A stretch of DNA of 42,010 bases from a virus, in the IMG/VR virus record IMGVR_UViG_3300042330_000214, positions 1 through 42,010 of that record. One strand, given 5' to 3'. Of the stretch, positions 1 through 42,010 are shown one piece after another (positions within the stretch are counted from its first letter, which is position 1; every line of letters begins with the position of its first letter). The notes under the pieces are model-generated. The model did not search any database. It was not told the origin of the DNA and saw only the letters and a list, made by a program, of their open reading frames with translations. Both the position numbers and the translations under genes were made by a program.

Positions 1-126
1 TAAGACGCTAAACAATTTTAGTATATTTAACAATGTCCAAAAAGTTATTAGGCTACATTTGTAATTATATTCAATTAATCATAAACCAAAGCAAATGAAA
101 AAAACACTATTTATCCTATCATTATT
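1..126. repeat. Terminal direct repeat, left copy
   Basis: These 126 bases recur identically at 41866-41991. The length is close to a common assembly k-mer (127), so the repeat is most simply the overlap left when a circular or circularly permuted genome is assembled. A real short direct terminal repeat cannot be excluded from sequence alone. The repeat covers the upstream region and first codons of the lipoprotein gene that begins at 95. Confidence 0.9.
54..61 (+). promoter_or_regulatory. Candidate -7 box for the plus-strand gene pair
   Basis: TACATTTG fits the Bacteroidota -7 consensus TAnnTTTG and lies 33 nt before the ATG at 95. No clear TTTG -33 element is present at the expected distance, so the call is weak. 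It would be divergent from the candidate promoter of the 749-aa tail gene at 41802-41809 on the circular genome. Confidence 0.4.
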
Positions 127-277
127 TGTGATAGTCTCCTGCTCTAAGGACTGCAGGTATAACAAAGCTCAACTAGATAAAATGTTTGAAAGTGAAATTA
201 GGTCAGCGGGAACTAATACCCAAAAGATTAAGCTAATCATTCAAAAGTATAATTTCATGTATAAAGACGCTTGCTAA
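95..277 (+). CDS. Small lipoprotein (60 aa), possible superinfection-exclusion or moron gene
   Basis: The N-terminus has two lysines, a hydrophobic stretch (residues 4-15) and Cys16 in a lipobox-like context (IVSCSKD), the form of a Bacteroidota lipoprotein signal peptide. The mature part is about 44 residues, charged, with two more cysteines (Cys20 and the C-terminal Cys60). It is one of only two plus-strand genes, and its stop overlaps the next start as TAATG, so the two are probably translationally coupled. Small phage lipoproteins on the opposite strand are often superinfection-exclusion proteins, but nothing here proves that. The alternative is an envelope-acting moron of unknown function. 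Confidence 0.75.
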   Translation: MKKTLFILSLFVIVSCSKDCRYNKAQLDKMFESEIRSAGTNTQKIKLIIQKYNFMYKDAC

Positions 278-750
278 TGTACACAATCACACCTCACATA
301 CTCGCAGTCTATAACTGCTATTCTTTTGGAGTCGAATCAAAAGTTTATGATAAAATAAGTGGGTCTAAGGTCTATAACCTATACGATGATTATTCGAGCT
401 TGACCGAGATTGATAATTTGAAAACTGAGATACTTAGTCAATCCGAATTTAGACGCATAGACAAGTCCAAATACTATGAAATAGACAAAGGTGAGCTAGG
501 AGTTATTTATGAGTATAAGGCAAACAAAATGCTTATAGCTCAAGTCGCAAAAAAGGAACTATCTAAACTTAAAAAGTGTATGGAGCTATGCAACGAACTA
601 GAACATCTTAATCCACGTGACCAAAAGCTAATGATGAAATATTCTAAGTTCAGCAAAAAGGCTAAAATGGAAGTCCAAGAAGACATCGACCACGTCTATA
701 AGTGTTTAGAGTTATGCAATCAGAAAACCTTTTATCAGCCTACCAACTAA
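277..750 (+). CDS. Unknown 157-aa protein coupled to the lipoprotein
   Basis: The ATG at 277 overlaps the upstream TAA as TAATG. A TTG at 271 in the same frame is a less likely start. The family is not recognised. The protein is charged and probably mostly helical in its second half, with two similar segments, KKCMELCN and YKCLELCN, each holding a CxxxC pair and about 48 residues apart, which suggests an internal duplication or a metal or disulfide role. There is no signal peptide, so it is probably cytoplasmic. Its 3' end overlaps the convergent tape measure gene by 11 bp, leaving no room for a conventional terminator between them. Confidence 0.7.
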   Translation: MYTITPHILAVYNCYSFGVESKVYDKISGSKVYNLYDDYSSLTEIDNLKTEILSQSEFRRIDKSKYYEIDKGELGVIYEYKANKMLIAQVAKKELSKLKKCMELCNELEHLNPRDQKLMMKYSKFSKKAKMEVQEDIDHVYKCLELCNQKTFYQPTN

Positions 751-3700
751 AATCTTTGTTATTAGATAGCTTTTTGACCGCATCTGTTGTATTCTTTTGC
801 TCTCTATGAATAGATTTAAGGGTGTGACTAGAAACTCTCGCTATGAGATTGTTTTCCGCTTCTATTATTGAACTCCTATAACTTTTAGCTGCTTCACTTT
901 CTTTAGCCTGTAGTGCTGGCATCACATAGTGTCGGTTAATGTATGCGTCTCTCTCACTATCTGACATATTTATAGCCTCTAATAAGCCTAGATTGTCTCC
1001 TTTCATAGCTTGTGAGCGTCTAGTTATAAACTCATTACCTTCGGCTTCTATTAAGACTCCACCTGCAGCGTGAGGCTTACCGCTAATCATTCCTTGTATG
1101 TCAGAGCTTGGAACTGCACCCCCTTTCTCAAACTTAGGTATAGGTTGAGCTGCTACCAATGCTAATTGAGCTAATCCTAATGCACCTACTATTGCTGCGA
1201 ATACTGGTCCTGCTATTGGTCCTGTAGTTGCAAACGCTTTTACCACTGCCACCGCTGTATTAATAACTATATCTAACATAGCTTTCTTTTTGTCAGCTTC
1301 GGCTTGTTTGCGTTTAATATCCTTTTCCTTTAATGCATACTTTTGTTTAATCAAATCCTTTTTTTGTTCGTTATCACCTGCCAATCTTAGTTCCTCTTCT
1401 TGTTGAGCTTGTAAAGCTGCCAACTCTTCTTGTCTGCGTTGAGTGTCGGCTGCAAATATAGCATTTGATACTGTACTAGCTACCGCTCCAGCTGCTTCTG
1501 CTGCTGCTGCGGCTTTTTCTGCAGGAGTTACGCCTTCTTTGTCTAATGTATTTTGCAAATTTTCAATACTACTTTTTACTTTGCTTACGTCAGCAGGATT
1601 TAATCCTATTTGTAAAAGTATTCCATTATTAGCAAATTCAAATATCTCATTAAGTTGTTGCTTTAATTTATCTTGACGTTCTTTATCTGCCTTATCCTGG
1701 TTTTTCTTTGTGTTTTTATTTATATCTCTTTGATTCTTATCTATTAGTTCCTCATTTGCCTTTAACTGTTCTTGTAATCCTTTTACAAGCTCACTGTTTT
1801 CAGCAGCTCCAGCTTTTATAGCTGCATCTATCTTTGACTGTAAAATTCTATTTTGACTTTGCAATATTAAAGCCTCAATTTCTAGTAATTGTTTTTCCTT
1901 ATCTTCCTTTTCTTTATCGTTTAATGTTTCGGTTTCAGATAGTAATTGCTTTTTAGCTTGCAATTCTTTTAATGTAGAATCATCTACTATCTGAGATGCT
2001 GCAATTGCATTTTTTATTTTTTCATTTTGTAGTTTTAATTCATTTTCTGATATTTTTTTGTTTTCCTCAAATGATGCAACTATTTCTTTGTCTCGTGCGT
2101 CTATATTCTCTTTAAATTTTGCAGTTAGCTTTTGATTTGAATCTGACCTTATAATGTTTACCTTATTGGCATAGTCTATTTCCAATTGCAATAATTCTTC
2201 ATTTGCCTTTGCTATCTCTTCTTTGCTAGCGCCTCGAGCAGTTAAGGTATCTATTTCTGCTTTTTTAGCTTCTTGCGGTTTGTTAAGTGCGTCTATTAAT
2301 CTATTACGCTCTTTTATTATTTTATCATTAGCGTCCTTTTCATTTTTTACAGCTTCAGCGTATCTTTTTTTAGCTGCAGCTTCTGCTTTTTCCTTTTCTG
2401 CTAAGGCTTTAGCTGCAGCTTCTGCATCTGCTGCGGCTTTTGCATCTGCTGCGGCTTTTGCATCTGCTGCGGCTTTTGCGGCTGCGGGTGCTTTTTGTTC
2501 TGCAACAGCTACATCCGTCGCTGCTTTCTTTTGATTTTGTATTTTAGCAATATTATTTGTTGACCTAACTATTGACGTCTCCAAAGATTTAATAATATTA
2601 TCAGTATTTATTCCCAAAGCGTCAAATACTGGCTTTACTTTTTTAGCGATAGACAATAATCCCTCCGATATTTTTAATACCATTTTATCAATAATACCAT
2701 CCCAAGTATAATTTAATGAAATAAAATATCCTTTTATAACTTCAATCGCACCTTTAAAGTCTCCCTTTAGTAAATTAGATACAACATTTATTGTGGCTTT
2801 TATACCTTCAAATGCTGTTTGCAAATTATTTACAATAAACTCAAATACTGGTCTTAATTCAGCAATTGCATTGAAAAAAGCTATTTGAATATCTGACCAT
2901 AAAACACTTACAGTTTTTGCAAATGCTACAGCATTATCACTTTTAAACGCTCTATCTTTTGCGTCTTCAAGTTCCTTTGCCTTATTAGCACTATCAATCA
3001 TAGCTTGTTCATAATCGCTCAATCCTTTTGTTGCTAATTCTTGAGATTGATTAATTGCTTTAAATAGGTTTTCAATACCCCCTAAGTCTTCTGCTGGTCC
3101 GCCACCTAAGTCAGCAGTCAGTTGCGCAAGTTGCTTCGTATCTAAACCAGCTTTTTGAGCTTCTTGTGAAATGGCAACCAAAGAATCTTTTACAGACAAT
3201 GACCCATTTCTAACGCCACCTAAAATCTTTTGAGTAAAGTTAGGTCCAAATGCATTTATTAAAGCGTCCTCCGCTGGTTTTGTACCTTCGCTTATTCTTA
3301 ATCCAAACTCTTTAATTGCATCTGGTAATTTATCAGTATACACTCCTAAATCTATACCAGTATTTAATATGTTTAAAAACTCATCAGCATTAAATCCTGC
3401 TTTCTTAAAAAATACACCGTACTCTCTAATTGAATCTCCAAATTCAGAACTTCCAGCTCCACCTAATGCAAGACCATTTGAATAAACCTTAAATGCTTGT
3501 TCTGCGGTTAATCCAAATTGTTTCATTAATTGGTCTTGCTCTCTTACAGCTTCTCCAAAGTCCTTTCCAAAAACATTAGAAATGGCAATTCCATTTTTTC
3601 TTAATTCATTGGTAACATTTCCAGTAGTGCCAGTTAATTGCTCAACTTGACCGTTTAATTTAGAGACTTCTATATTAAAATCAAACCATTCTTTTGTTGC

Positions 3701-4399
3701 AATTCCTATACCCGCTAATGCTGCAATAGTTGCCCCAATTGGCGTTGCGATAAAAGCCAAAGAAGCACGTGTCATTCCCATTATTCCTCCTCGAATAGCA
3801 GTAAAAGCACCAACCAAATCGCCTGACTTGAATAAATCGAAACCATCTTTTAAAGACATAAAGGCTTCTCCAAAACCGCTATTCATTTCCCCAGCAGTTT
3901 GTGTTGCTTTTTTATTCTCTTCTGCTAATGCTTTTGCGGCATCGGCTGCGGCTTTTGATGCGGCTTTTGCGGCTGCGGTTGCTGCTTGCTCTTCTTCTTT
4001 TAATTTCTTAGCAGATTCGGCAGCTTTTTTATTTTCAATAGTTACAGTTGAAATCTGAAATCCGACCTGTTGTATGCTTTTTGCAAGTGCCTTGTATTCT
4101 TCTGAACCTTTGGTATATTGAGTTTGAGTTTCTTTTAATTGAACCATTAATTTTTTCAGTCCATTAACATCATTTGACACCTCATCGATATTAACATTAC
4201 TAAAATTAACTCCTTTTGCGGTCTTAGATAACTCGTCGAGAGTATCTTTTAATTTCTTGGCGTTTTCATTAGTTTTAGATAATGGATTTTGCCCTTCTAT
4301 TTCAGCTATAAGTTTATTACCAACAGATTTCGCTTGCAGCATATCTTTTTCAAATCCGTCTATATCTGCGCGTACTTTTATTAATACTTCATCTTGCAT
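740..4399 (-). CDS. Phage tail tape measure protein (1219 aa)
   Basis: This is the longest ORF, directly downstream of the tail chaperone pair, which is the usual place of the tape measure gene. Residues 1-180 are coiled coil. A hydrophobic segment follows at about 204-238, and residues 240-480 have the Gly/Ala/Phe-rich helical character of TP901-type tape measures. An Ala/Lys/Glu-rich helix lies at about 635-680, partly built from tandem 18-bp repeats. Long coiled coil continues to about 1040, then a second hydrophobic stretch (1041-1083) and a C-terminal domain with FEKGG and HAAGGVLIEAEGNE, seen at the C-terminus of many tape measures. At the usual 0.15 nm per residue the tail would be about 180 nm. 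The start is an ATG 42 nt after the chaperone stop. Confidence 0.93.
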   Translation of the reverse strand: MQDEVLIKVRADIDGFEKDMLQAKSVGNKLIAEIEGQNPLSKTNENAKKLKDTLDELSKTAKGVNFSNVNIDEVSNDVNGLKKLMVQLKETQTQYTKGSEEYKALAKSIQQVGFQISTVTIENKKAAESAKKLKEEEQAATAAAKAASKAAADAAKALAEENKKATQTAGEMNSGFGEAFMSLKDGFDLFKSGDLVGAFTAIRGGIMGMTRASLAFIATPIGATIAALAGIGIATKEWFDFNIEVSKLNGQVEQLTGTTGNVTNELRKNGIAISNVFGKDFGEAVREQDQLMKQFGLTAEQAFKVYSNGLALGGAGSSEFGDSIREYGVFFKKAGFNADEFLNILNTGIDLGVYTDKLPDAIKEFGLRISEGTKPAEDALINAFGPNFTQKILGGVRNGSLSVKDSLVAISQEAQKAGLDTKQLAQLTADLGGGPAEDLGGIENLFKAINQSQELATKGLSDYEQAMIDSANKAKELEDAKDRAFKSDNAVAFAKTVSVLWSDIQIAFFNAIAELRPVFEFIVNNLQTAFEGIKATINVVSNLLKGDFKGAIEVIKGYFISLNYTWDGIIDKMVLKISEGLLSIAKKVKPVFDALGINTDNIIKSLETSIVRSTNNIAKIQNQKKAATDVAVAEQKAPAAAKAAADAKAAADAKAAADAEAAAKALAEKEKAEAAAKKRYAEAVKNEKDANDKIIKERNRLIDALNKPQEAKKAEIDTLTARGASKEEIAKANEELLQLEIDYANKVNIIRSDSNQKLTAKFKENIDARDKEIVASFEENKKISENELKLQNEKIKNAIAASQIVDDSTLKELQAKKQLLSETETLNDKEKEDKEKQLLEIEALILQSQNRILQSKIDAAIKAGAAENSELVKGLQEQLKANEELIDKNQRDINKNTKKNQDKADKERQDKLKQQLNEIFEFANNGILLQIGLNPADVSKVKSSIENLQNTLDKEGVTPAEKAAAAAEAAGAVASTVSNAIFAADTQRRQEELAALQAQQEEELRLAGDNEQKKDLIKQKYALKEKDIKRKQAEADKKKAMLDIVINTAVAVVKAFATTGPIAGPVFAAIVGALGLAQLALVAAQPIPKFEKGGAVPSSDIQGMISGKPHAAGGVLIEAEGNEFITRRSQAMKGDNLGLLEAINMSDSERDAYINRHYVMPALQAKESEAAKSYRSSIIEAENNLIARVSSHTLKSIHREQKNTTDAVKKLSNNKDFSW
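2424..2477 (-). repeat. Three tandem 18-bp repeats inside the tape measure gene
   Basis: Plus-strand unit GCATCTGCTGCGGCTTTT occurs three times head to tail and encodes repeated KAAADA steps in an alanine-rich helix. A related Ala-rich stretch lies near 3940-3990. Copy number could vary by slippage, changing helix length in 6-residue steps. Confidence 0.85.
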
Positions 4400-4441
4400 C
4401 TTTAATTGTTTTAAATGTTATGAAATATCCTAAAGCCTTCG

Positions 4442-4744
4442 CTACTTATTGGATTTTTTGGTTTCTTTTGGTATGCTTTGAATGAACTTAGTCAGTGCAA
4501 AGTAATAGTCTCGCATTGTTCCGTTCCATACTCTATTATAGTCATCTACATTTTGACAAATGTAAACCAACTGCTCTTTTATTTTTTCGGTGTACTCGTT
4601 ATATTCTTGAATTGGTCGGAGTTGCGGATTAAATTCAACGTCTCCTCCAATATCTCGATGTTCTTTTCCGCTATTCGTGTATATGAACTCCAGTCTATGT
4701 CCGATAGATTCGCCGACTTTAAAAAGTTCCTGAACTCTGGACAT
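4442..4744 (-). CDS. -1 frame extension of tail assembly chaperone (gpT-like part)
   Basis: This 100-residue frame overlaps the 3' end of the 207-aa gene by 166 nt and is in the -1 frame relative to it. Its first codon in the open region falls exactly at the end of a U UUU UUA slippery heptamer (minus strand, 4750-4744). It is therefore best read as the C-terminal part of a 253-aa fusion (153 + 100 residues), as in the lambda G/GT pair, rather than as a separate gene. The ATG at 4744 could alternatively be an internal start. The encoded segment is charged and helical with no recognised domain, and it ends 42 nt before the tape measure ATG, the typical place of a GT frameshift product. Confidence 0.75.
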   Translation of the reverse strand: MSRVQELFKVGESIGHRLEFIYTNSGKEHRDIGGDVEFNPQLRPIQEYNEYTEKIKEQLVYICQNVDDYNRVWNGTMRDYYFALTKFIQSIPKETKKSNK

Positions 4745-5202
4745 AAAAAAAAACCATTATCAGCCCCTCCACTTGCTCGCATTGTGTTCTTAATGTCCTT
4801 AGATTTTTCCTGTAAGAATAATTGGTCAACAAATTCGTTTTTCTCGTCACCTCGCAGATATAGAACGCTCATTATATCATATATGATTCCTGTATCTAGG
4901 TTTAGTTTTGCTCTCTCCTCCATTACTAGGTGAGCAGCTTCGTATTGCTTTATGTTAGCATAACCCTTACACTTGCTAAAGAATATATCTAATTCTGTTC
5001 GCTTAATACCTAGAAAGTATTCCTTGACCATTGGTAAGTAATATTCAATGTACCGAGCTGGGTTCATATCATTGGCAGCGTCAATATAATGATAGTAATT
5101 ATGACCACTTGCACCTGTAAAGGCATATCGCATAGGAACGCTCTTACCTCCTACATCTACTTTTTTAGGGAATAGCTTTTCTTTTATACTAGCAAATTTC
5201 AT
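4579..5202 (-). CDS. Tail assembly chaperone (gpG-like), 207 aa
   Basis: The product is a soluble helical protein rich in Tyr, Lys and Asp with no transmembrane segment, immediately upstream of the tape measure gene. In long-tailed phages this slot holds the chaperone that coats the tape measure during tail tube polymerisation, made as a short form and a frameshifted long form. Here the slippery run TTT TTT TTA lies at codons 151-153 in the zero frame, and the -1 frame then stays open to 4442. The ATG at 5202 overlaps the preceding gene by 14 nt. Sequence identity to a named family was not recognised; the call rests on position and on the frameshift. Confidence 0.75.
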   Translation of the reverse strand: MKFASIKEKLFPKKVDVGGKSVPMRYAFTGASGHNYYHYIDAANDMNPARYIEYYLPMVKEYFLGIKRTELDIFFSKCKGYANIKQYEAAHLVMEERAKLNLDTGIIYDIMSVLYLRGDEKNEFVDQLFLQEKSKDIKNTMRASGGADNGFFLCPEFRNFLKSANLSDIDWSSYTRIAEKNIEILEETLNLIRNSDQFKNITSTPKK

Positions 5203-5533
5203 TTAGCACGTCATTTAAATCACCACATTCAATAAATCTTAATCTAATAACTTCGCTTTGCATCTCATCACCTTCGCAATTATAATACTGAAAGTTAGCT
5301 CTACTATTGTCAGCATACTTTAAATATAGTTTGAAGGTATGAGCTGTACTTCCGAACTCTAGTATCTCGGTATCTGTTAGCACTATATCACCAGCAATGC
5401 TAGGTATTTCAAAGCTACATTGTCTTTGATTCCCTTTATAAACTATTAAGGTTAGGTCTTGAAGGTTCTCAGCTATCTTGACGTTCTTGTCGCAGATGCT
5501 TAGTTCTATTATCGGTTCACATAGTGTCGGCAT
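5189..5533 (-). CDS. Unknown 114-aa structural-module protein
   Basis: A small beta-rich protein lacking a signal peptide or membrane segment, with five cysteines (5, 14, 39, 84 and the C-terminal Cys). It sits between the membrane protein gene and the tail chaperone; its start overlaps the upstream stop as TAATG, and its end overlaps the chaperone gene by 14 nt. In many siphoviruses this position holds a tail completion or tail tube protein, but 114 aa is short for a tail tube and no motif supports that. The function stays open. Confidence 0.7.
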   Translation of the reverse strand: MPTLCEPIIELSICDKNVKIAENLQDLTLIVYKGNQRQCSFEIPSIAGDIVLTDTEILEFGSTAHTFKLYLKYADNSRANFQYYNCEGDEMQSEVIRLRFIECGDLNDVLNEIC

Positions 5534-5862
5534 TATTCAAATATTTTATCATTAATTAAAGTTGCAATGGTTATACTTATAACTGCTATTATAGCGACTT
5601 TCCAGAAAGGAAGTATAAATAGTAAAGGTAAGCTATGAATTGAAGGCATACACGATGCGCAAGCGAATAATGGTTTAGCTATGTAAAGTAAACCTTCATG
5701 GTTTCTCCATTTGCTTTTGATTTTTCGGTTTCTAAACTTAGATTCTAACCATGTATAAAGCCAGTTCAATACCATTTCAGCTTGGAACATAATTTGTAAG
5801 GCATTGATGTATAAAGACAATACCAATGAGTATAAAAGTATTTCAGTTAGTTCACTATTCAT
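5533..5862 (-). CDS. Small integral membrane protein (109 aa)
   Basis: Two hydrophobic regions are visible: residues 5-37 near the N-terminus and 72-102 near the C-terminus, separated by a basic segment (KFRNRKIKSKWRNHE). A CxxC motif lies in the KPLFACASCMPS segment. Small membrane proteins with this CxxC pattern recur next to terminase genes in phages of Bacteroidota, but I know no assigned function. It is translationally coupled to the next gene through TAATG. A TATCTTTG sequence lies 4 nt before its ATG (5867-5874), which is too close for a usual leader. Confidence 0.75.
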   Translation of the reverse strand: MNSELTEILLYSLVLSLYINALQIMFQAEMVLNWLYTWLESKFRNRKIKSKWRNHEGLLYIAKPLFACASCMPSIHSLPLLFILPFWKVAIIAVISITIATLINDKIFE

Positions 5863-5875
5863 ACTGCAAAGATAT

Positions 5876-7273
5876 TTATTTTATGCCAAACTTTTGTGGG
5901 TTTTTTTGCATATCATCTTGCAGCAAAAAGTGAAAGTTCATGCCATATCTAATGGTATCTATAAAGTCAGCTCGCTGCTCTGCCAACTTCCTATCCTTTT
6001 TAATTAGTCCTTTGTCATCTTTCTCGGTGTGCTGCAATTCAAATATAGTATTAGTCATGCTCTCATCTAACAATATGTCCGGGTGATTATAAAATACATA
6101 ATTTAATAGGTCAATAGATGCCAATACACTTGGATTTGATTTGGGAACTTGCAAACGTCTCCCTAGATTGAATGCTTTGTTAATCTGAATCCAATTAGAT
6201 AAACCTTCAGCTCTTCCCATTGCACCTGTAGCGTCTCCTGTAAAGCATATTGAATGTAGTTTAGTAGCGTATTGTAGTTTGATTAGGTCAATTAGCTGCT
6301 GAGTGTTATGAATACCCTCCTTAGCCTTAATGGTTATCTCCCTTATTCCTCTTATCTTATGTCTTCCGTCTTCTCGGTATATCTGCCATACAGTACAGGC
6401 TAAAGGGTCAATATTAAAGTCAACCCAAAACAATAAAGGCGTATGTTCTAATGGAGTTACTTTGCCAACGTGCTTACTAACGTCAAAGGTTTGTACCGCT
6501 GGACTTTTTACTTCCGTTATTCCCCACTCACCTAGCACCACTACTCTATACTTATTATAATTGTATGTTTTTAACTGTTCATAATCTCTTATCAACGCTT
6601 CATCTCGATAGCCATAAGTTCCACAAGGTGAGCCGACTGACCAATAGTTGTCGTTATAGTCGGTTTTAATTAGCAACCTTGCACCGTCTGCGGACATCTT
6701 AATAAAACTTTCTGGACTTGGTAGCTTGTATTCGCTATCTATCCATTCTATTCTATCTAAATAAGGTTTTATCCATAAATGCTCACTCACTGGATTCCAT
6801 GTGCAGAAAAACATCTTAGATACCTCACCTCTAAATGATAGTCTAGTCTCTTCATATTCCTCTTGACTGAATTGGTCAAGCTCATCAAATAGCATATAAG
6901 AATAATCCTCTACACCCTTTGCGCTATCCTCACTATCCAATCCTTTGAACTTAATGTGTGCTTTTGCTGCTCTGAACTCTTTATCCATTACGTTTATTGC
7001 AGCTTCTACTTTTGTGGTACGCCTTGCCTTCTTAAAGGTGCTTATTAGCGTCTCATTCATTCTATCCGATACTTTCCTAAATGCTAGTGTGTTCTTTCCA
7101 TATACCGCAGCTTTAATCAATGCGAATTGTGCTACCGTATAAGTTTTGGTTGATGACTTACCTCCATAGATGTAAACGTGCTTGATGTTAGGATATTTGG
7201 TTTCAATATCCCAGAGTATATGAAATAGTGGATTAAACCACTTATTATCGAATTGAACTTTATTAATGTGCAT
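5876..7273 (-). CDS. terL: Terminase large subunit
   Basis: The motor ATPase that, with the small subunit, recognises and packages DNA into the prohead through the portal. The Walker A-type motif GGKSSTKT is at residues 37-44 and Walker B YMLFDE at 126-131, with the motif-III-like region near 150-165. The C-terminal RNase H-like nuclease domain shows acidic motifs in WVDFNID (about 284), TGDATG (about 345) and DFIDTIRYG (about 440). The length of 465 aa is normal for PBSX/P22-type large terminases. The ATG lies 2 nt after the small subunit stop, so the pair is expressed together. Confidence 0.96.
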   Translation of the reverse strand: MHINKVQFDNKWFNPLFHILWDIETKYPNIKHVYIYGGKSSTKTYTVAQFALIKAAVYGKNTLAFRKVSDRMNETLISTFKKARRTTKVEAAINVMDKEFRAAKAHIKFKGLDSEDSAKGVEDYSYMLFDELDQFSQEEYEETRLSFRGEVSKMFFCTWNPVSEHLWIKPYLDRIEWIDSEYKLPSPESFIKMSADGARLLIKTDYNDNYWSVGSPCGTYGYRDEALIRDYEQLKTYNYNKYRVVVLGEWGITEVKSPAVQTFDVSKHVGKVTPLEHTPLLFWVDFNIDPLACTVWQIYREDGRHKIRGIREITIKAKEGIHNTQQLIDLIKLQYATKLHSICFTGDATGAMGRAEGLSNWIQINKAFNLGRRLQVPKSNPSVLASIDLLNYVFYNHPDILLDESMTNTIFELQHTEKDDKGLIKKDRKLAEQRADFIDTIRYGMNFHFLLQDDMQKNPQKFGIK

Positions 7274-7275
7274 AT

Positions 7276-7647
7276 TTATGACCTATCCACAAACTCTGCT
7301 GCTAGTCCTATCATTTCATGAGTATTCTTTTGCTCAACTTGTTTAGGCAGCAGTAAGTTTCGTTTTACCTTTGTCAATAATTCAAACCACCTATGGTCTT
7401 TAGGAGACTTATTTAATAGGCTTATAGCTAATATTGTATCACTTGGAAGTGTTATTTGGACTAATTCCACTCCATCTTTTTCTATAATTTTAAACTTATC
7501 AAAAGTCATAACCCCATCATTTTCGGATATTTCGTCTAATATATCTGCAAAACTTGGTTTAGGTTTTCTACCATTCTTTAATGGCTGATTCTCAGTCGTA
7601 AATGGCACACCATTTTTTTTACCTTTTAAATGTTCTCCTTTTGGCAT
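7276..7647 (-). CDS. terS: Terminase small subunit candidate (123 aa)
   Basis: The basic N-terminus has GVPFTTENQPLKNGRKPKPS, resembling the DUF5681-like N-terminus found in small terminase or terminase-adjacent proteins. Helical segments follow. It lies directly upstream of the large subunit gene, and its ATG overlaps the preceding stop as TAATG. DNA-binding and oligomerisation roles are inferred from position and this N-terminal pattern; no classical HTH is evident by eye. Confidence 0.75.
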   Translation of the reverse strand: MPKGEHLKGKKNGVPFTTENQPLKNGRKPKPSFADILDEISENDGVMTFDKFKIIEKDGVELVQITLPSDTILAISLLNKSPKDHRWFELLTKVKRNLLLPKQVEQKNTHEMIGLAAEFVDRS

Positions 7648-7901
7648 TATTGCGTTTTTATTGCGTTTAGCGACACTTTTTGTCGTTTAGTAATGTTATG
7701 TTCGTACTGTTCTATTCTCCTATTCAGATACCATTGTGCTTTCATCAAATCTTCCAGCTCTTTGCCTTTTTTATCTGCCCTTAGAATGTATTTTAATACG
7801 TTCCCTAAGTGAAAGTCTAGGTTATAGTGTTCGATTACCTTTATAGCTTCGTAGGTATTGTCCCCTCCGTAATGAACTGGGTGATGTATTGATTCTGACA
7901 T
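7647..7901 (-). CDS. DUF3310 family protein (84 aa)
   Basis: The HPVHYGG motif near the N-terminus followed by AIKVIEHYNLDFHLGNVLKYILRADKKG and a C-terminal LEDLMKAQWYLNRRIEQ helix is the diagnostic pattern of DUF3310, a short helical phage family often labelled nucleotide kinase without good evidence. It is coupled to the small terminase gene (TAATG) and follows a ParB-like nuclease gene. Its role is unknown. Confidence 0.88.
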   Translation of the reverse strand: MSESIHHPVHYGGDNTYEAIKVIEHYNLDFHLGNVLKYILRADKKGKELEDLMKAQWYLNRRIEQYEHNITKRQKVSLNAIKTQ

Positions 7902-7908
7902 TGGTTTG

Positions 7909-8493
7909 TTATGGGTTAAATCTCTTTATAAGTTCAAATATAGCCTCCTTGTCTTTCATTTTGCCTATTTTCTCTTTGGTAGTTAGCCATATTTCAGATT
8001 CTTGGTCAGTTAGTGTGCAACTTATTGAGTTGGCTGACTCTTTTATTGTTTCCTCTTTATGGTCTTCCGCTTCTATATTCTCACTCACTACATTTATGCT
8101 TTCAATGTTGACTTCTTGAATGTCTATGTTTTCAACCTCTAAAAATTCAATTAGGTATTCCTCTGCGAATGGGTTTGAACGCTGATTCATCACGTCAACT
8201 AGAATTGATATAGCTTCTTTACGGTCTTTAGCTTCGATTTCAACGGCGTTTAGTTCCTTTGGTACTTTGTGTCCGTCTGCTATTAGTTCGTTCAATACGT
8301 CTAACCTATGATGTCCGTCGATGCAGTAATACTCACCTTCACTTTCCCATACATAAAATGGTAATGAAAATCCGTACTTTAATAAGGACTTTTTAAGGTG
8401 CTGAGTATTGTAGGGTAGCTTTACATTTTCAGGCTGAAGTGGTTTAATCTTTTGCCAGTCTATCTTAATTGATTGTTTTATTCTATCCTTCAT
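7909..8493 (-). CDS. ParB-like nuclease-domain protein (194 aa)
   Basis: Residues 45-110 form a ParB N-terminal (ParBc/sulfiredoxin-fold) domain with the core motif IDGHHR at 58-63. The rest is acidic with no HTH, unlike partition ParB, so a plasmid-style partition role is unlikely. Free-standing ParBc proteins beside terminase genes are frequent in phages and may act in DNA processing or modification; the substrate is unknown here. The domain fits CTP-binding or nuclease variants equally well. A 43-aa ORF overlaps its start. Confidence 0.85.
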   Translation of the reverse strand: MKDRIKQSIKIDWQKIKPLQPENVKLPYNTQHLKKSLLKYGFSLPFYVWESEGEYYCIDGHHRLDVLNELIADGHKVPKELNAVEIEAKDRKEAISILVDVMNQRSNPFAEEYLIEFLEVENIDIQEVNIESINVVSENIEAEDHKEETIKESANSISCTLTDQESEIWLTTKEKIGKMKDKEAIFELIKRFNP

Positions 8494-8614
8494 TTATTTT
8501 TTCGTTTATCCATTTAGTGTAATAGTATGCGAACTGTTCATACGTCAATCTATATTTTGCTAGTGGACTTGACATATATTGGTGATGCAAAACCTCTAAT
8601 GGAACTCCATTCAT
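8483..8614 (-). CDS. Small ORF (43 aa), overlaps the ParB-like gene start
   Basis: It begins with ATG at 8614 (MNGVPLEVLHHQYMSS) and ends with TAG at 8483-8485, overlapping the next gene by 11 nt. The composition is protein-like (aromatic-rich, YRLTYEQFAYYYTKW) and the frame follows the preceding 55-aa ORF by 9 nt. No family is recognised. Tight packing and overlap argue that it is translated. Confidence 0.6.
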   Translation of the reverse strand: MNGVPLEVLHHQYMSSPLAKYRLTYEQFAYYYTKWINEKINEG

Positions 8615-8623
8615 AAAGCAAAA

Positions 8624-8791
8624 TTAATCAATTTTTCTTAATTGCTCATAGATTTCACGCTGCATTCTCATTTTATTTTCCGCAACTAATCGTTTTTTCA
8701 CTTCAACAATAATAGCCATCTTATCAAAATCAGTTAAATCTGCCTCGTCTAAAATGGCTAGTATCTTCTCAGCTAATTCAAATTTATCCAT
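8624..8791 (-). CDS. Small ORF (55 aa), charged helical protein
   Basis: ATG at 8791, stop at 8624. The product (MDKFELAEKILAILDEAD to the end) is rich in Lys, Glu, Leu and Ile and looks like two amphipathic helices. It fills most of the apparent 370-bp gap between the genes at 8493 and 8864. The pattern resembles small helical phage proteins; the function is unknown. Confidence 0.65.
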   Translation of the reverse strand: MDKFELAEKILAILDEADLTDFDKMAIIVEVKKRLVAENKMRMQREIYEQLRKID

Positions 8792-8863
8792 TGATTGTAT
8801 TTAAAAAATAAATTCAGTATATAAAGTCATATTTGTTTAACTTTTTATTCGTAAAGCAGCGAG

Positions 8864-9169
8864 TTATAAGCCATTTTGAGTGAACTTCATAAGGTAAGTA
8901 TCGGACTTTAATAAATCACTACTACCCATGTGATAAACAACAAAATTGGCGTTCAATTCTTTTGCTCTTTCTTTTATATGTTCAAGTTGCATATCGAAAA
9001 TAATTAGGTCGTGAAAATCATAAGTATGAAACTCTACAAGCTGGTTAAGTCCGATACCGCTAAAATCTGCTAACAAACCTTTTCTCGGTAATTGAGAAAA
9101 ACGGCTTATAACAGCACCTACCAAAAAGGCGGGGTTCTGTGGTTCATTGATGTTTTTTTCTTCTATCAT
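8864..9169 (-). CDS. Unknown 101-aa protein
   Basis: A soluble protein with an N-terminal NEPQNPAFLVG segment, a central hydrophobic strand (HDLIIFDMQLEH), a helix and a final FVVYHMGSSDLL strand. No family is recognised. It is preceded by 62 bp without a gene and followed by 72 bp to the next small ORF. It belongs to the run of small early genes between the recombination block and the terminases. Confidence 0.65.
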   Translation of the reverse strand: MIEEKNINEPQNPAFLVGAVISRFSQLPRKGLLADFSGIGLNQLVEFHTYDFHDLIIFDMQLEHIKERAKELNANFVVYHMGSSDLLKSDTYLMKFTQNGL

Positions 9170-9231
9170 AATGTTGTTGTTAATTGAAAGTTTATCGTTC
9201 TAAATCCCGCCCTTCTGGTAGCTGCAAAACG

Positions 9232-9564
9232 TTATACCACATTTTCCCAATCATGCATATCCTCCATTATTTCAATTTTTCCTTGTCCTTGTTCTATTAG
9301 TTTATTTAAAATATCTAATCCATAAGAAGTTGCTGTTCCGTATCCCTTCTTATGGCACTTATAACAACTTCCGCTAAAGCCAATAAAATAATAGAAGTCC
9401 TCGTCTTGCTCTACTTTATTAATTCCAGAGTTTAATTTCCATCTGTCACCGTCAAGATAGCCACCAGCCCAAGTTCCAAAAACCTTATAATAGTTGTTTG
9501 GTAGTTTTAATATAACCCATTTTTCAGGGCTTTCGCTTATATTTCTATTCGTACCGTTATGCAC
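9232..9564 (-). CDS. Unknown 110-aa protein, GTG start
   Basis: The only start near the beginning is GTG at 9564, overlapping the upstream stop by 8 nt; no ATG occurs before residue 100. The core has alternating aromatic and glycine residues (YYKVFGTWAGGYLDGDRWKLNSG, here split by strands) and a CYKCHKKGYG segment with a CxxC pair. It looks like a small beta-rich fold. No function is assigned. Confidence 0.65.
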   Translation of the reverse strand: MHNGTNRNISESPEKWVILKLPNNYYKVFGTWAGGYLDGDRWKLNSGINKVEQDEDFYYFIGFSGSCYKCHKKGYGTATSYGLDILNKLIEQGQGKIEIMEDMHDWENVV

Positions 9565-9826
9565 TAGCTTTATTCAATGACTTCAATAACCTAGTCACTT
9601 TGGCTTTATCCTTTGCCATTAATGAATAGTTAAGATAGGTTACAGGCTCACCGTATCTATTCTTAGAGCTTACTTTTTCTCTTTTGAGTGTTATTTCAAA
9701 AGGCTGCTCAATTTTGCGGATAATCTCTCGGCTGGCGTTTGAATAGCCGAAGTCTTTCATAATTGTTTTGCAGTTTAGGACTTTACCTTCTAATAGGCTT
9801 TGTAATAATTTGATTGTGCTTTTCAT
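9557..9826 (-). CDS. Unknown 89-aa basic protein
   Basis: The start is the ATG at 9826 (MKSTIKLLQSLLEG). An in-frame start at 9967 would read through the tRNA at 9856-9946 and is rejected. The chosen start follows a 30-bp leader sequence shared with the gene at 10401. The protein is basic with helical ends and a central NRYGEPVTYLNY strand; the TIMKDFGYSNASREIIRKI portion could be a winged-helix-type region, but this is not firm. Confidence 0.7.
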   Translation of the reverse strand: MKSTIKLLQSLLEGKVLNCKTIMKDFGYSNASREIIRKIEQPFEITLKREKVSSKNRYGEPVTYLNYSLMAKDKAKVTRLLKSLNKASA

Positions 9827-9849
9827 TCTTTTATAATTTAGTTGGTTAA
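9820..9849 (-). repeat. 30-bp leader repeat, copy 1
   Basis: Identical to 10395-10424. It covers the first codons and untranslated leader of the gene starting at 9826 and contains AACCAACTAA, a motif also seen in variant form before the genes at 13606, 32936 and 33883. Confidence 0.85.
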
Positions 9850-9855
9850 AAATTG

Positions 9856-9946
9856 TAGTCAGGACAGGATTCGAACCTGAACTCCCCATTACAGGGAGCG
9901 TTATACTGCCCCCGAAGCGGCAGTGACACCCATTTGCCACCTGACT
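9856..9946 (-). tRNA. tRNA with long variable arm, anticodon uncertain
   Basis: Acceptor strands AGTCAGG and CCTGACT pair perfectly (7 bp), with discriminator A and no encoded CCA. A D arm (GCA/TGC, loop with GGG), a long variable arm (CTCCC/GGGAG) and a T arm (CAGG TTCGAAT CCTG) are visible. The anticodon stem ACTGCC/GGCAGT closes an 8-nt loop, GCTTCGGG, one base longer than normal, and U33 is not at its usual place, so no anticodon can be named safely. A class II type (Ser/Leu-like) is suggested by the variable arm. It may be a functional phage tRNA, a four-base decoder, or a degenerate tRNA-like element. Confidence 0.65.
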
Positions 9947-9950
9947 ATAT

Positions 9951-10136
9951 TTATTGCCTATTCTCACATCCTAAGTCATCAGGATAAATAGATACTGTAT
10001 CACAGTTTTCTTTTTCAACACCTTCATTACCACCATAAGCCAACGTAAATCCAATATCTTTGAAATTAGAATTTACAAACACGTCGGCTTCTGGATTATA
10101 TTTTTTTAGTTTTTCAATTAAATCACTTACTTTCAT
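9951..10136 (-). CDS. Unknown 61-aa protein between two tRNA-like elements
   Basis: ATG at 10136. Begins MKVSDLIEKLKKYNPEADVFV, a pattern common in small phage proteins (helix then strand), and ends in an acidic, cysteine-containing tail. Its stop lies 4 nt before the 5' end of the tRNA at 9946, and its start 15 nt after the tRNA-like element at 10152. Processing of both tRNA ends would release it as a short monocistronic message. Confidence 0.7.
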   Translation of the reverse strand: MKVSDLIEKLKKYNPEADVFVNSNFKDIGFTLAYGGNEGVEKENCDTVSIYPDDLGCENRQ

Positions 10137-10151
10137 AATTTTTTATTTTTG

Positions 10152-10276
10152 TAGTCAGGACAGGATTCGAACCTGTAATTAATCTGTTTCGTTAGTGCTT
10201 TGCAGAATAACTATTCTGATTAATCCCCACCTTTCGGCTGTTATCTGGGTAGCGTTTACCCTTCCGCCACCTGACT
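10152..10276 (-). ncRNA. tRNA-like element (125 nt) with aberrant body
   Basis: It shares the acceptor stem (AGTCAGG/CCTGACT), discriminator A and the T loop with the tRNA at 9856-9946; its T stem ACAGG/CCTGT is a perfect 5 bp and its D arm (GCG/CGC) is good. The interior is abnormal: a GCC-GAAA-GG hairpin replaces a recognisable anticodon arm, and a 7-bp arm ATTAATC/GATTAAT (10178-10184 with 10218-10224) encloses a further AGAAT/ATTCT hairpin. It is unlikely to be an ordinary elongator tRNA. Possibilities are a processing signal recognised by RNase P and RNase Z, a tRNA with an insertion, or a decayed tRNA. Confidence 0.65.
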
Positions 10277-10281
10277 TGTTT

Positions 10282-10401
10282 TTATGTAAACAGGTACAAT
10301 AGGATTAGTATAAAAGGTATTAGAACGTAAAATCCAACTGGGTCGAACGGATAAAGTACTTCTTCTATTTTCCTATGTGTATTAATAAACATCTTTTTCA
10401 T
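10282..10401 (-). CDS. Small membrane protein (39 aa)
   Basis: ATG at 10401, stop at 10282. The second half is one hydrophobic segment (GFYVLIPFILILLYLF) and the N-terminus is basic (MKKMFINTHRK), so it would insert with the N-terminus in the cytoplasm. It follows the 30-bp leader repeat and ends 5 nt before the tRNA-like element. Function unknown. Confidence 0.65.
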   Translation of the reverse strand: MKKMFINTHRKIEEVLYPFDPVGFYVLIPFILILLYLFT

Positions 10402-10424
10402 TCTTTTATAATTTAGTTGGTTAA
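10395..10424 (-). repeat. 30-bp leader repeat, copy 2
   Basis: Identical to 9820-9849. It spans the ATG at 10401 and the leader to just before the stop of the gene at 10426. Both copies precede short genes that flank the two tRNA-like elements, which suggests local duplication. Confidence 0.85.
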
Positions 10425-10425
10425 T

Positions 10426-10635
10426 TTATTCATATATGACCGCCATTGAGTCATTTAATACTATCGGACACCACTTGCCCTTATATCTTAAAAATCCGTC
10501 GGCAGTTACTGAGCTATCCTTTTGTTTAAATTCAAAGTATAGTTTTTCTGTTGACTTAGTAGAGTCAGTTGGTGGGATAAGGTAAGCTATCATTAAGGCA
10601 AAGATAATCAAACCGAATAAAATGTATTTACTCAT
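10426..10635 (-). CDS. Unknown membrane-anchored protein (69 aa)
   Basis: An N-terminal hydrophobic helix (residues 4-22, ending YLIPP) is followed by a charged, probably periplasmic 45-residue domain. There is no lipobox cysteine, so it is an uncleaved anchor or a signal peptide rather than a lipoprotein. Its ATG overlaps the upstream stop by 4 nt. Function unknown. Confidence 0.65.
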   Translation of the reverse strand: MSKYILFGLIIFALMIAYLIPPTDSTKSTEKLYFEFKQKDSSVTADGFLRYKGKWCPIVLNDSMAVIYE

Positions 10636-10859
10636 ATATTTATTTTAAATTTACATATTCCATTGATAGGCTCAAACGCTCCTAAACTTACTATCCTATT
10701 AATATATTGCTTATCTCTATTCCATTGCTTATAACGAGCGCATTCGTGCCTTATTTCGCATTCTATATTAGAACACCTAGCAATATCTAGTGGTATCAAA
10801 TCTTTTAGCGGATATACTAGCAACCCCTCACCGCCTTCTGGACAATTATCTATTGACAT
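10632..10859 (-). CDS. Cysteine-rich 75-aa protein, possible zinc binder
   Basis: Cysteines at 6, 29, 34, 40 and 69 with His39 in the segment CSNIECEIRHECARY suggest a small metal-binding fold. Small Cys-rich proteins of this kind are common in early regions of phages of Bacteroidota. Its start overlaps the preceding gene by 10 nt. No function is assigned. Confidence 0.65.
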   Translation of the reverse strand: MSIDNCPEGGEGLLVYPLKDLIPLDIARCSNIECEIRHECARYKQWNRDKQYINRIVSLGAFEPINGICKFKINI

Positions 10860-11077
10860 ATTTTTTTTTCGTTTACTGGTTTTATCTCTTTACCAACTCG
10901 TGCCATAAATATTATAGTCTTATCATGCGCTAGACCTGCTGTGTGAAATAGCTCCACATTGGATTCAATTTCTTTGATAGCTCCCTTCAATCGACTTGGA
11001 TTTAATATCATCGCCTTGCACTTAATAGCTGGCTCAATAGGCATTTTTTTATGAAAACGATATTGTTCAAAGTCCAT
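10850..11077 (-). CDS. Unknown 75-aa protein
   Basis: Basic soluble protein, with NPSRLKGAIKEIESNVE as a helix and a later strand TIIFMARVG. Its ATG overlaps the stop of the SSB-tip protein gene (TAATG), so the two are coupled. No family is recognised. Confidence 0.65.
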   Translation of the reverse strand: MDFEQYRFHKKMPIEPAIKCKAMILNPSRLKGAIKEIESNVELFHTAGLAHDKTIIFMARVGKEIKPVNEKKICQ

Positions 11078-11313
11078 TAGAAAGGTGTCTTATCGTCTGA
11101 CTTAGATTCTTGTTTTGGTGCTACTGGATATTCCTTTGCCTTTGAAAATACGACCTTACCATTACCTACATAGGTGCGAGATGCTTTACTTTCTCTTTGC
11201 TCTTTGGTTTGACTTATCCAGGCAGATACATTGTTTCCATAATTGTCTACTTTTTCGTCAACTGAAATAGTGATTGACTTTTTTTCTTCTTTTAAATACA
11301 GGTTTATTAACAT
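11077..11313 (-). CDS. 78-aa protein with SSB-like acidic C-terminal tip
   Basis: Residues 1-55 look like a small beta-rich domain, followed by a flexible Pro/Lys/Ser linker and the C-terminus SDDKTPF. Single-stranded DNA-binding proteins end in an acidic tip finishing in PF (DDxPF-type), which docks recombination and replication partners. Here the tip occurs on a protein only half the length of a standard SSB, in the same block as ERF and YqaJ-like genes. It could be a minimal phage SSB or a mimic that binds partners of host SSB. The OB fold is not proven by eye. Confidence 0.6.
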   Translation of the reverse strand: MLINLYLKEEKKSITISVDEKVDNYGNNVSAWISQTKEQRESKASRTYVGNGKVVFSKAKEYPVAPKQESKSDDKTPF

Positions 11314-11314
11314 T

Positions 11315-11404
11315 TTATTGATTGTTTAATGATTGAATAAATTTTTTGATAAGTTTAATTTCAGCAGCTCTGATTTTGTAATTGATATAGTTTGGATTGG
11401 ACAT
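11315..11404 (-). CDS. Small ORF (29 aa or longer), start uncertain
   Basis: From ATG at 11404 the frame encodes a basic helical peptide ending in KKFIQSLNNQ; the stop lies 1 nt before the next ATG. The frame stays open upstream with protein-like content to an ATT at 11461 and includes a TTG at 11422, so a non-ATG start giving 35 or 48 aa is possible. It fills the 159-bp space between the genes at 11313 and 11473. Confidence 0.4.
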   Translation of the reverse strand: MSNPNYINYKIRAAEIKLIKKFIQSLNNQ

Positions 11405-11472
11405 TGATTGCAGTCGTTCCAATATATGTAGCTCCTTTATCCATTTGTCTGTCGTATTAATTTTTTAATTTA

Positions 11473-12030
11473 TTAATTAAAATTTGATTTATATTCAGAC
11501 AAATATACAAAATTAGTGACTTTTGGTCTTATTTTATTTTTACGCAATAAATAGTTACTCATTGTGCCTATTTGCATATTATTTTTAATTGCCGCCTCAC
11601 TACATGAACTATAAATTTCTTTAGTATTTAAGTCTATAACAGGCTTCTTTTTGTATTCATTTGTAAGTGGCTTTGATTCTTTTTTAGGCTTTATTTCTTT
11701 TGCTTTTTTTGCTTCTTCCCTTAATTGTGTTTTATATTGAGCGTCTTTTCTCCTTTGTATCCAGTCAGCAGCAGTCATTTTTTTACGCTTATTGACTGTA
11801 TATGTTTTAGGTCTATTAAGGATTGGTATATTCTCAATATAATATATTCGCTCTCCTTTTACTTTCTCATAGGTAAATGGATTTTGACTTGTTATAGCGT
11901 CAGCCCAAGTCTTATACGCTCCGTTTATTAGTCTTACTTTTTTTTCAGCTGGACATTCTATAGAGTTGGCAAATGCTAACATCTTAGTTAGTAGTTGGTC
12001 AGGGTTTAATTTAATTTTTGAATTATTCAT
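11473..12030 (-). CDS. NUMOD1-like DNA-binding domain protein (185 aa)
   Basis: The C-terminal third (about residues 130-180) has VIDLNTKEIYSSCSEAAIKNN followed by IGTMSNYLLRKNKIR, the pattern of the NUMOD1 modular DNA-binding domain normally attached to homing endonucleases. No HNH or GIY-YIG motif is seen in the rest, which is basic and helical with a KRKKMTAADWIQRRKDA segment. It may be a homing-endonuclease remnant reused as a DNA-binding protein. The start is directly preceded by a TTAATCACA leader motif (minus strand) and an upstream terminator at 12054-12092. Confidence 0.7.
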   Translation of the reverse strand: MNNSKIKLNPDQLLTKMLAFANSIECPAEKKVRLINGAYKTWADAITSQNPFTYEKVKGERIYYIENIPILNRPKTYTVNKRKKMTAADWIQRRKDAQYKTQLREEAKKAKEIKPKKESKPLTNEYKKKPVIDLNTKEIYSSCSEAAIKNNMQIGTMSNYLLRKNKIRPKVTNFVYLSEYKSNFN

Positions 12031-12053
12031 TGTGATTAATTTTAGTAAGTGAT

Positions 12054-12092
12054 TAAAAAAAGAAGGTCGCTAGGCTTTGCACCCAGCCGACC
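12054..12092 (-). terminator. Rho-independent terminator
   Basis: On the minus strand GGTC-GGCT pairs with AGCC-GACC around a GGGTGCAA loop, with a 4-nt bulge, followed by TTCTTTTTTT. It lies 14 nt after the stop of the 73-aa gene at 12106 and 24 nt before the next ATG, separating the recombination genes from the downstream block. Confidence 0.8.
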
Positions 12093-12105
12093 CTCCAAAA
12101 GAGAA

Positions 12106-12327
12106 TTAATCACAAAACTCTGTGCAAATATATTGATTATTAATTAAACTATCTTTGTATTCTAAAATCTCATAAAGTCCGTCTATGGTTTCCTTTTGGT
12201 CTTTTATGAATATTTTTAGTTCGTCTCGTTGTTTTGCTACGTCAAATGTCGTGCAAATAAAAATAAGGTTTGATAGTATAAGTGAGCCTATCAATAGTAA
12301 ATAGTGTAATGGTCTTAAATGTTTCAT
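12106..12327 (-). CDS. Small membrane protein with coiled coil (73 aa)
   Basis: A basic N-terminus, a hydrophobic helix at residues 8-27 (LHYLLLIGSLILSNLIFICT) and a charged coiled-coil-like tail (RDELKIFIKDQKETIDGLYEILEYKD) give an inner-membrane-anchored periplasmic helix. The shape resembles a small i-spanin, but the genome position is in the replication region and a better spanin candidate exists at 25029. The ATG follows TTAATCAC directly. Confidence 0.65.
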   Translation of the reverse strand: MKHLRPLHYLLLIGSLILSNLIFICTTFDVAKQRDELKIFIKDQKETIDGLYEILEYKDSLINNQYICTEFCD

Positions 12328-12336
12328 GTGATTAAT

Positions 12337-13083
12337 TTATTTTTTGGTTATGTAAAATTCGTTATCAAATCTAAATACTTCGCTTTCATTGTTCACCCAA
12401 TAATCTTTTAGAGACTTATAGTAAACGCCATTTTTTAGCTGATTATAGAAAAACTCCATTTCATCCAATATGGTAGCGTTTGCCATTTGCTGGTAAGCGA
12501 TATTTATTAAATGGTGGTATTGTTCAGTCTTAGTCAAAATCTCTTCACAGATAGCCTCATCTTTGCTTATTTCGTGAATATAAAAACGGTCTTCTAATGG
12601 GAACGGATATTCAGTCCAATCGTCTTGTCCGAATTTCTCTGGCTTAGTCAAATAATTAATTAGATAGGCTTTGTCAACTTTCAATGCGAGCATCTGAGTT
12701 TGAACTTGGTAGTTATATGCTTTCGATATTTTGGAGTTCTGCTCTAAAAATCCTTTTATTGAGTACTGACATTTAGCGTCCCCTGTCCAAACACCTTCCT
12801 CGTAAGCGTCTGGAGTTGCACTTAAATAGTCATTGACTTTGAATGATTGTTGTCTGCCAGTCTCAAAATTAAAGTTATGCTGACCGCCTTTTTCTTGTAT
12901 CAATATATCTAATGCTGCTGCTTCGTTATTGATACCGTGATACATTGCGCTGGTAGTTATATCTGGTTTGCAGTCTACTAACCCTAGAGCAATTTCATAA
13001 ATATAACTTAGCCTAGTAGCTCCAGTACCTTCGGCGCATAACTTTGAAACGCCACTTGCTGAGAATCTGCCTTTATTTTCCAT
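12337..13083 (-). CDS. YqaJ-like recombination exonuclease (248 aa)
   Basis: The layout matches YqaJ/lambda Exo-type PD-(D/E)XK nucleases: an N-terminal FSASGVSKL helix, an AMYHGINNEAAALD segment with the conserved Glu, the core SATPDAYEEGVWTGDAKC (Asp and D-x-K near residues 93-106) and a QVQTQMLAL helix. Such enzymes resect double-stranded DNA ends to expose single strands for annealing. The gene overlaps the ERF gene by 11 nt, forming a two-component recombination pair. The catalytic D-A-K replaces the commoner E-x-K. Confidence 0.85.
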   Translation of the reverse strand: MENKGRFSASGVSKLCAEGTGATRLSYIYEIALGLVDCKPDITTSAMYHGINNEAAALDILIQEKGGQHNFNFETGRQQSFKVNDYLSATPDAYEEGVWTGDAKCQYSIKGFLEQNSKISKAYNYQVQTQMLALKVDKAYLINYLTKPEKFGQDDWTEYPFPLEDRFYIHEISKDEAICEEILTKTEQYHHLINIAYQQMANATILDEMEFFYNQLKNGVYYKSLKDYWVNNESEVFRFDNEFYITKK

Positions 13084-13606
13084 TTAGTTCTAATTTTCTT
13101 TTAGTGAATTTTTCTATTGTAGCTGCATCTTTTGGATTAACCTCGCTGAATAACTTAGTTAGGTCGCCTTGAGTTTTGCAGCCTAATAATCTGTTATCTA
13201 TGTCTACTTTTGGTCTGTTATCTTGACTATCAAAGTCTAGGTTATTGTCAGTAATACCGAAAGCAGAAGTTTTTAAATACCTTTCCGTATAGGTCACACA
13301 TCCTCCTAATTGCTGCGCTATATTCGTAGCTTTTATTTCAGGTATTGCTGTTGCCATTTCAAAGTTTAAACTATCACCAGTTTCTAAGTCAAAAATAGTA
13401 AGCACTCCAAAAACTCCTAATTCGTTTCTTTTTAAATCAAACTTTGTCATCAGTTGGTTACTATTACAAACCGACTGAACAAGGTATTCAATTTGGCTAG
13501 GCGTAAAGTACTCATAATTTGAATAAGTGTTTTTGCCTTCCTTTTTTAGTTTGGATTCTTTGATTTCTTTTTTAGCCTGAGCTATCTTTTTTACAAGTTC
13601 TTTCAT
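13073..13606 (-). CDS. erf: ERF-family single-strand annealing protein (177 aa)
   Basis: The N-terminal helix KKIAQAKKEIKESKLKKEG with NTYSNYEYFT, and the conserved core QQLGGCVTYTERYLKTSAFGI near residues 97-118 followed by an acidic D-N-LDFD stretch, are diagnostic of ERF recombinases. The protein anneals complementary single strands produced by the neighbouring YqaJ-like exonuclease. The length is usual for the short ERF group. A GTGATTAA leader copy lies at 13624-13631, upstream of an AACCAATTAA leader. Confidence 0.9.
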   Translation of the reverse strand: MKELVKKIAQAKKEIKESKLKKEGKNTYSNYEYFTPSQIEYLVQSVCNSNQLMTKFDLKRNELGVFGVLTIFDLETGDSLNFEMATAIPEIKATNIAQQLGGCVTYTERYLKTSAFGITDNNLDFDSQDNRPKVDIDNRLLGCKTQGDLTKLFSEVNPKDAATIEKFTKRKLELNGK

Positions 13607-13608
13607 TG

Positions 13609-13827
13609 TTAATTGGTTTTATTGTGATTAATTACTTTTTCGATTCTGACTGTCAACCATAATGGCATTGACTTTTGATTTTCTTTGCGCTCAAAGTATT
13701 CCTGAATGTCTTCTAGTAGTTCTATTTTCTCGCATGGCTTGTCAGCTGGTTTATACTTATCTATGATAGATTGTGCGCTATCCATAAGGCTATCTAGTTC
13801 GGGTAGTGTTTGCGTGAATACGTTCAT
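13609..13827 (-). CDS. Unknown 72-aa helical protein
   Basis: Charged helical protein (ELDSLMDSAQSIIDKYK, CEKIELLEDIQEYFERKE) with no recognised family; its stop is 2 nt before the ERF start. Co-expression with the recombinase suggests an accessory role, but this is position only. Confidence 0.65.
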   Translation of the reverse strand: MNVFTQTLPELDSLMDSAQSIIDKYKPADKPCEKIELLEDIQEYFERKENQKSMPLWLTVRIEKVINHNKTN

Positions 13828-13845
13828 GTCTTTTATTTTTATAGG

Positions 13846-14187
13846 TTATTTGTAATCTGTATCGTCCTTTCCGTTATATTCTGGGTCAAAGGCCAAACCC
13901 TCAAAGAACTTAGTTAACTTATCAAGTTCAGTAACTAGGTCAATAGAATCCATGTCTATAAAGTGGAATGTAGTTAGCTCGATAATGCCATCGCATTCGT
14001 CTTCATCATGACCGCAATTAGTCATGCCAGCTACATAATTAACTATAAGTTTGACTCTGCTATCAGTTTCTGCGGACACTGCTATGATAGTAGGTTCTGC
14101 TTTCCAGTCAGTTTCTGAGCTAATTAATGCTGCTAAGGCATAGCCGTATGCAGTCGCTTCTAAGTTGTTTGTGAAATTTTTTAACAT
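13846..14187 (-). CDS. Unknown 113-aa acidic protein
   Basis: Strongly acidic, with a TNCGHDEDECDG segment and an acidic C-terminus (PEYNGKDDTDYK). The N-terminal half has helices and a strand (PTIIAVSAETDSRVKLIVNYVAG). Acidic early phage proteins may act as DNA mimics, but no structural evidence is available here. The ATG directly follows a tandem pair of TTAATCAC leader motifs. Confidence 0.65.
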   Translation of the reverse strand: MLKNFTNNLEATAYGYALAALISSETDWKAEPTIIAVSAETDSRVKLIVNYVAGMTNCGHDEDECDGIIELTTFHFIDMDSIDLVTELDKLTKFFEGLAFDPEYNGKDDTDYK

Positions 14188-14216
14188 TGTGATTAATTTT
14201 AGTTTGTGATTAATTT

Positions 14217-14453
14217 TTATTTTGTCATTAATTGATTAAGTCTATATGCTTCCAATTTGTCAAACTTTGCAGCAAATATGCCAGAAACCCAAACAAACCC
14301 ATTTTCAAATTTTTGGATTTCATTTTCAGGTACTATCATTCCGCTTGAAGTAAGTGCTATTTTGTTCTCATTAAATTCTACTGCCATAAGTTTTACTGAC
14401 TTTGAATCTATTAATGTTTTTTCTCTTTCTTGAAATTTTTGAAGTAAGTTCAT
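14217..14453 (-). CDS. Unknown 78-aa protein, first gene after an early promoter
   Basis: The ATG at 14453 is chosen because it directly follows TTAATCAC; a TTG at 14501 lies in the promoter. The protein starts MNLLQKFQEREKTLIDSKSV and has beta-like segments with GLY/Ser turns. It is the first gene of the transcript from the promoter at 14488-14525. No family is recognised. Confidence 0.65.
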   Translation of the reverse strand: MNLLQKFQEREKTLIDSKSVKLMAVEFNENKIALTSSGMIVPENEIQKFENGFVWVSGIFAAKFDKLEAYRLNQLMTK

Positions 14454-14487
14454 GTGATTAATTTTTAGTTTGTGATTAATTATGGTG

Positions 14488-14525
14488 CAAAGATATATCA
14501 ACTTTGAATATATGCAAGTTAAAAA
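14488..14525 (-). promoter_or_regulatory. Early promoter for 14453 and downstream genes
   Basis: On the minus strand TATCTTTG (14495-14488) is preceded by TTG exactly 19 nt upstream, inside the extended block TTTTTAACTTGCA shared with the promoters at 17246 and 21530. Two near-palindromes (14500-14520 and 14526-14545) overlap or adjoin the -33 region, so repression by the HTH protein encoded just upstream is plausible. Confidence 0.7.
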
Positions 14526-14545
14526 AACTTAAATATATCTAAGTT
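14500..14545. promoter_or_regulatory. Tandem operator-like near-palindromes
   Basis: AACTTTGAATATATGCAAGTT (14500-14520, read as AACTT arms around a TATAT-like centre) and AACTTAAATATATCTAAGTT (14526-14545) have matching AACTT/AAGTT arms, are 5 bp apart and have centres about 25 bp apart. They cover the -33 block of the promoter at 14488-14525 and lie 34 bp beyond the end of an HTH regulator gene. Confidence 0.55.
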
Positions 14546-14578
14546 GTTGATTTATAATAAGATAAAACTGAAAATATT

Positions 14579-14806
14579 TTATTCAGCTAGTAAAAAAAAG
14601 TTCTTTTTATGCTCTTTTGGGTTGATTTTAAGGTCAATTTCGATGCCTAAAAAGTCGCAAATAGTCAAAGTATCTTCTAAACTTATATTGACTTCGCCAT
14701 ATAGATAGCGGTGTGTAGTCGGCTCTGATTTTCCTATGAGTTTAGCTAGCTGAGCTACTGTATAGCCTTGTGCCTGGCGCTCTTTTAATATTGTTTCTAG
14801 TATCAT
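14579..14806 (-). CDS. XRE/HigA-type HTH regulator (75 aa)
   Basis: Residues 12-50 form a classical helix-turn-helix: YTVAQLAKLIGKSEPTTHRYL then SLEDTLTICDFLGIEI. The protein is close to the minimal size of a Cro/HigA-type regulator and has no toxin gene beside it. Its start overlaps the VRR-NUC gene by 4 nt. It is the best candidate for binding the near-palindromes at 14500-14545, immediately downstream, and may set early gene expression. Confidence 0.85.
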   Translation of the reverse strand: MILETILKERQAQGYTVAQLAKLIGKSEPTTHRYLYGEVNISLEDTLTICDFLGIEIDLKINPKEHKKNFFLLAE

Positions 14807-15150
14807 TTATTGGATATGTATTCGTTAATAGTGTTCTGAAACTCGCTAAACGTATAGCAGATAGTGTACTTATAATTAAATATTTTGCATTTCCGCTCGA
14901 ATAGCTTTTGGGAATCTGACTGCCGACCTTTCTCGTATTTCATTTCAATGAATAATCCGTTATGCTCTTTATTTCCGTACATTAGAAACAAATCTGCAAC
15001 GCCTGACATAGTACCTTCAGCTTTTAATATTTTCGCTTCTATCAAAGTTCTCCTACCTCCGTTTGGAATCGAGAAAAGAATGTGCATTGGATATTGAAGT
15101 TTAAACCAATTCACACAGGCTATCTGTAATTTACTTTCATTGTGCTTCAT
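14803..15150 (-). CDS. VRR-NUC domain nuclease (115 aa)
   Basis: Stand-alone VRR-NUC (PD-(D/E)XK) protein: Glu5, the PNGGRR motif (29-34), GTMSGVADLFL with Asp53, IEMK with Glu69 and Lys71, and a following GRQSDSQ helix. Such small phage nucleases are structure-specific and often act as Holliday-junction-type resolvases in recombination or packaging. It lies between the HNH protein and HTH regulator genes with 4-nt overlaps on both sides, in the recombination/replication block. Confidence 0.9.
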   Translation of the reverse strand: MKHNESKLQIACVNWFKLQYPMHILFSIPNGGRRTLIEAKILKAEGTMSGVADLFLMYGNKEHNGLFIEMKYEKGRQSDSQKLFERKCKIFNYKYTICYTFSEFQNTINEYISNK

Positions 15151-15581
15151 TTGTCTATTTTTTTACCTCCATGAATTTTTGATAGCTGATATTTTTTGCT
15201 TAACTCTGGATTGTTTTCTAGTTCCAAGTTGTGTTCTAAGCAGCATGGCTTCCAAGTATCTACGTTTAGATAGTTTATTCCTCTCCCTGCGGTGTGTTCT
15301 ATTGTGTCAGCTACCTTATTGCAGCCTTCGATAAAACAAGTAGTATTTTCATCTAAAAATACTTTCCTAACTTTCAAATACTCTTTATTCTGTAAGTTTC
15401 TCTTTTGGGAAACTTTTTTAATAGGCTCAGGACTTTCAAACCATGAATAAAAGCATCGGCAGCCTGTAGTCCCTAATCCGTATTTAGAAAAATAGACTTT
15501 CATACCACCGCGCTCAGCATATTGCAATTGATTGCCGCAGCCTTTGCCCTTAGCTTTTCCAGTTCCTTTGCAGATTTTCAA
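15147..15581 (-). CDS. HNH/NinG-like zinc endonuclease (144 aa), TTG start
   Basis: The C-terminal half has an HNH-type pattern: Cys82 and Cys87, Glu95-His96, Trp110, Cys113-Cys114 and His117-Asn118. The N-terminus adds Cys4, Cys15, Cys41 and Cys43, probably a second zinc site. This arrangement resembles NinG-like recombination proteins of lambdoid phages. The only early in-frame start is TTG at 15581, 4 nt after the preceding stop; the next Met is residue 27, inside the Cys-containing part. Confidence 0.75.
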   Translation of the reverse strand: MKICKGTGKAKGKGCGNQLQYAERGGMKVYFSKYGLGTTGCRCFYSWFESPEPIKKVSQKRNLQNKEYLKVRKVFLDENTTCFIEGCNKVADTIEHTAGRGINYLNVDTWKPCCLEHNLELENNPELSKKYQLSKIHGGKKIDK

Positions 15582-15585
15582 AATA

Positions 15586-15786
15586 TTATTTTATAAATCT
15601 ATTTTTTTCCTGCCTTATCTGCCAATATAACTGGGTAAATAAGGTCATTATACGTCTATTAGAGTTCGCTAGTGTCTTTGTTTCTCCGTTCATGTCCTGT
15701 TCGTCTATTATGTTATTAACAGCGTCAAAGTCGGTATCATTAAGTAGCTTTATTTGCTCGATTATTTCTTTTATTTTTAATTCCAT
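15586..15786 (-). CDS. Unknown 66-aa protein
   Basis: Charged helical protein beginning MELKIKEIIEQIKLLNDTDF and ending in a basic segment. It precedes the HNH/NinG-like gene by 4 nt and may be co-translated with it. No family is recognised. Confidence 0.65.
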   Translation of the reverse strand: MELKIKEIIEQIKLLNDTDFDAVNNIIDEQDMNGETKTLANSNRRIMTLFTQLYWQIRQEKNRFIK

Positions 15787-15796
15787 TGTTTAGTTT

Positions 15797-16018
15797 TTAA
15801 TCTAGTTTTAATCCTTCATCGTTTAGAAGTTCATGTAGTTTTTCTCTAGCATCTTCTATAGCTTTATAAGCGTCATCTGATAATTCACCGTACTTTATTT
15901 TTGTTTTAAGGTATTCACTATAATCCGAAATTATATTATACCATTTTTCAGCATTAATACATAACTCTAGTTCGTGCTGTTCGTCAATAGTGTTAAATTC
16001 AATCGTTACTTTCGGCAT
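15797..16018 (-). CDS. Unknown 73-aa acidic protein
   Basis: Small acidic protein with an N-terminal strand (KVTIEFNTIDEQHELEL) and C-terminal helices (DDAYKAIEDAREKLHELL). Its start overlaps the upstream gene by 20 nt. No family is recognised. Confidence 0.65.
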   Translation of the reverse strand: MPKVTIEFNTIDEQHELELCINAEKWYNIISDYSEYLKTKIKYGELSDDAYKAIEDAREKLHELLNDEGLKLD

Positions 16019-16256
16019 CTTTCATTAGTTGTTTAATATCTGCTATTGTATATACTCCCTGCTGAGTGTTATCTAATGCATATACTTTTGTTTCTTCAGG
16101 TAAAGATTTAGCCAAATCATTTAACCACCTACTATTGTTCATAGTTCTAAAAAATACTTTCTCAAATATATCTGGATTGATGTAGTAGTATATTCCATCT
16201 GCATCTCCTAGCTCTATATCAATAGGTTCTTTTGGTATTCCAAAGGTTGTACTCAT
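15999..16256 (-). CDS. Unknown 85-aa protein
   Basis: The ATG at 16256 (MSTTFGIPKEP) is preferred to an in-frame TTG at 16280, which lies inside the upstream gene. The chosen start is 1 nt after that gene's stop. The sequence (IDIELGDADGIYYYINPDIFEKVFFR, in segments) suggests a small alpha/beta protein; no family is known to me. Confidence 0.7.
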   Translation of the reverse strand: MSTTFGIPKEPIDIELGDADGIYYYINPDIFEKVFFRTMNNSRWLNDLAKSLPEETKVYALDNTQQGVYTIADIKQLMKDAESND

Positions 16257-16257
16257 G

Positions 16258-17019
16258 TTATTTCTTTTTAAATTGTTCAAACAAATTATTTATTAAATCA
16301 CCTTTAAAGAATATATTTTTTTTATTAGCATACTCACCCATAATCTTATACACTAACTCACCAACTTCTTCTTCACTATACATTCTTTTAGCTTGCCACT
16401 TAGCACCTAATTTAACACCATCACTAAACGTTAAATCTACATCATCTTTTAAACTTTGTTTGTAAAGTCCATTAGAATACTTTTCAAGTGTTTCTTGTTT
16501 AGGTTTTCTGTCACATCCTACACAATCAACATATCTTTTAATTTGACCTACTGGAGTACAACAGTTTTCTTGTTTAGGTTCTTCTTGTGGAATGATGATT
16601 TTTCTTTTAAGGTTTCCATAAAATGGTGGATTATCAATGGATTCAATAAATGTAGAATACATTGGAAACATAGGTTTTATTTCAACCTCAACTCTCTCAC
16701 AACTTGGATTCTTAACAAACCATTCTAAAAACTCATCATCAATAGCTCGTACACCATCTTTAATTAAGTCTTGGTCTGTTGTTAGGATGATTACATCTTG
16801 TTTAGATGAATATTGAGCACCACCTGAATTATAAGGTTCATTTAGTACTTTATCTAAATACCATTGGTCAACTCCTTCTTTAATTTCTTCTGAATTAGTG
16901 ATGTAGATATTTCTGTAATATTTTGGTTGGATTAATTGTTCTTTGTTGATAATTAAATGACCATCAATTTCAAATAAACTACTTGGATTTTCTGTTGGTA
17001 TTAAGTGTATGTTTTTCAT
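16258..17019 (-). CDS. Widespread hypothetical phage protein (253 aa)
   Basis: ATG at 17019 is chosen because the alternative ATG at 17061 lies within the preceding gene. The segment ILTTDQDLIKDGVRAIDDEF followed by LEWFVKNPSC is a pattern I associate with hypothetical proteins in phages and genomes of Flavobacteriia. A Cys-rich linker (ENCCTPVG, CVGCDRKPKQE) separates it from a C-terminal helical part with WQAKRMYSEEEV. The function is unknown; the linker cysteines could bind metal. It supports a Bacteroidota host. Confidence 0.7.
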   Translation of the reverse strand: MKNIHLIPTENPSSLFEIDGHLIINKEQLIQPKYYRNIYITNSEEIKEGVDQWYLDKVLNEPYNSGGAQYSSKQDVIILTTDQDLIKDGVRAIDDEFLEWFVKNPSCERVEVEIKPMFPMYSTFIESIDNPPFYGNLKRKIIIPQEEPKQENCCTPVGQIKRYVDCVGCDRKPKQETLEKYSNGLYKQSLKDDVDLTFSDGVKLGAKWQAKRMYSEEEVGELVYKIMGEYANKKNIFFKGDLINNLFEQFKKK

Positions 17020-17023
17020 AAGT

Positions 17024-17230
17024 TTATTTTTTAAATGTTTCGTTGAAGTATTGTTCTGCATTTACCCTTTCATCATTGGCAAACGTTCCCTCATTGAATG
17101 CTTTGATTATCTGCTCTTTTTCCATTTGTTTAGCTAGTTCAAATAGCTTATAATTCTCGCCTTTCAACGTAACTTCATTTTCAGTTATAAGTTGATGAAT
17201 TAACCATTGTACTGCTGTGACTGATTTCAT
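17024..17230 (-). CDS. Unknown 68-aa protein, first gene after an early promoter
   Basis: The ATG at 17230 follows TTAATCACA directly; an in-frame TTG at 17248 falls in the promoter. The product (MKSVTAVQWLIHQLITENEV) is helical, with a C-terminal NAEQYFNETF, and resembles small Flavobacteria-type phage ORFs that begin KTAVEWLIEQL. Function unknown. It starts the transcript from the promoter at 17246-17282. Confidence 0.7.
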   Translation of the reverse strand: MKSVTAVQWLIHQLITENEVTLKGENYKLFELAKQMEKEQIIKAFNEGTFANDERVNAEQYFNETFKK

Positions 17231-17245
17231 TGTGATTAATTTTTG

Positions 17246-17282
17246 CAAAGTTAGCGTTTATTTATTTAGTGCAAGTTAAAAA
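17246..17282 (-). promoter_or_regulatory. Early promoter for 17230 and downstream genes
   Basis: Minus-strand TAACTTTG (17253-17246) with TTG 18 nt upstream in the block TTTTTAACTTGCA (17282-17270). The box is followed by CA, a short spacer and TTAATCACAATG, so the leader would be very short. It lies right after the stop of the primase-helicase gene. Confidence 0.75.
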
Positions 17283-17286
17283 TACT

Positions 17287-19092
17287 TTAATCGTTAAATG
17301 GATTGCTAGGTGTTAAATCTATTTCATTTACTCTCAAAATACTATCTAATGAATCTAATCCACTAAACTTAAATCGCCTTGACTTCCAGTCATATTCAAA
17401 TAGTGAAGTGCCTTTTTTACCCACCTGCTTTTGACGTTTAATCTTTAAGGCTTTAAATTCACATTGAGCGTTGCTAGGGTCTGAACTTGCAAGCGGTCTA
17501 TGATATACATAAATATTGTCCATCTTATTATTCCACATTGCACCGCCTGCTAAATCGTAAACGTCTGGGCATGGATAATCATTCGCTCCGTACTTTTGCA
17601 TTGCTTTAGGGTGTGCAACTATTAAACCGAATACATTGTTTTGAACGCTGAATTTTTTATACTTAGATAGGAACTCAGATAAGTATCTATCATCTCTGCC
17701 ATTCTTAGAGTCATAGTCATTATGTAATTGATTAAATGGGTCAATCACTACACCATCTATTTTTTCCTTTATAATCAATTCTAAAAAACGCTCTTGTATG
17801 TATTCAGGCGTTGGGTCATTGTCAATTGGATAAACATTAAAAAAATGTTTACTTACTAAATCATAGGCATTCTCATAAGTGTACCGACCTACTCTATTTG
17901 TATTCTCAGGCTTAGTGCTTGCGCCTACTAATATCTCAACAAAGTCATCATAAAACTCCTCTGCAGGTTGATTCTCCGGACTGAATATTGCAAACTTTTC
18001 TTTGAATACAATTGCACGAATCAAAAGTATATACATTAACATAGTAGTTTTTCCCATATTGCCATGACCTGTGAACAAAGTTATTTCACCTCGTTTCATT
18101 TTGTACCGTTCGTCAATCTCAGCTATTCCAATAGGGTCAAGTTTCTCATATCCTTTGTCGTATAAATCCATTGCTTTGTCCTTAACGTCAATTCCATATA
18201 TCACGTCTTTAGGCTTAATAGATAAATCATAAATAGATAAATCAATCTCTATTTCTTTTTTGCTTACCTTATCAATTAGTATTGTATTTTCAAATTGAGC
18301 GTTCCCAAACTTATTACACTTATAGGCTGACCTAATTGCTTGCCTTGCCTCAGTATCTGTGAAGTCTGAGCCTGTACTAACTTGACTTAATATTAAACTC
18401 TCGGCAGATTCTTGATGTATTCCAAAACGTGAACACGCTCCAGCTAGTTTAAATATAAATAAATTACGCTCACCACTTCTAAACGCATCTCCTTTATTGG
18501 TTAGCCATTTCATAATATTATTGAATGTATCATTTTCACTATCTATTCCTTTTGTCTGCTCTATACGCTCAACCTTTTTAATAGTCTTGAATATTTGAGC
18601 ATCTCGATTAATGTATATCTCAGGGTCATAGCTTTCATAACATACCCTAGATTCATTAACTCCAGACTTGTCAACGATTGGGAATATATCTGCAATAGCT
18701 CCGAAGTGTTCACGATGTTTTTTTGGATTAGCAATTCTAAATAATGCTTTCAAACCATCTCCACTTGGTGAAACCCAGCAAGCATAGCAATAAGGACTAG
18801 ATATTATTTCAGTTTGAAAGTCTCTAAGGTTTTCCAACTTATCAAAATCCAATACTATAAATCCAGAATTTTGAATGCAGGTTGTATCTGTTCGGTCTCC
18901 GTACTTTCCACTAAACACTACGCAAGGTAAATCACGTTTTAACTTATCTCGCTTTTCTTTGTCTAAGGTTGCACGAATAGCCTCAACTTTTTCTTTTGAC
19001 TTGCCAGTGTCTATCCTTTCTAATAACTTATCAATTGATAAATAGTGTGGATTCTTAGTGTCGTAAATGTTTTTATAAATTGTTGCTATCAT
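17287..19092 (-). CDS. Primase-helicase (BT4734-like N-terminus, DnaB-type ATPase), 601 aa
   Basis: Residues 30-170 match the BT4734/VirE-N-like primase-associated domain common in Bacteroidota: LPCVVFSGKYGDR, SGFIVLDFDKLEN, SPSGDGLKALFRI and VDKSGVNESRVCYESYDPE. A linker (about 190-300) leads to a RecA-like helicase core with Walker A GHGNMGKTT near residue 344 and Walker B GVVIDPFNQLHND near 446, plus a conserved His (VAHPKAMQ) and a terminal IKRQKQVGKKG segment. It unwinds and probably primes phage DNA. It is overlapped by the initiator gene (ATGA). Confidence 0.9.
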   Translation of the reverse strand: MIATIYKNIYDTKNPHYLSIDKLLERIDTGKSKEKVEAIRATLDKEKRDKLKRDLPCVVFSGKYGDRTDTTCIQNSGFIVLDFDKLENLRDFQTEIISSPYCYACWVSPSGDGLKALFRIANPKKHREHFGAIADIFPIVDKSGVNESRVCYESYDPEIYINRDAQIFKTIKKVERIEQTKGIDSENDTFNNIMKWLTNKGDAFRSGERNLFIFKLAGACSRFGIHQESAESLILSQVSTGSDFTDTEARQAIRSAYKCNKFGNAQFENTILIDKVSKKEIEIDLSIYDLSIKPKDVIYGIDVKDKAMDLYDKGYEKLDPIGIAEIDERYKMKRGEITLFTGHGNMGKTTMLMYILLIRAIVFKEKFAIFSPENQPAEEFYDDFVEILVGASTKPENTNRVGRYTYENAYDLVSKHFFNVYPIDNDPTPEYIQERFLELIIKEKIDGVVIDPFNQLHNDYDSKNGRDDRYLSEFLSKYKKFSVQNNVFGLIVAHPKAMQKYGANDYPCPDVYDLAGGAMWNNKMDNIYVYHRPLASSDPSNAQCEFKALKIKRQKQVGKKGTSLFEYDWKSRRFKFSGLDSLDSILRVNEIDLTPSNPFND

Positions 19093-19856
19093 TCTGGGAG
19101 TAAATATTTAGAATCGTATTTGTTTTGACGTACTACGTCGTTATGTTCTTTGTGTGTTCTTAAATCTTGTTTTATCATGCTCATTGAACTATTAAACCAG
19201 CTTTCTAATTTAGGGTCAGTATGATTAAATTTAGGTTTTTTGTCTATAGCATCAAATACCCAAGAAGAAAAGCAAGCATAATGATTTTTTTGCAAATAGT
19301 CGGTTTTCTTTTTCCCTGTTAAATTTTCAATATGACTATCTAATTTAATTATCATTTTATCTAGTAGTTCTCCATACTTATCTTTTGCCTTGCTAAATTG
19401 TTCATTTGTTAGTATTACATTTTTAAATTCTCCATATTTGTTTATTGTTTCTTGTATACTTGTATATTGTATATCTATACTATCAATGCTTTGTAGTGTG
19501 CTTTCACTTTGCTTTGTAGTGTGCTTTATAAGTGCTTTGTCTAGTGCTTTGTTACTTGCTTTATCAAAATTTGATATAGCAATTATATTACTAGAGTATT
19601 GATTTTTTGACTTTTCAATCAATTTTATAAATCCAAAATCGACTAATTCATTGAATGCAGATATGTAAGTATTATATGATTTTATCCCTGTGGCTTCCAT
19701 AACCATAGCAGAAGGTAATCCGTATTTTTGCTTCCAGCCTAAACGATTGCAATGCTCAATAGCAAATGAAAAAATAGCTATGTGATTAGGTTTTATCTTT
19801 TCAGGATTCTCAAAAGCAAAATCCCAAAAGTTACGATATAATTTAAAAATATCCAT
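19089..19856 (-). CDS. Replication initiator / helicase loader candidate (255 aa)
   Basis: The N-terminal half looks like a winged-helix replisome-organiser domain: FKLYRNFWDFAFENPEKIKPNHI, then LPSAMVMEATGIKSYNTYISAFNELVDFGFIKLIEKSKNQYSSN, split by a helix-turn. The C-terminal part is basic and disordered. It overlaps the helicase gene by 4 nt, the standard arrangement for an initiator that delivers helicase. The gene is preceded by a structured leader with a terminator-like hairpin (19868-19931), which suggests attenuation. The named family is not certain. Confidence 0.8.
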   Translation of the reverse strand: MDIFKLYRNFWDFAFENPEKIKPNHIAIFSFAIEHCNRLGWKQKYGLPSAMVMEATGIKSYNTYISAFNELVDFGFIKLIEKSKNQYSSNIIAISNFDKASNKALDKALIKHTTKQSESTLQSIDSIDIQYTSIQETINKYGEFKNVILTNEQFSKAKDKYGELLDKMIIKLDSHIENLTGKKKTDYLQKNHYACFSSWVFDAIDKKPKFNHTDPKLESWFNSSMSMIKQDLRTHKEHNDVVRQNKYDSKYLLPE

Positions 19857-19859
19857 AAT

Positions 19860-19931
19860 GCGGTTTTAAAAAAAAGGAGTGTGAGCAAAACCGCTTAAGC
19901 TCTATCAGTGATACTGATATTGGAACACTCC
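19860..19931 (-). promoter_or_regulatory. Terminator-like leader with crossing complementarity (possible attenuator)
   Basis: On the minus strand GGAGTGT (19931-19925) pairs with ACACTCC (19882-19876), which is followed by a run of eight or nine T. Inside the loop GCGGTTTT (19894-19887) is exactly complementary to AAAACCGC (19867-19860), located after the T run and 4 nt before the ATG. The two pairings cross, so they form a pseudoknot or compete. A 17-bp inverted repeat (19903-19919) also lies in the loop. The element sits between the ParB-like gene and the initiator ATG at 19856. Confidence 0.65.
19903..19919. promoter_or_regulatory. 17-bp palindrome, operator-like
   Basis: TATCAGT and ACTGATA arms flank a 3-bp centre (GAT). 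The size and the TATCA-type arms resemble phage repressor operators. As RNA it would be a 7-bp hairpin in the leader of the replication operon. Both roles are possible. Confidence 0.5.
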
Positions 19932-19975
19932 ATATTGTAAATAATATTTTTATCATTACTGCGGTTTATGAAATG

Positions 19976-19983
19976 CAAATATA
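19976..19983 (-). promoter_or_regulatory. Candidate -7 box for the replication leader
   Basis: Minus-strand TATATTTG followed by CA matches the -7 boxes of the other promoters in this genome. The expected TTTG -33 element is not present upstream, so the call is tentative. Transcription from here would cross the structured leader before reaching the initiator gene. Confidence 0.45.
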
Positions 19984-20013
19984 ATACTTATTTTTTAATT
20001 TGTTTAATTTTTT

Positions 20014-20748
20014 TTAGTATCTGAGATTTACCTTTTCACGTCTGCGATAATTGTATATTTCTTCTATTAAGACTTTGTAATTAGTAACATTTGTGCAATC
20101 CTGCAATGCAGTAGGCTGTAATTTTAACTTTTGTAAAAACTCGGTAAACTCAAAGTTTTCGTTTTTAAACAAAGACATCATTGTATAAATGAAAGACCTT
20201 CTTCTAACAGCTTTATAGTAAGGTTCAATCATCATTATTTTTTCAATAATATCTTCAGCAATTTTTAAAGACTTTACTTTAAAATCACCACGATAAAAAA
20301 CATCAATATCAATCTTATTTGGAATGCCTGATAAAAGAGACATTGTTTCGTTATGCCCTAAATTATACTTCTCTTTAAATGAAGCGTATTTTAAATAATC
20401 ATCATAACCAAGATTACAATACCCAGTTAAATAATCATCAGCATTCCAAGTCTTTGAGTTTTGGTTTAAAATATGAACTTCATTTAATCCATACCCTTTG
20501 CAAACAATGTAATGTAACGGCAATTTCAATTCCTGTATTACATCAAATCTATGTTGCCCATCAATGATTTCATACTTTTCATTTACTATAATAACCGTAA
20601 ATAAATAGTTATCTGACATTGATTTTTTTAGCCTATTAATGTGTAATAGGTTCTTGTTTCTATTTCCGTCTATTGGCTTAAATAGAAAGTAATCTGTTGT
20701 TGTGTGAACTTGGTTAGTAACCATTGGTTCTTTAATTGAATTATTCAT
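20014..20748 (-). CDS. ParB-like domain protein (244 aa)
   Basis: A ParBc domain spans about residues 25-110 with the core IDGQHRFDVIQEL (IDGQHR at 62-67). The C-terminal half is helical and basic without a recognisable HTH. It is the second ParBc protein in this genome, after the shorter one at 7909, with only the motif in common. Related proteins occur in phages of Bacteroides and may regulate transcription or act as nucleases. It lies early in the transcript from the promoter at 21530. Confidence 0.85.
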   Translation of the reverse strand: MNNSIKEPMVTNQVHTTTDYFLFKPIDGNRNKNLLHINRLKKSMSDNYLFTVIIVNEKYEIIDGQHRFDVIQELKLPLHYIVCKGYGLNEVHILNQNSKTWNADDYLTGYCNLGYDDYLKYASFKEKYNLGHNETMSLLSGIPNKIDIDVFYRGDFKVKSLKIAEDIIEKIMMIEPYYKAVRRRSFIYTMMSLFKNENFEFTEFLQKLKLQPTALQDCTNVTNYKVLIEEIYNYRRREKVNLRY

Positions 20749-20796
20749 TTTTTTATATGGGTTTTATAACTCGCCCAAGAGTTTATTTTAATTTGT

Positions 20797-21126
20797 TTAA
20801 TTTTTTTCCTCTATCTCTAAACTTCTTTCAAACTCTAAGCAATCAGATTCCGACATTAATAGCATCGAGTTTACCACGCTCATAATAGCGAATATTTTCT
20901 CATTAGAGAGGTCTTCAAATACTTCGTCATACTTTATACCTTTGGCTGCAAATTCTCGCTTTATATTCAGCTTAAATGTGTGCATTTGATTACTGATTTC
21001 ACGAGCTTTTAGAAGGTGGCGTTTGTCTACTAGATTTTTGTCTATATAGTCCACCTCCATTTTGAATATGTCGGCATAGAAAAATAGTTTATAGAACCGA
21101 AAGAAGCTATTATTAAGTAAGTCCAT
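20797..21126 (-). CDS. Unknown 109-aa helical protein
   Basis: Acidic to neutral, mostly helical, with an aromatic N-terminus (NNSFFRFYKLFFYADIF). Its ATG overlaps the preceding stop (TAATG). No family is recognised. Confidence 0.65.
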   Translation of the reverse strand: MDLLNNSFFRFYKLFFYADIFKMEVDYIDKNLVDKRHLLKAREISNQMHTFKLNIKREFAAKGIKYDEVFEDLSNEKIFAIMSVVNSMLLMSESDCLEFERSLEIEEKN

Positions 21127-21500
21127 TAGAATAGTTCAGTTTGTTTGCCAATAGTAGATAGTTTTATTCTAAACGCTCTTTTTTCTAATGCAATCTCGCA
21201 GTCTCTCCAGCTCTTTAGATAATCTTTAGCGTCTTCAGCATTATTATCAGCTTCAGCATCTTTAGTATTAAGATACCAAATATTGTAACGTTCCTCTGTT
21301 GATTTAATAGCGTTTTCAGGCACGCTGTCGACCTTTTCAAATGAATGGAAGCTAAATGTATGGAAAGGAGTTATACATTGCTCAGATTCTAGGTATTTAA
21401 CTTCGGCATAAAAGTTAAAGTCTTTGCCGTTTGAAACTTTAACTAAGTCTCCAAGTTGTAATTTAACGCCATTGCGGTCGTATAATTCAAGTGTAAACAT
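21126..21500 (-). CDS. Unknown 124-aa protein, first gene of the early transcript
   Basis: The N-terminal half (VKLQLGDLVKVSNGKDFNFYAEVKYLE, read in two strands) resembles a small SH3-like beta barrel similar to YopX-type phage proteins; the C-terminal half is helical and acidic. It is the first ORF downstream of the strong promoter at 21530-21566 and so probably among the first proteins made. No function is known. The leader includes one GTGATTAA motif. Confidence 0.7.
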   Translation of the reverse strand: MFTLELYDRNGVKLQLGDLVKVSNGKDFNFYAEVKYLESEQCITPFHTFSFHSFEKVDSVPENAIKSTEERYNIWYLNTKDAEADNNAEDAKDYLKSWRDCEIALEKRAFRIKLSTIGKQTELF

Positions 21501-21529
21501 TTTAAATTGGTTTATGTGATTAATGTATG

Positions 21530-21566
21530 CAAATATACAACTATTTACATAGTTGAAAGTTAAAAA
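21530..21566 (-). promoter_or_regulatory. Main early promoter with operator-like palindrome
   Basis: Minus-strand TATATTTG (21537-21530) with CTTT 18 nt upstream in the block TTTTTAACTTTCA (21566-21554). The whole spacer is an inverted repeat, CAACTAT-GTAA-ATAGTTG (21538-21555), so a bound repressor would block the promoter. It lies directly after the terminator of the late transcript. Confidence 0.75.
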
Positions 21567-21571
21567 TATTA

Positions 21572-21590
21572 AAAATCTAGTGTTTACTAG
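21572..21590 (-). terminator. Terminator at the end of the late/glycosylation transcript
   Basis: Minus-strand CTAGT-AAAC-ACTAG hairpin followed by ATTTTTA. The stop codon TAG of the methyltransferase gene lies in the 5' arm. The stem is only 5 bp, so termination may be partial. It separates the late operon from the early promoter 10 bp further on. Confidence 0.6.
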
Positions 21591-22171
21591 GCTTTGAGAG
21601 CGTTATTTTTGAAAATAAATAGCGTATTTCTGAACCAATGCGCCTTGTCTTCAATGATTAATCTAGCTTTTTCGGTCTCTTTTTCTAGTAATTTAAACCC
21701 TCGACTTTCAAATTCAGGTATAATTTCTGCATTATCTAGGCAATTGACGTGACCGAACCCAGCCTGACCACGAACCGCCCATGACGTGATAAGATATGTT
21801 TTTGCATGGTTTGTGATATTGTCTAAATACACTCCCATAAACTCGGCCGGTATATGTTCACCTACTTCTAAACTTATGACTAAATCAGAACTTAAAAAAT
21901 AATCTTCTTTTAAATTAGCGGTTAAATCTAATTCAGTAATTCTATTAAATTTAGCTTCTTTTGGAATCGAACCCTCAACGCCTATTGCACCTGCTACAAT
22001 AGGACTTAACTTTGCAAGGTACTCACCTAGACCGCATCCGAAATCGGTTACTGATTGTATTTTCTTTTTTATGCAAAAATCATAAATCCATTGACTTAAA
22101 TTCTCCGAATGTACATGGTGATTGTGCGCAGTTTCACCATTCCAAAAACCTGTATTAGCTATTTCGTTCAT
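21587..22171 (-). CDS. Class I SAM-dependent methyltransferase (194 aa)
   Basis: Motif I DFGCGLGEYLAKL (about 40-52) is the SAM-binding glycine loop, followed by GAIGVEGS as the acidic strand-2 motif and SSDLVISLEVGEHIPAEF as the motif near the active site. The pattern is that of small sugar or O-methyltransferases in polysaccharide clusters. It is the last gene of a five-gene glycosyl/methyl block, overlapping the preceding gene by 4 nt. The substrate is unknown; methylated glycans on host surface or virion are the likely targets. Confidence 0.88.
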   Translation of the reverse strand: MNEIANTGFWNGETAHNHHVHSENLSQWIYDFCIKKKIQSVTDFGCGLGEYLAKLSPIVAGAIGVEGSIPKEAKFNRITELDLTANLKEDYFLSSDLVISLEVGEHIPAEFMGVYLDNITNHAKTYLITSWAVRGQAGFGHVNCLDNAEIIPEFESRGFKLLEKETEKARLIIEDKAHWFRNTLFIFKNNALKA

Positions 22172-22734
22172 ATTACTTTTTTAAACCAACAATCGTTACT
22201 TATTTTATCAGGAGTTCCTAGCAGTTCATTGACCGCTTTGTTCACACCTTCCCATGCAGTATAATCATGCCCTGATATTACACCGCCTTTTTTCATTTTA
22301 GGTAGCCAACTTTCAATATCTTTTTTCACCGCTTCGTAGCTATGACCAGCATCGATAAAACAAATGTCAACAGAACTATCCTCAAATAAATTTGCAGCCT
22401 CGTGCGATAGTGATTTGACCTTACTAAAATTATGAGATATTAGCTTAGTATTTTTGTCAAAGTCTTTCTCTATGTCAGATATTCCATTGTAGGCTTCCAC
22501 TTCCTTATTGTCATTACTATCAGTCGCACCCTCAAAAGAATCCACTGCAACAAAATCTATCGGTCTATTTTGGTTTATAATCTCGGTAACTATAAACGAA
22601 GTCGATTTGCCTTTAAAGCATCCTAGCTCGACAAATGTACCTCCGTCTGGACATTGCTTTAATAATTCTAGGTATTCATTTTCCATATTAAACCAGCCTT
22701 CCATAGATTGGTAATTGTGTTTTATTTTTTTCAT
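22168..22734 (-). CDS. Class I methyltransferase, Methyltransf_24-like (188 aa)
   Basis: GTFVELGCFKGKSTSFI (about 33-49) is motif I, IDFVAVDSFEG the acidic strand-2 motif, and DICFIDAGHSYEAVKKDI followed by LPKMKKGGVISGHDY the typical Methyltransf_24 end. Members methylate sugars or sugar-linked groups in glycan biosynthesis. It overlaps both neighbours by 4 nt, so it is tightly co-expressed with the glycosyltransferase at 22731. Confidence 0.9.
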   Translation of the reverse strand: MKKIKHNYQSMEGWFNMENEYLELLKQCPDGGTFVELGCFKGKSTSFIVTEIINQNRPIDFVAVDSFEGATDSNDNKEVEAYNGISDIEKDFDKNTKLISHNFSKVKSLSHEAANLFEDSSVDICFIDAGHSYEAVKKDIESWLPKMKKGGVISGHDYTAWEGVNKAVNELLGTPDKISNDCWFKKVI

Positions 22735-23432
22735 CTTATTAATTTAGCTAATTCTAATCCATGTTTATAGTTTGCTCTGACAATCTCTTCACTTTGCAAA
22801 TAATGGTGACCCCATTTATTTTTTTTATTTTCATCTGACATTCTATCGGCATTCCTTAGATACTTATCCACTAAAGCCTGTTCATTAATTAAATGCATAT
22901 GGTATAAATTGACCAATCCTTTCCCATAATTTACCACTCCTTTAGGATTGCAAGTATGGCAGCCAGCGTCATAGTTTATTTCTTTGATATAATTCTTATT
23001 GAATAGTATAGACTTATCATACTGCTCTGCTCTGACTCCATGCTTTATATCTGCTAATTCGGTTAAGCCTTCCACGTTGCACATATTATAGCCAGTGGCT
23101 GATATTATTGTCTTTTTATTCTTTTGAAATTCGATTAAATCACTTTCGTTAACGTCTACAAACTCATCGCAATCTACAACCATAACCCAGTCAGTGTCGG
23201 CTAACTTCCACGCATTGTTTTTTATTGTCAAATAAGCACTATCTGATAGCTTATTATCTGTCGAATAACTAACTACTTCGCACGCTAAATCATAGGCTAT
23301 AAACTCTGTATTGTCGGTGCTTTCATTATCATAAACTACTATTTTGCAATTAGGGAAACGCGCTCTATACCACTTGACAAAGTGAGGCAAAACTAGCTGC
23401 TCGTTATAGCAAATTGTGTAAATCGTTAACAT
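22731..23432 (-). CDS. Glycosyltransferase family 2-like (233 aa)
   Basis: GT-A fold features: an N-terminal YTICYNEQLVLPHFVKWYRARF, IVVYDNESTDNT (nucleotide-binding Asp and Ser), DWVMVVDCDEFVDV as the D-x-D type metal site near residue 85-90, and CHTCNPKGV followed by LYHMHLINE. It is close to the Glyco_tranf_2_4 group (glycosyl transferases using nucleotide sugars in the cytoplasm). Overlaps on both sides place it in the cluster. The acceptor is unknown. Confidence 0.9.
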   Translation of the reverse strand: MLTIYTICYNEQLVLPHFVKWYRARFPNCKIVVYDNESTDNTEFIAYDLACEVVSYSTDNKLSDSAYLTIKNNAWKLADTDWVMVVDCDEFVDVNESDLIEFQKNKKTIISATGYNMCNVEGLTELADIKHGVRAEQYDKSILFNKNYIKEINYDAGCHTCNPKGVVNYGKGLVNLYHMHLINEQALVDKYLRNADRMSDENKKNKWGHHYLQSEEIVRANYKHGLELAKLIR

Positions 23433-24097
23433 AAATCCAATGTTTTTATATTTTTATTCTCTATCCATACGCTGAGCAAACGCTCTAAAATAAAAGTGTG
23501 CATAGTATAATAATCCAATCCTGTGACTATCTTTAATTTGTCAGGTGCAAGTGCTTTATATCCTGAATCTTTCCACGCCGCTTCTTTATACTTTGTTTCC
23601 AGTAGGTCAATAGCTTTTATTAATAGCTCTTTATATTCATTAAAAATCTCTTTTTTAGCTATAAAAAAATTAGAATAGATAGTATGCTTAGGTTCGTTTA
23701 CTTTAAGTCCTAAATCGGTGCATATATTAGTGAATAGTTCCATAAATCCAGCGTGATTGTTTTCACTAAATTCTAAGTAAGGTGTCGGCAAAGGTTCGCA
23801 AAGATTGATGACATCGTAATCAGTATATTTTTTTTCTCTCAGCAGGTTAAATAAAACTCGCTTATTCATGCCTGTCTTTGCTCTGAACTTCCAACTAAAA
23901 AAGCCTGTATATTTGTTTTCTATTGGCGTGTTTAGGATTACATTGTACTCAAATAGATAGGACTTGTCTGCTATTGTGCTGACCTTATTATCTATTCTAG
24001 TATATTCAGTATTCTGATTGTCTTTAAAACATATACCAAAGATACTTATATCATTTAGCTGAATTGGATTATTAAGTGACTGAATGTATTTTATCAT
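23426..24097 (-). CDS. Probable glycosyltransferase-related protein (223 aa)
   Basis: A globular protein with YLEFSENNHAGFMEL, YSNFFIAKKEIFNEY and a C-terminal FILERLLSVWIENKN. The last two segments resemble DUF4422-type and related glycosyltransferases of polysaccharide clusters, where an ERLLSVWL helix is conserved. No D-x-D is obvious by eye, so the enzymatic role is not certain. It overlaps the upstream glycosyltransferase gene by 4 nt and the next gene by 7 nt. Confidence 0.65.
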   Translation of the reverse strand: MIKYIQSLNNPIQLNDISIFGICFKDNQNTEYTRIDNKVSTIADKSYLFEYNVILNTPIENKYTGFFSWKFRAKTGMNKRVLFNLLREKKYTDYDVINLCEPLPTPYLEFSENNHAGFMELFTNICTDLGLKVNEPKHTIYSNFFIAKKEIFNEYKELLIKAIDLLETKYKEAAWKDSGYKALAPDKLKIVTGLDYYTMHTFILERLLSVWIENKNIKTLDLC

Positions 24098-25032
24098 TTC
24101 AAACTATCTATTATTTGCAATCTTTTTTGAGTTATTTTTTTAATGTCATTGCGCTCTATAAACCATTCCACTTGTAACGCTTGCATATCTGAGTAATAAT
24201 CGCCAAAGTTTATTAGTCTTTTTACCGTCTTTTCAAAGGTCTTGTCATTTACTTTTAGTGCCTTAGTACGTTCATAGCAACCTCCGTTGGTGACGCCAAC
24301 TATTCCCATACTCGCATATTCCAACGCTCTTAAATCACTTTTGCATAGCGTGAAAGTATCATTAAAACTAGGCAGCAGTCCTATGGTTATATCCTTGTAA
24401 AGCTCGATGTAATTTTCATTTTTAGGTTTACGAACCTCAATATCATAGTTCCTATTTCCTGACATTATTCTGAGATACCATTCGCTTTGAATCTCGTCTT
24501 TTGTGTAGCCGCCTAAAATTCTTTTGACTTTGTAGTCAGCCTGCAAAGGTTTCGCCATTGTGAATAAATTATTGACATGACCAGCAGCACCAACCCAACC
24601 TATAGCGTGTTCTTTGGGTTCGTTCTTTGTATTGTGTTCGATAAAATTAGGAAGCACCTCACTATTATAACCTAGTTTTTTTAGCTCCCTCTGCAGCGTA
24701 TAAGTTGATGTAGTTATAACATCGGCTAAGTTTAAATTGTCTAGTATCGGAGCTATTTGCTTAATGCTATTCTTTGAGTAGCCATAGTGATATCTAGGCA
24801 GCTCTATCCAGTCATCTAAATCTACAACTATCTTTACGCCATTACTTTTTAATTTTTCAATGTCGCTTGTACATTGGTTTGACATTCGATTATACACTAC
24901 TACATCATAGTCATTAGTTACAACGCCATTAGTCATTATGACTTCATGGTGTGGCTGCAAATGGCTATAAGGATTAAGTAGTCTGTGAATGTTAACTCCG
25001 ACCGAATTGTTTTGAATTAATGCTATTTTCAC
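24094..25032 (-). CDS. GT-B glycosyltransferase, family 4-like (312 aa), GTG start
   Basis: Two Rossmann-like halves: the N-terminal half has VVVYNRMSN and KIVVDLDDWIELP; the C-terminal half has AIGWVGAAGHVNNLFTM, a glycine-rich GT-B motif, DITIGLLPSFNDTF and KSDLRALEYASMGIVGVTNGG, the E-x7-type donor-site motif of family 4 enzymes. The start is GTG at 25032, overlapping the spanin stop as GTGA. It would transfer a sugar from a nucleotide donor. It is the first of five glycan-modifying genes. Confidence 0.9.
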   Translation of the reverse strand: MKIALIQNNSVGVNIHRLLNPYSHLQPHHEVIMTNGVVTNDYDVVVYNRMSNQCTSDIEKLKSNGVKIVVDLDDWIELPRYHYGYSKNSIKQIAPILDNLNLADVITTSTYTLQRELKKLGYNSEVLPNFIEHNTKNEPKEHAIGWVGAAGHVNNLFTMAKPLQADYKVKRILGGYTKDEIQSEWYLRIMSGNRNYDIEVRKPKNENYIELYKDITIGLLPSFNDTFTLCKSDLRALEYASMGIVGVTNGGCYERTKALKVNDKTFEKTVKRLINFGDYYSDMQALQVEWFIERNDIKKITQKRLQIIDSLK

Positions 25033-25517
25033 TTTCTGTTTAATTTTCTCAAATTTATTCCTAACCCTAGTTGAATAGAAGGTCTAAAAGTTTCACTATA
25101 GGATAACCCAACTCCTAAATATGGTACGATTATAGGCTCTTTTTTCTTCTTGTATTCGCTTATTAATTCGCTTTTGAACTTAGATAAGGATAGGCAATTA
25201 GATAGAGCCGTATCGCACTCTCTAAGGCTAGTATCTAAATAATTTATATCGGTTTTTGCTTGCAGAAATAAGGTATCTATCGAGGTAAATGAGTCTACGG
25301 TATAAGTATTATTCCAACGGTCTACTATTTTGGTGTTTGTTTTTACTCTATCTTTATATTGAATTACTGACAAAGTTGTTTGACCTTGGAGGCTGTCCAC
25401 TTGAAGGCTCAGTTGGTTTATTTTCTGGCTGCTCGATTGGCTTTGAAGTCTCAGTCTGTAGACTAAAAACAATACTAATATTACTAACCCAATCAATGTA
25501 TAATCCTTCCATTTCAT
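25029..25517 (-). CDS. Spanin-like membrane protein (162 aa)
   Basis: An N-terminal transmembrane helix (residues 7-23) is followed by a periplasmic coiled coil (about 25-125 with NQLSLQVDSLQGQ and DTALSNC). The C-terminal part (PYLGVGLSYSETFRPSIQLGLGI) looks like one outer-membrane-type beta hairpin. Helix-coiled coil is the i-spanin plan, and position after holin and endolysin fits. The beta hairpin could let it contact the outer membrane directly, as in a one-protein spanin, but that is inference. A TATATTTG box lies 3 nt before the ATG. Confidence 0.65.
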   Translation of the reverse strand: MKWKDYTLIGLVILVLFLVYRLRLQSQSSSQKINQLSLQVDSLQGQTTLSVIQYKDRVKTNTKIVDRWNNTYTVDSFTSIDTLFLQAKTDINYLDTSLRECDTALSNCLSLSKFKSELISEYKKKKEPIIVPYLGVGLSYSETFRPSIQLGLGINLRKLNRK

Positions 25518-25539
25518 TTACAAATATAGTTTATTTTTT

Positions 25540-25878
25540 TTACTCAAAGGTTAATTCATTATTTGCATATATGCTAAGGCTTCCCATTATATCTAAGCTG
25601 TGCTTTTGAAAAATCTCGTCAAATAACAGCACAAAGATATTAGTTATTATATTGGCCTGGTGAACTTGTTTTATGTACTTTGGCATAATATTATCCAATT
25701 CCCATAAATCATACGCTTCACTGAAAGTTAATAAATACCCTTTATTTTCAAAGTAATCATTTAATTCATATTCGACTCCATACTTTTTAGCCAACTCCAT
25801 TATGTCCTTAAGCAGTTCGGAATCTCTTGACCAATTACGGAGTGATTTATTAAGTGAATTATTTAAAGACTCGTTCAT
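25540..25878 (-). CDS. Unknown 112-aa protein in the lysis block
   Basis: A soluble helical protein beginning MNESLNNSLNKSLRNWSRDSE, with a central LITNIFVLLFDEIFQ-like hydrophobic helix (about 80-92). There is no signal peptide. It lies between the phosphoesterase and spanin genes, 1 nt after the former. No family is recognised. Confidence 0.65.
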   Translation of the reverse strand: MNESLNNSLNKSLRNWSRDSELLKDIMELAKKYGVEYELNDYFENKGYLLTFSEAYDLWELDNIMPKYIKQVHQANIITNIFVLLFDEIFQKHSLDIMGSLSIYANNELTFE

Positions 25879-25879
25879 A

Positions 25880-27064
25880 TTAGAAATTATGAGTTATTCT
25901 TGCAATCTGACCTTCCGTTTTATGGTGTATAAATGCTTCTATTGCTACAGGTGCGTGTTGATAGCCTTGACGATGATGCCAACTATCTGCACCGCTTGGA
26001 CTTCTTAACGTTTCAACCGTTATTCCTACATAATCCTTAGCTATTTTGTGGTGAACATGATGACCGTAAATATACCTTCGTGTAGTTTTATCCCACATTT
26101 TGCTTTCTTGAGCTGCAAGGCTTGGAAGTAAATCCATTTTAGCTCCGTCCATGTGAGTAGTGGCTATCAAATTATCATAGTATTGAGTGTACTTTCTATG
26201 GCTCATATCGCAGTTGAAACTCACATTTTCTGAAAGCCTAAACCATGAATTTATACTATCTAATAAGAAAAATCCACTCATGTAGTCATGGTTTGAAGGA
26301 TTGTAGACCACTTCTACAGGCGCTATCTGCATGAGCGTTTCGATTATTTCGACTAATAACTTTTTAGCCATTAAAAAACTATCATACCACATTCCGTTTA
26401 CGTCTTGTCTAGTTCCGCTTGTCGTTGTATTTTGAGCATTGTCAACGTGCAATATGTCATTCCCTGCTATGAATATAATTTTATCAAAATTAAATCCCTT
26501 TGACTTGCACAATATACCGTTTAATCCGTCCAATACTCGCTTCACTGCTATCTGACTGTTATAATCCTCGCCAGTTTCAAATGAAGACGCTATTTTGCCT
26601 ATATGAATGTCGGCTGGGTCAAATACTAGGCAGCATGAATCGGTTTTATTTTCGTAGTTTATCTTATTGTACTTCGGAGAATGCTTATCCATCTCCGCAA
26701 TAATCAAATCTCGCAGCTCTAAATAGTCATTTTCGCTATTTTTTTTGGTTGGTGCGTACTGAATCCACTGCTGACCGGTAGTTTTTGACGTGGATATTTT
26801 GGTTATTTCAAAATTGGAAGGTACGTCTATCGGTTCGCTCTGCAATTTCTCAATAGTAGACAAAACATTCCCATTCTTATCTAGTTTTTTTTGAGTTTCA
26901 ACCAATTTTCTATCACCATTTACCCCTCTAAGCTCATTTATAATGTCATTTTCGGCAAATGAAATAAAATACTTAGCTTGGTTTCTCCCAAATTCGTGAC
27001 TTTTTATATGTAAGCCTAAATATTTAGCTTCATCGTCACTTAACCTTCTACATATTTTATTCAT
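25880..27064 (-). CDS. Calcineurin-like metallophosphoesterase (394 aa)
   Basis: All metal-site motifs of the family are present in order: D152-x-H154, GND (201-203) with His206, NHD (258-260), His304 and GHHVH (334-338). Residues 1-145 form an N-terminal extension with an HTH-like start (RLSDDEAKYLGLHIKSHEFGRNQAK). Members act as nucleases or phosphodiesterases on DNA, RNA or nucleotides. The ATG overlaps the endolysin stop (TGATG). Its place inside the lysis block is unusual; a role in host DNA breakdown or in countering nucleotide-based defence signals is possible but unproven. Confidence 0.9.
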   Translation of the reverse strand: MNKICRRLSDDEAKYLGLHIKSHEFGRNQAKYFISFAENDIINELRGVNGDRKLVETQKKLDKNGNVLSTIEKLQSEPIDVPSNFEITKISTSKTTGQQWIQYAPTKKNSENDYLELRDLIIAEMDKHSPKYNKINYENKTDSCCLVFDPADIHIGKIASSFETGEDYNSQIAVKRVLDGLNGILCKSKGFNFDKIIFIAGNDILHVDNAQNTTTSGTRQDVNGMWYDSFLMAKKLLVEIIETLMQIAPVEVVYNPSNHDYMSGFFLLDSINSWFRLSENVSFNCDMSHRKYTQYYDNLIATTHMDGAKMDLLPSLAAQESKMWDKTTRRYIYGHHVHHKIAKDYVGITVETLRSPSGADSWHHRQGYQHAPVAIEAFIHHKTEGQIARITHNF

Positions 27065-27486
27065 CAGTTAATAGTTAAAATTTGATTTCTATTTCCTGAC
27101 TTTTTAAAACTAACGTGTACCCAAGAAGGCTCACCGTTTACAGGATACTCATTTATTAACTGGTCAAATGTCAAATTCTCTTTAATAAAATTGAATATTT
27201 CGCTATTTTTTAGCCCTCCCACGCCTTGCAAATCTAAAGCCTCGCCTGTTGTATGCTGGGAATTTTTAGCGCGGCTTCCTATGGCTTTATTTAAAGCTGG
27301 ACTTCTATAGCCGCTGCTTATTCTTATTGGCTTACCTAGACCTTCTCTAAGTGGCTCAAATACTTTTTCAGCTACTAGCTTTAAATTGGCTATGACTTGT
27401 GGACTTGGCGTGTTGTCTATTCGCTTTCTAGTTGCAGTTTGACTTGTAATTAATTCTGCTAATGTTAAATGCTTACTGATTTTCAT
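27064..27486 (-). CDS. Endolysin, peptidase M15 (140 aa)
   Basis: The Peptidase_M15_3 pattern is complete: ISSGYRSPALNKAIGS, His78 in SQHTTGEALD with Asp85, and WVHVSF with His124, the zinc ligands of D,D- or L,D-carboxypeptidase-type enzymes. It cleaves peptidoglycan stem peptides. There is no signal peptide, so access to the periplasm depends on the adjacent holin. The gene follows the holin by 30 nt and overlaps the phosphoesterase gene. Confidence 0.93.
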   Translation of the reverse strand: MKISKHLTLAELITSQTATRKRIDNTPSPQVIANLKLVAEKVFEPLREGLGKPIRISSGYRSPALNKAIGSRAKNSQHTTGEALDLQGVGGLKNSEIFNFIKENLTFDQLINEYPVNGEPSWVHVSFKKSGNRNQILTIN

Positions 27487-27516
27487 TTGAATAGCTAATT
27501 TATTTTACAAATATAG

Positions 27517-27969
27517 CTATAAATTTATGTTCCCTATGTCTTTTTTTAGCGACTTGAATACGTTTATCATTTCTCTTATGATAGTCAATAAAGGCTTATT
27601 CCCTAGTTTTATTGACGTTTCGTCTATTGATTTTATTTCAATGTATATCCAAAGTATTGCGATAACTTTACTAAATAATAACTCTATTCCGAACATTGTA
27701 TTAGAACTCACTATGAATGTATCTATCGTAAAGGCTAGTAATAGTGAACCCATATAAAAGAAAGTCTTTATAGCGAGGTTAAATAGCTTATTGCTCTGAA
27801 AACTTTTGATTCCATTTAGCTTTATGGTGGCGTAAATAGCGAATACAGTGTCCGTCATAACCGCTAAACTCAAAAGAAAAATAATGCCATAGATTGGAGA
27901 CAAAAAAGATATAAAGGCTAGTATTAAAGACTTTAAGAATAGGATTAAATCAAATTTAGGCATTTTCAT
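27517..27969 (-). CDS. Holin (Phage_holin_4 type), 150 aa
   Basis: Three hydrophobic segments (about 9-30, 34-52, 68-88) and a further one near 95-112, with a charged C-terminal tail, match the holin_4/toxin-secretion holin family. The ATG at 27969 (MKMPKFDLI) is preferred; an in-frame TTG at 27987 lies in the preceding gene and another ATG is 2 codons downstream. A dual Met-Lys-Met-Pro start resembles dual-start holins. It forms membrane holes that release the downstream endolysin. Confidence 0.85.
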   Translation of the reverse strand: MKMPKFDLILFLKSLILAFISFLSPIYGIIFLLSLAVMTDTVFAIYATIKLNGIKSFQSNKLFNLAIKTFFYMGSLLLAFTIDTFIVSSNTMFGIELLFSKVIAILWIYIEIKSIDETSIKLGNKPLLTIIREMINVFKSLKKDIGNINL

Positions 27970-27976
27970 TGGTTTA

Positions 27977-28198
27977 TTAATTTTCAAATGGTGGTGGAGT
28001 TGGTTTAGGTTGGTATTCTATCTGCTCTAAGTCTTTTACCCACATAAAGTCAGGATTTACGCAATCATGCATTTCTTCAAGAGATATAACCCAGTTGTCT
28101 TTAATGTCTTGTATTGGATTAAAATAGCTATCTGGTTCATACCACTGACCTACTAATTGTTCTTTTTGTGTTTCTGTTAAAAGTCCTACTAATATCAT
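27977..28198 (-). CDS. Small conserved phage protein (73 aa)
   Basis: The YEPDSYFNPIQDIKDNWVIS segment, FMWVKDL, and a Pro-rich end (PKPTPPPFEN) form a pattern common in small proteins next to fibre or lysis genes of phages of Bacteroidota. The function is unknown. It lies between the LamG-like fibre gene and the holin. Confidence 0.75.
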   Translation of the reverse strand: MILVGLLTETQKEQLVGQWYEPDSYFNPIQDIKDNWVISLEEMHDCVNPDFMWVKDLEQIEYQPKPTPPPFEN

Positions 28199-28209
28199 AT
28201 TATTTATTT

Positions 28210-29001
28210 TTAAACTTGGCGATTTAAAGTGGTTTGGAAATTTTGTACCGCTGTGTATAGGTTAGCTGCTTCGGTGTCGGTAATACCTTCTGATATATAT
28301 TGAAGTCCCATTTGATAATTATTGTAAAAAATTGGATTATTATTGTCACTTCTTGCACCTAAAAAGAAATTAGCATTTGACATTAAACTAACAACTAATG
28401 TAGATTTTGTGGCTATTAAAACTCCATTAGAATAAACTTTACCACTTATATTAGAAGTTCTTGAAAAATTAATTAATCCTGTTGTTGGAGTAAGTGCATA
28501 AGAGAAAGTAGCCGCATTCCCATCTGTAGAGAAAAATTTACTTGAAACATTATGATACATATCTCTAAATAAAGTAGTGTCTCTAACGCCATAAATCTTA
28601 TTTCCAGAAACGTCTTGAGTTCTTGAATATAAACCAAAAGACAAATTATCAAAAACTAAATTAGTAGAAGGATTAAAAAAAGTATTCGCCCATCCATTCG
28701 TTCCATTTGATTGTGCCCCATTTGCATTATGAGTCCAACCTCCGTTAAACTGCAATCTAAACGCAGCGTTTAAATCTCTAGGGTCTTTCAAGTTCCATTT
28801 GTGAGTGCTAGCAGTACCCCCTACCATTGGATAGATAGCTTTCATTTTAGACCATACCCCAGCTGATTTTAAATCTACTACTAACTTATTAATAGATGAA
28901 CTTATTGTAGGGTCAGTAATTGCAGCGGCAGTTAGGAATGCTTGAGCGTCTGCATCTACGCTAGTTTTCGGCATTAAAGATATTATACTTCTATAGCTCA
29001 T
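28210..29001 (-). CDS. Tail fibre/receptor-binding protein, LamG-like (263 aa)
   Basis: The second half has a concanavalin/LamG-type beta pattern ending in FYNNYQMGLQYISEGITDTE and a terminal helix (LYTAVQNFQTTLNRQV), a common ending of phage receptor-binding proteins in this phylum. The N-terminus is helical (VDADAQAFLTAAAITDPTI) with a KAIYPMVGGTASTHKWNLKD segment. Probably binds host surface glycans. It lacks the FDF-type N-terminal peptide shared by the two upstream fibre-type proteins. Confidence 0.8.
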   Translation of the reverse strand: MSYRSIISLMPKTSVDADAQAFLTAAAITDPTISSSINKLVVDLKSAGVWSKMKAIYPMVGGTASTHKWNLKDPRDLNAAFRLQFNGGWTHNANGAQSNGTNGWANTFFNPSTNLVFDNLSFGLYSRTQDVSGNKIYGVRDTTLFRDMYHNVSSKFFSTDGNAATFSYALTPTTGLINFSRTSNISGKVYSNGVLIATKSTLVVSLMSNANFFLGARSDNNNPIFYNNYQMGLQYISEGITDTEAANLYTAVQNFQTTLNRQV

Positions 29002-29002
29002 A

Positions 29003-29509
29003 TTATGCTTGTGTAGTTACTCCAATTATATCAAATGTATCATCCGTTGAGTTGTAAACAATACCTAAATAAGTAGTTTTATTTGCAACCGTTGTAGTTG
29101 GCAAAGTTACTCCTATAGCTCTGTATTTTGTATCGTATGCTATTGACCTTGCAGTTCCATTGTCTTTTATTCTGATTACTAAATCTTTACCTTGCACCCA
29201 TGTTCCTGTAGGATTTGCTAGTGTTAATCCCGCAGCTTGAGCTGTTATAACTACTAAGTCATTTCCGAATACAGGCGTTACCGTTGCAGAACTTACAACT
29301 GATTGAACATTAGGGTTATTGTCCTGTGCGGATACTTCAACGTAGGTAGAACCTGTCCACCGATATAATTTATTAGTGTCTAAGGTTACATAAATAACGC
29401 CCGACTCGCCTGTTACTGGTAAGGCTGCAAAGTTTGCTACTTCTATAAATTCTTCACCTCCGCCGAAGTCGAAATTGTCAGAATTATAATTAAAAATCCA
29501 ATTTTCCAT
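29003..29509 (-). CDS. Tail fibre-type protein (168 aa)
   Basis: The N-terminus MENWIFNYNSDNFDFGGGEE is followed by FAALPVTGESGVIYVTLDTN and KLYRWTGSTYVEV, a fibre motif very common in phage tail and neck fibres. The rest is a small beta domain with a Gly/Thr-rich end. It shares its N-terminal peptide pattern with the protein at 29520, which suggests the same docking site on the virion. Confidence 0.8.
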   Translation of the reverse strand: MENWIFNYNSDNFDFGGGEEFIEVANFAALPVTGESGVIYVTLDTNKLYRWTGSTYVEVSAQDNNPNVQSVVSSATVTPVFGNDLVVITAQAAGLTLANPTGTWVQGKDLVIRIKDNGTARSIAYDTKYRAIGVTLPTTTVANKTTYLGIVYNSTDDTFDIIGVTTQA

Positions 29510-29519
29510 TATGATTTAT

Positions 29520-30086
29520 TTAATATGTTTTATTTAATATGAATATGTCGCTATATATTGAGTTCCCTGCATTATTACTTCCCCATTGAACAGTTACGTC
29601 TAAGGTGTTGTTTATTGTCGTATTGAACGTGGTATTATTGATTACATTAAATGCAAATGCTTGGCTAGATGCGTTTGAAGTTTTAGTATAATGAAAACTC
29701 CCCAAAGAAACTATAGATGCTACAGTTGCACCGCCTATTTGTCTTATGGTAAAGTCAATATTTAAACTCCAAATATCATTTATAATTGAGTTTGTCAAAG
29801 CCTGTACACCACTATCTAATAATACTATGCTATTTGTCTTTACCTTTATTCTTATAGTTTGGTTATTTGCTGCGTTCATAACACCTCCAAATATAGCTCT
29901 AAAACTATCACCAACTTGAAATCCATTTGCAGGTACGCTCAAAGTTCCAACGCCACCGTTAATCAATGTAGTTTCAACTGTAGTTCCTGTTATGGGAGTT
30001 GAATTTCCAGTCTGAGCAAATAGACCAGATGTACTATCATCAAAGTCAAATAAATCTCCAGTAAAGCTAAAGCAACAATTATCCAT
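29520..30086 (-). CDS. Fibre-type structural protein (188 aa)
   Basis: The N-terminus MDNCCFSFTGDLFDFDDS corresponds to that of the 29003 protein. The remainder is a beta-sandwich-like sequence with alternating hydrophobic residues, Asn/Thr-rich, typical of small phage fibre or adhesion domains (VTVQWGSNNAGNSIYSDIF near the end). Its start overlaps the upstream gene by 8 nt. Probably a virion surface protein. Confidence 0.75.
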   Translation of the reverse strand: MDNCCFSFTGDLFDFDDSTSGLFAQTGNSTPITGTTVETTLINGGVGTLSVPANGFQVGDSFRAIFGGVMNAANNQTIRIKVKTNSIVLLDSGVQALTNSIINDIWSLNIDFTIRQIGGATVASIVSLGSFHYTKTSNASSQAFAFNVINNTTFNTTINNTLDVTVQWGSNNAGNSIYSDIFILNKTY

Positions 30087-30501
30087 TACACGTTATTTTA
30101 GTTTTACAAATTATTTCTTCAGTCTCTAAGTCAACTATCACTACTCTGTAATTGACATAAACATTGTCTTTGTTTAGTTCCTTTTTTATATTATCCCAAC
30201 TATCTGGATAGCTTTTTAAAGGCTTTATACTTATTATATTTTCCTTTGGTGCGGTCAATAATAAGTTACCTATTGTATTCTTTACATCGGCATCGCACGT
30301 ATCTTTAGCGAATAATAACACTAGCTTGTAGGTATTCTTTTCCATTTGCCTACTAGCCATTTTAGGGTCAAAGAAATAGGTAGTTTCCGTATTTCTTAAA
30401 TAGCCTTGGTATTTTGCACTATTAAACAACTCATTAGTCTCGGATAGATATATTAGCATATCCTTGTCTTTGGGTTGCTTATAGATACTAACTATATCCA
30501 T
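30079..30501 (-). CDS. Tail terminator/neck protein candidate (140 aa)
   Basis: ATG at 30501 (MDIVSIYKQPKDKD) is preferred; an in-frame GTG at 30534 would overlap the preceding gene by 20 nt. The alpha/beta size and position after an HK97 gp10-like protein fit a tail terminator or neck protein. No diagnostic motif is visible. AGCGAAGG lies upstream of the start within the end of the previous gene. Confidence 0.6.
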   Translation of the reverse strand: MDIVSIYKQPKDKDMLIYLSETNELFNSAKYQGYLRNTETTYFFDPKMASRQMEKNTYKLVLLFAKDTCDADVKNTIGNLLLTAPKENIISIKPLKSYPDSWDNIKKELNKDNVYVNYRVVIVDLETEEIICKTKITCNG

Positions 30502-30514
30502 ATTGATTAAACTA

Positions 30515-30997
30515 CTAATTACCTTCGCTATCACTTATGATTCTTTTTAATAGATTTTGTTTTTCTTTTTCGCTCACCTTAAAGAAGTTCAAAAAATGAC
30601 CTCTTATCTTATCTCCGTCTTCTTTTGGTACTACTATTTCGTACTCGTATGGATTTATTTCTCTAACTGCTCTTGTACCATTCTCAAAACTATCTTTAAG
30701 ACTTCCAGTTAATTCAATTGGCGGTCTGCCGCTTTCACTTTTTAGCTGACTATATCCGCCTTCAAAGTATTTTGATTTTCCGCTTTTAGTTTTTTCACCT
30801 CCCAATCTAATACCTTTATATCTTGCGATACTTGCATACATTGGCTCAGTGCTATATGGCTTCGGTTCATTACCGTTTATGTCTTTATTATCTACAAATA
30901 TTCTCTTAACCATTGCATCATGTAAATCAAATACAGCCTCTGCAAAGTTCTTTTCTAACCTCATTTGATAGGCGGCAAAGACATTGTCTAAACTCAT
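30515..30997 (-). CDS. HK97 gp10-like tail completion/head closure protein (160 aa)
   Basis: The ATG at 30997 overlaps the preceding stop as ATGA; the in-frame TTG upstream is rejected. The protein has long basic helices (FAEAVFDLHDAMVKRIF), a GRPPIELTGSLKDSFENG segment and then beta strands, the arrangement of HK97 gp10-like head-tail joining proteins. Position between connector and tail-terminator genes agrees. Confidence 0.7.
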   Translation of the reverse strand: MSLDNVFAAYQMRLEKNFAEAVFDLHDAMVKRIFVDNKDINGNEPKPYSTEPMYASIARYKGIRLGGEKTKSGKSKYFEGGYSQLKSESGRPPIELTGSLKDSFENGTRAVREINPYEYEIVVPKEDGDKIRGHFLNFFKVSEKEKQNLLKRIISDSEGN

Positions 30998-31782
30998 ACT
31001 AGCCAACTTTTAGCTTGTACTCGTGAACCACAATCAAAGCAACCACTATCTTTTAAACTTAATGAACTTAACTCTAAACTATATTGAGTTTCATATTCTG
31101 CTTTCAGCTCTTTATAGTCTTGGTCTTGCATCATTCTTTGGTTTATTTCACCACTAAAAAGACCGTCAGTAAGTAATATACTAGCCACCTTATAATTCAT
31201 AGCTATCTGAAATAAATCTTTGTTAGTGCAGATAAAAGTATTGTAATCACAAAGGATAGAATAGTCTAATAACATTCCATTTATTCCATGTCTGTAGTTG
31301 GTCCTACCTAATATATCTTCAGCAACGGTTACTTCTACATATTTGAAATCTTTGTTTAGGGTTACTGTTTTAGTAACTCCGCTCACAACACTTACCGGTA
31401 CTAATTCAACTACTGCTAATTCATTTGTAAACTTCAAGTTTATAGTTCCAGTGTATTGAACATTCACGTGAGCTTTATTTAGCCTATAAAATTGCTTATA
31501 GTTTGAATTAAATTCAAAGGTTTGAATATTAGAATATGTATCCGTAAATCTCTCACCTAAAATCTCATTATATTTGTTTGTACTTTTGCCTTCTTTACTA
31601 AGCAAAGCACTTACCATTGAGTTATATGCTAACTCTGTAGCCTTATCTATTGCCTCCTGTGGATTGTCAAACATAGAATATAAATCTAGTTTGCTAAGGG
31701 TGTTAAACACCGCGTCAAGGGTTATTTCCCCTGACGCTGGTGTCCCACACTTTATAAAAGAATAACTAAAGCAATTGTTCAC
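30994..31782 (-). CDS. Head-tail connector-region protein (262 aa), GTG start
   Basis: GTG at 31782 overlaps the capsid gene stop (TAGTG). The protein has N- and C-terminal Cys pairs (FSYSFIKCG, SGCFDCGSR) and a mixed alpha/beta core. Immediately downstream of the capsid gene this slot usually holds a head completion or adaptor protein. No family motif is recognised, so the role is inferred from order. Confidence 0.65.
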   Translation of the reverse strand: MNNCFSYSFIKCGTPASGEITLDAVFNTLSKLDLYSMFDNPQEAIDKATELAYNSMVSALLSKEGKSTNKYNEILGERFTDTYSNIQTFEFNSNYKQFYRLNKAHVNVQYTGTINLKFTNELAVVELVPVSVVSGVTKTVTLNKDFKYVEVTVAEDILGRTNYRHGINGMLLDYSILCDYNTFICTNKDLFQIAMNYKVASILLTDGLFSGEINQRMMQDQDYKELKAEYETQYSLELSSLSLKDSGCFDCGSRVQAKSWLV

Positions 31783-32936
31783 TATGAATTCTTGATTACG
31801 AATTGCTGAATACCATTCACTCCGAATCCATAATCGTTTTCGCAGAATGCATTTGGTCTAGTGTAAAGCTCTTCAGTTGCAGATACAGTCATATTGATTT
31901 TAGTACCGCAAGCAGTTAAGCTGAATGCTACATCCATTGCTCTACCTGTGAAAGGAGATACGATTGTAGTTCTGCTGAACATTGGATTTGATACTTCAAA
32001 CATTCCTCTGTATTGAGCATAATTTACAACTTGTACAGCACCTGCTTCGTAAGATAAGAACCAAGGCATGTTTTTCAAAGAAGTAGTAGAATACTCAGCA
32101 TTGAATACATTTGCTAAAGCGTCAGATTTAATAACTGGAAGTCTATTAGTTTCAAAGATACTTGAAAGGTCATATCCTGTAGAAGCACAACAAGAAGCTT
32201 GGTTTAATTGCTGATACTGATTCAATAAGAAACCACCAATAAGGATTGGATTGCTTCCGTATCTTGCAGTTTGAGCCGAGTAAATAACTTCGCTATACAA
32301 TTCATTGAATGCGGTTGCAGATACTTGACCGAATGTTTTTACAGCCTTACCTTTGTCAGTAGCTCTGTTTGGAATGTCAGCCAATTCTTTTGGAGAGAAT
32401 CCGAAAGTAGATGCAGGAACTGAATCGAATAAGAACTGAGCTATTCGAGCCTCGTGTCCTTTGTCAACTAGAGAAATCAATTCAAATAATTTGCTTTCGA
32501 TAGAAGTACCTCTAACTGTAGTCTCAGATAATGGAGCATCCAATACTGGAAGCGTATCCATTAAAGCTGTCATAGCTTTGAAGTCAGCATACTCGAAAGT
32601 AACTGTCTTAGAATAAGTGTTTGTGCTATCACAAGTGATTGTGTAAGTCTCTGAATCTTGAGTTGCAGGTGAAGCACCTTCAGCACAATAATCAGTAGGA
32701 CAACCTGTAACGGCAGCTCCGCACTCTGGCAAATTCCATATCAATTCAACAGACATTTTCTGACCGTTTTCTGCTAGTAATTTACCTTCTAATCTTGAAG
32801 AATTTACCTCGCCGTTCATAGCTATTGAAAGTGGAACGTCTAATTGAGGATTTGCGGTGATAACACCTAATGCTGATTGTGTTTGAAACACACTTGATAG
32901 TCTATCTTGAAGACTATTTTTTAATACTAATGCCAT
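31782..32936 (-). CDS. Major capsid protein (384 aa)
   Basis: Length, position after a scaffold-like gene, and the Ala/Ser/Phe-rich mixed composition fit a HK97-fold capsid protein. N-terminal residues 1-40 (MALVLKNSLQDRLSSVFQTQ) could be the N-arm. The cysteine-containing segment near 75-105 (CGAAVTGCPTDYC) and a Cys-Cys pair near 245 are unusual for a capsid and could crosslink or bind metal. The gene has a long structured 5' leader (32937-33079) with no ORF. Family identity was not confirmed by comparison. Confidence 0.8.
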   Translation of the reverse strand: MALVLKNSLQDRLSSVFQTQSALGVITANPQLDVPLSIAMNGEVNSSRLEGKLLAENGQKMSVELIWNLPECGAAVTGCPTDYCAEGASPATQDSETYTITCDSTNTYSKTVTFEYADFKAMTALMDTLPVLDAPLSETTVRGTSIESKLFELISLVDKGHEARIAQFLFDSVPASTFGFSPKELADIPNRATDKGKAVKTFGQVSATAFNELYSEVIYSAQTARYGSNPILIGGFLLNQYQQLNQASCCASTGYDLSSIFETNRLPVIKSDALANVFNAEYSTTSLKNMPWFLSYEAGAVQVVNYAQYRGMFEVSNPMFSRTTIVSPFTGRAMDVAFSLTACGTKINMTVSATEELYTRPNAFCENDYGFGVNGIQQFVIKNS

Positions 32937-33079
32937 TTTATATAATTAATTGGTTAAAAAATTGGTTTACGCTTATTTATTCTTTTGCTTTATGTGAGGT
33001 TAAGGTATCACGACCGCATCAGAAATTTAAGGCTTTCTAAACCGCATTTTTAACCTACTAATATAAGTAGGCGGAAAAT
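32937..33079 (-). promoter_or_regulatory. Structured leader of the capsid gene with alternative stems
   Basis: No ORF or promoter is seen here. Minus-strand RNA can form CCTACT-TATATT-AGTAGG (33071-33054), or AGGTTAA (33056-33050) can pair with TTAACCT (33003-32997); both use bases 33054-33056, so the two stems compete. An AGAAA/TTTCT hairpin lies inside the second stem. The leader ends AACCAATTAATTATAAA before the ATG. Confidence 0.5.
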
Positions 33080-33883
33080 TTATTTTTTACCTAGTGTAAC
33101 TTTGCTAGATAGGTCTATTCTATTTGCTATTACAGGCGCAGTGTTTTGACTTCTATCGACGTTCATAGTTCCTGTTCCAGTTACTTTTTTAAACGCTCCA
33201 CGCTTAACATAAATAGATTCTAATACTTCTTTATAGTTTGCGAATGCTCCTGCCTTTGTACTAGATAAAACTACTTGTCCGTTAGAATCGTACACTACTT
33301 CGTTTTGATTTTCATCTAATTTAAAGCTATACTTTGACTCATCAAATAAACAAACGTCTCTTATATTCATATCCTCAACTAATACAAATTCATTTTTAGC
33401 AGCTGATAGCTTAGAGCTTATTATGATTTGTAGTTCCTTTTGAGTAAACTCTTTTTCGATATTTTGCTTCTCATTTGAAACTGTATCGAAATCACCTTTT
33501 AGCTTGTCATTTACTCGCATTAAGTCTTCAATCTTTTGATTTAGTTTCTCAATCTCATTCTTTGTAGCTTTGTCCGTATTGTCTTTTAGATTTGCATTAG
33601 ACTCGGTCAATTCTGCTATCTTAGACTTTAAATTTGATAGAACAGTCTCTACATTGTCATGCAATTTGCCTTCTAATGTCAATCCTAATTCTTTCGCTTC
33701 TTTGTTTATACGACTATCAACCGCAGTTGCAGCCTTACCGTACAATTTATTTCTTTCACTCTCCGGAAGGTCGCTAAATCTTTCTGCTACACTACCAATC
33801 GGTATGTATACGCTGTTAAATTCAAGCATTGCATCTTCTGGACTGATTCCCTCTTCGCTAGGTACTATTTGAAATTTGCTCAT
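33080..33883 (-). CDS. Scaffold-like coiled-coil protein (267 aa)
   Basis: Residues 65-155 form a long charged coiled coil (LKSKIAELTESNANLKDNTD onwards) between a globular N-terminus and a beta-containing C-terminus (YDSNGQVVLSSTKAGAF). Coiled-coil proteins just upstream of a capsid gene are usually scaffolding proteins for prohead assembly. There is no protease motif. The leader contains AACCAACTAA. Confidence 0.7.
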   Translation of the reverse strand: MSKFQIVPSEEGISPEDAMLEFNSVYIPIGSVAERFSDLPESERNKLYGKAATAVDSRINKEAKELGLTLEGKLHDNVETVLSNLKSKIAELTESNANLKDNTDKATKNEIEKLNQKIEDLMRVNDKLKGDFDTVSNEKQNIEKEFTQKELQIIISSKLSAAKNEFVLVEDMNIRDVCLFDESKYSFKLDENQNEVVYDSNGQVVLSSTKAGAFANYKEVLESIYVKRGAFKKVTGTGTMNVDRSQNTAPVIANRIDLSSKVTLGKK

Positions 33884-33893
33884 TTATATTATT

Positions 33894-34280
33894 TTAGTTG
33901 GTTTTTTTTGGTCTTCCTTTTGCTTTTGGCTTTTCTACTTCTGCAAACGCATCAACCTCTTCTTTTATTTCTGTTAAATCGATTAAATCGACTTGAATTG
34001 TTTGCTCTTCTATAGTTGGCATTTCAACCGATACGCTTTCTGCCTGACTTTCCACAACTACTGCAGGTGCTACTATTTTTTTTTTAACCTCTGTAATAGT
34101 TTGAGCCTCTATTTTTTCAGCTATGAATGCAGATTTAGCATGTACACTCATTTCCATAAACTTATTTAACTCATCGTCTGAAATCTTATAAAAACTAGGC
34201 TTGTAAAAATCCTCACTTCTTTCAGCTATAGTTCCTATGTTTGATTTATTAGGACTCGTTAGTATTAAGAATTTTGCCAT
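33894..34280 (-). CDS. Unknown 128-aa head-module protein
   Basis: ATG at 34280 (MAKFLILTSPNKSN); an in-frame TTG at 34298 lies inside the promoter. The N-terminal half is basic with alternating strands; the second half is Glu/Val-rich and probably disordered, ending in KAKGRPKKTN, an AT-hook-like basic tail. It could bind DNA in the head. It is the first gene after the promoter at 34296-34325. Confidence 0.65.
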   Translation of the reverse strand: MAKFLILTSPNKSNIGTIAERSEDFYKPSFYKISDDELNKFMEMSVHAKSAFIAEKIEAQTITEVKKKIVAPAVVVESQAESVSVEMPTIEEQTIQVDLIDLTEIKEEVDAFAEVEKPKAKGRPKKTN

Positions 34281-34295
34281 TAACGTATTTTTATG

Positions 34296-34325
34296 CAAAT
34301 ATACAAACTATTTTAAAAATGCAAA
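34296..34325 (-). promoter_or_regulatory. Promoter for the scaffold and capsid genes
   Basis: TTTG (34325-34322), an 18-nt spacer and TATATTTG (34303-34296) on the minus strand match the Bacteroidota consensus closely. The ATG at 34280 follows at 15 nt. It allows high expression of scaffold and capsid independently of the portal gene. Confidence 0.8.
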
Positions 34326-34334
34326 TTGCTTTTT

Positions 34335-35102
34335 TTATAAAGTGCAATCTGTATTGTTGTATTTATTTAATCCGTAAGACAAAGCTAATTTTTCGCTCAC
34401 TGGTCTTATATTATGTCTACAATTCCACCCACCTGCAACTTGAAATATATTTGTACTATTAGTTCCCTTTATTTTTCCGCTCCATTCTAAGTCTGCCCAG
34501 CTTTCAATTTCTTTTTTGGTGTATATATTACCTATTCTCTGGTCGCAAAAGCATCGGCTAGTTTCTATTTCAGTTCCAGAATAACGAAAATACTGTACAT
34601 TAAATTTATTTGCTAGTATCTGACCTTGCGCACGCTTGTACTGAGTGGAATATTCACGAGCTACTATGTCTATATTACCTTCTATCTTTTTAGTGGTGAG
34701 TATATCCTTTACGGTTGACTTAAAGTCATTATATTTACCACCACCTGCAACGTATTGCAATAAAGCGTCTTTAATAGGCTGCTTTATATTGGTGTCGGTT
34801 ACGTTTACTGCTAAATTATTGTAGAAATTGTCAAAGGCTACGTTATTAAATGCCTTTAAACTCCTTGTATTTATAGTTCCAAATGACTTATATTGGCTTA
34901 TTATGTCTTTTAGATTCTCATCAAATACCTTTCTATAGTCCTTAATTTTATCATAGTATCCCTCTTCTTTTAGGACTTCTTCTATAATATCATTAACCTT
35001 GTCTATGTTTTCAAGATTATCAATATCAAATACAAACGAGCCTCGAACTTGATACTCGTTTAATTTGTTAAGAATTTTATCTAATATTTTTTCAAACTCC
35101 AT
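34335..35102 (-). CDS. MuF-like minor head protein (255 aa)
   Basis: The C-terminal region has ETSRCFCDQRIGNIY and GGWNCRHNIRPVSEKL, the cysteine and C-R-H-x-x-P pattern of the phage Mu gpF-like domain, with helical N-terminal two thirds. Such proteins are injected or internal minor head components located next to portal genes. The start overlaps the portal stop as TAATG. Confidence 0.88.
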   Translation of the reverse strand: MEFEKILDKILNKLNEYQVRGSFVFDIDNLENIDKVNDIIEEVLKEEGYYDKIKDYRKVFDENLKDIISQYKSFGTINTRSLKAFNNVAFDNFYNNLAVNVTDTNIKQPIKDALLQYVAGGGKYNDFKSTVKDILTTKKIEGNIDIVAREYSTQYKRAQGQILANKFNVQYFRYSGTEIETSRCFCDQRIGNIYTKKEIESWADLEWSGKIKGTNSTNIFQVAGGWNCRHNIRPVSEKLALSYGLNKYNNTDCTL

Positions 35103-36886
35103 TAATTGGGTTCGCCAGTTATTACTACTTTGCCGTCAACCTCTTCAACTTTCATTCCAGCGTCTTCGGTTTGCTTTTTTATTTGTTCGTATAAAGATTC
35201 GTAGTCTTCTTCGGATTCTTCTTCAGACTCTTCACTTTCTTTATAAACAATTTCAGTATTAACTATATTTCCCTCTATAGCCAAAGGCATAGCCATTAAT
35301 GAAGTTGCTTTTTCTCGCAAATAAGTATCTAGTTGCTTTTCATTCATATCCATTACCCCTTCGTCTTCTACCCACTTCATTATGTTGTCAGAAATAACGA
35401 TATGAATTTTATCATAATAGCCTAAACTTCCTTTCTTAATTGTCATATCATCTGATTTGTATAGATAATACTTATTGACTATCTTAAACTTCTCCGTTTC
35501 ACCTATTGAATTATAGTATTCTCTGAGTAAATTTATCAATATGTATTGAGGTGCATTGCTATTTTGTAATGCAGTGAATATTTCATTTACCTCAGCGGTT
35601 GATGTAGTTCTAAAGTTATTAAATGCATAAACCGATACTTCGCTTTCCTTTTCAAGTGGAAACATTAGCTCAGTCCAGTTATTAAACCACCATTGCATAG
35701 TCATTTCCACGTCTTGACTGTACATTTTATATGTAGAGTAGGTTTTCTCCCTATCTATCATTTTACCGAGAGCGGTTTCGCTTCCTTTGACTTCACTATT
35801 GGAATATTTCAAACCAATATAATCAAATGCGATGTCTCTATTTTCTCTTATCTCATCACGTGTGGAGTTTAGCGCACCCTGTGGAGGGTCAACCCAATAT
35901 ACGTGAGGAGCTGGAGGTGTGCTATTTTCAACTGCATTCGTACCCCTTACAACGTGAACTGCATTAAATGGAGTGAATAGATTTTTGCTTCCTGTTCCTT
36001 TACAAGTCTCGCACGATTCAGTACAATAGTTACCATTCTTATCTAAGGTATCAACTAACCCACCTCTACAGCCAACGCCTTCGCATGGTTCGCCTACAAT
36101 AACTGGAATAGGATAGGTACTTCTAGTTTTGGTTACTCCTACATTAACTGAATCTATTATAATAGTACTCAATATAGACTCACTAGGACTGAAATATGAT
36201 TTAATTACTAGCTCATTATCATTAACGATTTTAAGACCGTCAGCGTGCCTGTAATACTTTTTATTAAGATTATTATTAAACTGCCAAAATAGAATTGGCT
36301 CGGTGCTTTCATCTGCTATATCATACGAGTAATGTTCGTAAGTCAACAGACCCTCTTCGTTATAATATAAGGCTACAAAGTTATTTCTCTTATCGCCTTT
36401 GACTCTATATACTAGAGTTGTTTTATCTTTATGTAATATGTTTTCAGAGGTTACTAGATAAGGGTGCAATGGTAAATACTCATTCCCTAATTCAATGCCT
36501 CTTTGCTTTTCTATAAACTCACTATACTTTATGTGATAAGTTAAGACGCTATTGGAATCTAGTATTATATTTTGCCAATAGATATTTTTAAAGAAACTCA
36601 TTATCTCATAGTTGTCTATGAAGTCTCTTACAGTTTCATTTTTAGTTTGCACTGAATAGTTGTCATCATTGAATATCTTTTGAGTTTCAAAGATAGCATC
36701 GCCAACTAATTTCTGAACAGGATTAACCCAATTCTCTTCAATGTATTCGTACTCCTTAGCATCTAAGCCTGGATGTCTCATTTTGTAAATCTCCGTTGGA
36801 AACTTACTACTATAAAAAACCCCAAAAGACCGTTCAGCCTTTTGAGGTTTTTTTCTAGCAATACTTAATAATTTTTTTAGTTCCAC
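35102..36886 (-). CDS. Portal protein with a cysteine-rich insertion (594 aa), GTG start
   Basis: Size and location before a MuF-like gene identify the portal; the sequence includes a typical GYGAVVR-like region replaced by NEYLPLHPYLVTSENILHKD and helical wing and stem segments. A zinc-ribbon-like insertion lies at about residues 264-298: a C-x4-C pair (GEPCEGVGC) and YCTESCETCKGTG, similar to DnaJ-type Cys repeats. A very acidic stretch (ESEEESEEDYESLYE) precedes the C-terminus. The only early start is GTG at 36886, overlapping a 19-codon ORF; it is probably coupled to that ORF. Confidence 0.85.
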   Translation of the reverse strand: MELKKLLSIARKKPQKAERSFGVFYSSKFPTEIYKMRHPGLDAKEYEYIEENWVNPVQKLVGDAIFETQKIFNDDNYSVQTKNETVRDFIDNYEIMSFFKNIYWQNIILDSNSVLTYHIKYSEFIEKQRGIELGNEYLPLHPYLVTSENILHKDKTTLVYRVKGDKRNNFVALYYNEEGLLTYEHYSYDIADESTEPILFWQFNNNLNKKYYRHADGLKIVNDNELVIKSYFSPSESILSTIIIDSVNVGVTKTRSTYPIPVIVGEPCEGVGCRGGLVDTLDKNGNYCTESCETCKGTGSKNLFTPFNAVHVVRGTNAVENSTPPAPHVYWVDPPQGALNSTRDEIRENRDIAFDYIGLKYSNSEVKGSETALGKMIDREKTYSTYKMYSQDVEMTMQWWFNNWTELMFPLEKESEVSVYAFNNFRTTSTAEVNEIFTALQNSNAPQYILINLLREYYNSIGETEKFKIVNKYYLYKSDDMTIKKGSLGYYDKIHIVISDNIMKWVEDEGVMDMNEKQLDTYLREKATSLMAMPLAIEGNIVNTEIVYKESEESEEESEEDYESLYEQIKKQTEDAGMKVEEVDGKVVITGEPN

Positions 36887-36936
36887 TTAATAGGTTTAGG
36901 TTTTGGGTTTGGATTCTTTGGTTTACCGCAACACAT
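36877..36936 (-). CDS. Tiny Cys-Cys/Pro-Lys ORF (19 aa) overlapping the portal start
   Basis: ATG at 36936, stop at 36877, encoding MCCGKPKNPNPKPKPIKWN. It overlaps the GTG of the portal gene by 10 nt. It could be a coupled leader peptide, and its CCG motif echoes the C-terminal CCG of the 486-aa tail protein. Expression is unproven. Confidence 0.45.
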   Translation of the reverse strand: MCCGKPKNPNPKPKPIKWN

Positions 36937-36941
36937 AACTA

Positions 36942-37517
36942 CTATTGGAATTTAAAGATACCTGCTGGCTGAGTGTCAAATACTAACCAATACTCGTTTC
37001 TATCGAAGTTAACTTGAGCTTCAACGGTGAATTTTTGTGAAGTTCCATACTCAATACCCGGAGACTTAACCATTAGCATCATAGGTCTTGGACTTACTTG
37101 CATTCTGCCGTCATTGTAAGCTATAACTACCCATGCAGTTTTACCGTCTATCATGTTATAGAAATCATGATTGTCAGAGCTAACTTTAGGGTCAGTGATT
37201 GTTACTGTGTGAGATTCGCCTGTCTTCAAGTTAGGAATACCGTTTTTCATTGGATTCTCAATAGTCAAGTTCTCACCCTCTGGAAGTGCCACCAATACGT
37301 TGTCAATTACGTTCAAATCTTTGAATGAATCAACGCCTGCTAAAGCTGTATTCCATGCGCCTGAAGCTGTATAGTTTACTTTTAATAGGTCGTTGGTATC
37401 TTCACATAGAATGTAAGCTACCGAAGTTGAATTACCGAGTGCATAAAAATTATTGCAATCTGGTTCTGTGTATGCGACCATTGTTTTACCGTCGCAAGTA
37501 GTTGTGCAAAGTGCCAT
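36942..37517 (-). CDS. Abundant structural protein, tail tube candidate (191 aa)
   Basis: A beta-rich protein with alternating hydrophobic residues (GESHTVTITDPKV, KTAWVVIAYNDGRMQ, YWLVFDTQPAGIFKFQ) and N-terminal cysteines (C4, C8, C21, C38). It has its own consensus promoter (37572-37600), consistent with high expression. Length fits a major tail tube protein, although its place just upstream of the portal rather than before the tail chaperone is unusual. A decoration or head protein is an alternative. Confidence 0.6.
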   Translation of the reverse strand: MALCTTTCDGKTMVAYTEPDCNNFYALGNSTSVAYILCEDTNDLLKVNYTASGAWNTALAGVDSFKDLNVIDNVLVALPEGENLTIENPMKNGIPNLKTGESHTVTITDPKVSSDNHDFYNMIDGKTAWVVIAYNDGRMQVSPRPMMLMVKSPGIEYGTSQKFTVEAQVNFDRNEYWLVFDTQPAGIFKFQ

Positions 37518-37571
37518 ATTAATTAAATTTTAAAGTTAAAAATATCCGACACCTTCGCTATGTCTTGAGTG

Positions 37572-37600
37572 CAAATATAGTGCATTTTTATTTATACAAA
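37572..37600 (-). promoter_or_regulatory. Promoter for the 191-aa structural gene
   Basis: TTTG (37600-37597), a 17-nt spacer and TATATTTG (37579-37572) on the minus strand. The ATG at 37517 follows after about 50 nt with AGCGAAGG in the leader. It probably also serves portal and MuF-like genes downstream. Confidence 0.8.
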
Positions 37601-37692
37601 TTTATTTTTTTTAATCTTAATCTTAATTAAACATAGTTTCTCCTTTACTCTCTACAATTACACACTGACTGAATAATTATAGTTAGTTTCTA

Positions 37693-37764
37693 TTATGGCA
37701 AGTAATAAGCAATGTAAACACTTCCGCTCTCTTCCACTTTAAAGGTGGCATGGATTTTAACCAT
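37693..37764 (-). CDS. Possible 23-aa ORF in the intergenic region
   Basis: The frame begins with ATG directly after a TAG and encodes MVKIHATFKVEESG followed by SVYIAYYLP, which looks like two beta strands. It may be a remnant or a real small peptide. No promoter is obvious. The rest of 37601-37922 holds no other candidate I can support. Confidence 0.25.
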   Translation of the reverse strand: MVKIHATFKVEESGSVYIAYYLP

Positions 37765-37922
37765 CTATTCGTTCATTGATTTTTCCCTTTCGGTTTGTAG
37801 TTGCTAGTTGTCAGGAGTGGACATTTGCTAGTCTTATATCAATGTTTTACACTACTTTTTATTTTAATTTACTCAGCTATTTAAGTCTGATTTTGAATGG
37901 TTCGACTATACAACCGTACTGA

Positions 37923-37968
37923 TATAAAAGAAAAAAGCCTTTGCACAAGGACGAGGTCTGCAAAGGCT
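37923..37968 (-). terminator. Rho-independent terminator of the intergenic RNA and tail-tip genes
   Basis: Minus-strand AGCCTTTGCA (37968-37959) pairs over 10 bp with TGCAAAGGCT (37945-37936) and is followed by TTTTTTCTTTTATA. The 13-nt loop contains GACCTCGTC, complementary to a site 60 nt upstream in the same RNA. Confidence 0.88.
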
Positions 37969-38040
37969 AAGGGCGTCTTATTCTTTTAAAATTTTAACGC
38001 TATGTTTCTTTTATACCGACCTCGTCAAAAGTACAATATG
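37925..38040 (-). ncRNA. Probable small RNA (about 110 nt) with pseudoknot potential
   Basis: A -7 box (38052-38045) starts a unit without an ORF that ends at the terminator. GACGAGGTC near its 5' end (38026-38018) is exactly complementary over 9 bp to the terminator loop (37958-37950); GCGT/ACGC (38000-37997 with 37976-37973) can pair inside. The first pairing is available before the terminator stem is complete. It could be a stand-alone regulatory RNA, a switchable terminator, or a processed 3' end of the tail-tip message, whose last stop is at 38084. Confidence 0.6.
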
Positions 38041-38044
38041 ACTG

Positions 38045-38052
38045 CAAATATA
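38045..38052 (-). promoter_or_regulatory. Candidate promoter of the intergenic RNA
   Basis: TATATTTG followed by CA, within AAATAGTTTGTATATTTGCA. Nearly the same stretch forms the capsid-region promoter at 34296-34325. The distal TTTG of the -33 element is not conserved here, so strength is uncertain. Confidence 0.5.
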
Positions 38053-38083
38053 CAAACTATTTTTTAATTTGAATAATATTTTT

Positions 38084-39544
38084 TTAACCGCAGCAATTTC
38101 GTCTGCTAGTTCTTATAGTGTCCTTTCTAATTACAGGAATAACTATCGTACCTAGTTTAGAGTTGAAATTCCAAGTCGGAGTCAAAGAATCGGTATCGAT
38201 ATAGTATTCAGTTGTAGGATTTGAAGTATCTATATTGTCCACAACTTCTATCAATACATTATCTGCTAGCAATTCCATTAATAGTAAATATGTTTCGTCT
38301 GAATACTCACTAAGAACTAAATCATATGTAGCTTTCACCTTAGTAACTGGTCTTATTATAGCACCGCCTTGAGTGAATGTTTCACCTTCTATAGTATAGT
38401 TCCCTTCTTGAATCATTAAGTTAAACTTCAATGGATAGGCATTTCCGCAGCTTTGGTGAAATATAATTGTAATACCACCGCAACTATCTCCGCACTCATC
38501 ACATGGGCAATCATAAGAAGCTAAATCATATTTAAGGTATAGAAATTGCTCTGCACTTGACGTTTCTTGTATAGCTCCGTCCCATATTTGTAGGGAAGTA
38601 TTCACACCGCTCACGCCTAAAGTAAATGGTGTCCAGTCTATTAATCCATTAGCATCACTATCTTCATTAAATATGTAGCTAACACCGTTATAAAGTTTAA
38701 AATCTAATGATTGTGGCGGTACTTTTGGAATATTAATCTTAGCTTCATAGACTCCTGACGCTATCCAATATGTTTTATCATTTGGCGAAGTGTATGGACT
38801 TGAGAATAGAGATGCTACATAATTAACGCCATAACCTAAACACGTTTGAGGCATTTTAGCTGCTTCTATCGCTGTCAACATTGAATAAGGGTCGTATGTA
38901 CTATTTCTTTTAGTCGAATTTACGCTCTCACTTAATGGGTCTTCACCAATTCCTATGAATACATTTATTTCCTCACTAATTTGTTCTAATTCCGTTAAAT
39001 TAGTTACCGTTCCACCACCGCAAAGTTCTATTTCTATAGTAGCTGGTATCAATTGTCTTATATAAAATGTAACCTGCAATCCAAATTGAACTACGTCATC
39101 AGCACTTACTATTAATGCTCTCGCAGTATTAGCATAACTACCTCCACAATTGGATTCGTTCATATTTATTAGTGTGCCTGTTATGACATTTTGAAACCAA
39201 TTATTTCCACCAACTGTATATGAAAATCTTTGCAATTGAACATTTAACGAAGGGCTTGAGCCTACATATGTGAAATTAAAAGACACTTCATATTCATATC
39301 CGTCTGCAAAAACGTCATCTGGAAGGGTAATAAATGAAGGTAAAATTTCCCAACCTCCCAAAGGTTTAGCAGTCGAAGCTATTGTCTTAGTATATTCATG
39401 TATCTTTTTCCATTTAGGTTGCACCGTTGCTAAATTAATAGTATCATCACATGGCGCTTCTGCTATTATATTATCCGAGCCTGCTGGCAATTCACCTACT
39501 GTCTTCTTGGTTTCTACTGTGTATCCTCCTAATGTTATACTCAT
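38084..39544 (-). CDS. Tail-tip/baseplate structural protein (486 aa)
   Basis: A beta-rich protein with repeated Thr/Asn/Gly-rich strands. A cysteine cluster (YDCPCDECGDSCGG, about residue 340-353) and a C-terminal NCCG suggest metal binding or disulfides. It is directly downstream of the 749-aa gene (2-nt gap), following the tape measure on the circular map, the usual place for distal tail or tail-tip proteins. No named family is recognised; a host-binding role is possible. Confidence 0.7.
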   Translation of the reverse strand: MSITLGGYTVETKKTVGELPAGSDNIIAEAPCDDTINLATVQPKWKKIHEYTKTIASTAKPLGGWEILPSFITLPDDVFADGYEYEVSFNFTYVGSSPSLNVQLQRFSYTVGGNNWFQNVITGTLINMNESNCGGSYANTARALIVSADDVVQFGLQVTFYIRQLIPATIEIELCGGGTVTNLTELEQISEEINVFIGIGEDPLSESVNSTKRNSTYDPYSMLTAIEAAKMPQTCLGYGVNYVASLFSSPYTSPNDKTYWIASGVYEAKINIPKVPPQSLDFKLYNGVSYIFNEDSDANGLIDWTPFTLGVSGVNTSLQIWDGAIQETSSAEQFLYLKYDLASYDCPCDECGDSCGGITIIFHQSCGNAYPLKFNLMIQEGNYTIEGETFTQGGAIIRPVTKVKATYDLVLSEYSDETYLLLMELLADNVLIEVVDNIDTSNPTTEYYIDTDSLTPTWNFNSKLGTIVIPVIRKDTIRTSRRNCCG

Positions 39545-39546
39545 AT

Positions 39547-41796
39547 CTAAGTTATTACTTGGTCTTTAAATCTTCTTAATAATTTTATTTCTGTTACGTC
39601 ATCTTCTAGGTTCGCGCTTATCAAATTGCCATAGTATGTATTCACTCCATCGCTAACACTAAATAAATCGTATTGGTGCGCTCTCATAGCTATTAAATCC
39701 AAACTAGATAGCTTTGCAGTCTTGAATGTTATTTGACTTGGTACGTAGATATTTTTCTCTATCAAATCATTTATATTATCGATTGTCTTATCTACTTTTG
39801 CTAATTCAGATACAGGAAGTTTGCAAACGTTTAGAGCTGTATATGGAGGCGTTGGGCTTCCTAATAAGTATTGTATTGCATAATCATAAATACTATTACC
39901 TTCATACTTAATTGCTGACATTTTATCTTTATCTGCAAATAAACTAAACCCCCATTTATATAAGTGTCTAAATAGATTAAATACGGTTGCATAGCGTCTA
40001 TTTATTGATTGACCATTAATAGGTGTAGTAAATACACTATCTGCTAAAAACCCAGTCGTTTGACTTAGAGTAACATTGTAATCTGTTGTAGGGCTTCCGC
40101 TTACTGTAATTCCTGAAAGTATAAATATATTTTCATCAAACTCCAACTCTTCATCTTGAGTTCCTAATCTTAATGCTCTTGTTATTATGTATTGAGATGC
40201 TATAAATTCACTTACCTTTGAATAAACGGAATCACTTCCATTGTCTACTGAGTAGTTATTCTGTTTACAAAAGTCTTTATTACTATCCTTTGAATTCTTA
40301 TAACCTATATTAATTTCTTTATAATACGGTGCTAAGAATGGAGCTATTTCGATTATTCCATCTATCAAATCACTATCCGAAAATTGATATTGACTTGGCA
40401 CTAATGTATCTGAATAAAAATCATAGACGGTCATTAGTTTTTTTTGTGGCGTTGGCGTGTCATAAAAATATCCAAGTCCGCAGCATACAACCTTTTCAAG
40501 TTCCCTAAAGAAGTCGCTAGGCTTTACGATAAAGTCTGCCACATTTATTTTCCCTCTGATATAATCACCTTTTGAAAACCATAAATCTGAAAAGCAATTG
40601 GTATAAGAAATATTCATATCAGTTTTAAATATTTCATTAAGTGCATATATTGCTGGATATGCTTTTGTTTTAGTGTGGTATGGTTCTATGTCAGCTGAAC
40701 TAGATATAGTTGCAATAGTGTCTTTTGTAGTTGTATATTTAATGTTTACAATATTTTCTAATGTATATTGTATTTTTTTAAAGTGAATTGTATTCCCAGT
40801 ATTGTCACGATAATCTAATTCATAAAAAATCCAAACCTTTTCATCGTAATCTAAAAAAAAGCTATCTGTAAATGTTTTATTATAATTAACTACTGTAGTA
40901 GTCGGTCCTGCAGAAAGTATTGACAAAAAAGGATTAACTAGCGTATTAGCCATTATATATCTTGGATTTTCAAAATCTGTTCCAACACAAATGAACTCCT
41001 GTATAAATGCTAATGTTGTATTTAAAATTGATATGTCTATAAAATCTAAAGTAGCCTTTGTATTTACTGTTGTAATATCAAAAATACCACTATCTATCTT
41101 GTTATGAAATACCTCTTGAGGTTCTATTAAAGGAAATCTACGACCTGTTACAAATGCAGTTACTCCTGCCACATTATTAATGAACATATCTTTAAATACA
41201 ATATTCCCTATTGAAAAGAAATTCATATTTAATCCACCGCTATCTTCTAATTCATTGTAAATTGTATTTACTTTTGGCATTATCCAATGATTTTGAATTA
41301 ATCCGCCAGAATGACTTGTAGTATCTGTGGCATCATAATCTTCTAAGGCATATACATTTTCACTCCTATAATCATATTCTAGTTGTAGATTCCTAACATA
41401 AAAATCCTCAGGCTGAGATAATATTGTAGTCAAATTAACTTCCTTATCTAAATCATTTTTCCATAAGCTATTCACATCAATAAGTCCTATTGTAGTGAAC
41501 TCACCTTGATTGCTATACTTCTTAAAATCTAAATCAAATTGGTAAGTTTCTGCATTAGTTCCGCAGCTATCAGTTATTTTTATATAACCTGAGCCTTCCA
41601 CGCCTTTGCTTTCATATTCGGCATCTAGTTCCGTTTTGCCGCTCGCACAATAGAATTTTAGTTCGGCTTCTATCTTTGTGTCTACGCAGCTGTATTGAAA
41701 GTCTCTATCTAATGATAACTTAATCACTTCTAAGCCTATTGGCTTGTCTATAGTGGTTATTATAATGCCATTAATAACTATTTCTGTAACTTCCAT
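39547..41796 (-). CDS. Distal tail/tail-hub-like protein (749 aa)
   Basis: The N-terminus (MEVTEIVINGIIITTIDKPI) and beta-rich Cys-containing first 200 residues, then a long mixed domain, resemble large tail-tip proteins of siphoviruses of Bacteroidota. It comes immediately after the tape measure gene on the circular genome, the standard place for distal tail and hub proteins. There is no peptidase or carbohydrate-binding motif that I can name. The ATG is 5 nt after a TATTTTTG box, so it might be nearly leaderless. Confidence 0.7.
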   Translation of the reverse strand: MEVTEIVINGIIITTIDKPIGLEVIKLSLDRDFQYSCVDTKIEAELKFYCASGKTELDAEYESKGVEGSGYIKITDSCGTNAETYQFDLDFKKYSNQGEFTTIGLIDVNSLWKNDLDKEVNLTTILSQPEDFYVRNLQLEYDYRSENVYALEDYDATDTTSHSGGLIQNHWIMPKVNTIYNELEDSGGLNMNFFSIGNIVFKDMFINNVAGVTAFVTGRRFPLIEPQEVFHNKIDSGIFDITTVNTKATLDFIDISILNTTLAFIQEFICVGTDFENPRYIMANTLVNPFLSILSAGPTTTVVNYNKTFTDSFFLDYDEKVWIFYELDYRDNTGNTIHFKKIQYTLENIVNIKYTTTKDTIATISSSADIEPYHTKTKAYPAIYALNEIFKTDMNISYTNCFSDLWFSKGDYIRGKINVADFIVKPSDFFRELEKVVCCGLGYFYDTPTPQKKLMTVYDFYSDTLVPSQYQFSDSDLIDGIIEIAPFLAPYYKEINIGYKNSKDSNKDFCKQNNYSVDNGSDSVYSKVSEFIASQYIITRALRLGTQDEELEFDENIFILSGITVSGSPTTDYNVTLSQTTGFLADSVFTTPINGQSINRRYATVFNLFRHLYKWGFSLFADKDKMSAIKYEGNSIYDYAIQYLLGSPTPPYTALNVCKLPVSELAKVDKTIDNINDLIEKNIYVPSQITFKTAKLSSLDLIAMRAHQYDLFSVSDGVNTYYGNLISANLEDDVTEIKLLRRFKDQVIT

Positions 41797-41801
41797 ACGT
41801 G

Positions 41802-41809
41802 CAAAAATA
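41802..41809 (-). promoter_or_regulatory. Candidate -7 box for the tail-tip genes
   Basis: Minus-strand TATTTTTG followed by CA lies 5 nt before the ATG at 41796. A TTTAG rather than TTTG stands 19 nt upstream. If used, the transcript would be nearly leaderless. An ACTTGCAAGT palindrome (about 41844-41853) lies further upstream. Confidence 0.4.
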
Positions 41810-41865
41810 CGAAATTTTAAACATAATACTAAACTTTTTATATACTTGCAAGTTTATTACATCAA

Positions 41866-41991
41866 TAAGACGCTAAACAATTTTAGTATATTTAACAATG
41901 TCCAAAAAGTTATTAGGCTACATTTGTAATTATATTCAATTAATCATAAACCAAAGCAAATGAAAAAAACACTATTTATCCTATCATTATT
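41866..41991. repeat. Terminal direct repeat, right copy
   Basis: Exact copy of bases 1-126, including the start of the lipoprotein gene, whose frame is then broken by adapter sequence. It shows circularity or circular permutation of the assembled genome. Annotation should count these bases once. Confidence 0.9.
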
Positions 41992-42010
41992 AATGATACG
42001 GCGACCACCG
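41992..42010. other. Illumina P5 adapter fragment (artefact)
   Basis: AATGATACGGCGACCACCG is identical to the first 19 bases of the Illumina P5 flow-cell adapter. It begins exactly where identity with the left end stops. It is not phage DNA and should be trimmed. Confidence 0.97.

Follow-up and report, generated by a model that had tools for sequence, protein, structure and literature searches.

The preQ1-I RNA is a pseudoknotted riboswitch attenuator with a small H-type pseudoknot in the leader, and P1/P7-like phages carry the C4 antisense RNA, a short phage RNA with paired variable segments. The homing genes of phage T4 are repressed by leader hairpins and terminators; in I-TevI, segB, and mobE, the leader hairpins conceal the ribosome site, and mobE and segF have terminators (PMC2988022). 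Here we describe an RNA in a viral DNA stretch of 42,010 nt (IMG/VR record IMGVR_UViG_3300042330_000214, referred to as the window), which appears to belong to an undescribed class of RNAs, conserved in structure, that accompanies homing-endonuclease genes from several nuclease families, chiefly those of Bacteroidota phages.

The RNA unit in the window and its relatives

As listed in Table 1, the unit runs from a TAtaTTTG promoter box over a 5' nine-mer and a linker to an intrinsic terminator, with all parts on the minus strand. The preliminary description of this DNA had pointed to the promoter box, a unit without an open reading frame (ORF), a 10-bp terminator stem with a U-run, and a 9-nt complementarity between the terminator loop and the 5' region, and all of these were found, the last with 9 of 9 positions complementary. 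The terminator consists of a G+C-containing hairpin with a 10-bp stem (37968-37936), directly followed by the U-run TTTTTTCTTTT. Its loop, GACCTCGTCCTTG, includes GACCTCGTC (S1b), which lies directly 3' of S2a and is followed by CTTG, S2b, and the U-rich tail, and the loops of the resulting pseudoknot are 0 nt (L2) and 4 nt (L3). The best S1+S2 pseudoknot energy was reached by none of 2000 dinucleotide shuffles, and S1a and S1b are the sole exact copies of their sequences in the 42 kb window. The 5' nine-mer S1a begins approximately 18 nt 3' of the TATATTTG box, and ~10-20 nt from the predicted start. A -33 element is indistinct at this box, and the box context TTTGTATATTTGC occurs as exact copies at 38044-38056 and 34295-34307, with 14 near matches against 5.3 expected, a number equalled by 0 of 100 shuffles. 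The window RNA would be a promoter-driven species of about 110 nt, with both start and transcript predicted.

Table 1. Positions of the RNA unit and the adjoining noncoding tract in the window
Feature	Positions	Strand	Basis
-7-type Bacteroidota promoter box TATATTTG	38045..38052	-	sequence; matches -7 element TAnnTTTG
S1a GACGAGGTC, 5' strand of pseudoknot helix	38018..38026	-	sequence and covariation
L1, A/U-rich linker, 49 nt	37969..38017	-	positions 100-131 of alignment A1 same in L005
S2a AGCCTTTGCA, 5' arm of terminator stem	37959..37968	-	sequence, fold
S1b GACCTCGTC, terminator loop segment, 9/9 complementary to S1a	37950..37958	-	sequence and covariation
S2b TGCAAAGGCT, 3' arm of terminator stem	37936..37945	-	sequence, fold
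U-rich tail of intrinsic terminator; predicted RNA 3' end	37925..37935	-	sequence
Region B, conserved noncoding tract of ~300 nt	37606..37924	-	no ORF kept

No ORF of at least 60 aa is present within the unit, nor downstream until 37517, and the flanking ORFs, which the preliminary description took for tail-tip and tail/head genes, gave no significant PHROG or Pfam match. A search of the window with Rfam 15 yielded 0 matches at or above the gathering threshold; the scores for CyaR (27.4 of 47 bits) and PyrR (18.8 of 54) were far below it. Region B is 98.8% identical in the related contigs L003 and L005 and 80% identical over ~150 nt in L054; L054 and L139 retain part of it in a different gene neighbourhood. 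Its folding showed no excess (z 0.35 and 0.18), and it was rejected as a structured RNA. Elsewhere in the window, ARAGORN predicted a tRNA-Pro (CGG) gene at 9855-9946 (minus strand), and a conserved hairpin, GACATAGCGAAGGTGTC, is located at 37531-37565 (minus strand) in the leader of a 191-aa gene and is kept in L006, L007, and partly L013.

Relatives were sought with the flanking genes, and six and seven viral contigs were found. The RNA of L003 is the same as that of the window. In L005, whose flanks are near-identical to those of the window, the S1 strands are GGTAGGTCC and GGACCTACC, in L004 they are GAGTAGGTC and GACCTACTC, and in L054, where the RNA has other neighbouring genes and follows an endolysin-like one, they are GGAGCGGTC and GACCGCTCC. 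In each case 9 of 9 positions are complementary, giving four different perfect 9-bp S1 pairings across window/L003, L005, L004, and L054. In alignment A5, S1 is 100% paired with both sides changed in 4 of the 9 pairs. Of 500 shuffles, 1 matched the covariation score of S1, and slid versions scored far lower. S2 is 77.6% paired in A5, a value lowered by alignment shifts, and in alignment A8 both helices are 100% paired. There are thus two crossing helices with compensatory changes in both, as in an H-type pseudoknot. The earlier proposal of a pseudoknotted RNA or terminator had named loss of the complementarity without compensation as the outcome that would speak against it; the relatives (four pairings, five relatives) keep the pairing by compensation, which is the opposite.

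Between the window and L005, 25 of 93 RNA positions differ versus 7 of 509 positions in the flanks (Fisher p = 4e-16). These differences fall around S1a (15 of 27 positions) and in the terminator (10 of 34), with 0 of 32 in the middle. Judged by these two sequences, the paired segments co-changed while their surroundings stayed constant, and such compensated S1 change between near-identical phages is an unusual evolutionary pattern. A further match, between the 5' region and the U-rich tail, is present in the window, where the minimum-energy fold pairs GGUAUAAAAGAAA with UUUCUUUUAUAUC; visual inspection shows a weaker match in L005 and none in L004, and therefore this part of the preliminary description probably concerns an incidental match. 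The corresponding helix P1, between the U-rich tail and a 5' A-rich stretch, is strong only in the window and so was placed outside the conserved core. A switchable terminator is possible. A pattern search with AGGTCN{1,4}TAWAAAGATATTCA was discarded, as its matches were coding DNA, except in L055, which is the L004 contig.

The element is an insertion, which is absent at this site in L006, L007, L013, and L014, where the promoter and the start of the downstream gene come directly after the upstream gene. In L004, the insertion also contains an HNH ORF, beginning 316 nt past the RNA. A separate TATATTTG box serves the downstream gene, so that structural-gene ratios would not require the RNA. 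The suggestion that the RNA sets the ratio of structural transcripts found no support, given that four relatives miss the insertion, that transcription of the downstream gene has a separate promoter, and that the design mainly precedes homing-endonuclease genes, as outlined below.

Leaders of the same design at homing-endonuclease genes

An unselected scan covered 1.18 Mb of viral DNA with 1969 TAnnTTTG sites, using no gene criterion. Ten sites had an energy E < -31, against 0.67 per shuffled set, and the best of them either resembled the window RNA in type or preceded HNH genes as leaders (L058 twice, L059, L115, and L107, the last from another HNH family); the L058 and L115 genes carry NUMOD4 and HNH_3 by Pfam. 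We also analyzed a targeted set of 80 NUMOD4/HNH loci, using 170-nt leaders and 60 shuffles each. In this set, 27-30 of the ~80 viral leaders beat all 60 shuffles, with z down to -8.9, compared to 20 of 300 control leaders of other ORFs in the same contigs. A strict rule applied to 4457 ORF leaders gave 30 distinct matches, comprising 24 NUMOD4 genes, 1 other HNH gene, 1 T5orf172/MUG113 (GIY-YIG-like) gene, and 4 others, two or three of them apparently genuine. NUMOD4 partly guided the choice of loci for this last test, and the evidence for an unbiased association is therefore that of the unselected 1969-site scan. Taken together, the design serves in most cases as a leader to HNH/NUMOD4 homing-endonuclease genes, chiefly in Bacteroidota phages, and more rarely to other HNH, T5orf172, or other phage genes. 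Pseudoknot-terminator leaders were also seen before non-nuclease genes in L167 (6878), L168 (2934), and L183 (7593), one of these genes being weakly HTH-like and two having no Pfam match. Another side observation is a AAGCCAAAC/GTTTGGCTT loop pairing at ~320-420 of L136, in a terminator-like hairpin upstream of a gene resembling a BT4734-type primase.

Cultured examples exist. Flavobacterium phage FCV-1 has an S1 of GTAGTGC/GCACTAC with the terminator end ~5 nt before an HNH-like ORF, and its leader is conserved in 65 F. columnare phage records (FCV-1 and 64 others), all at least 99% identical; natural S1 variants were sought in these records, which at this identity were uninformative. Polaribacter phage P12002L has an S1 of TCGTAGC/GCTACGA and a hairpin without U-run. 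Other members come from a Flavobacterium MAG and a Gracilibacteria MAG; the NUMOD4 leader of the latter (L290), with a 10-bp S1 and an 18-bp S2, showed the top excess over shuffles (z -11.8). An Rfam search of nine phage homing-endonuclease gene (HEG) leader loci and FCV-1 returned just a tRNA and a sub-threshold match at the same place. Four contigs (L058, L145, L146, and L175) carry two leaders each, with differing S1, and orthogonality between copies in one phage is one idea for the fast change of S1.

Within the class, S1 measures 6-10 bp, L1 mostly 13-49 nt, S2 6-18 bp, and L3 mostly 3-11 nt. An inner helix of at least 3 bp framing S1b (S3) is present in 20 of 30 leaders, against 9.5 by chance with a maximum of 16. 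Among the HEG leaders L167, L197, and L154, which have conserved linkers, S1 and S2 are 100% paired; in 10 of 14 pairs both partners have changed, and 0 of 500 shuffles come near this. Non-Watson-Crick positions in S2, re-detected without preference for either pair, are G.U in 21 and A.C in 2 cases on the transcript strand (p = 3e-5), although the U-rich 3' side may contribute to this count; such an excess is what RNA pairing predicts. Two ribozyme topologies were set aside, since an HDV-like fold would need a P3 that is lacking between S2a and S1b (by reasoning), and a group I ribozyme gave no Rfam match.

S1a recurs over at least 7 nt at the start codon in 5 of 31 leaders, where 0.14 are expected with a maximum of 1, and in gut-type leaders without a U-run it is S2b that recurs at the start codon. 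These third copies suggest that there may be two output forms, a terminator or masking of the start codon. The contrast between U-run and third copy has the expected direction and is not significant (Fisher p = 0.12). Five gut-type NUMOD4 leaders (L184, L195, L200, L211, and L243) share the common motif GGATAGnnGGGAGTnnCTnCCCnnTGACAAGG; they have an apparent second pseudoknot and an S2b repeat before the ATG, and are possibly a separate RNA family, not in Rfam. A related motif, ATAGGGTmGCTCCCGAA, was found in the Firmicutes-like NUMOD4 leaders L208, L244, and L227.

A working model and other explanations

We consider it reasonably probable that these RNAs are pseudoknotted attenuators that keep endonuclease expression low, forming an undescribed phage leader RNA class, and that the window holds an orphaned member. 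Anatomy, pairing (by covariation), and gene association are established, and from the sequences we infer transcription, termination, and the direction and trigger of control. The RNA would form an H-type pseudoknot in which the 9-bp S1, joining the 5' end and the terminator loop, crosses the 10-bp terminator stem S2. RNA polymerase would deliver S1a, S2a, and S1b in that order, and since S1a is made first, S1 could form before S2b exists. S1a and S1b would pair first, after which S2b would close the terminator inside the pseudoknot. As S1, S3, and S2 are kept together, we equate the OFF state with the fully formed pseudoknot. Most transcripts would end ahead of the endonuclease start codon, so that the gene would be expressed by read-through only, and anything that opens S1 would alter its expression. 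In leaders without a U-run, the second copy of S1a or S2b beside the start codon suggests a pseudoknot that acts on translation. An opposite sign, in which S1 hinders S2 and lowers termination, is also possible from the same pairings. We regard it as rather improbable that S1 is a fast-changing code for self-recognition, by which the RNA, once terminated, would act in trans on nascent transcripts that share its S1. The number of endonuclease copies, or the entry of a related phage, would be sensed in this way, with diversifying selection keeping the pairings distinct, as in plasmid incompatibility RNAs.

Several observations count against attenuation. The loops of the window pseudoknot (L2 = 0 nt, L3 = 4 nt) are tight for 9 and 10 bp forming simultaneously without fraying, the viral NUMOD4/HNH leaders are bimodal, with the structure missing in about half, and cellular or chromosomal Bacteroidia NUMOD4 genes were rejected as carriers, with the leader in just 2 of 31. 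Moreover, no endonuclease adjoins the RNA in the window, L003, L005, and L054. The window does have the S1/S2 pseudoknot after a TAnnTTTG-type promoter that is typical of HEG leaders, but there is no start codon 4-30 nt past the hairpin, and a tblastn search of the window with five HEG proteins returned no match. In the attenuator model, the controlled gene would be missing here, with the RNA standing alone ahead of the conserved noncoding tract, and it would either have acquired a role of its own or now gate region B.

The persistence of the RNA without endonuclease in these four contigs, with S1 kept by compensation, and its own promoter and terminator would also suit a stand-alone trans-acting small RNA. 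Its pseudoknot would be a stable package that protects both ends, other RNAs would be bound by the S1 strands or the loop, and the endonuclease link would be historical. This seems unlikely to us, since neither nine-mer is matched a second time in the window, S1a masks S1b, and in about 26 of the 30 strict matches the RNA leads a nuclease gene whose start codon lies 4-30 nt past the hairpin. A leader left after endonuclease loss and without present function, as the relic of a homing element or as its hitch-hiking end, would agree with the HNH ORF in the same insertion in L004, the absence of the insertion from four related contigs, and the window lineages lacking an endonuclease gene. Nevertheless, all four variants, orphan or near-orphan, have complete S1 pairing in spite of the many differences between window and L005, and we hold this explanation to be quite doubtful.

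Any inverted repeat in RNA is one in DNA too, and I-TevI of phage T4 is known to bind an operator at the promoter of its gene (PMC2988022), so the nine-mers could be a binding or cutting site for an endonuclease or a repressor rather than an RNA helix. However, their letters vary freely and complementarity alone is kept, S1b is always a loop segment of a hairpin whose orientation agrees with promoter and gene, and G.U is far above A.C on the transcript strand, making a DNA site very improbable. Finally, unfiltered scans give many 7-9-mer matches, which might suggest chance complementarity at an ordinary terminator, but this is hardly credible in view of the 0 of 2000 shuffles and the compensatory changes in independent lineages, and the covariation refutes it.

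Comparison with described systems

No earlier description was found in the open literature searched; the main 2017 structured-RNA survey was outside that search, and a prior description elsewhere is possible. The leader design can serve as a marker for locating homing-endonuclease genes and makes the silencing of selfish endonuclease genes outside T4 testable. As with the IscB/HEARO omega-RNA, a structured RNA adjoins an HNH gene, but there is no Rfam match, the present RNA is much smaller, and the proteins are of the NUMOD4/HNH_3 homing type. With C4 it has in common that it is a short phage RNA whose paired variable segments could set specificity; it differs in that there is no Rfam C4 match, both partners lie within one RNA, and the window has no matching target. 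The preQ1-I riboswitch is likewise a small leader H-type pseudoknot with transcriptional or translational output, whereas in the present RNA no conserved ligand-pocket sequence was seen, S1 and S2 are sequence-free, and the class is not in Rfam. Similar in aim are the T4-like homing endonucleases (I-TevI, I-TevII, I-TevIII, segB, mobE, and segF), where RNA structure or a terminator likewise restrains a phage endonuclease gene (PMC2988022). In those systems the ribosome site is hidden by simple hairpins, or a terminator lies within the ORF (mobE, segF), whereas here a leader pseudoknot, with its own promoter and a fast-changing but compensated pairing, joins the 5' end to the terminator loop. 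The aim is thus alike but the structure is different, and therefore the RNA described here is not a member of the T4 elements.
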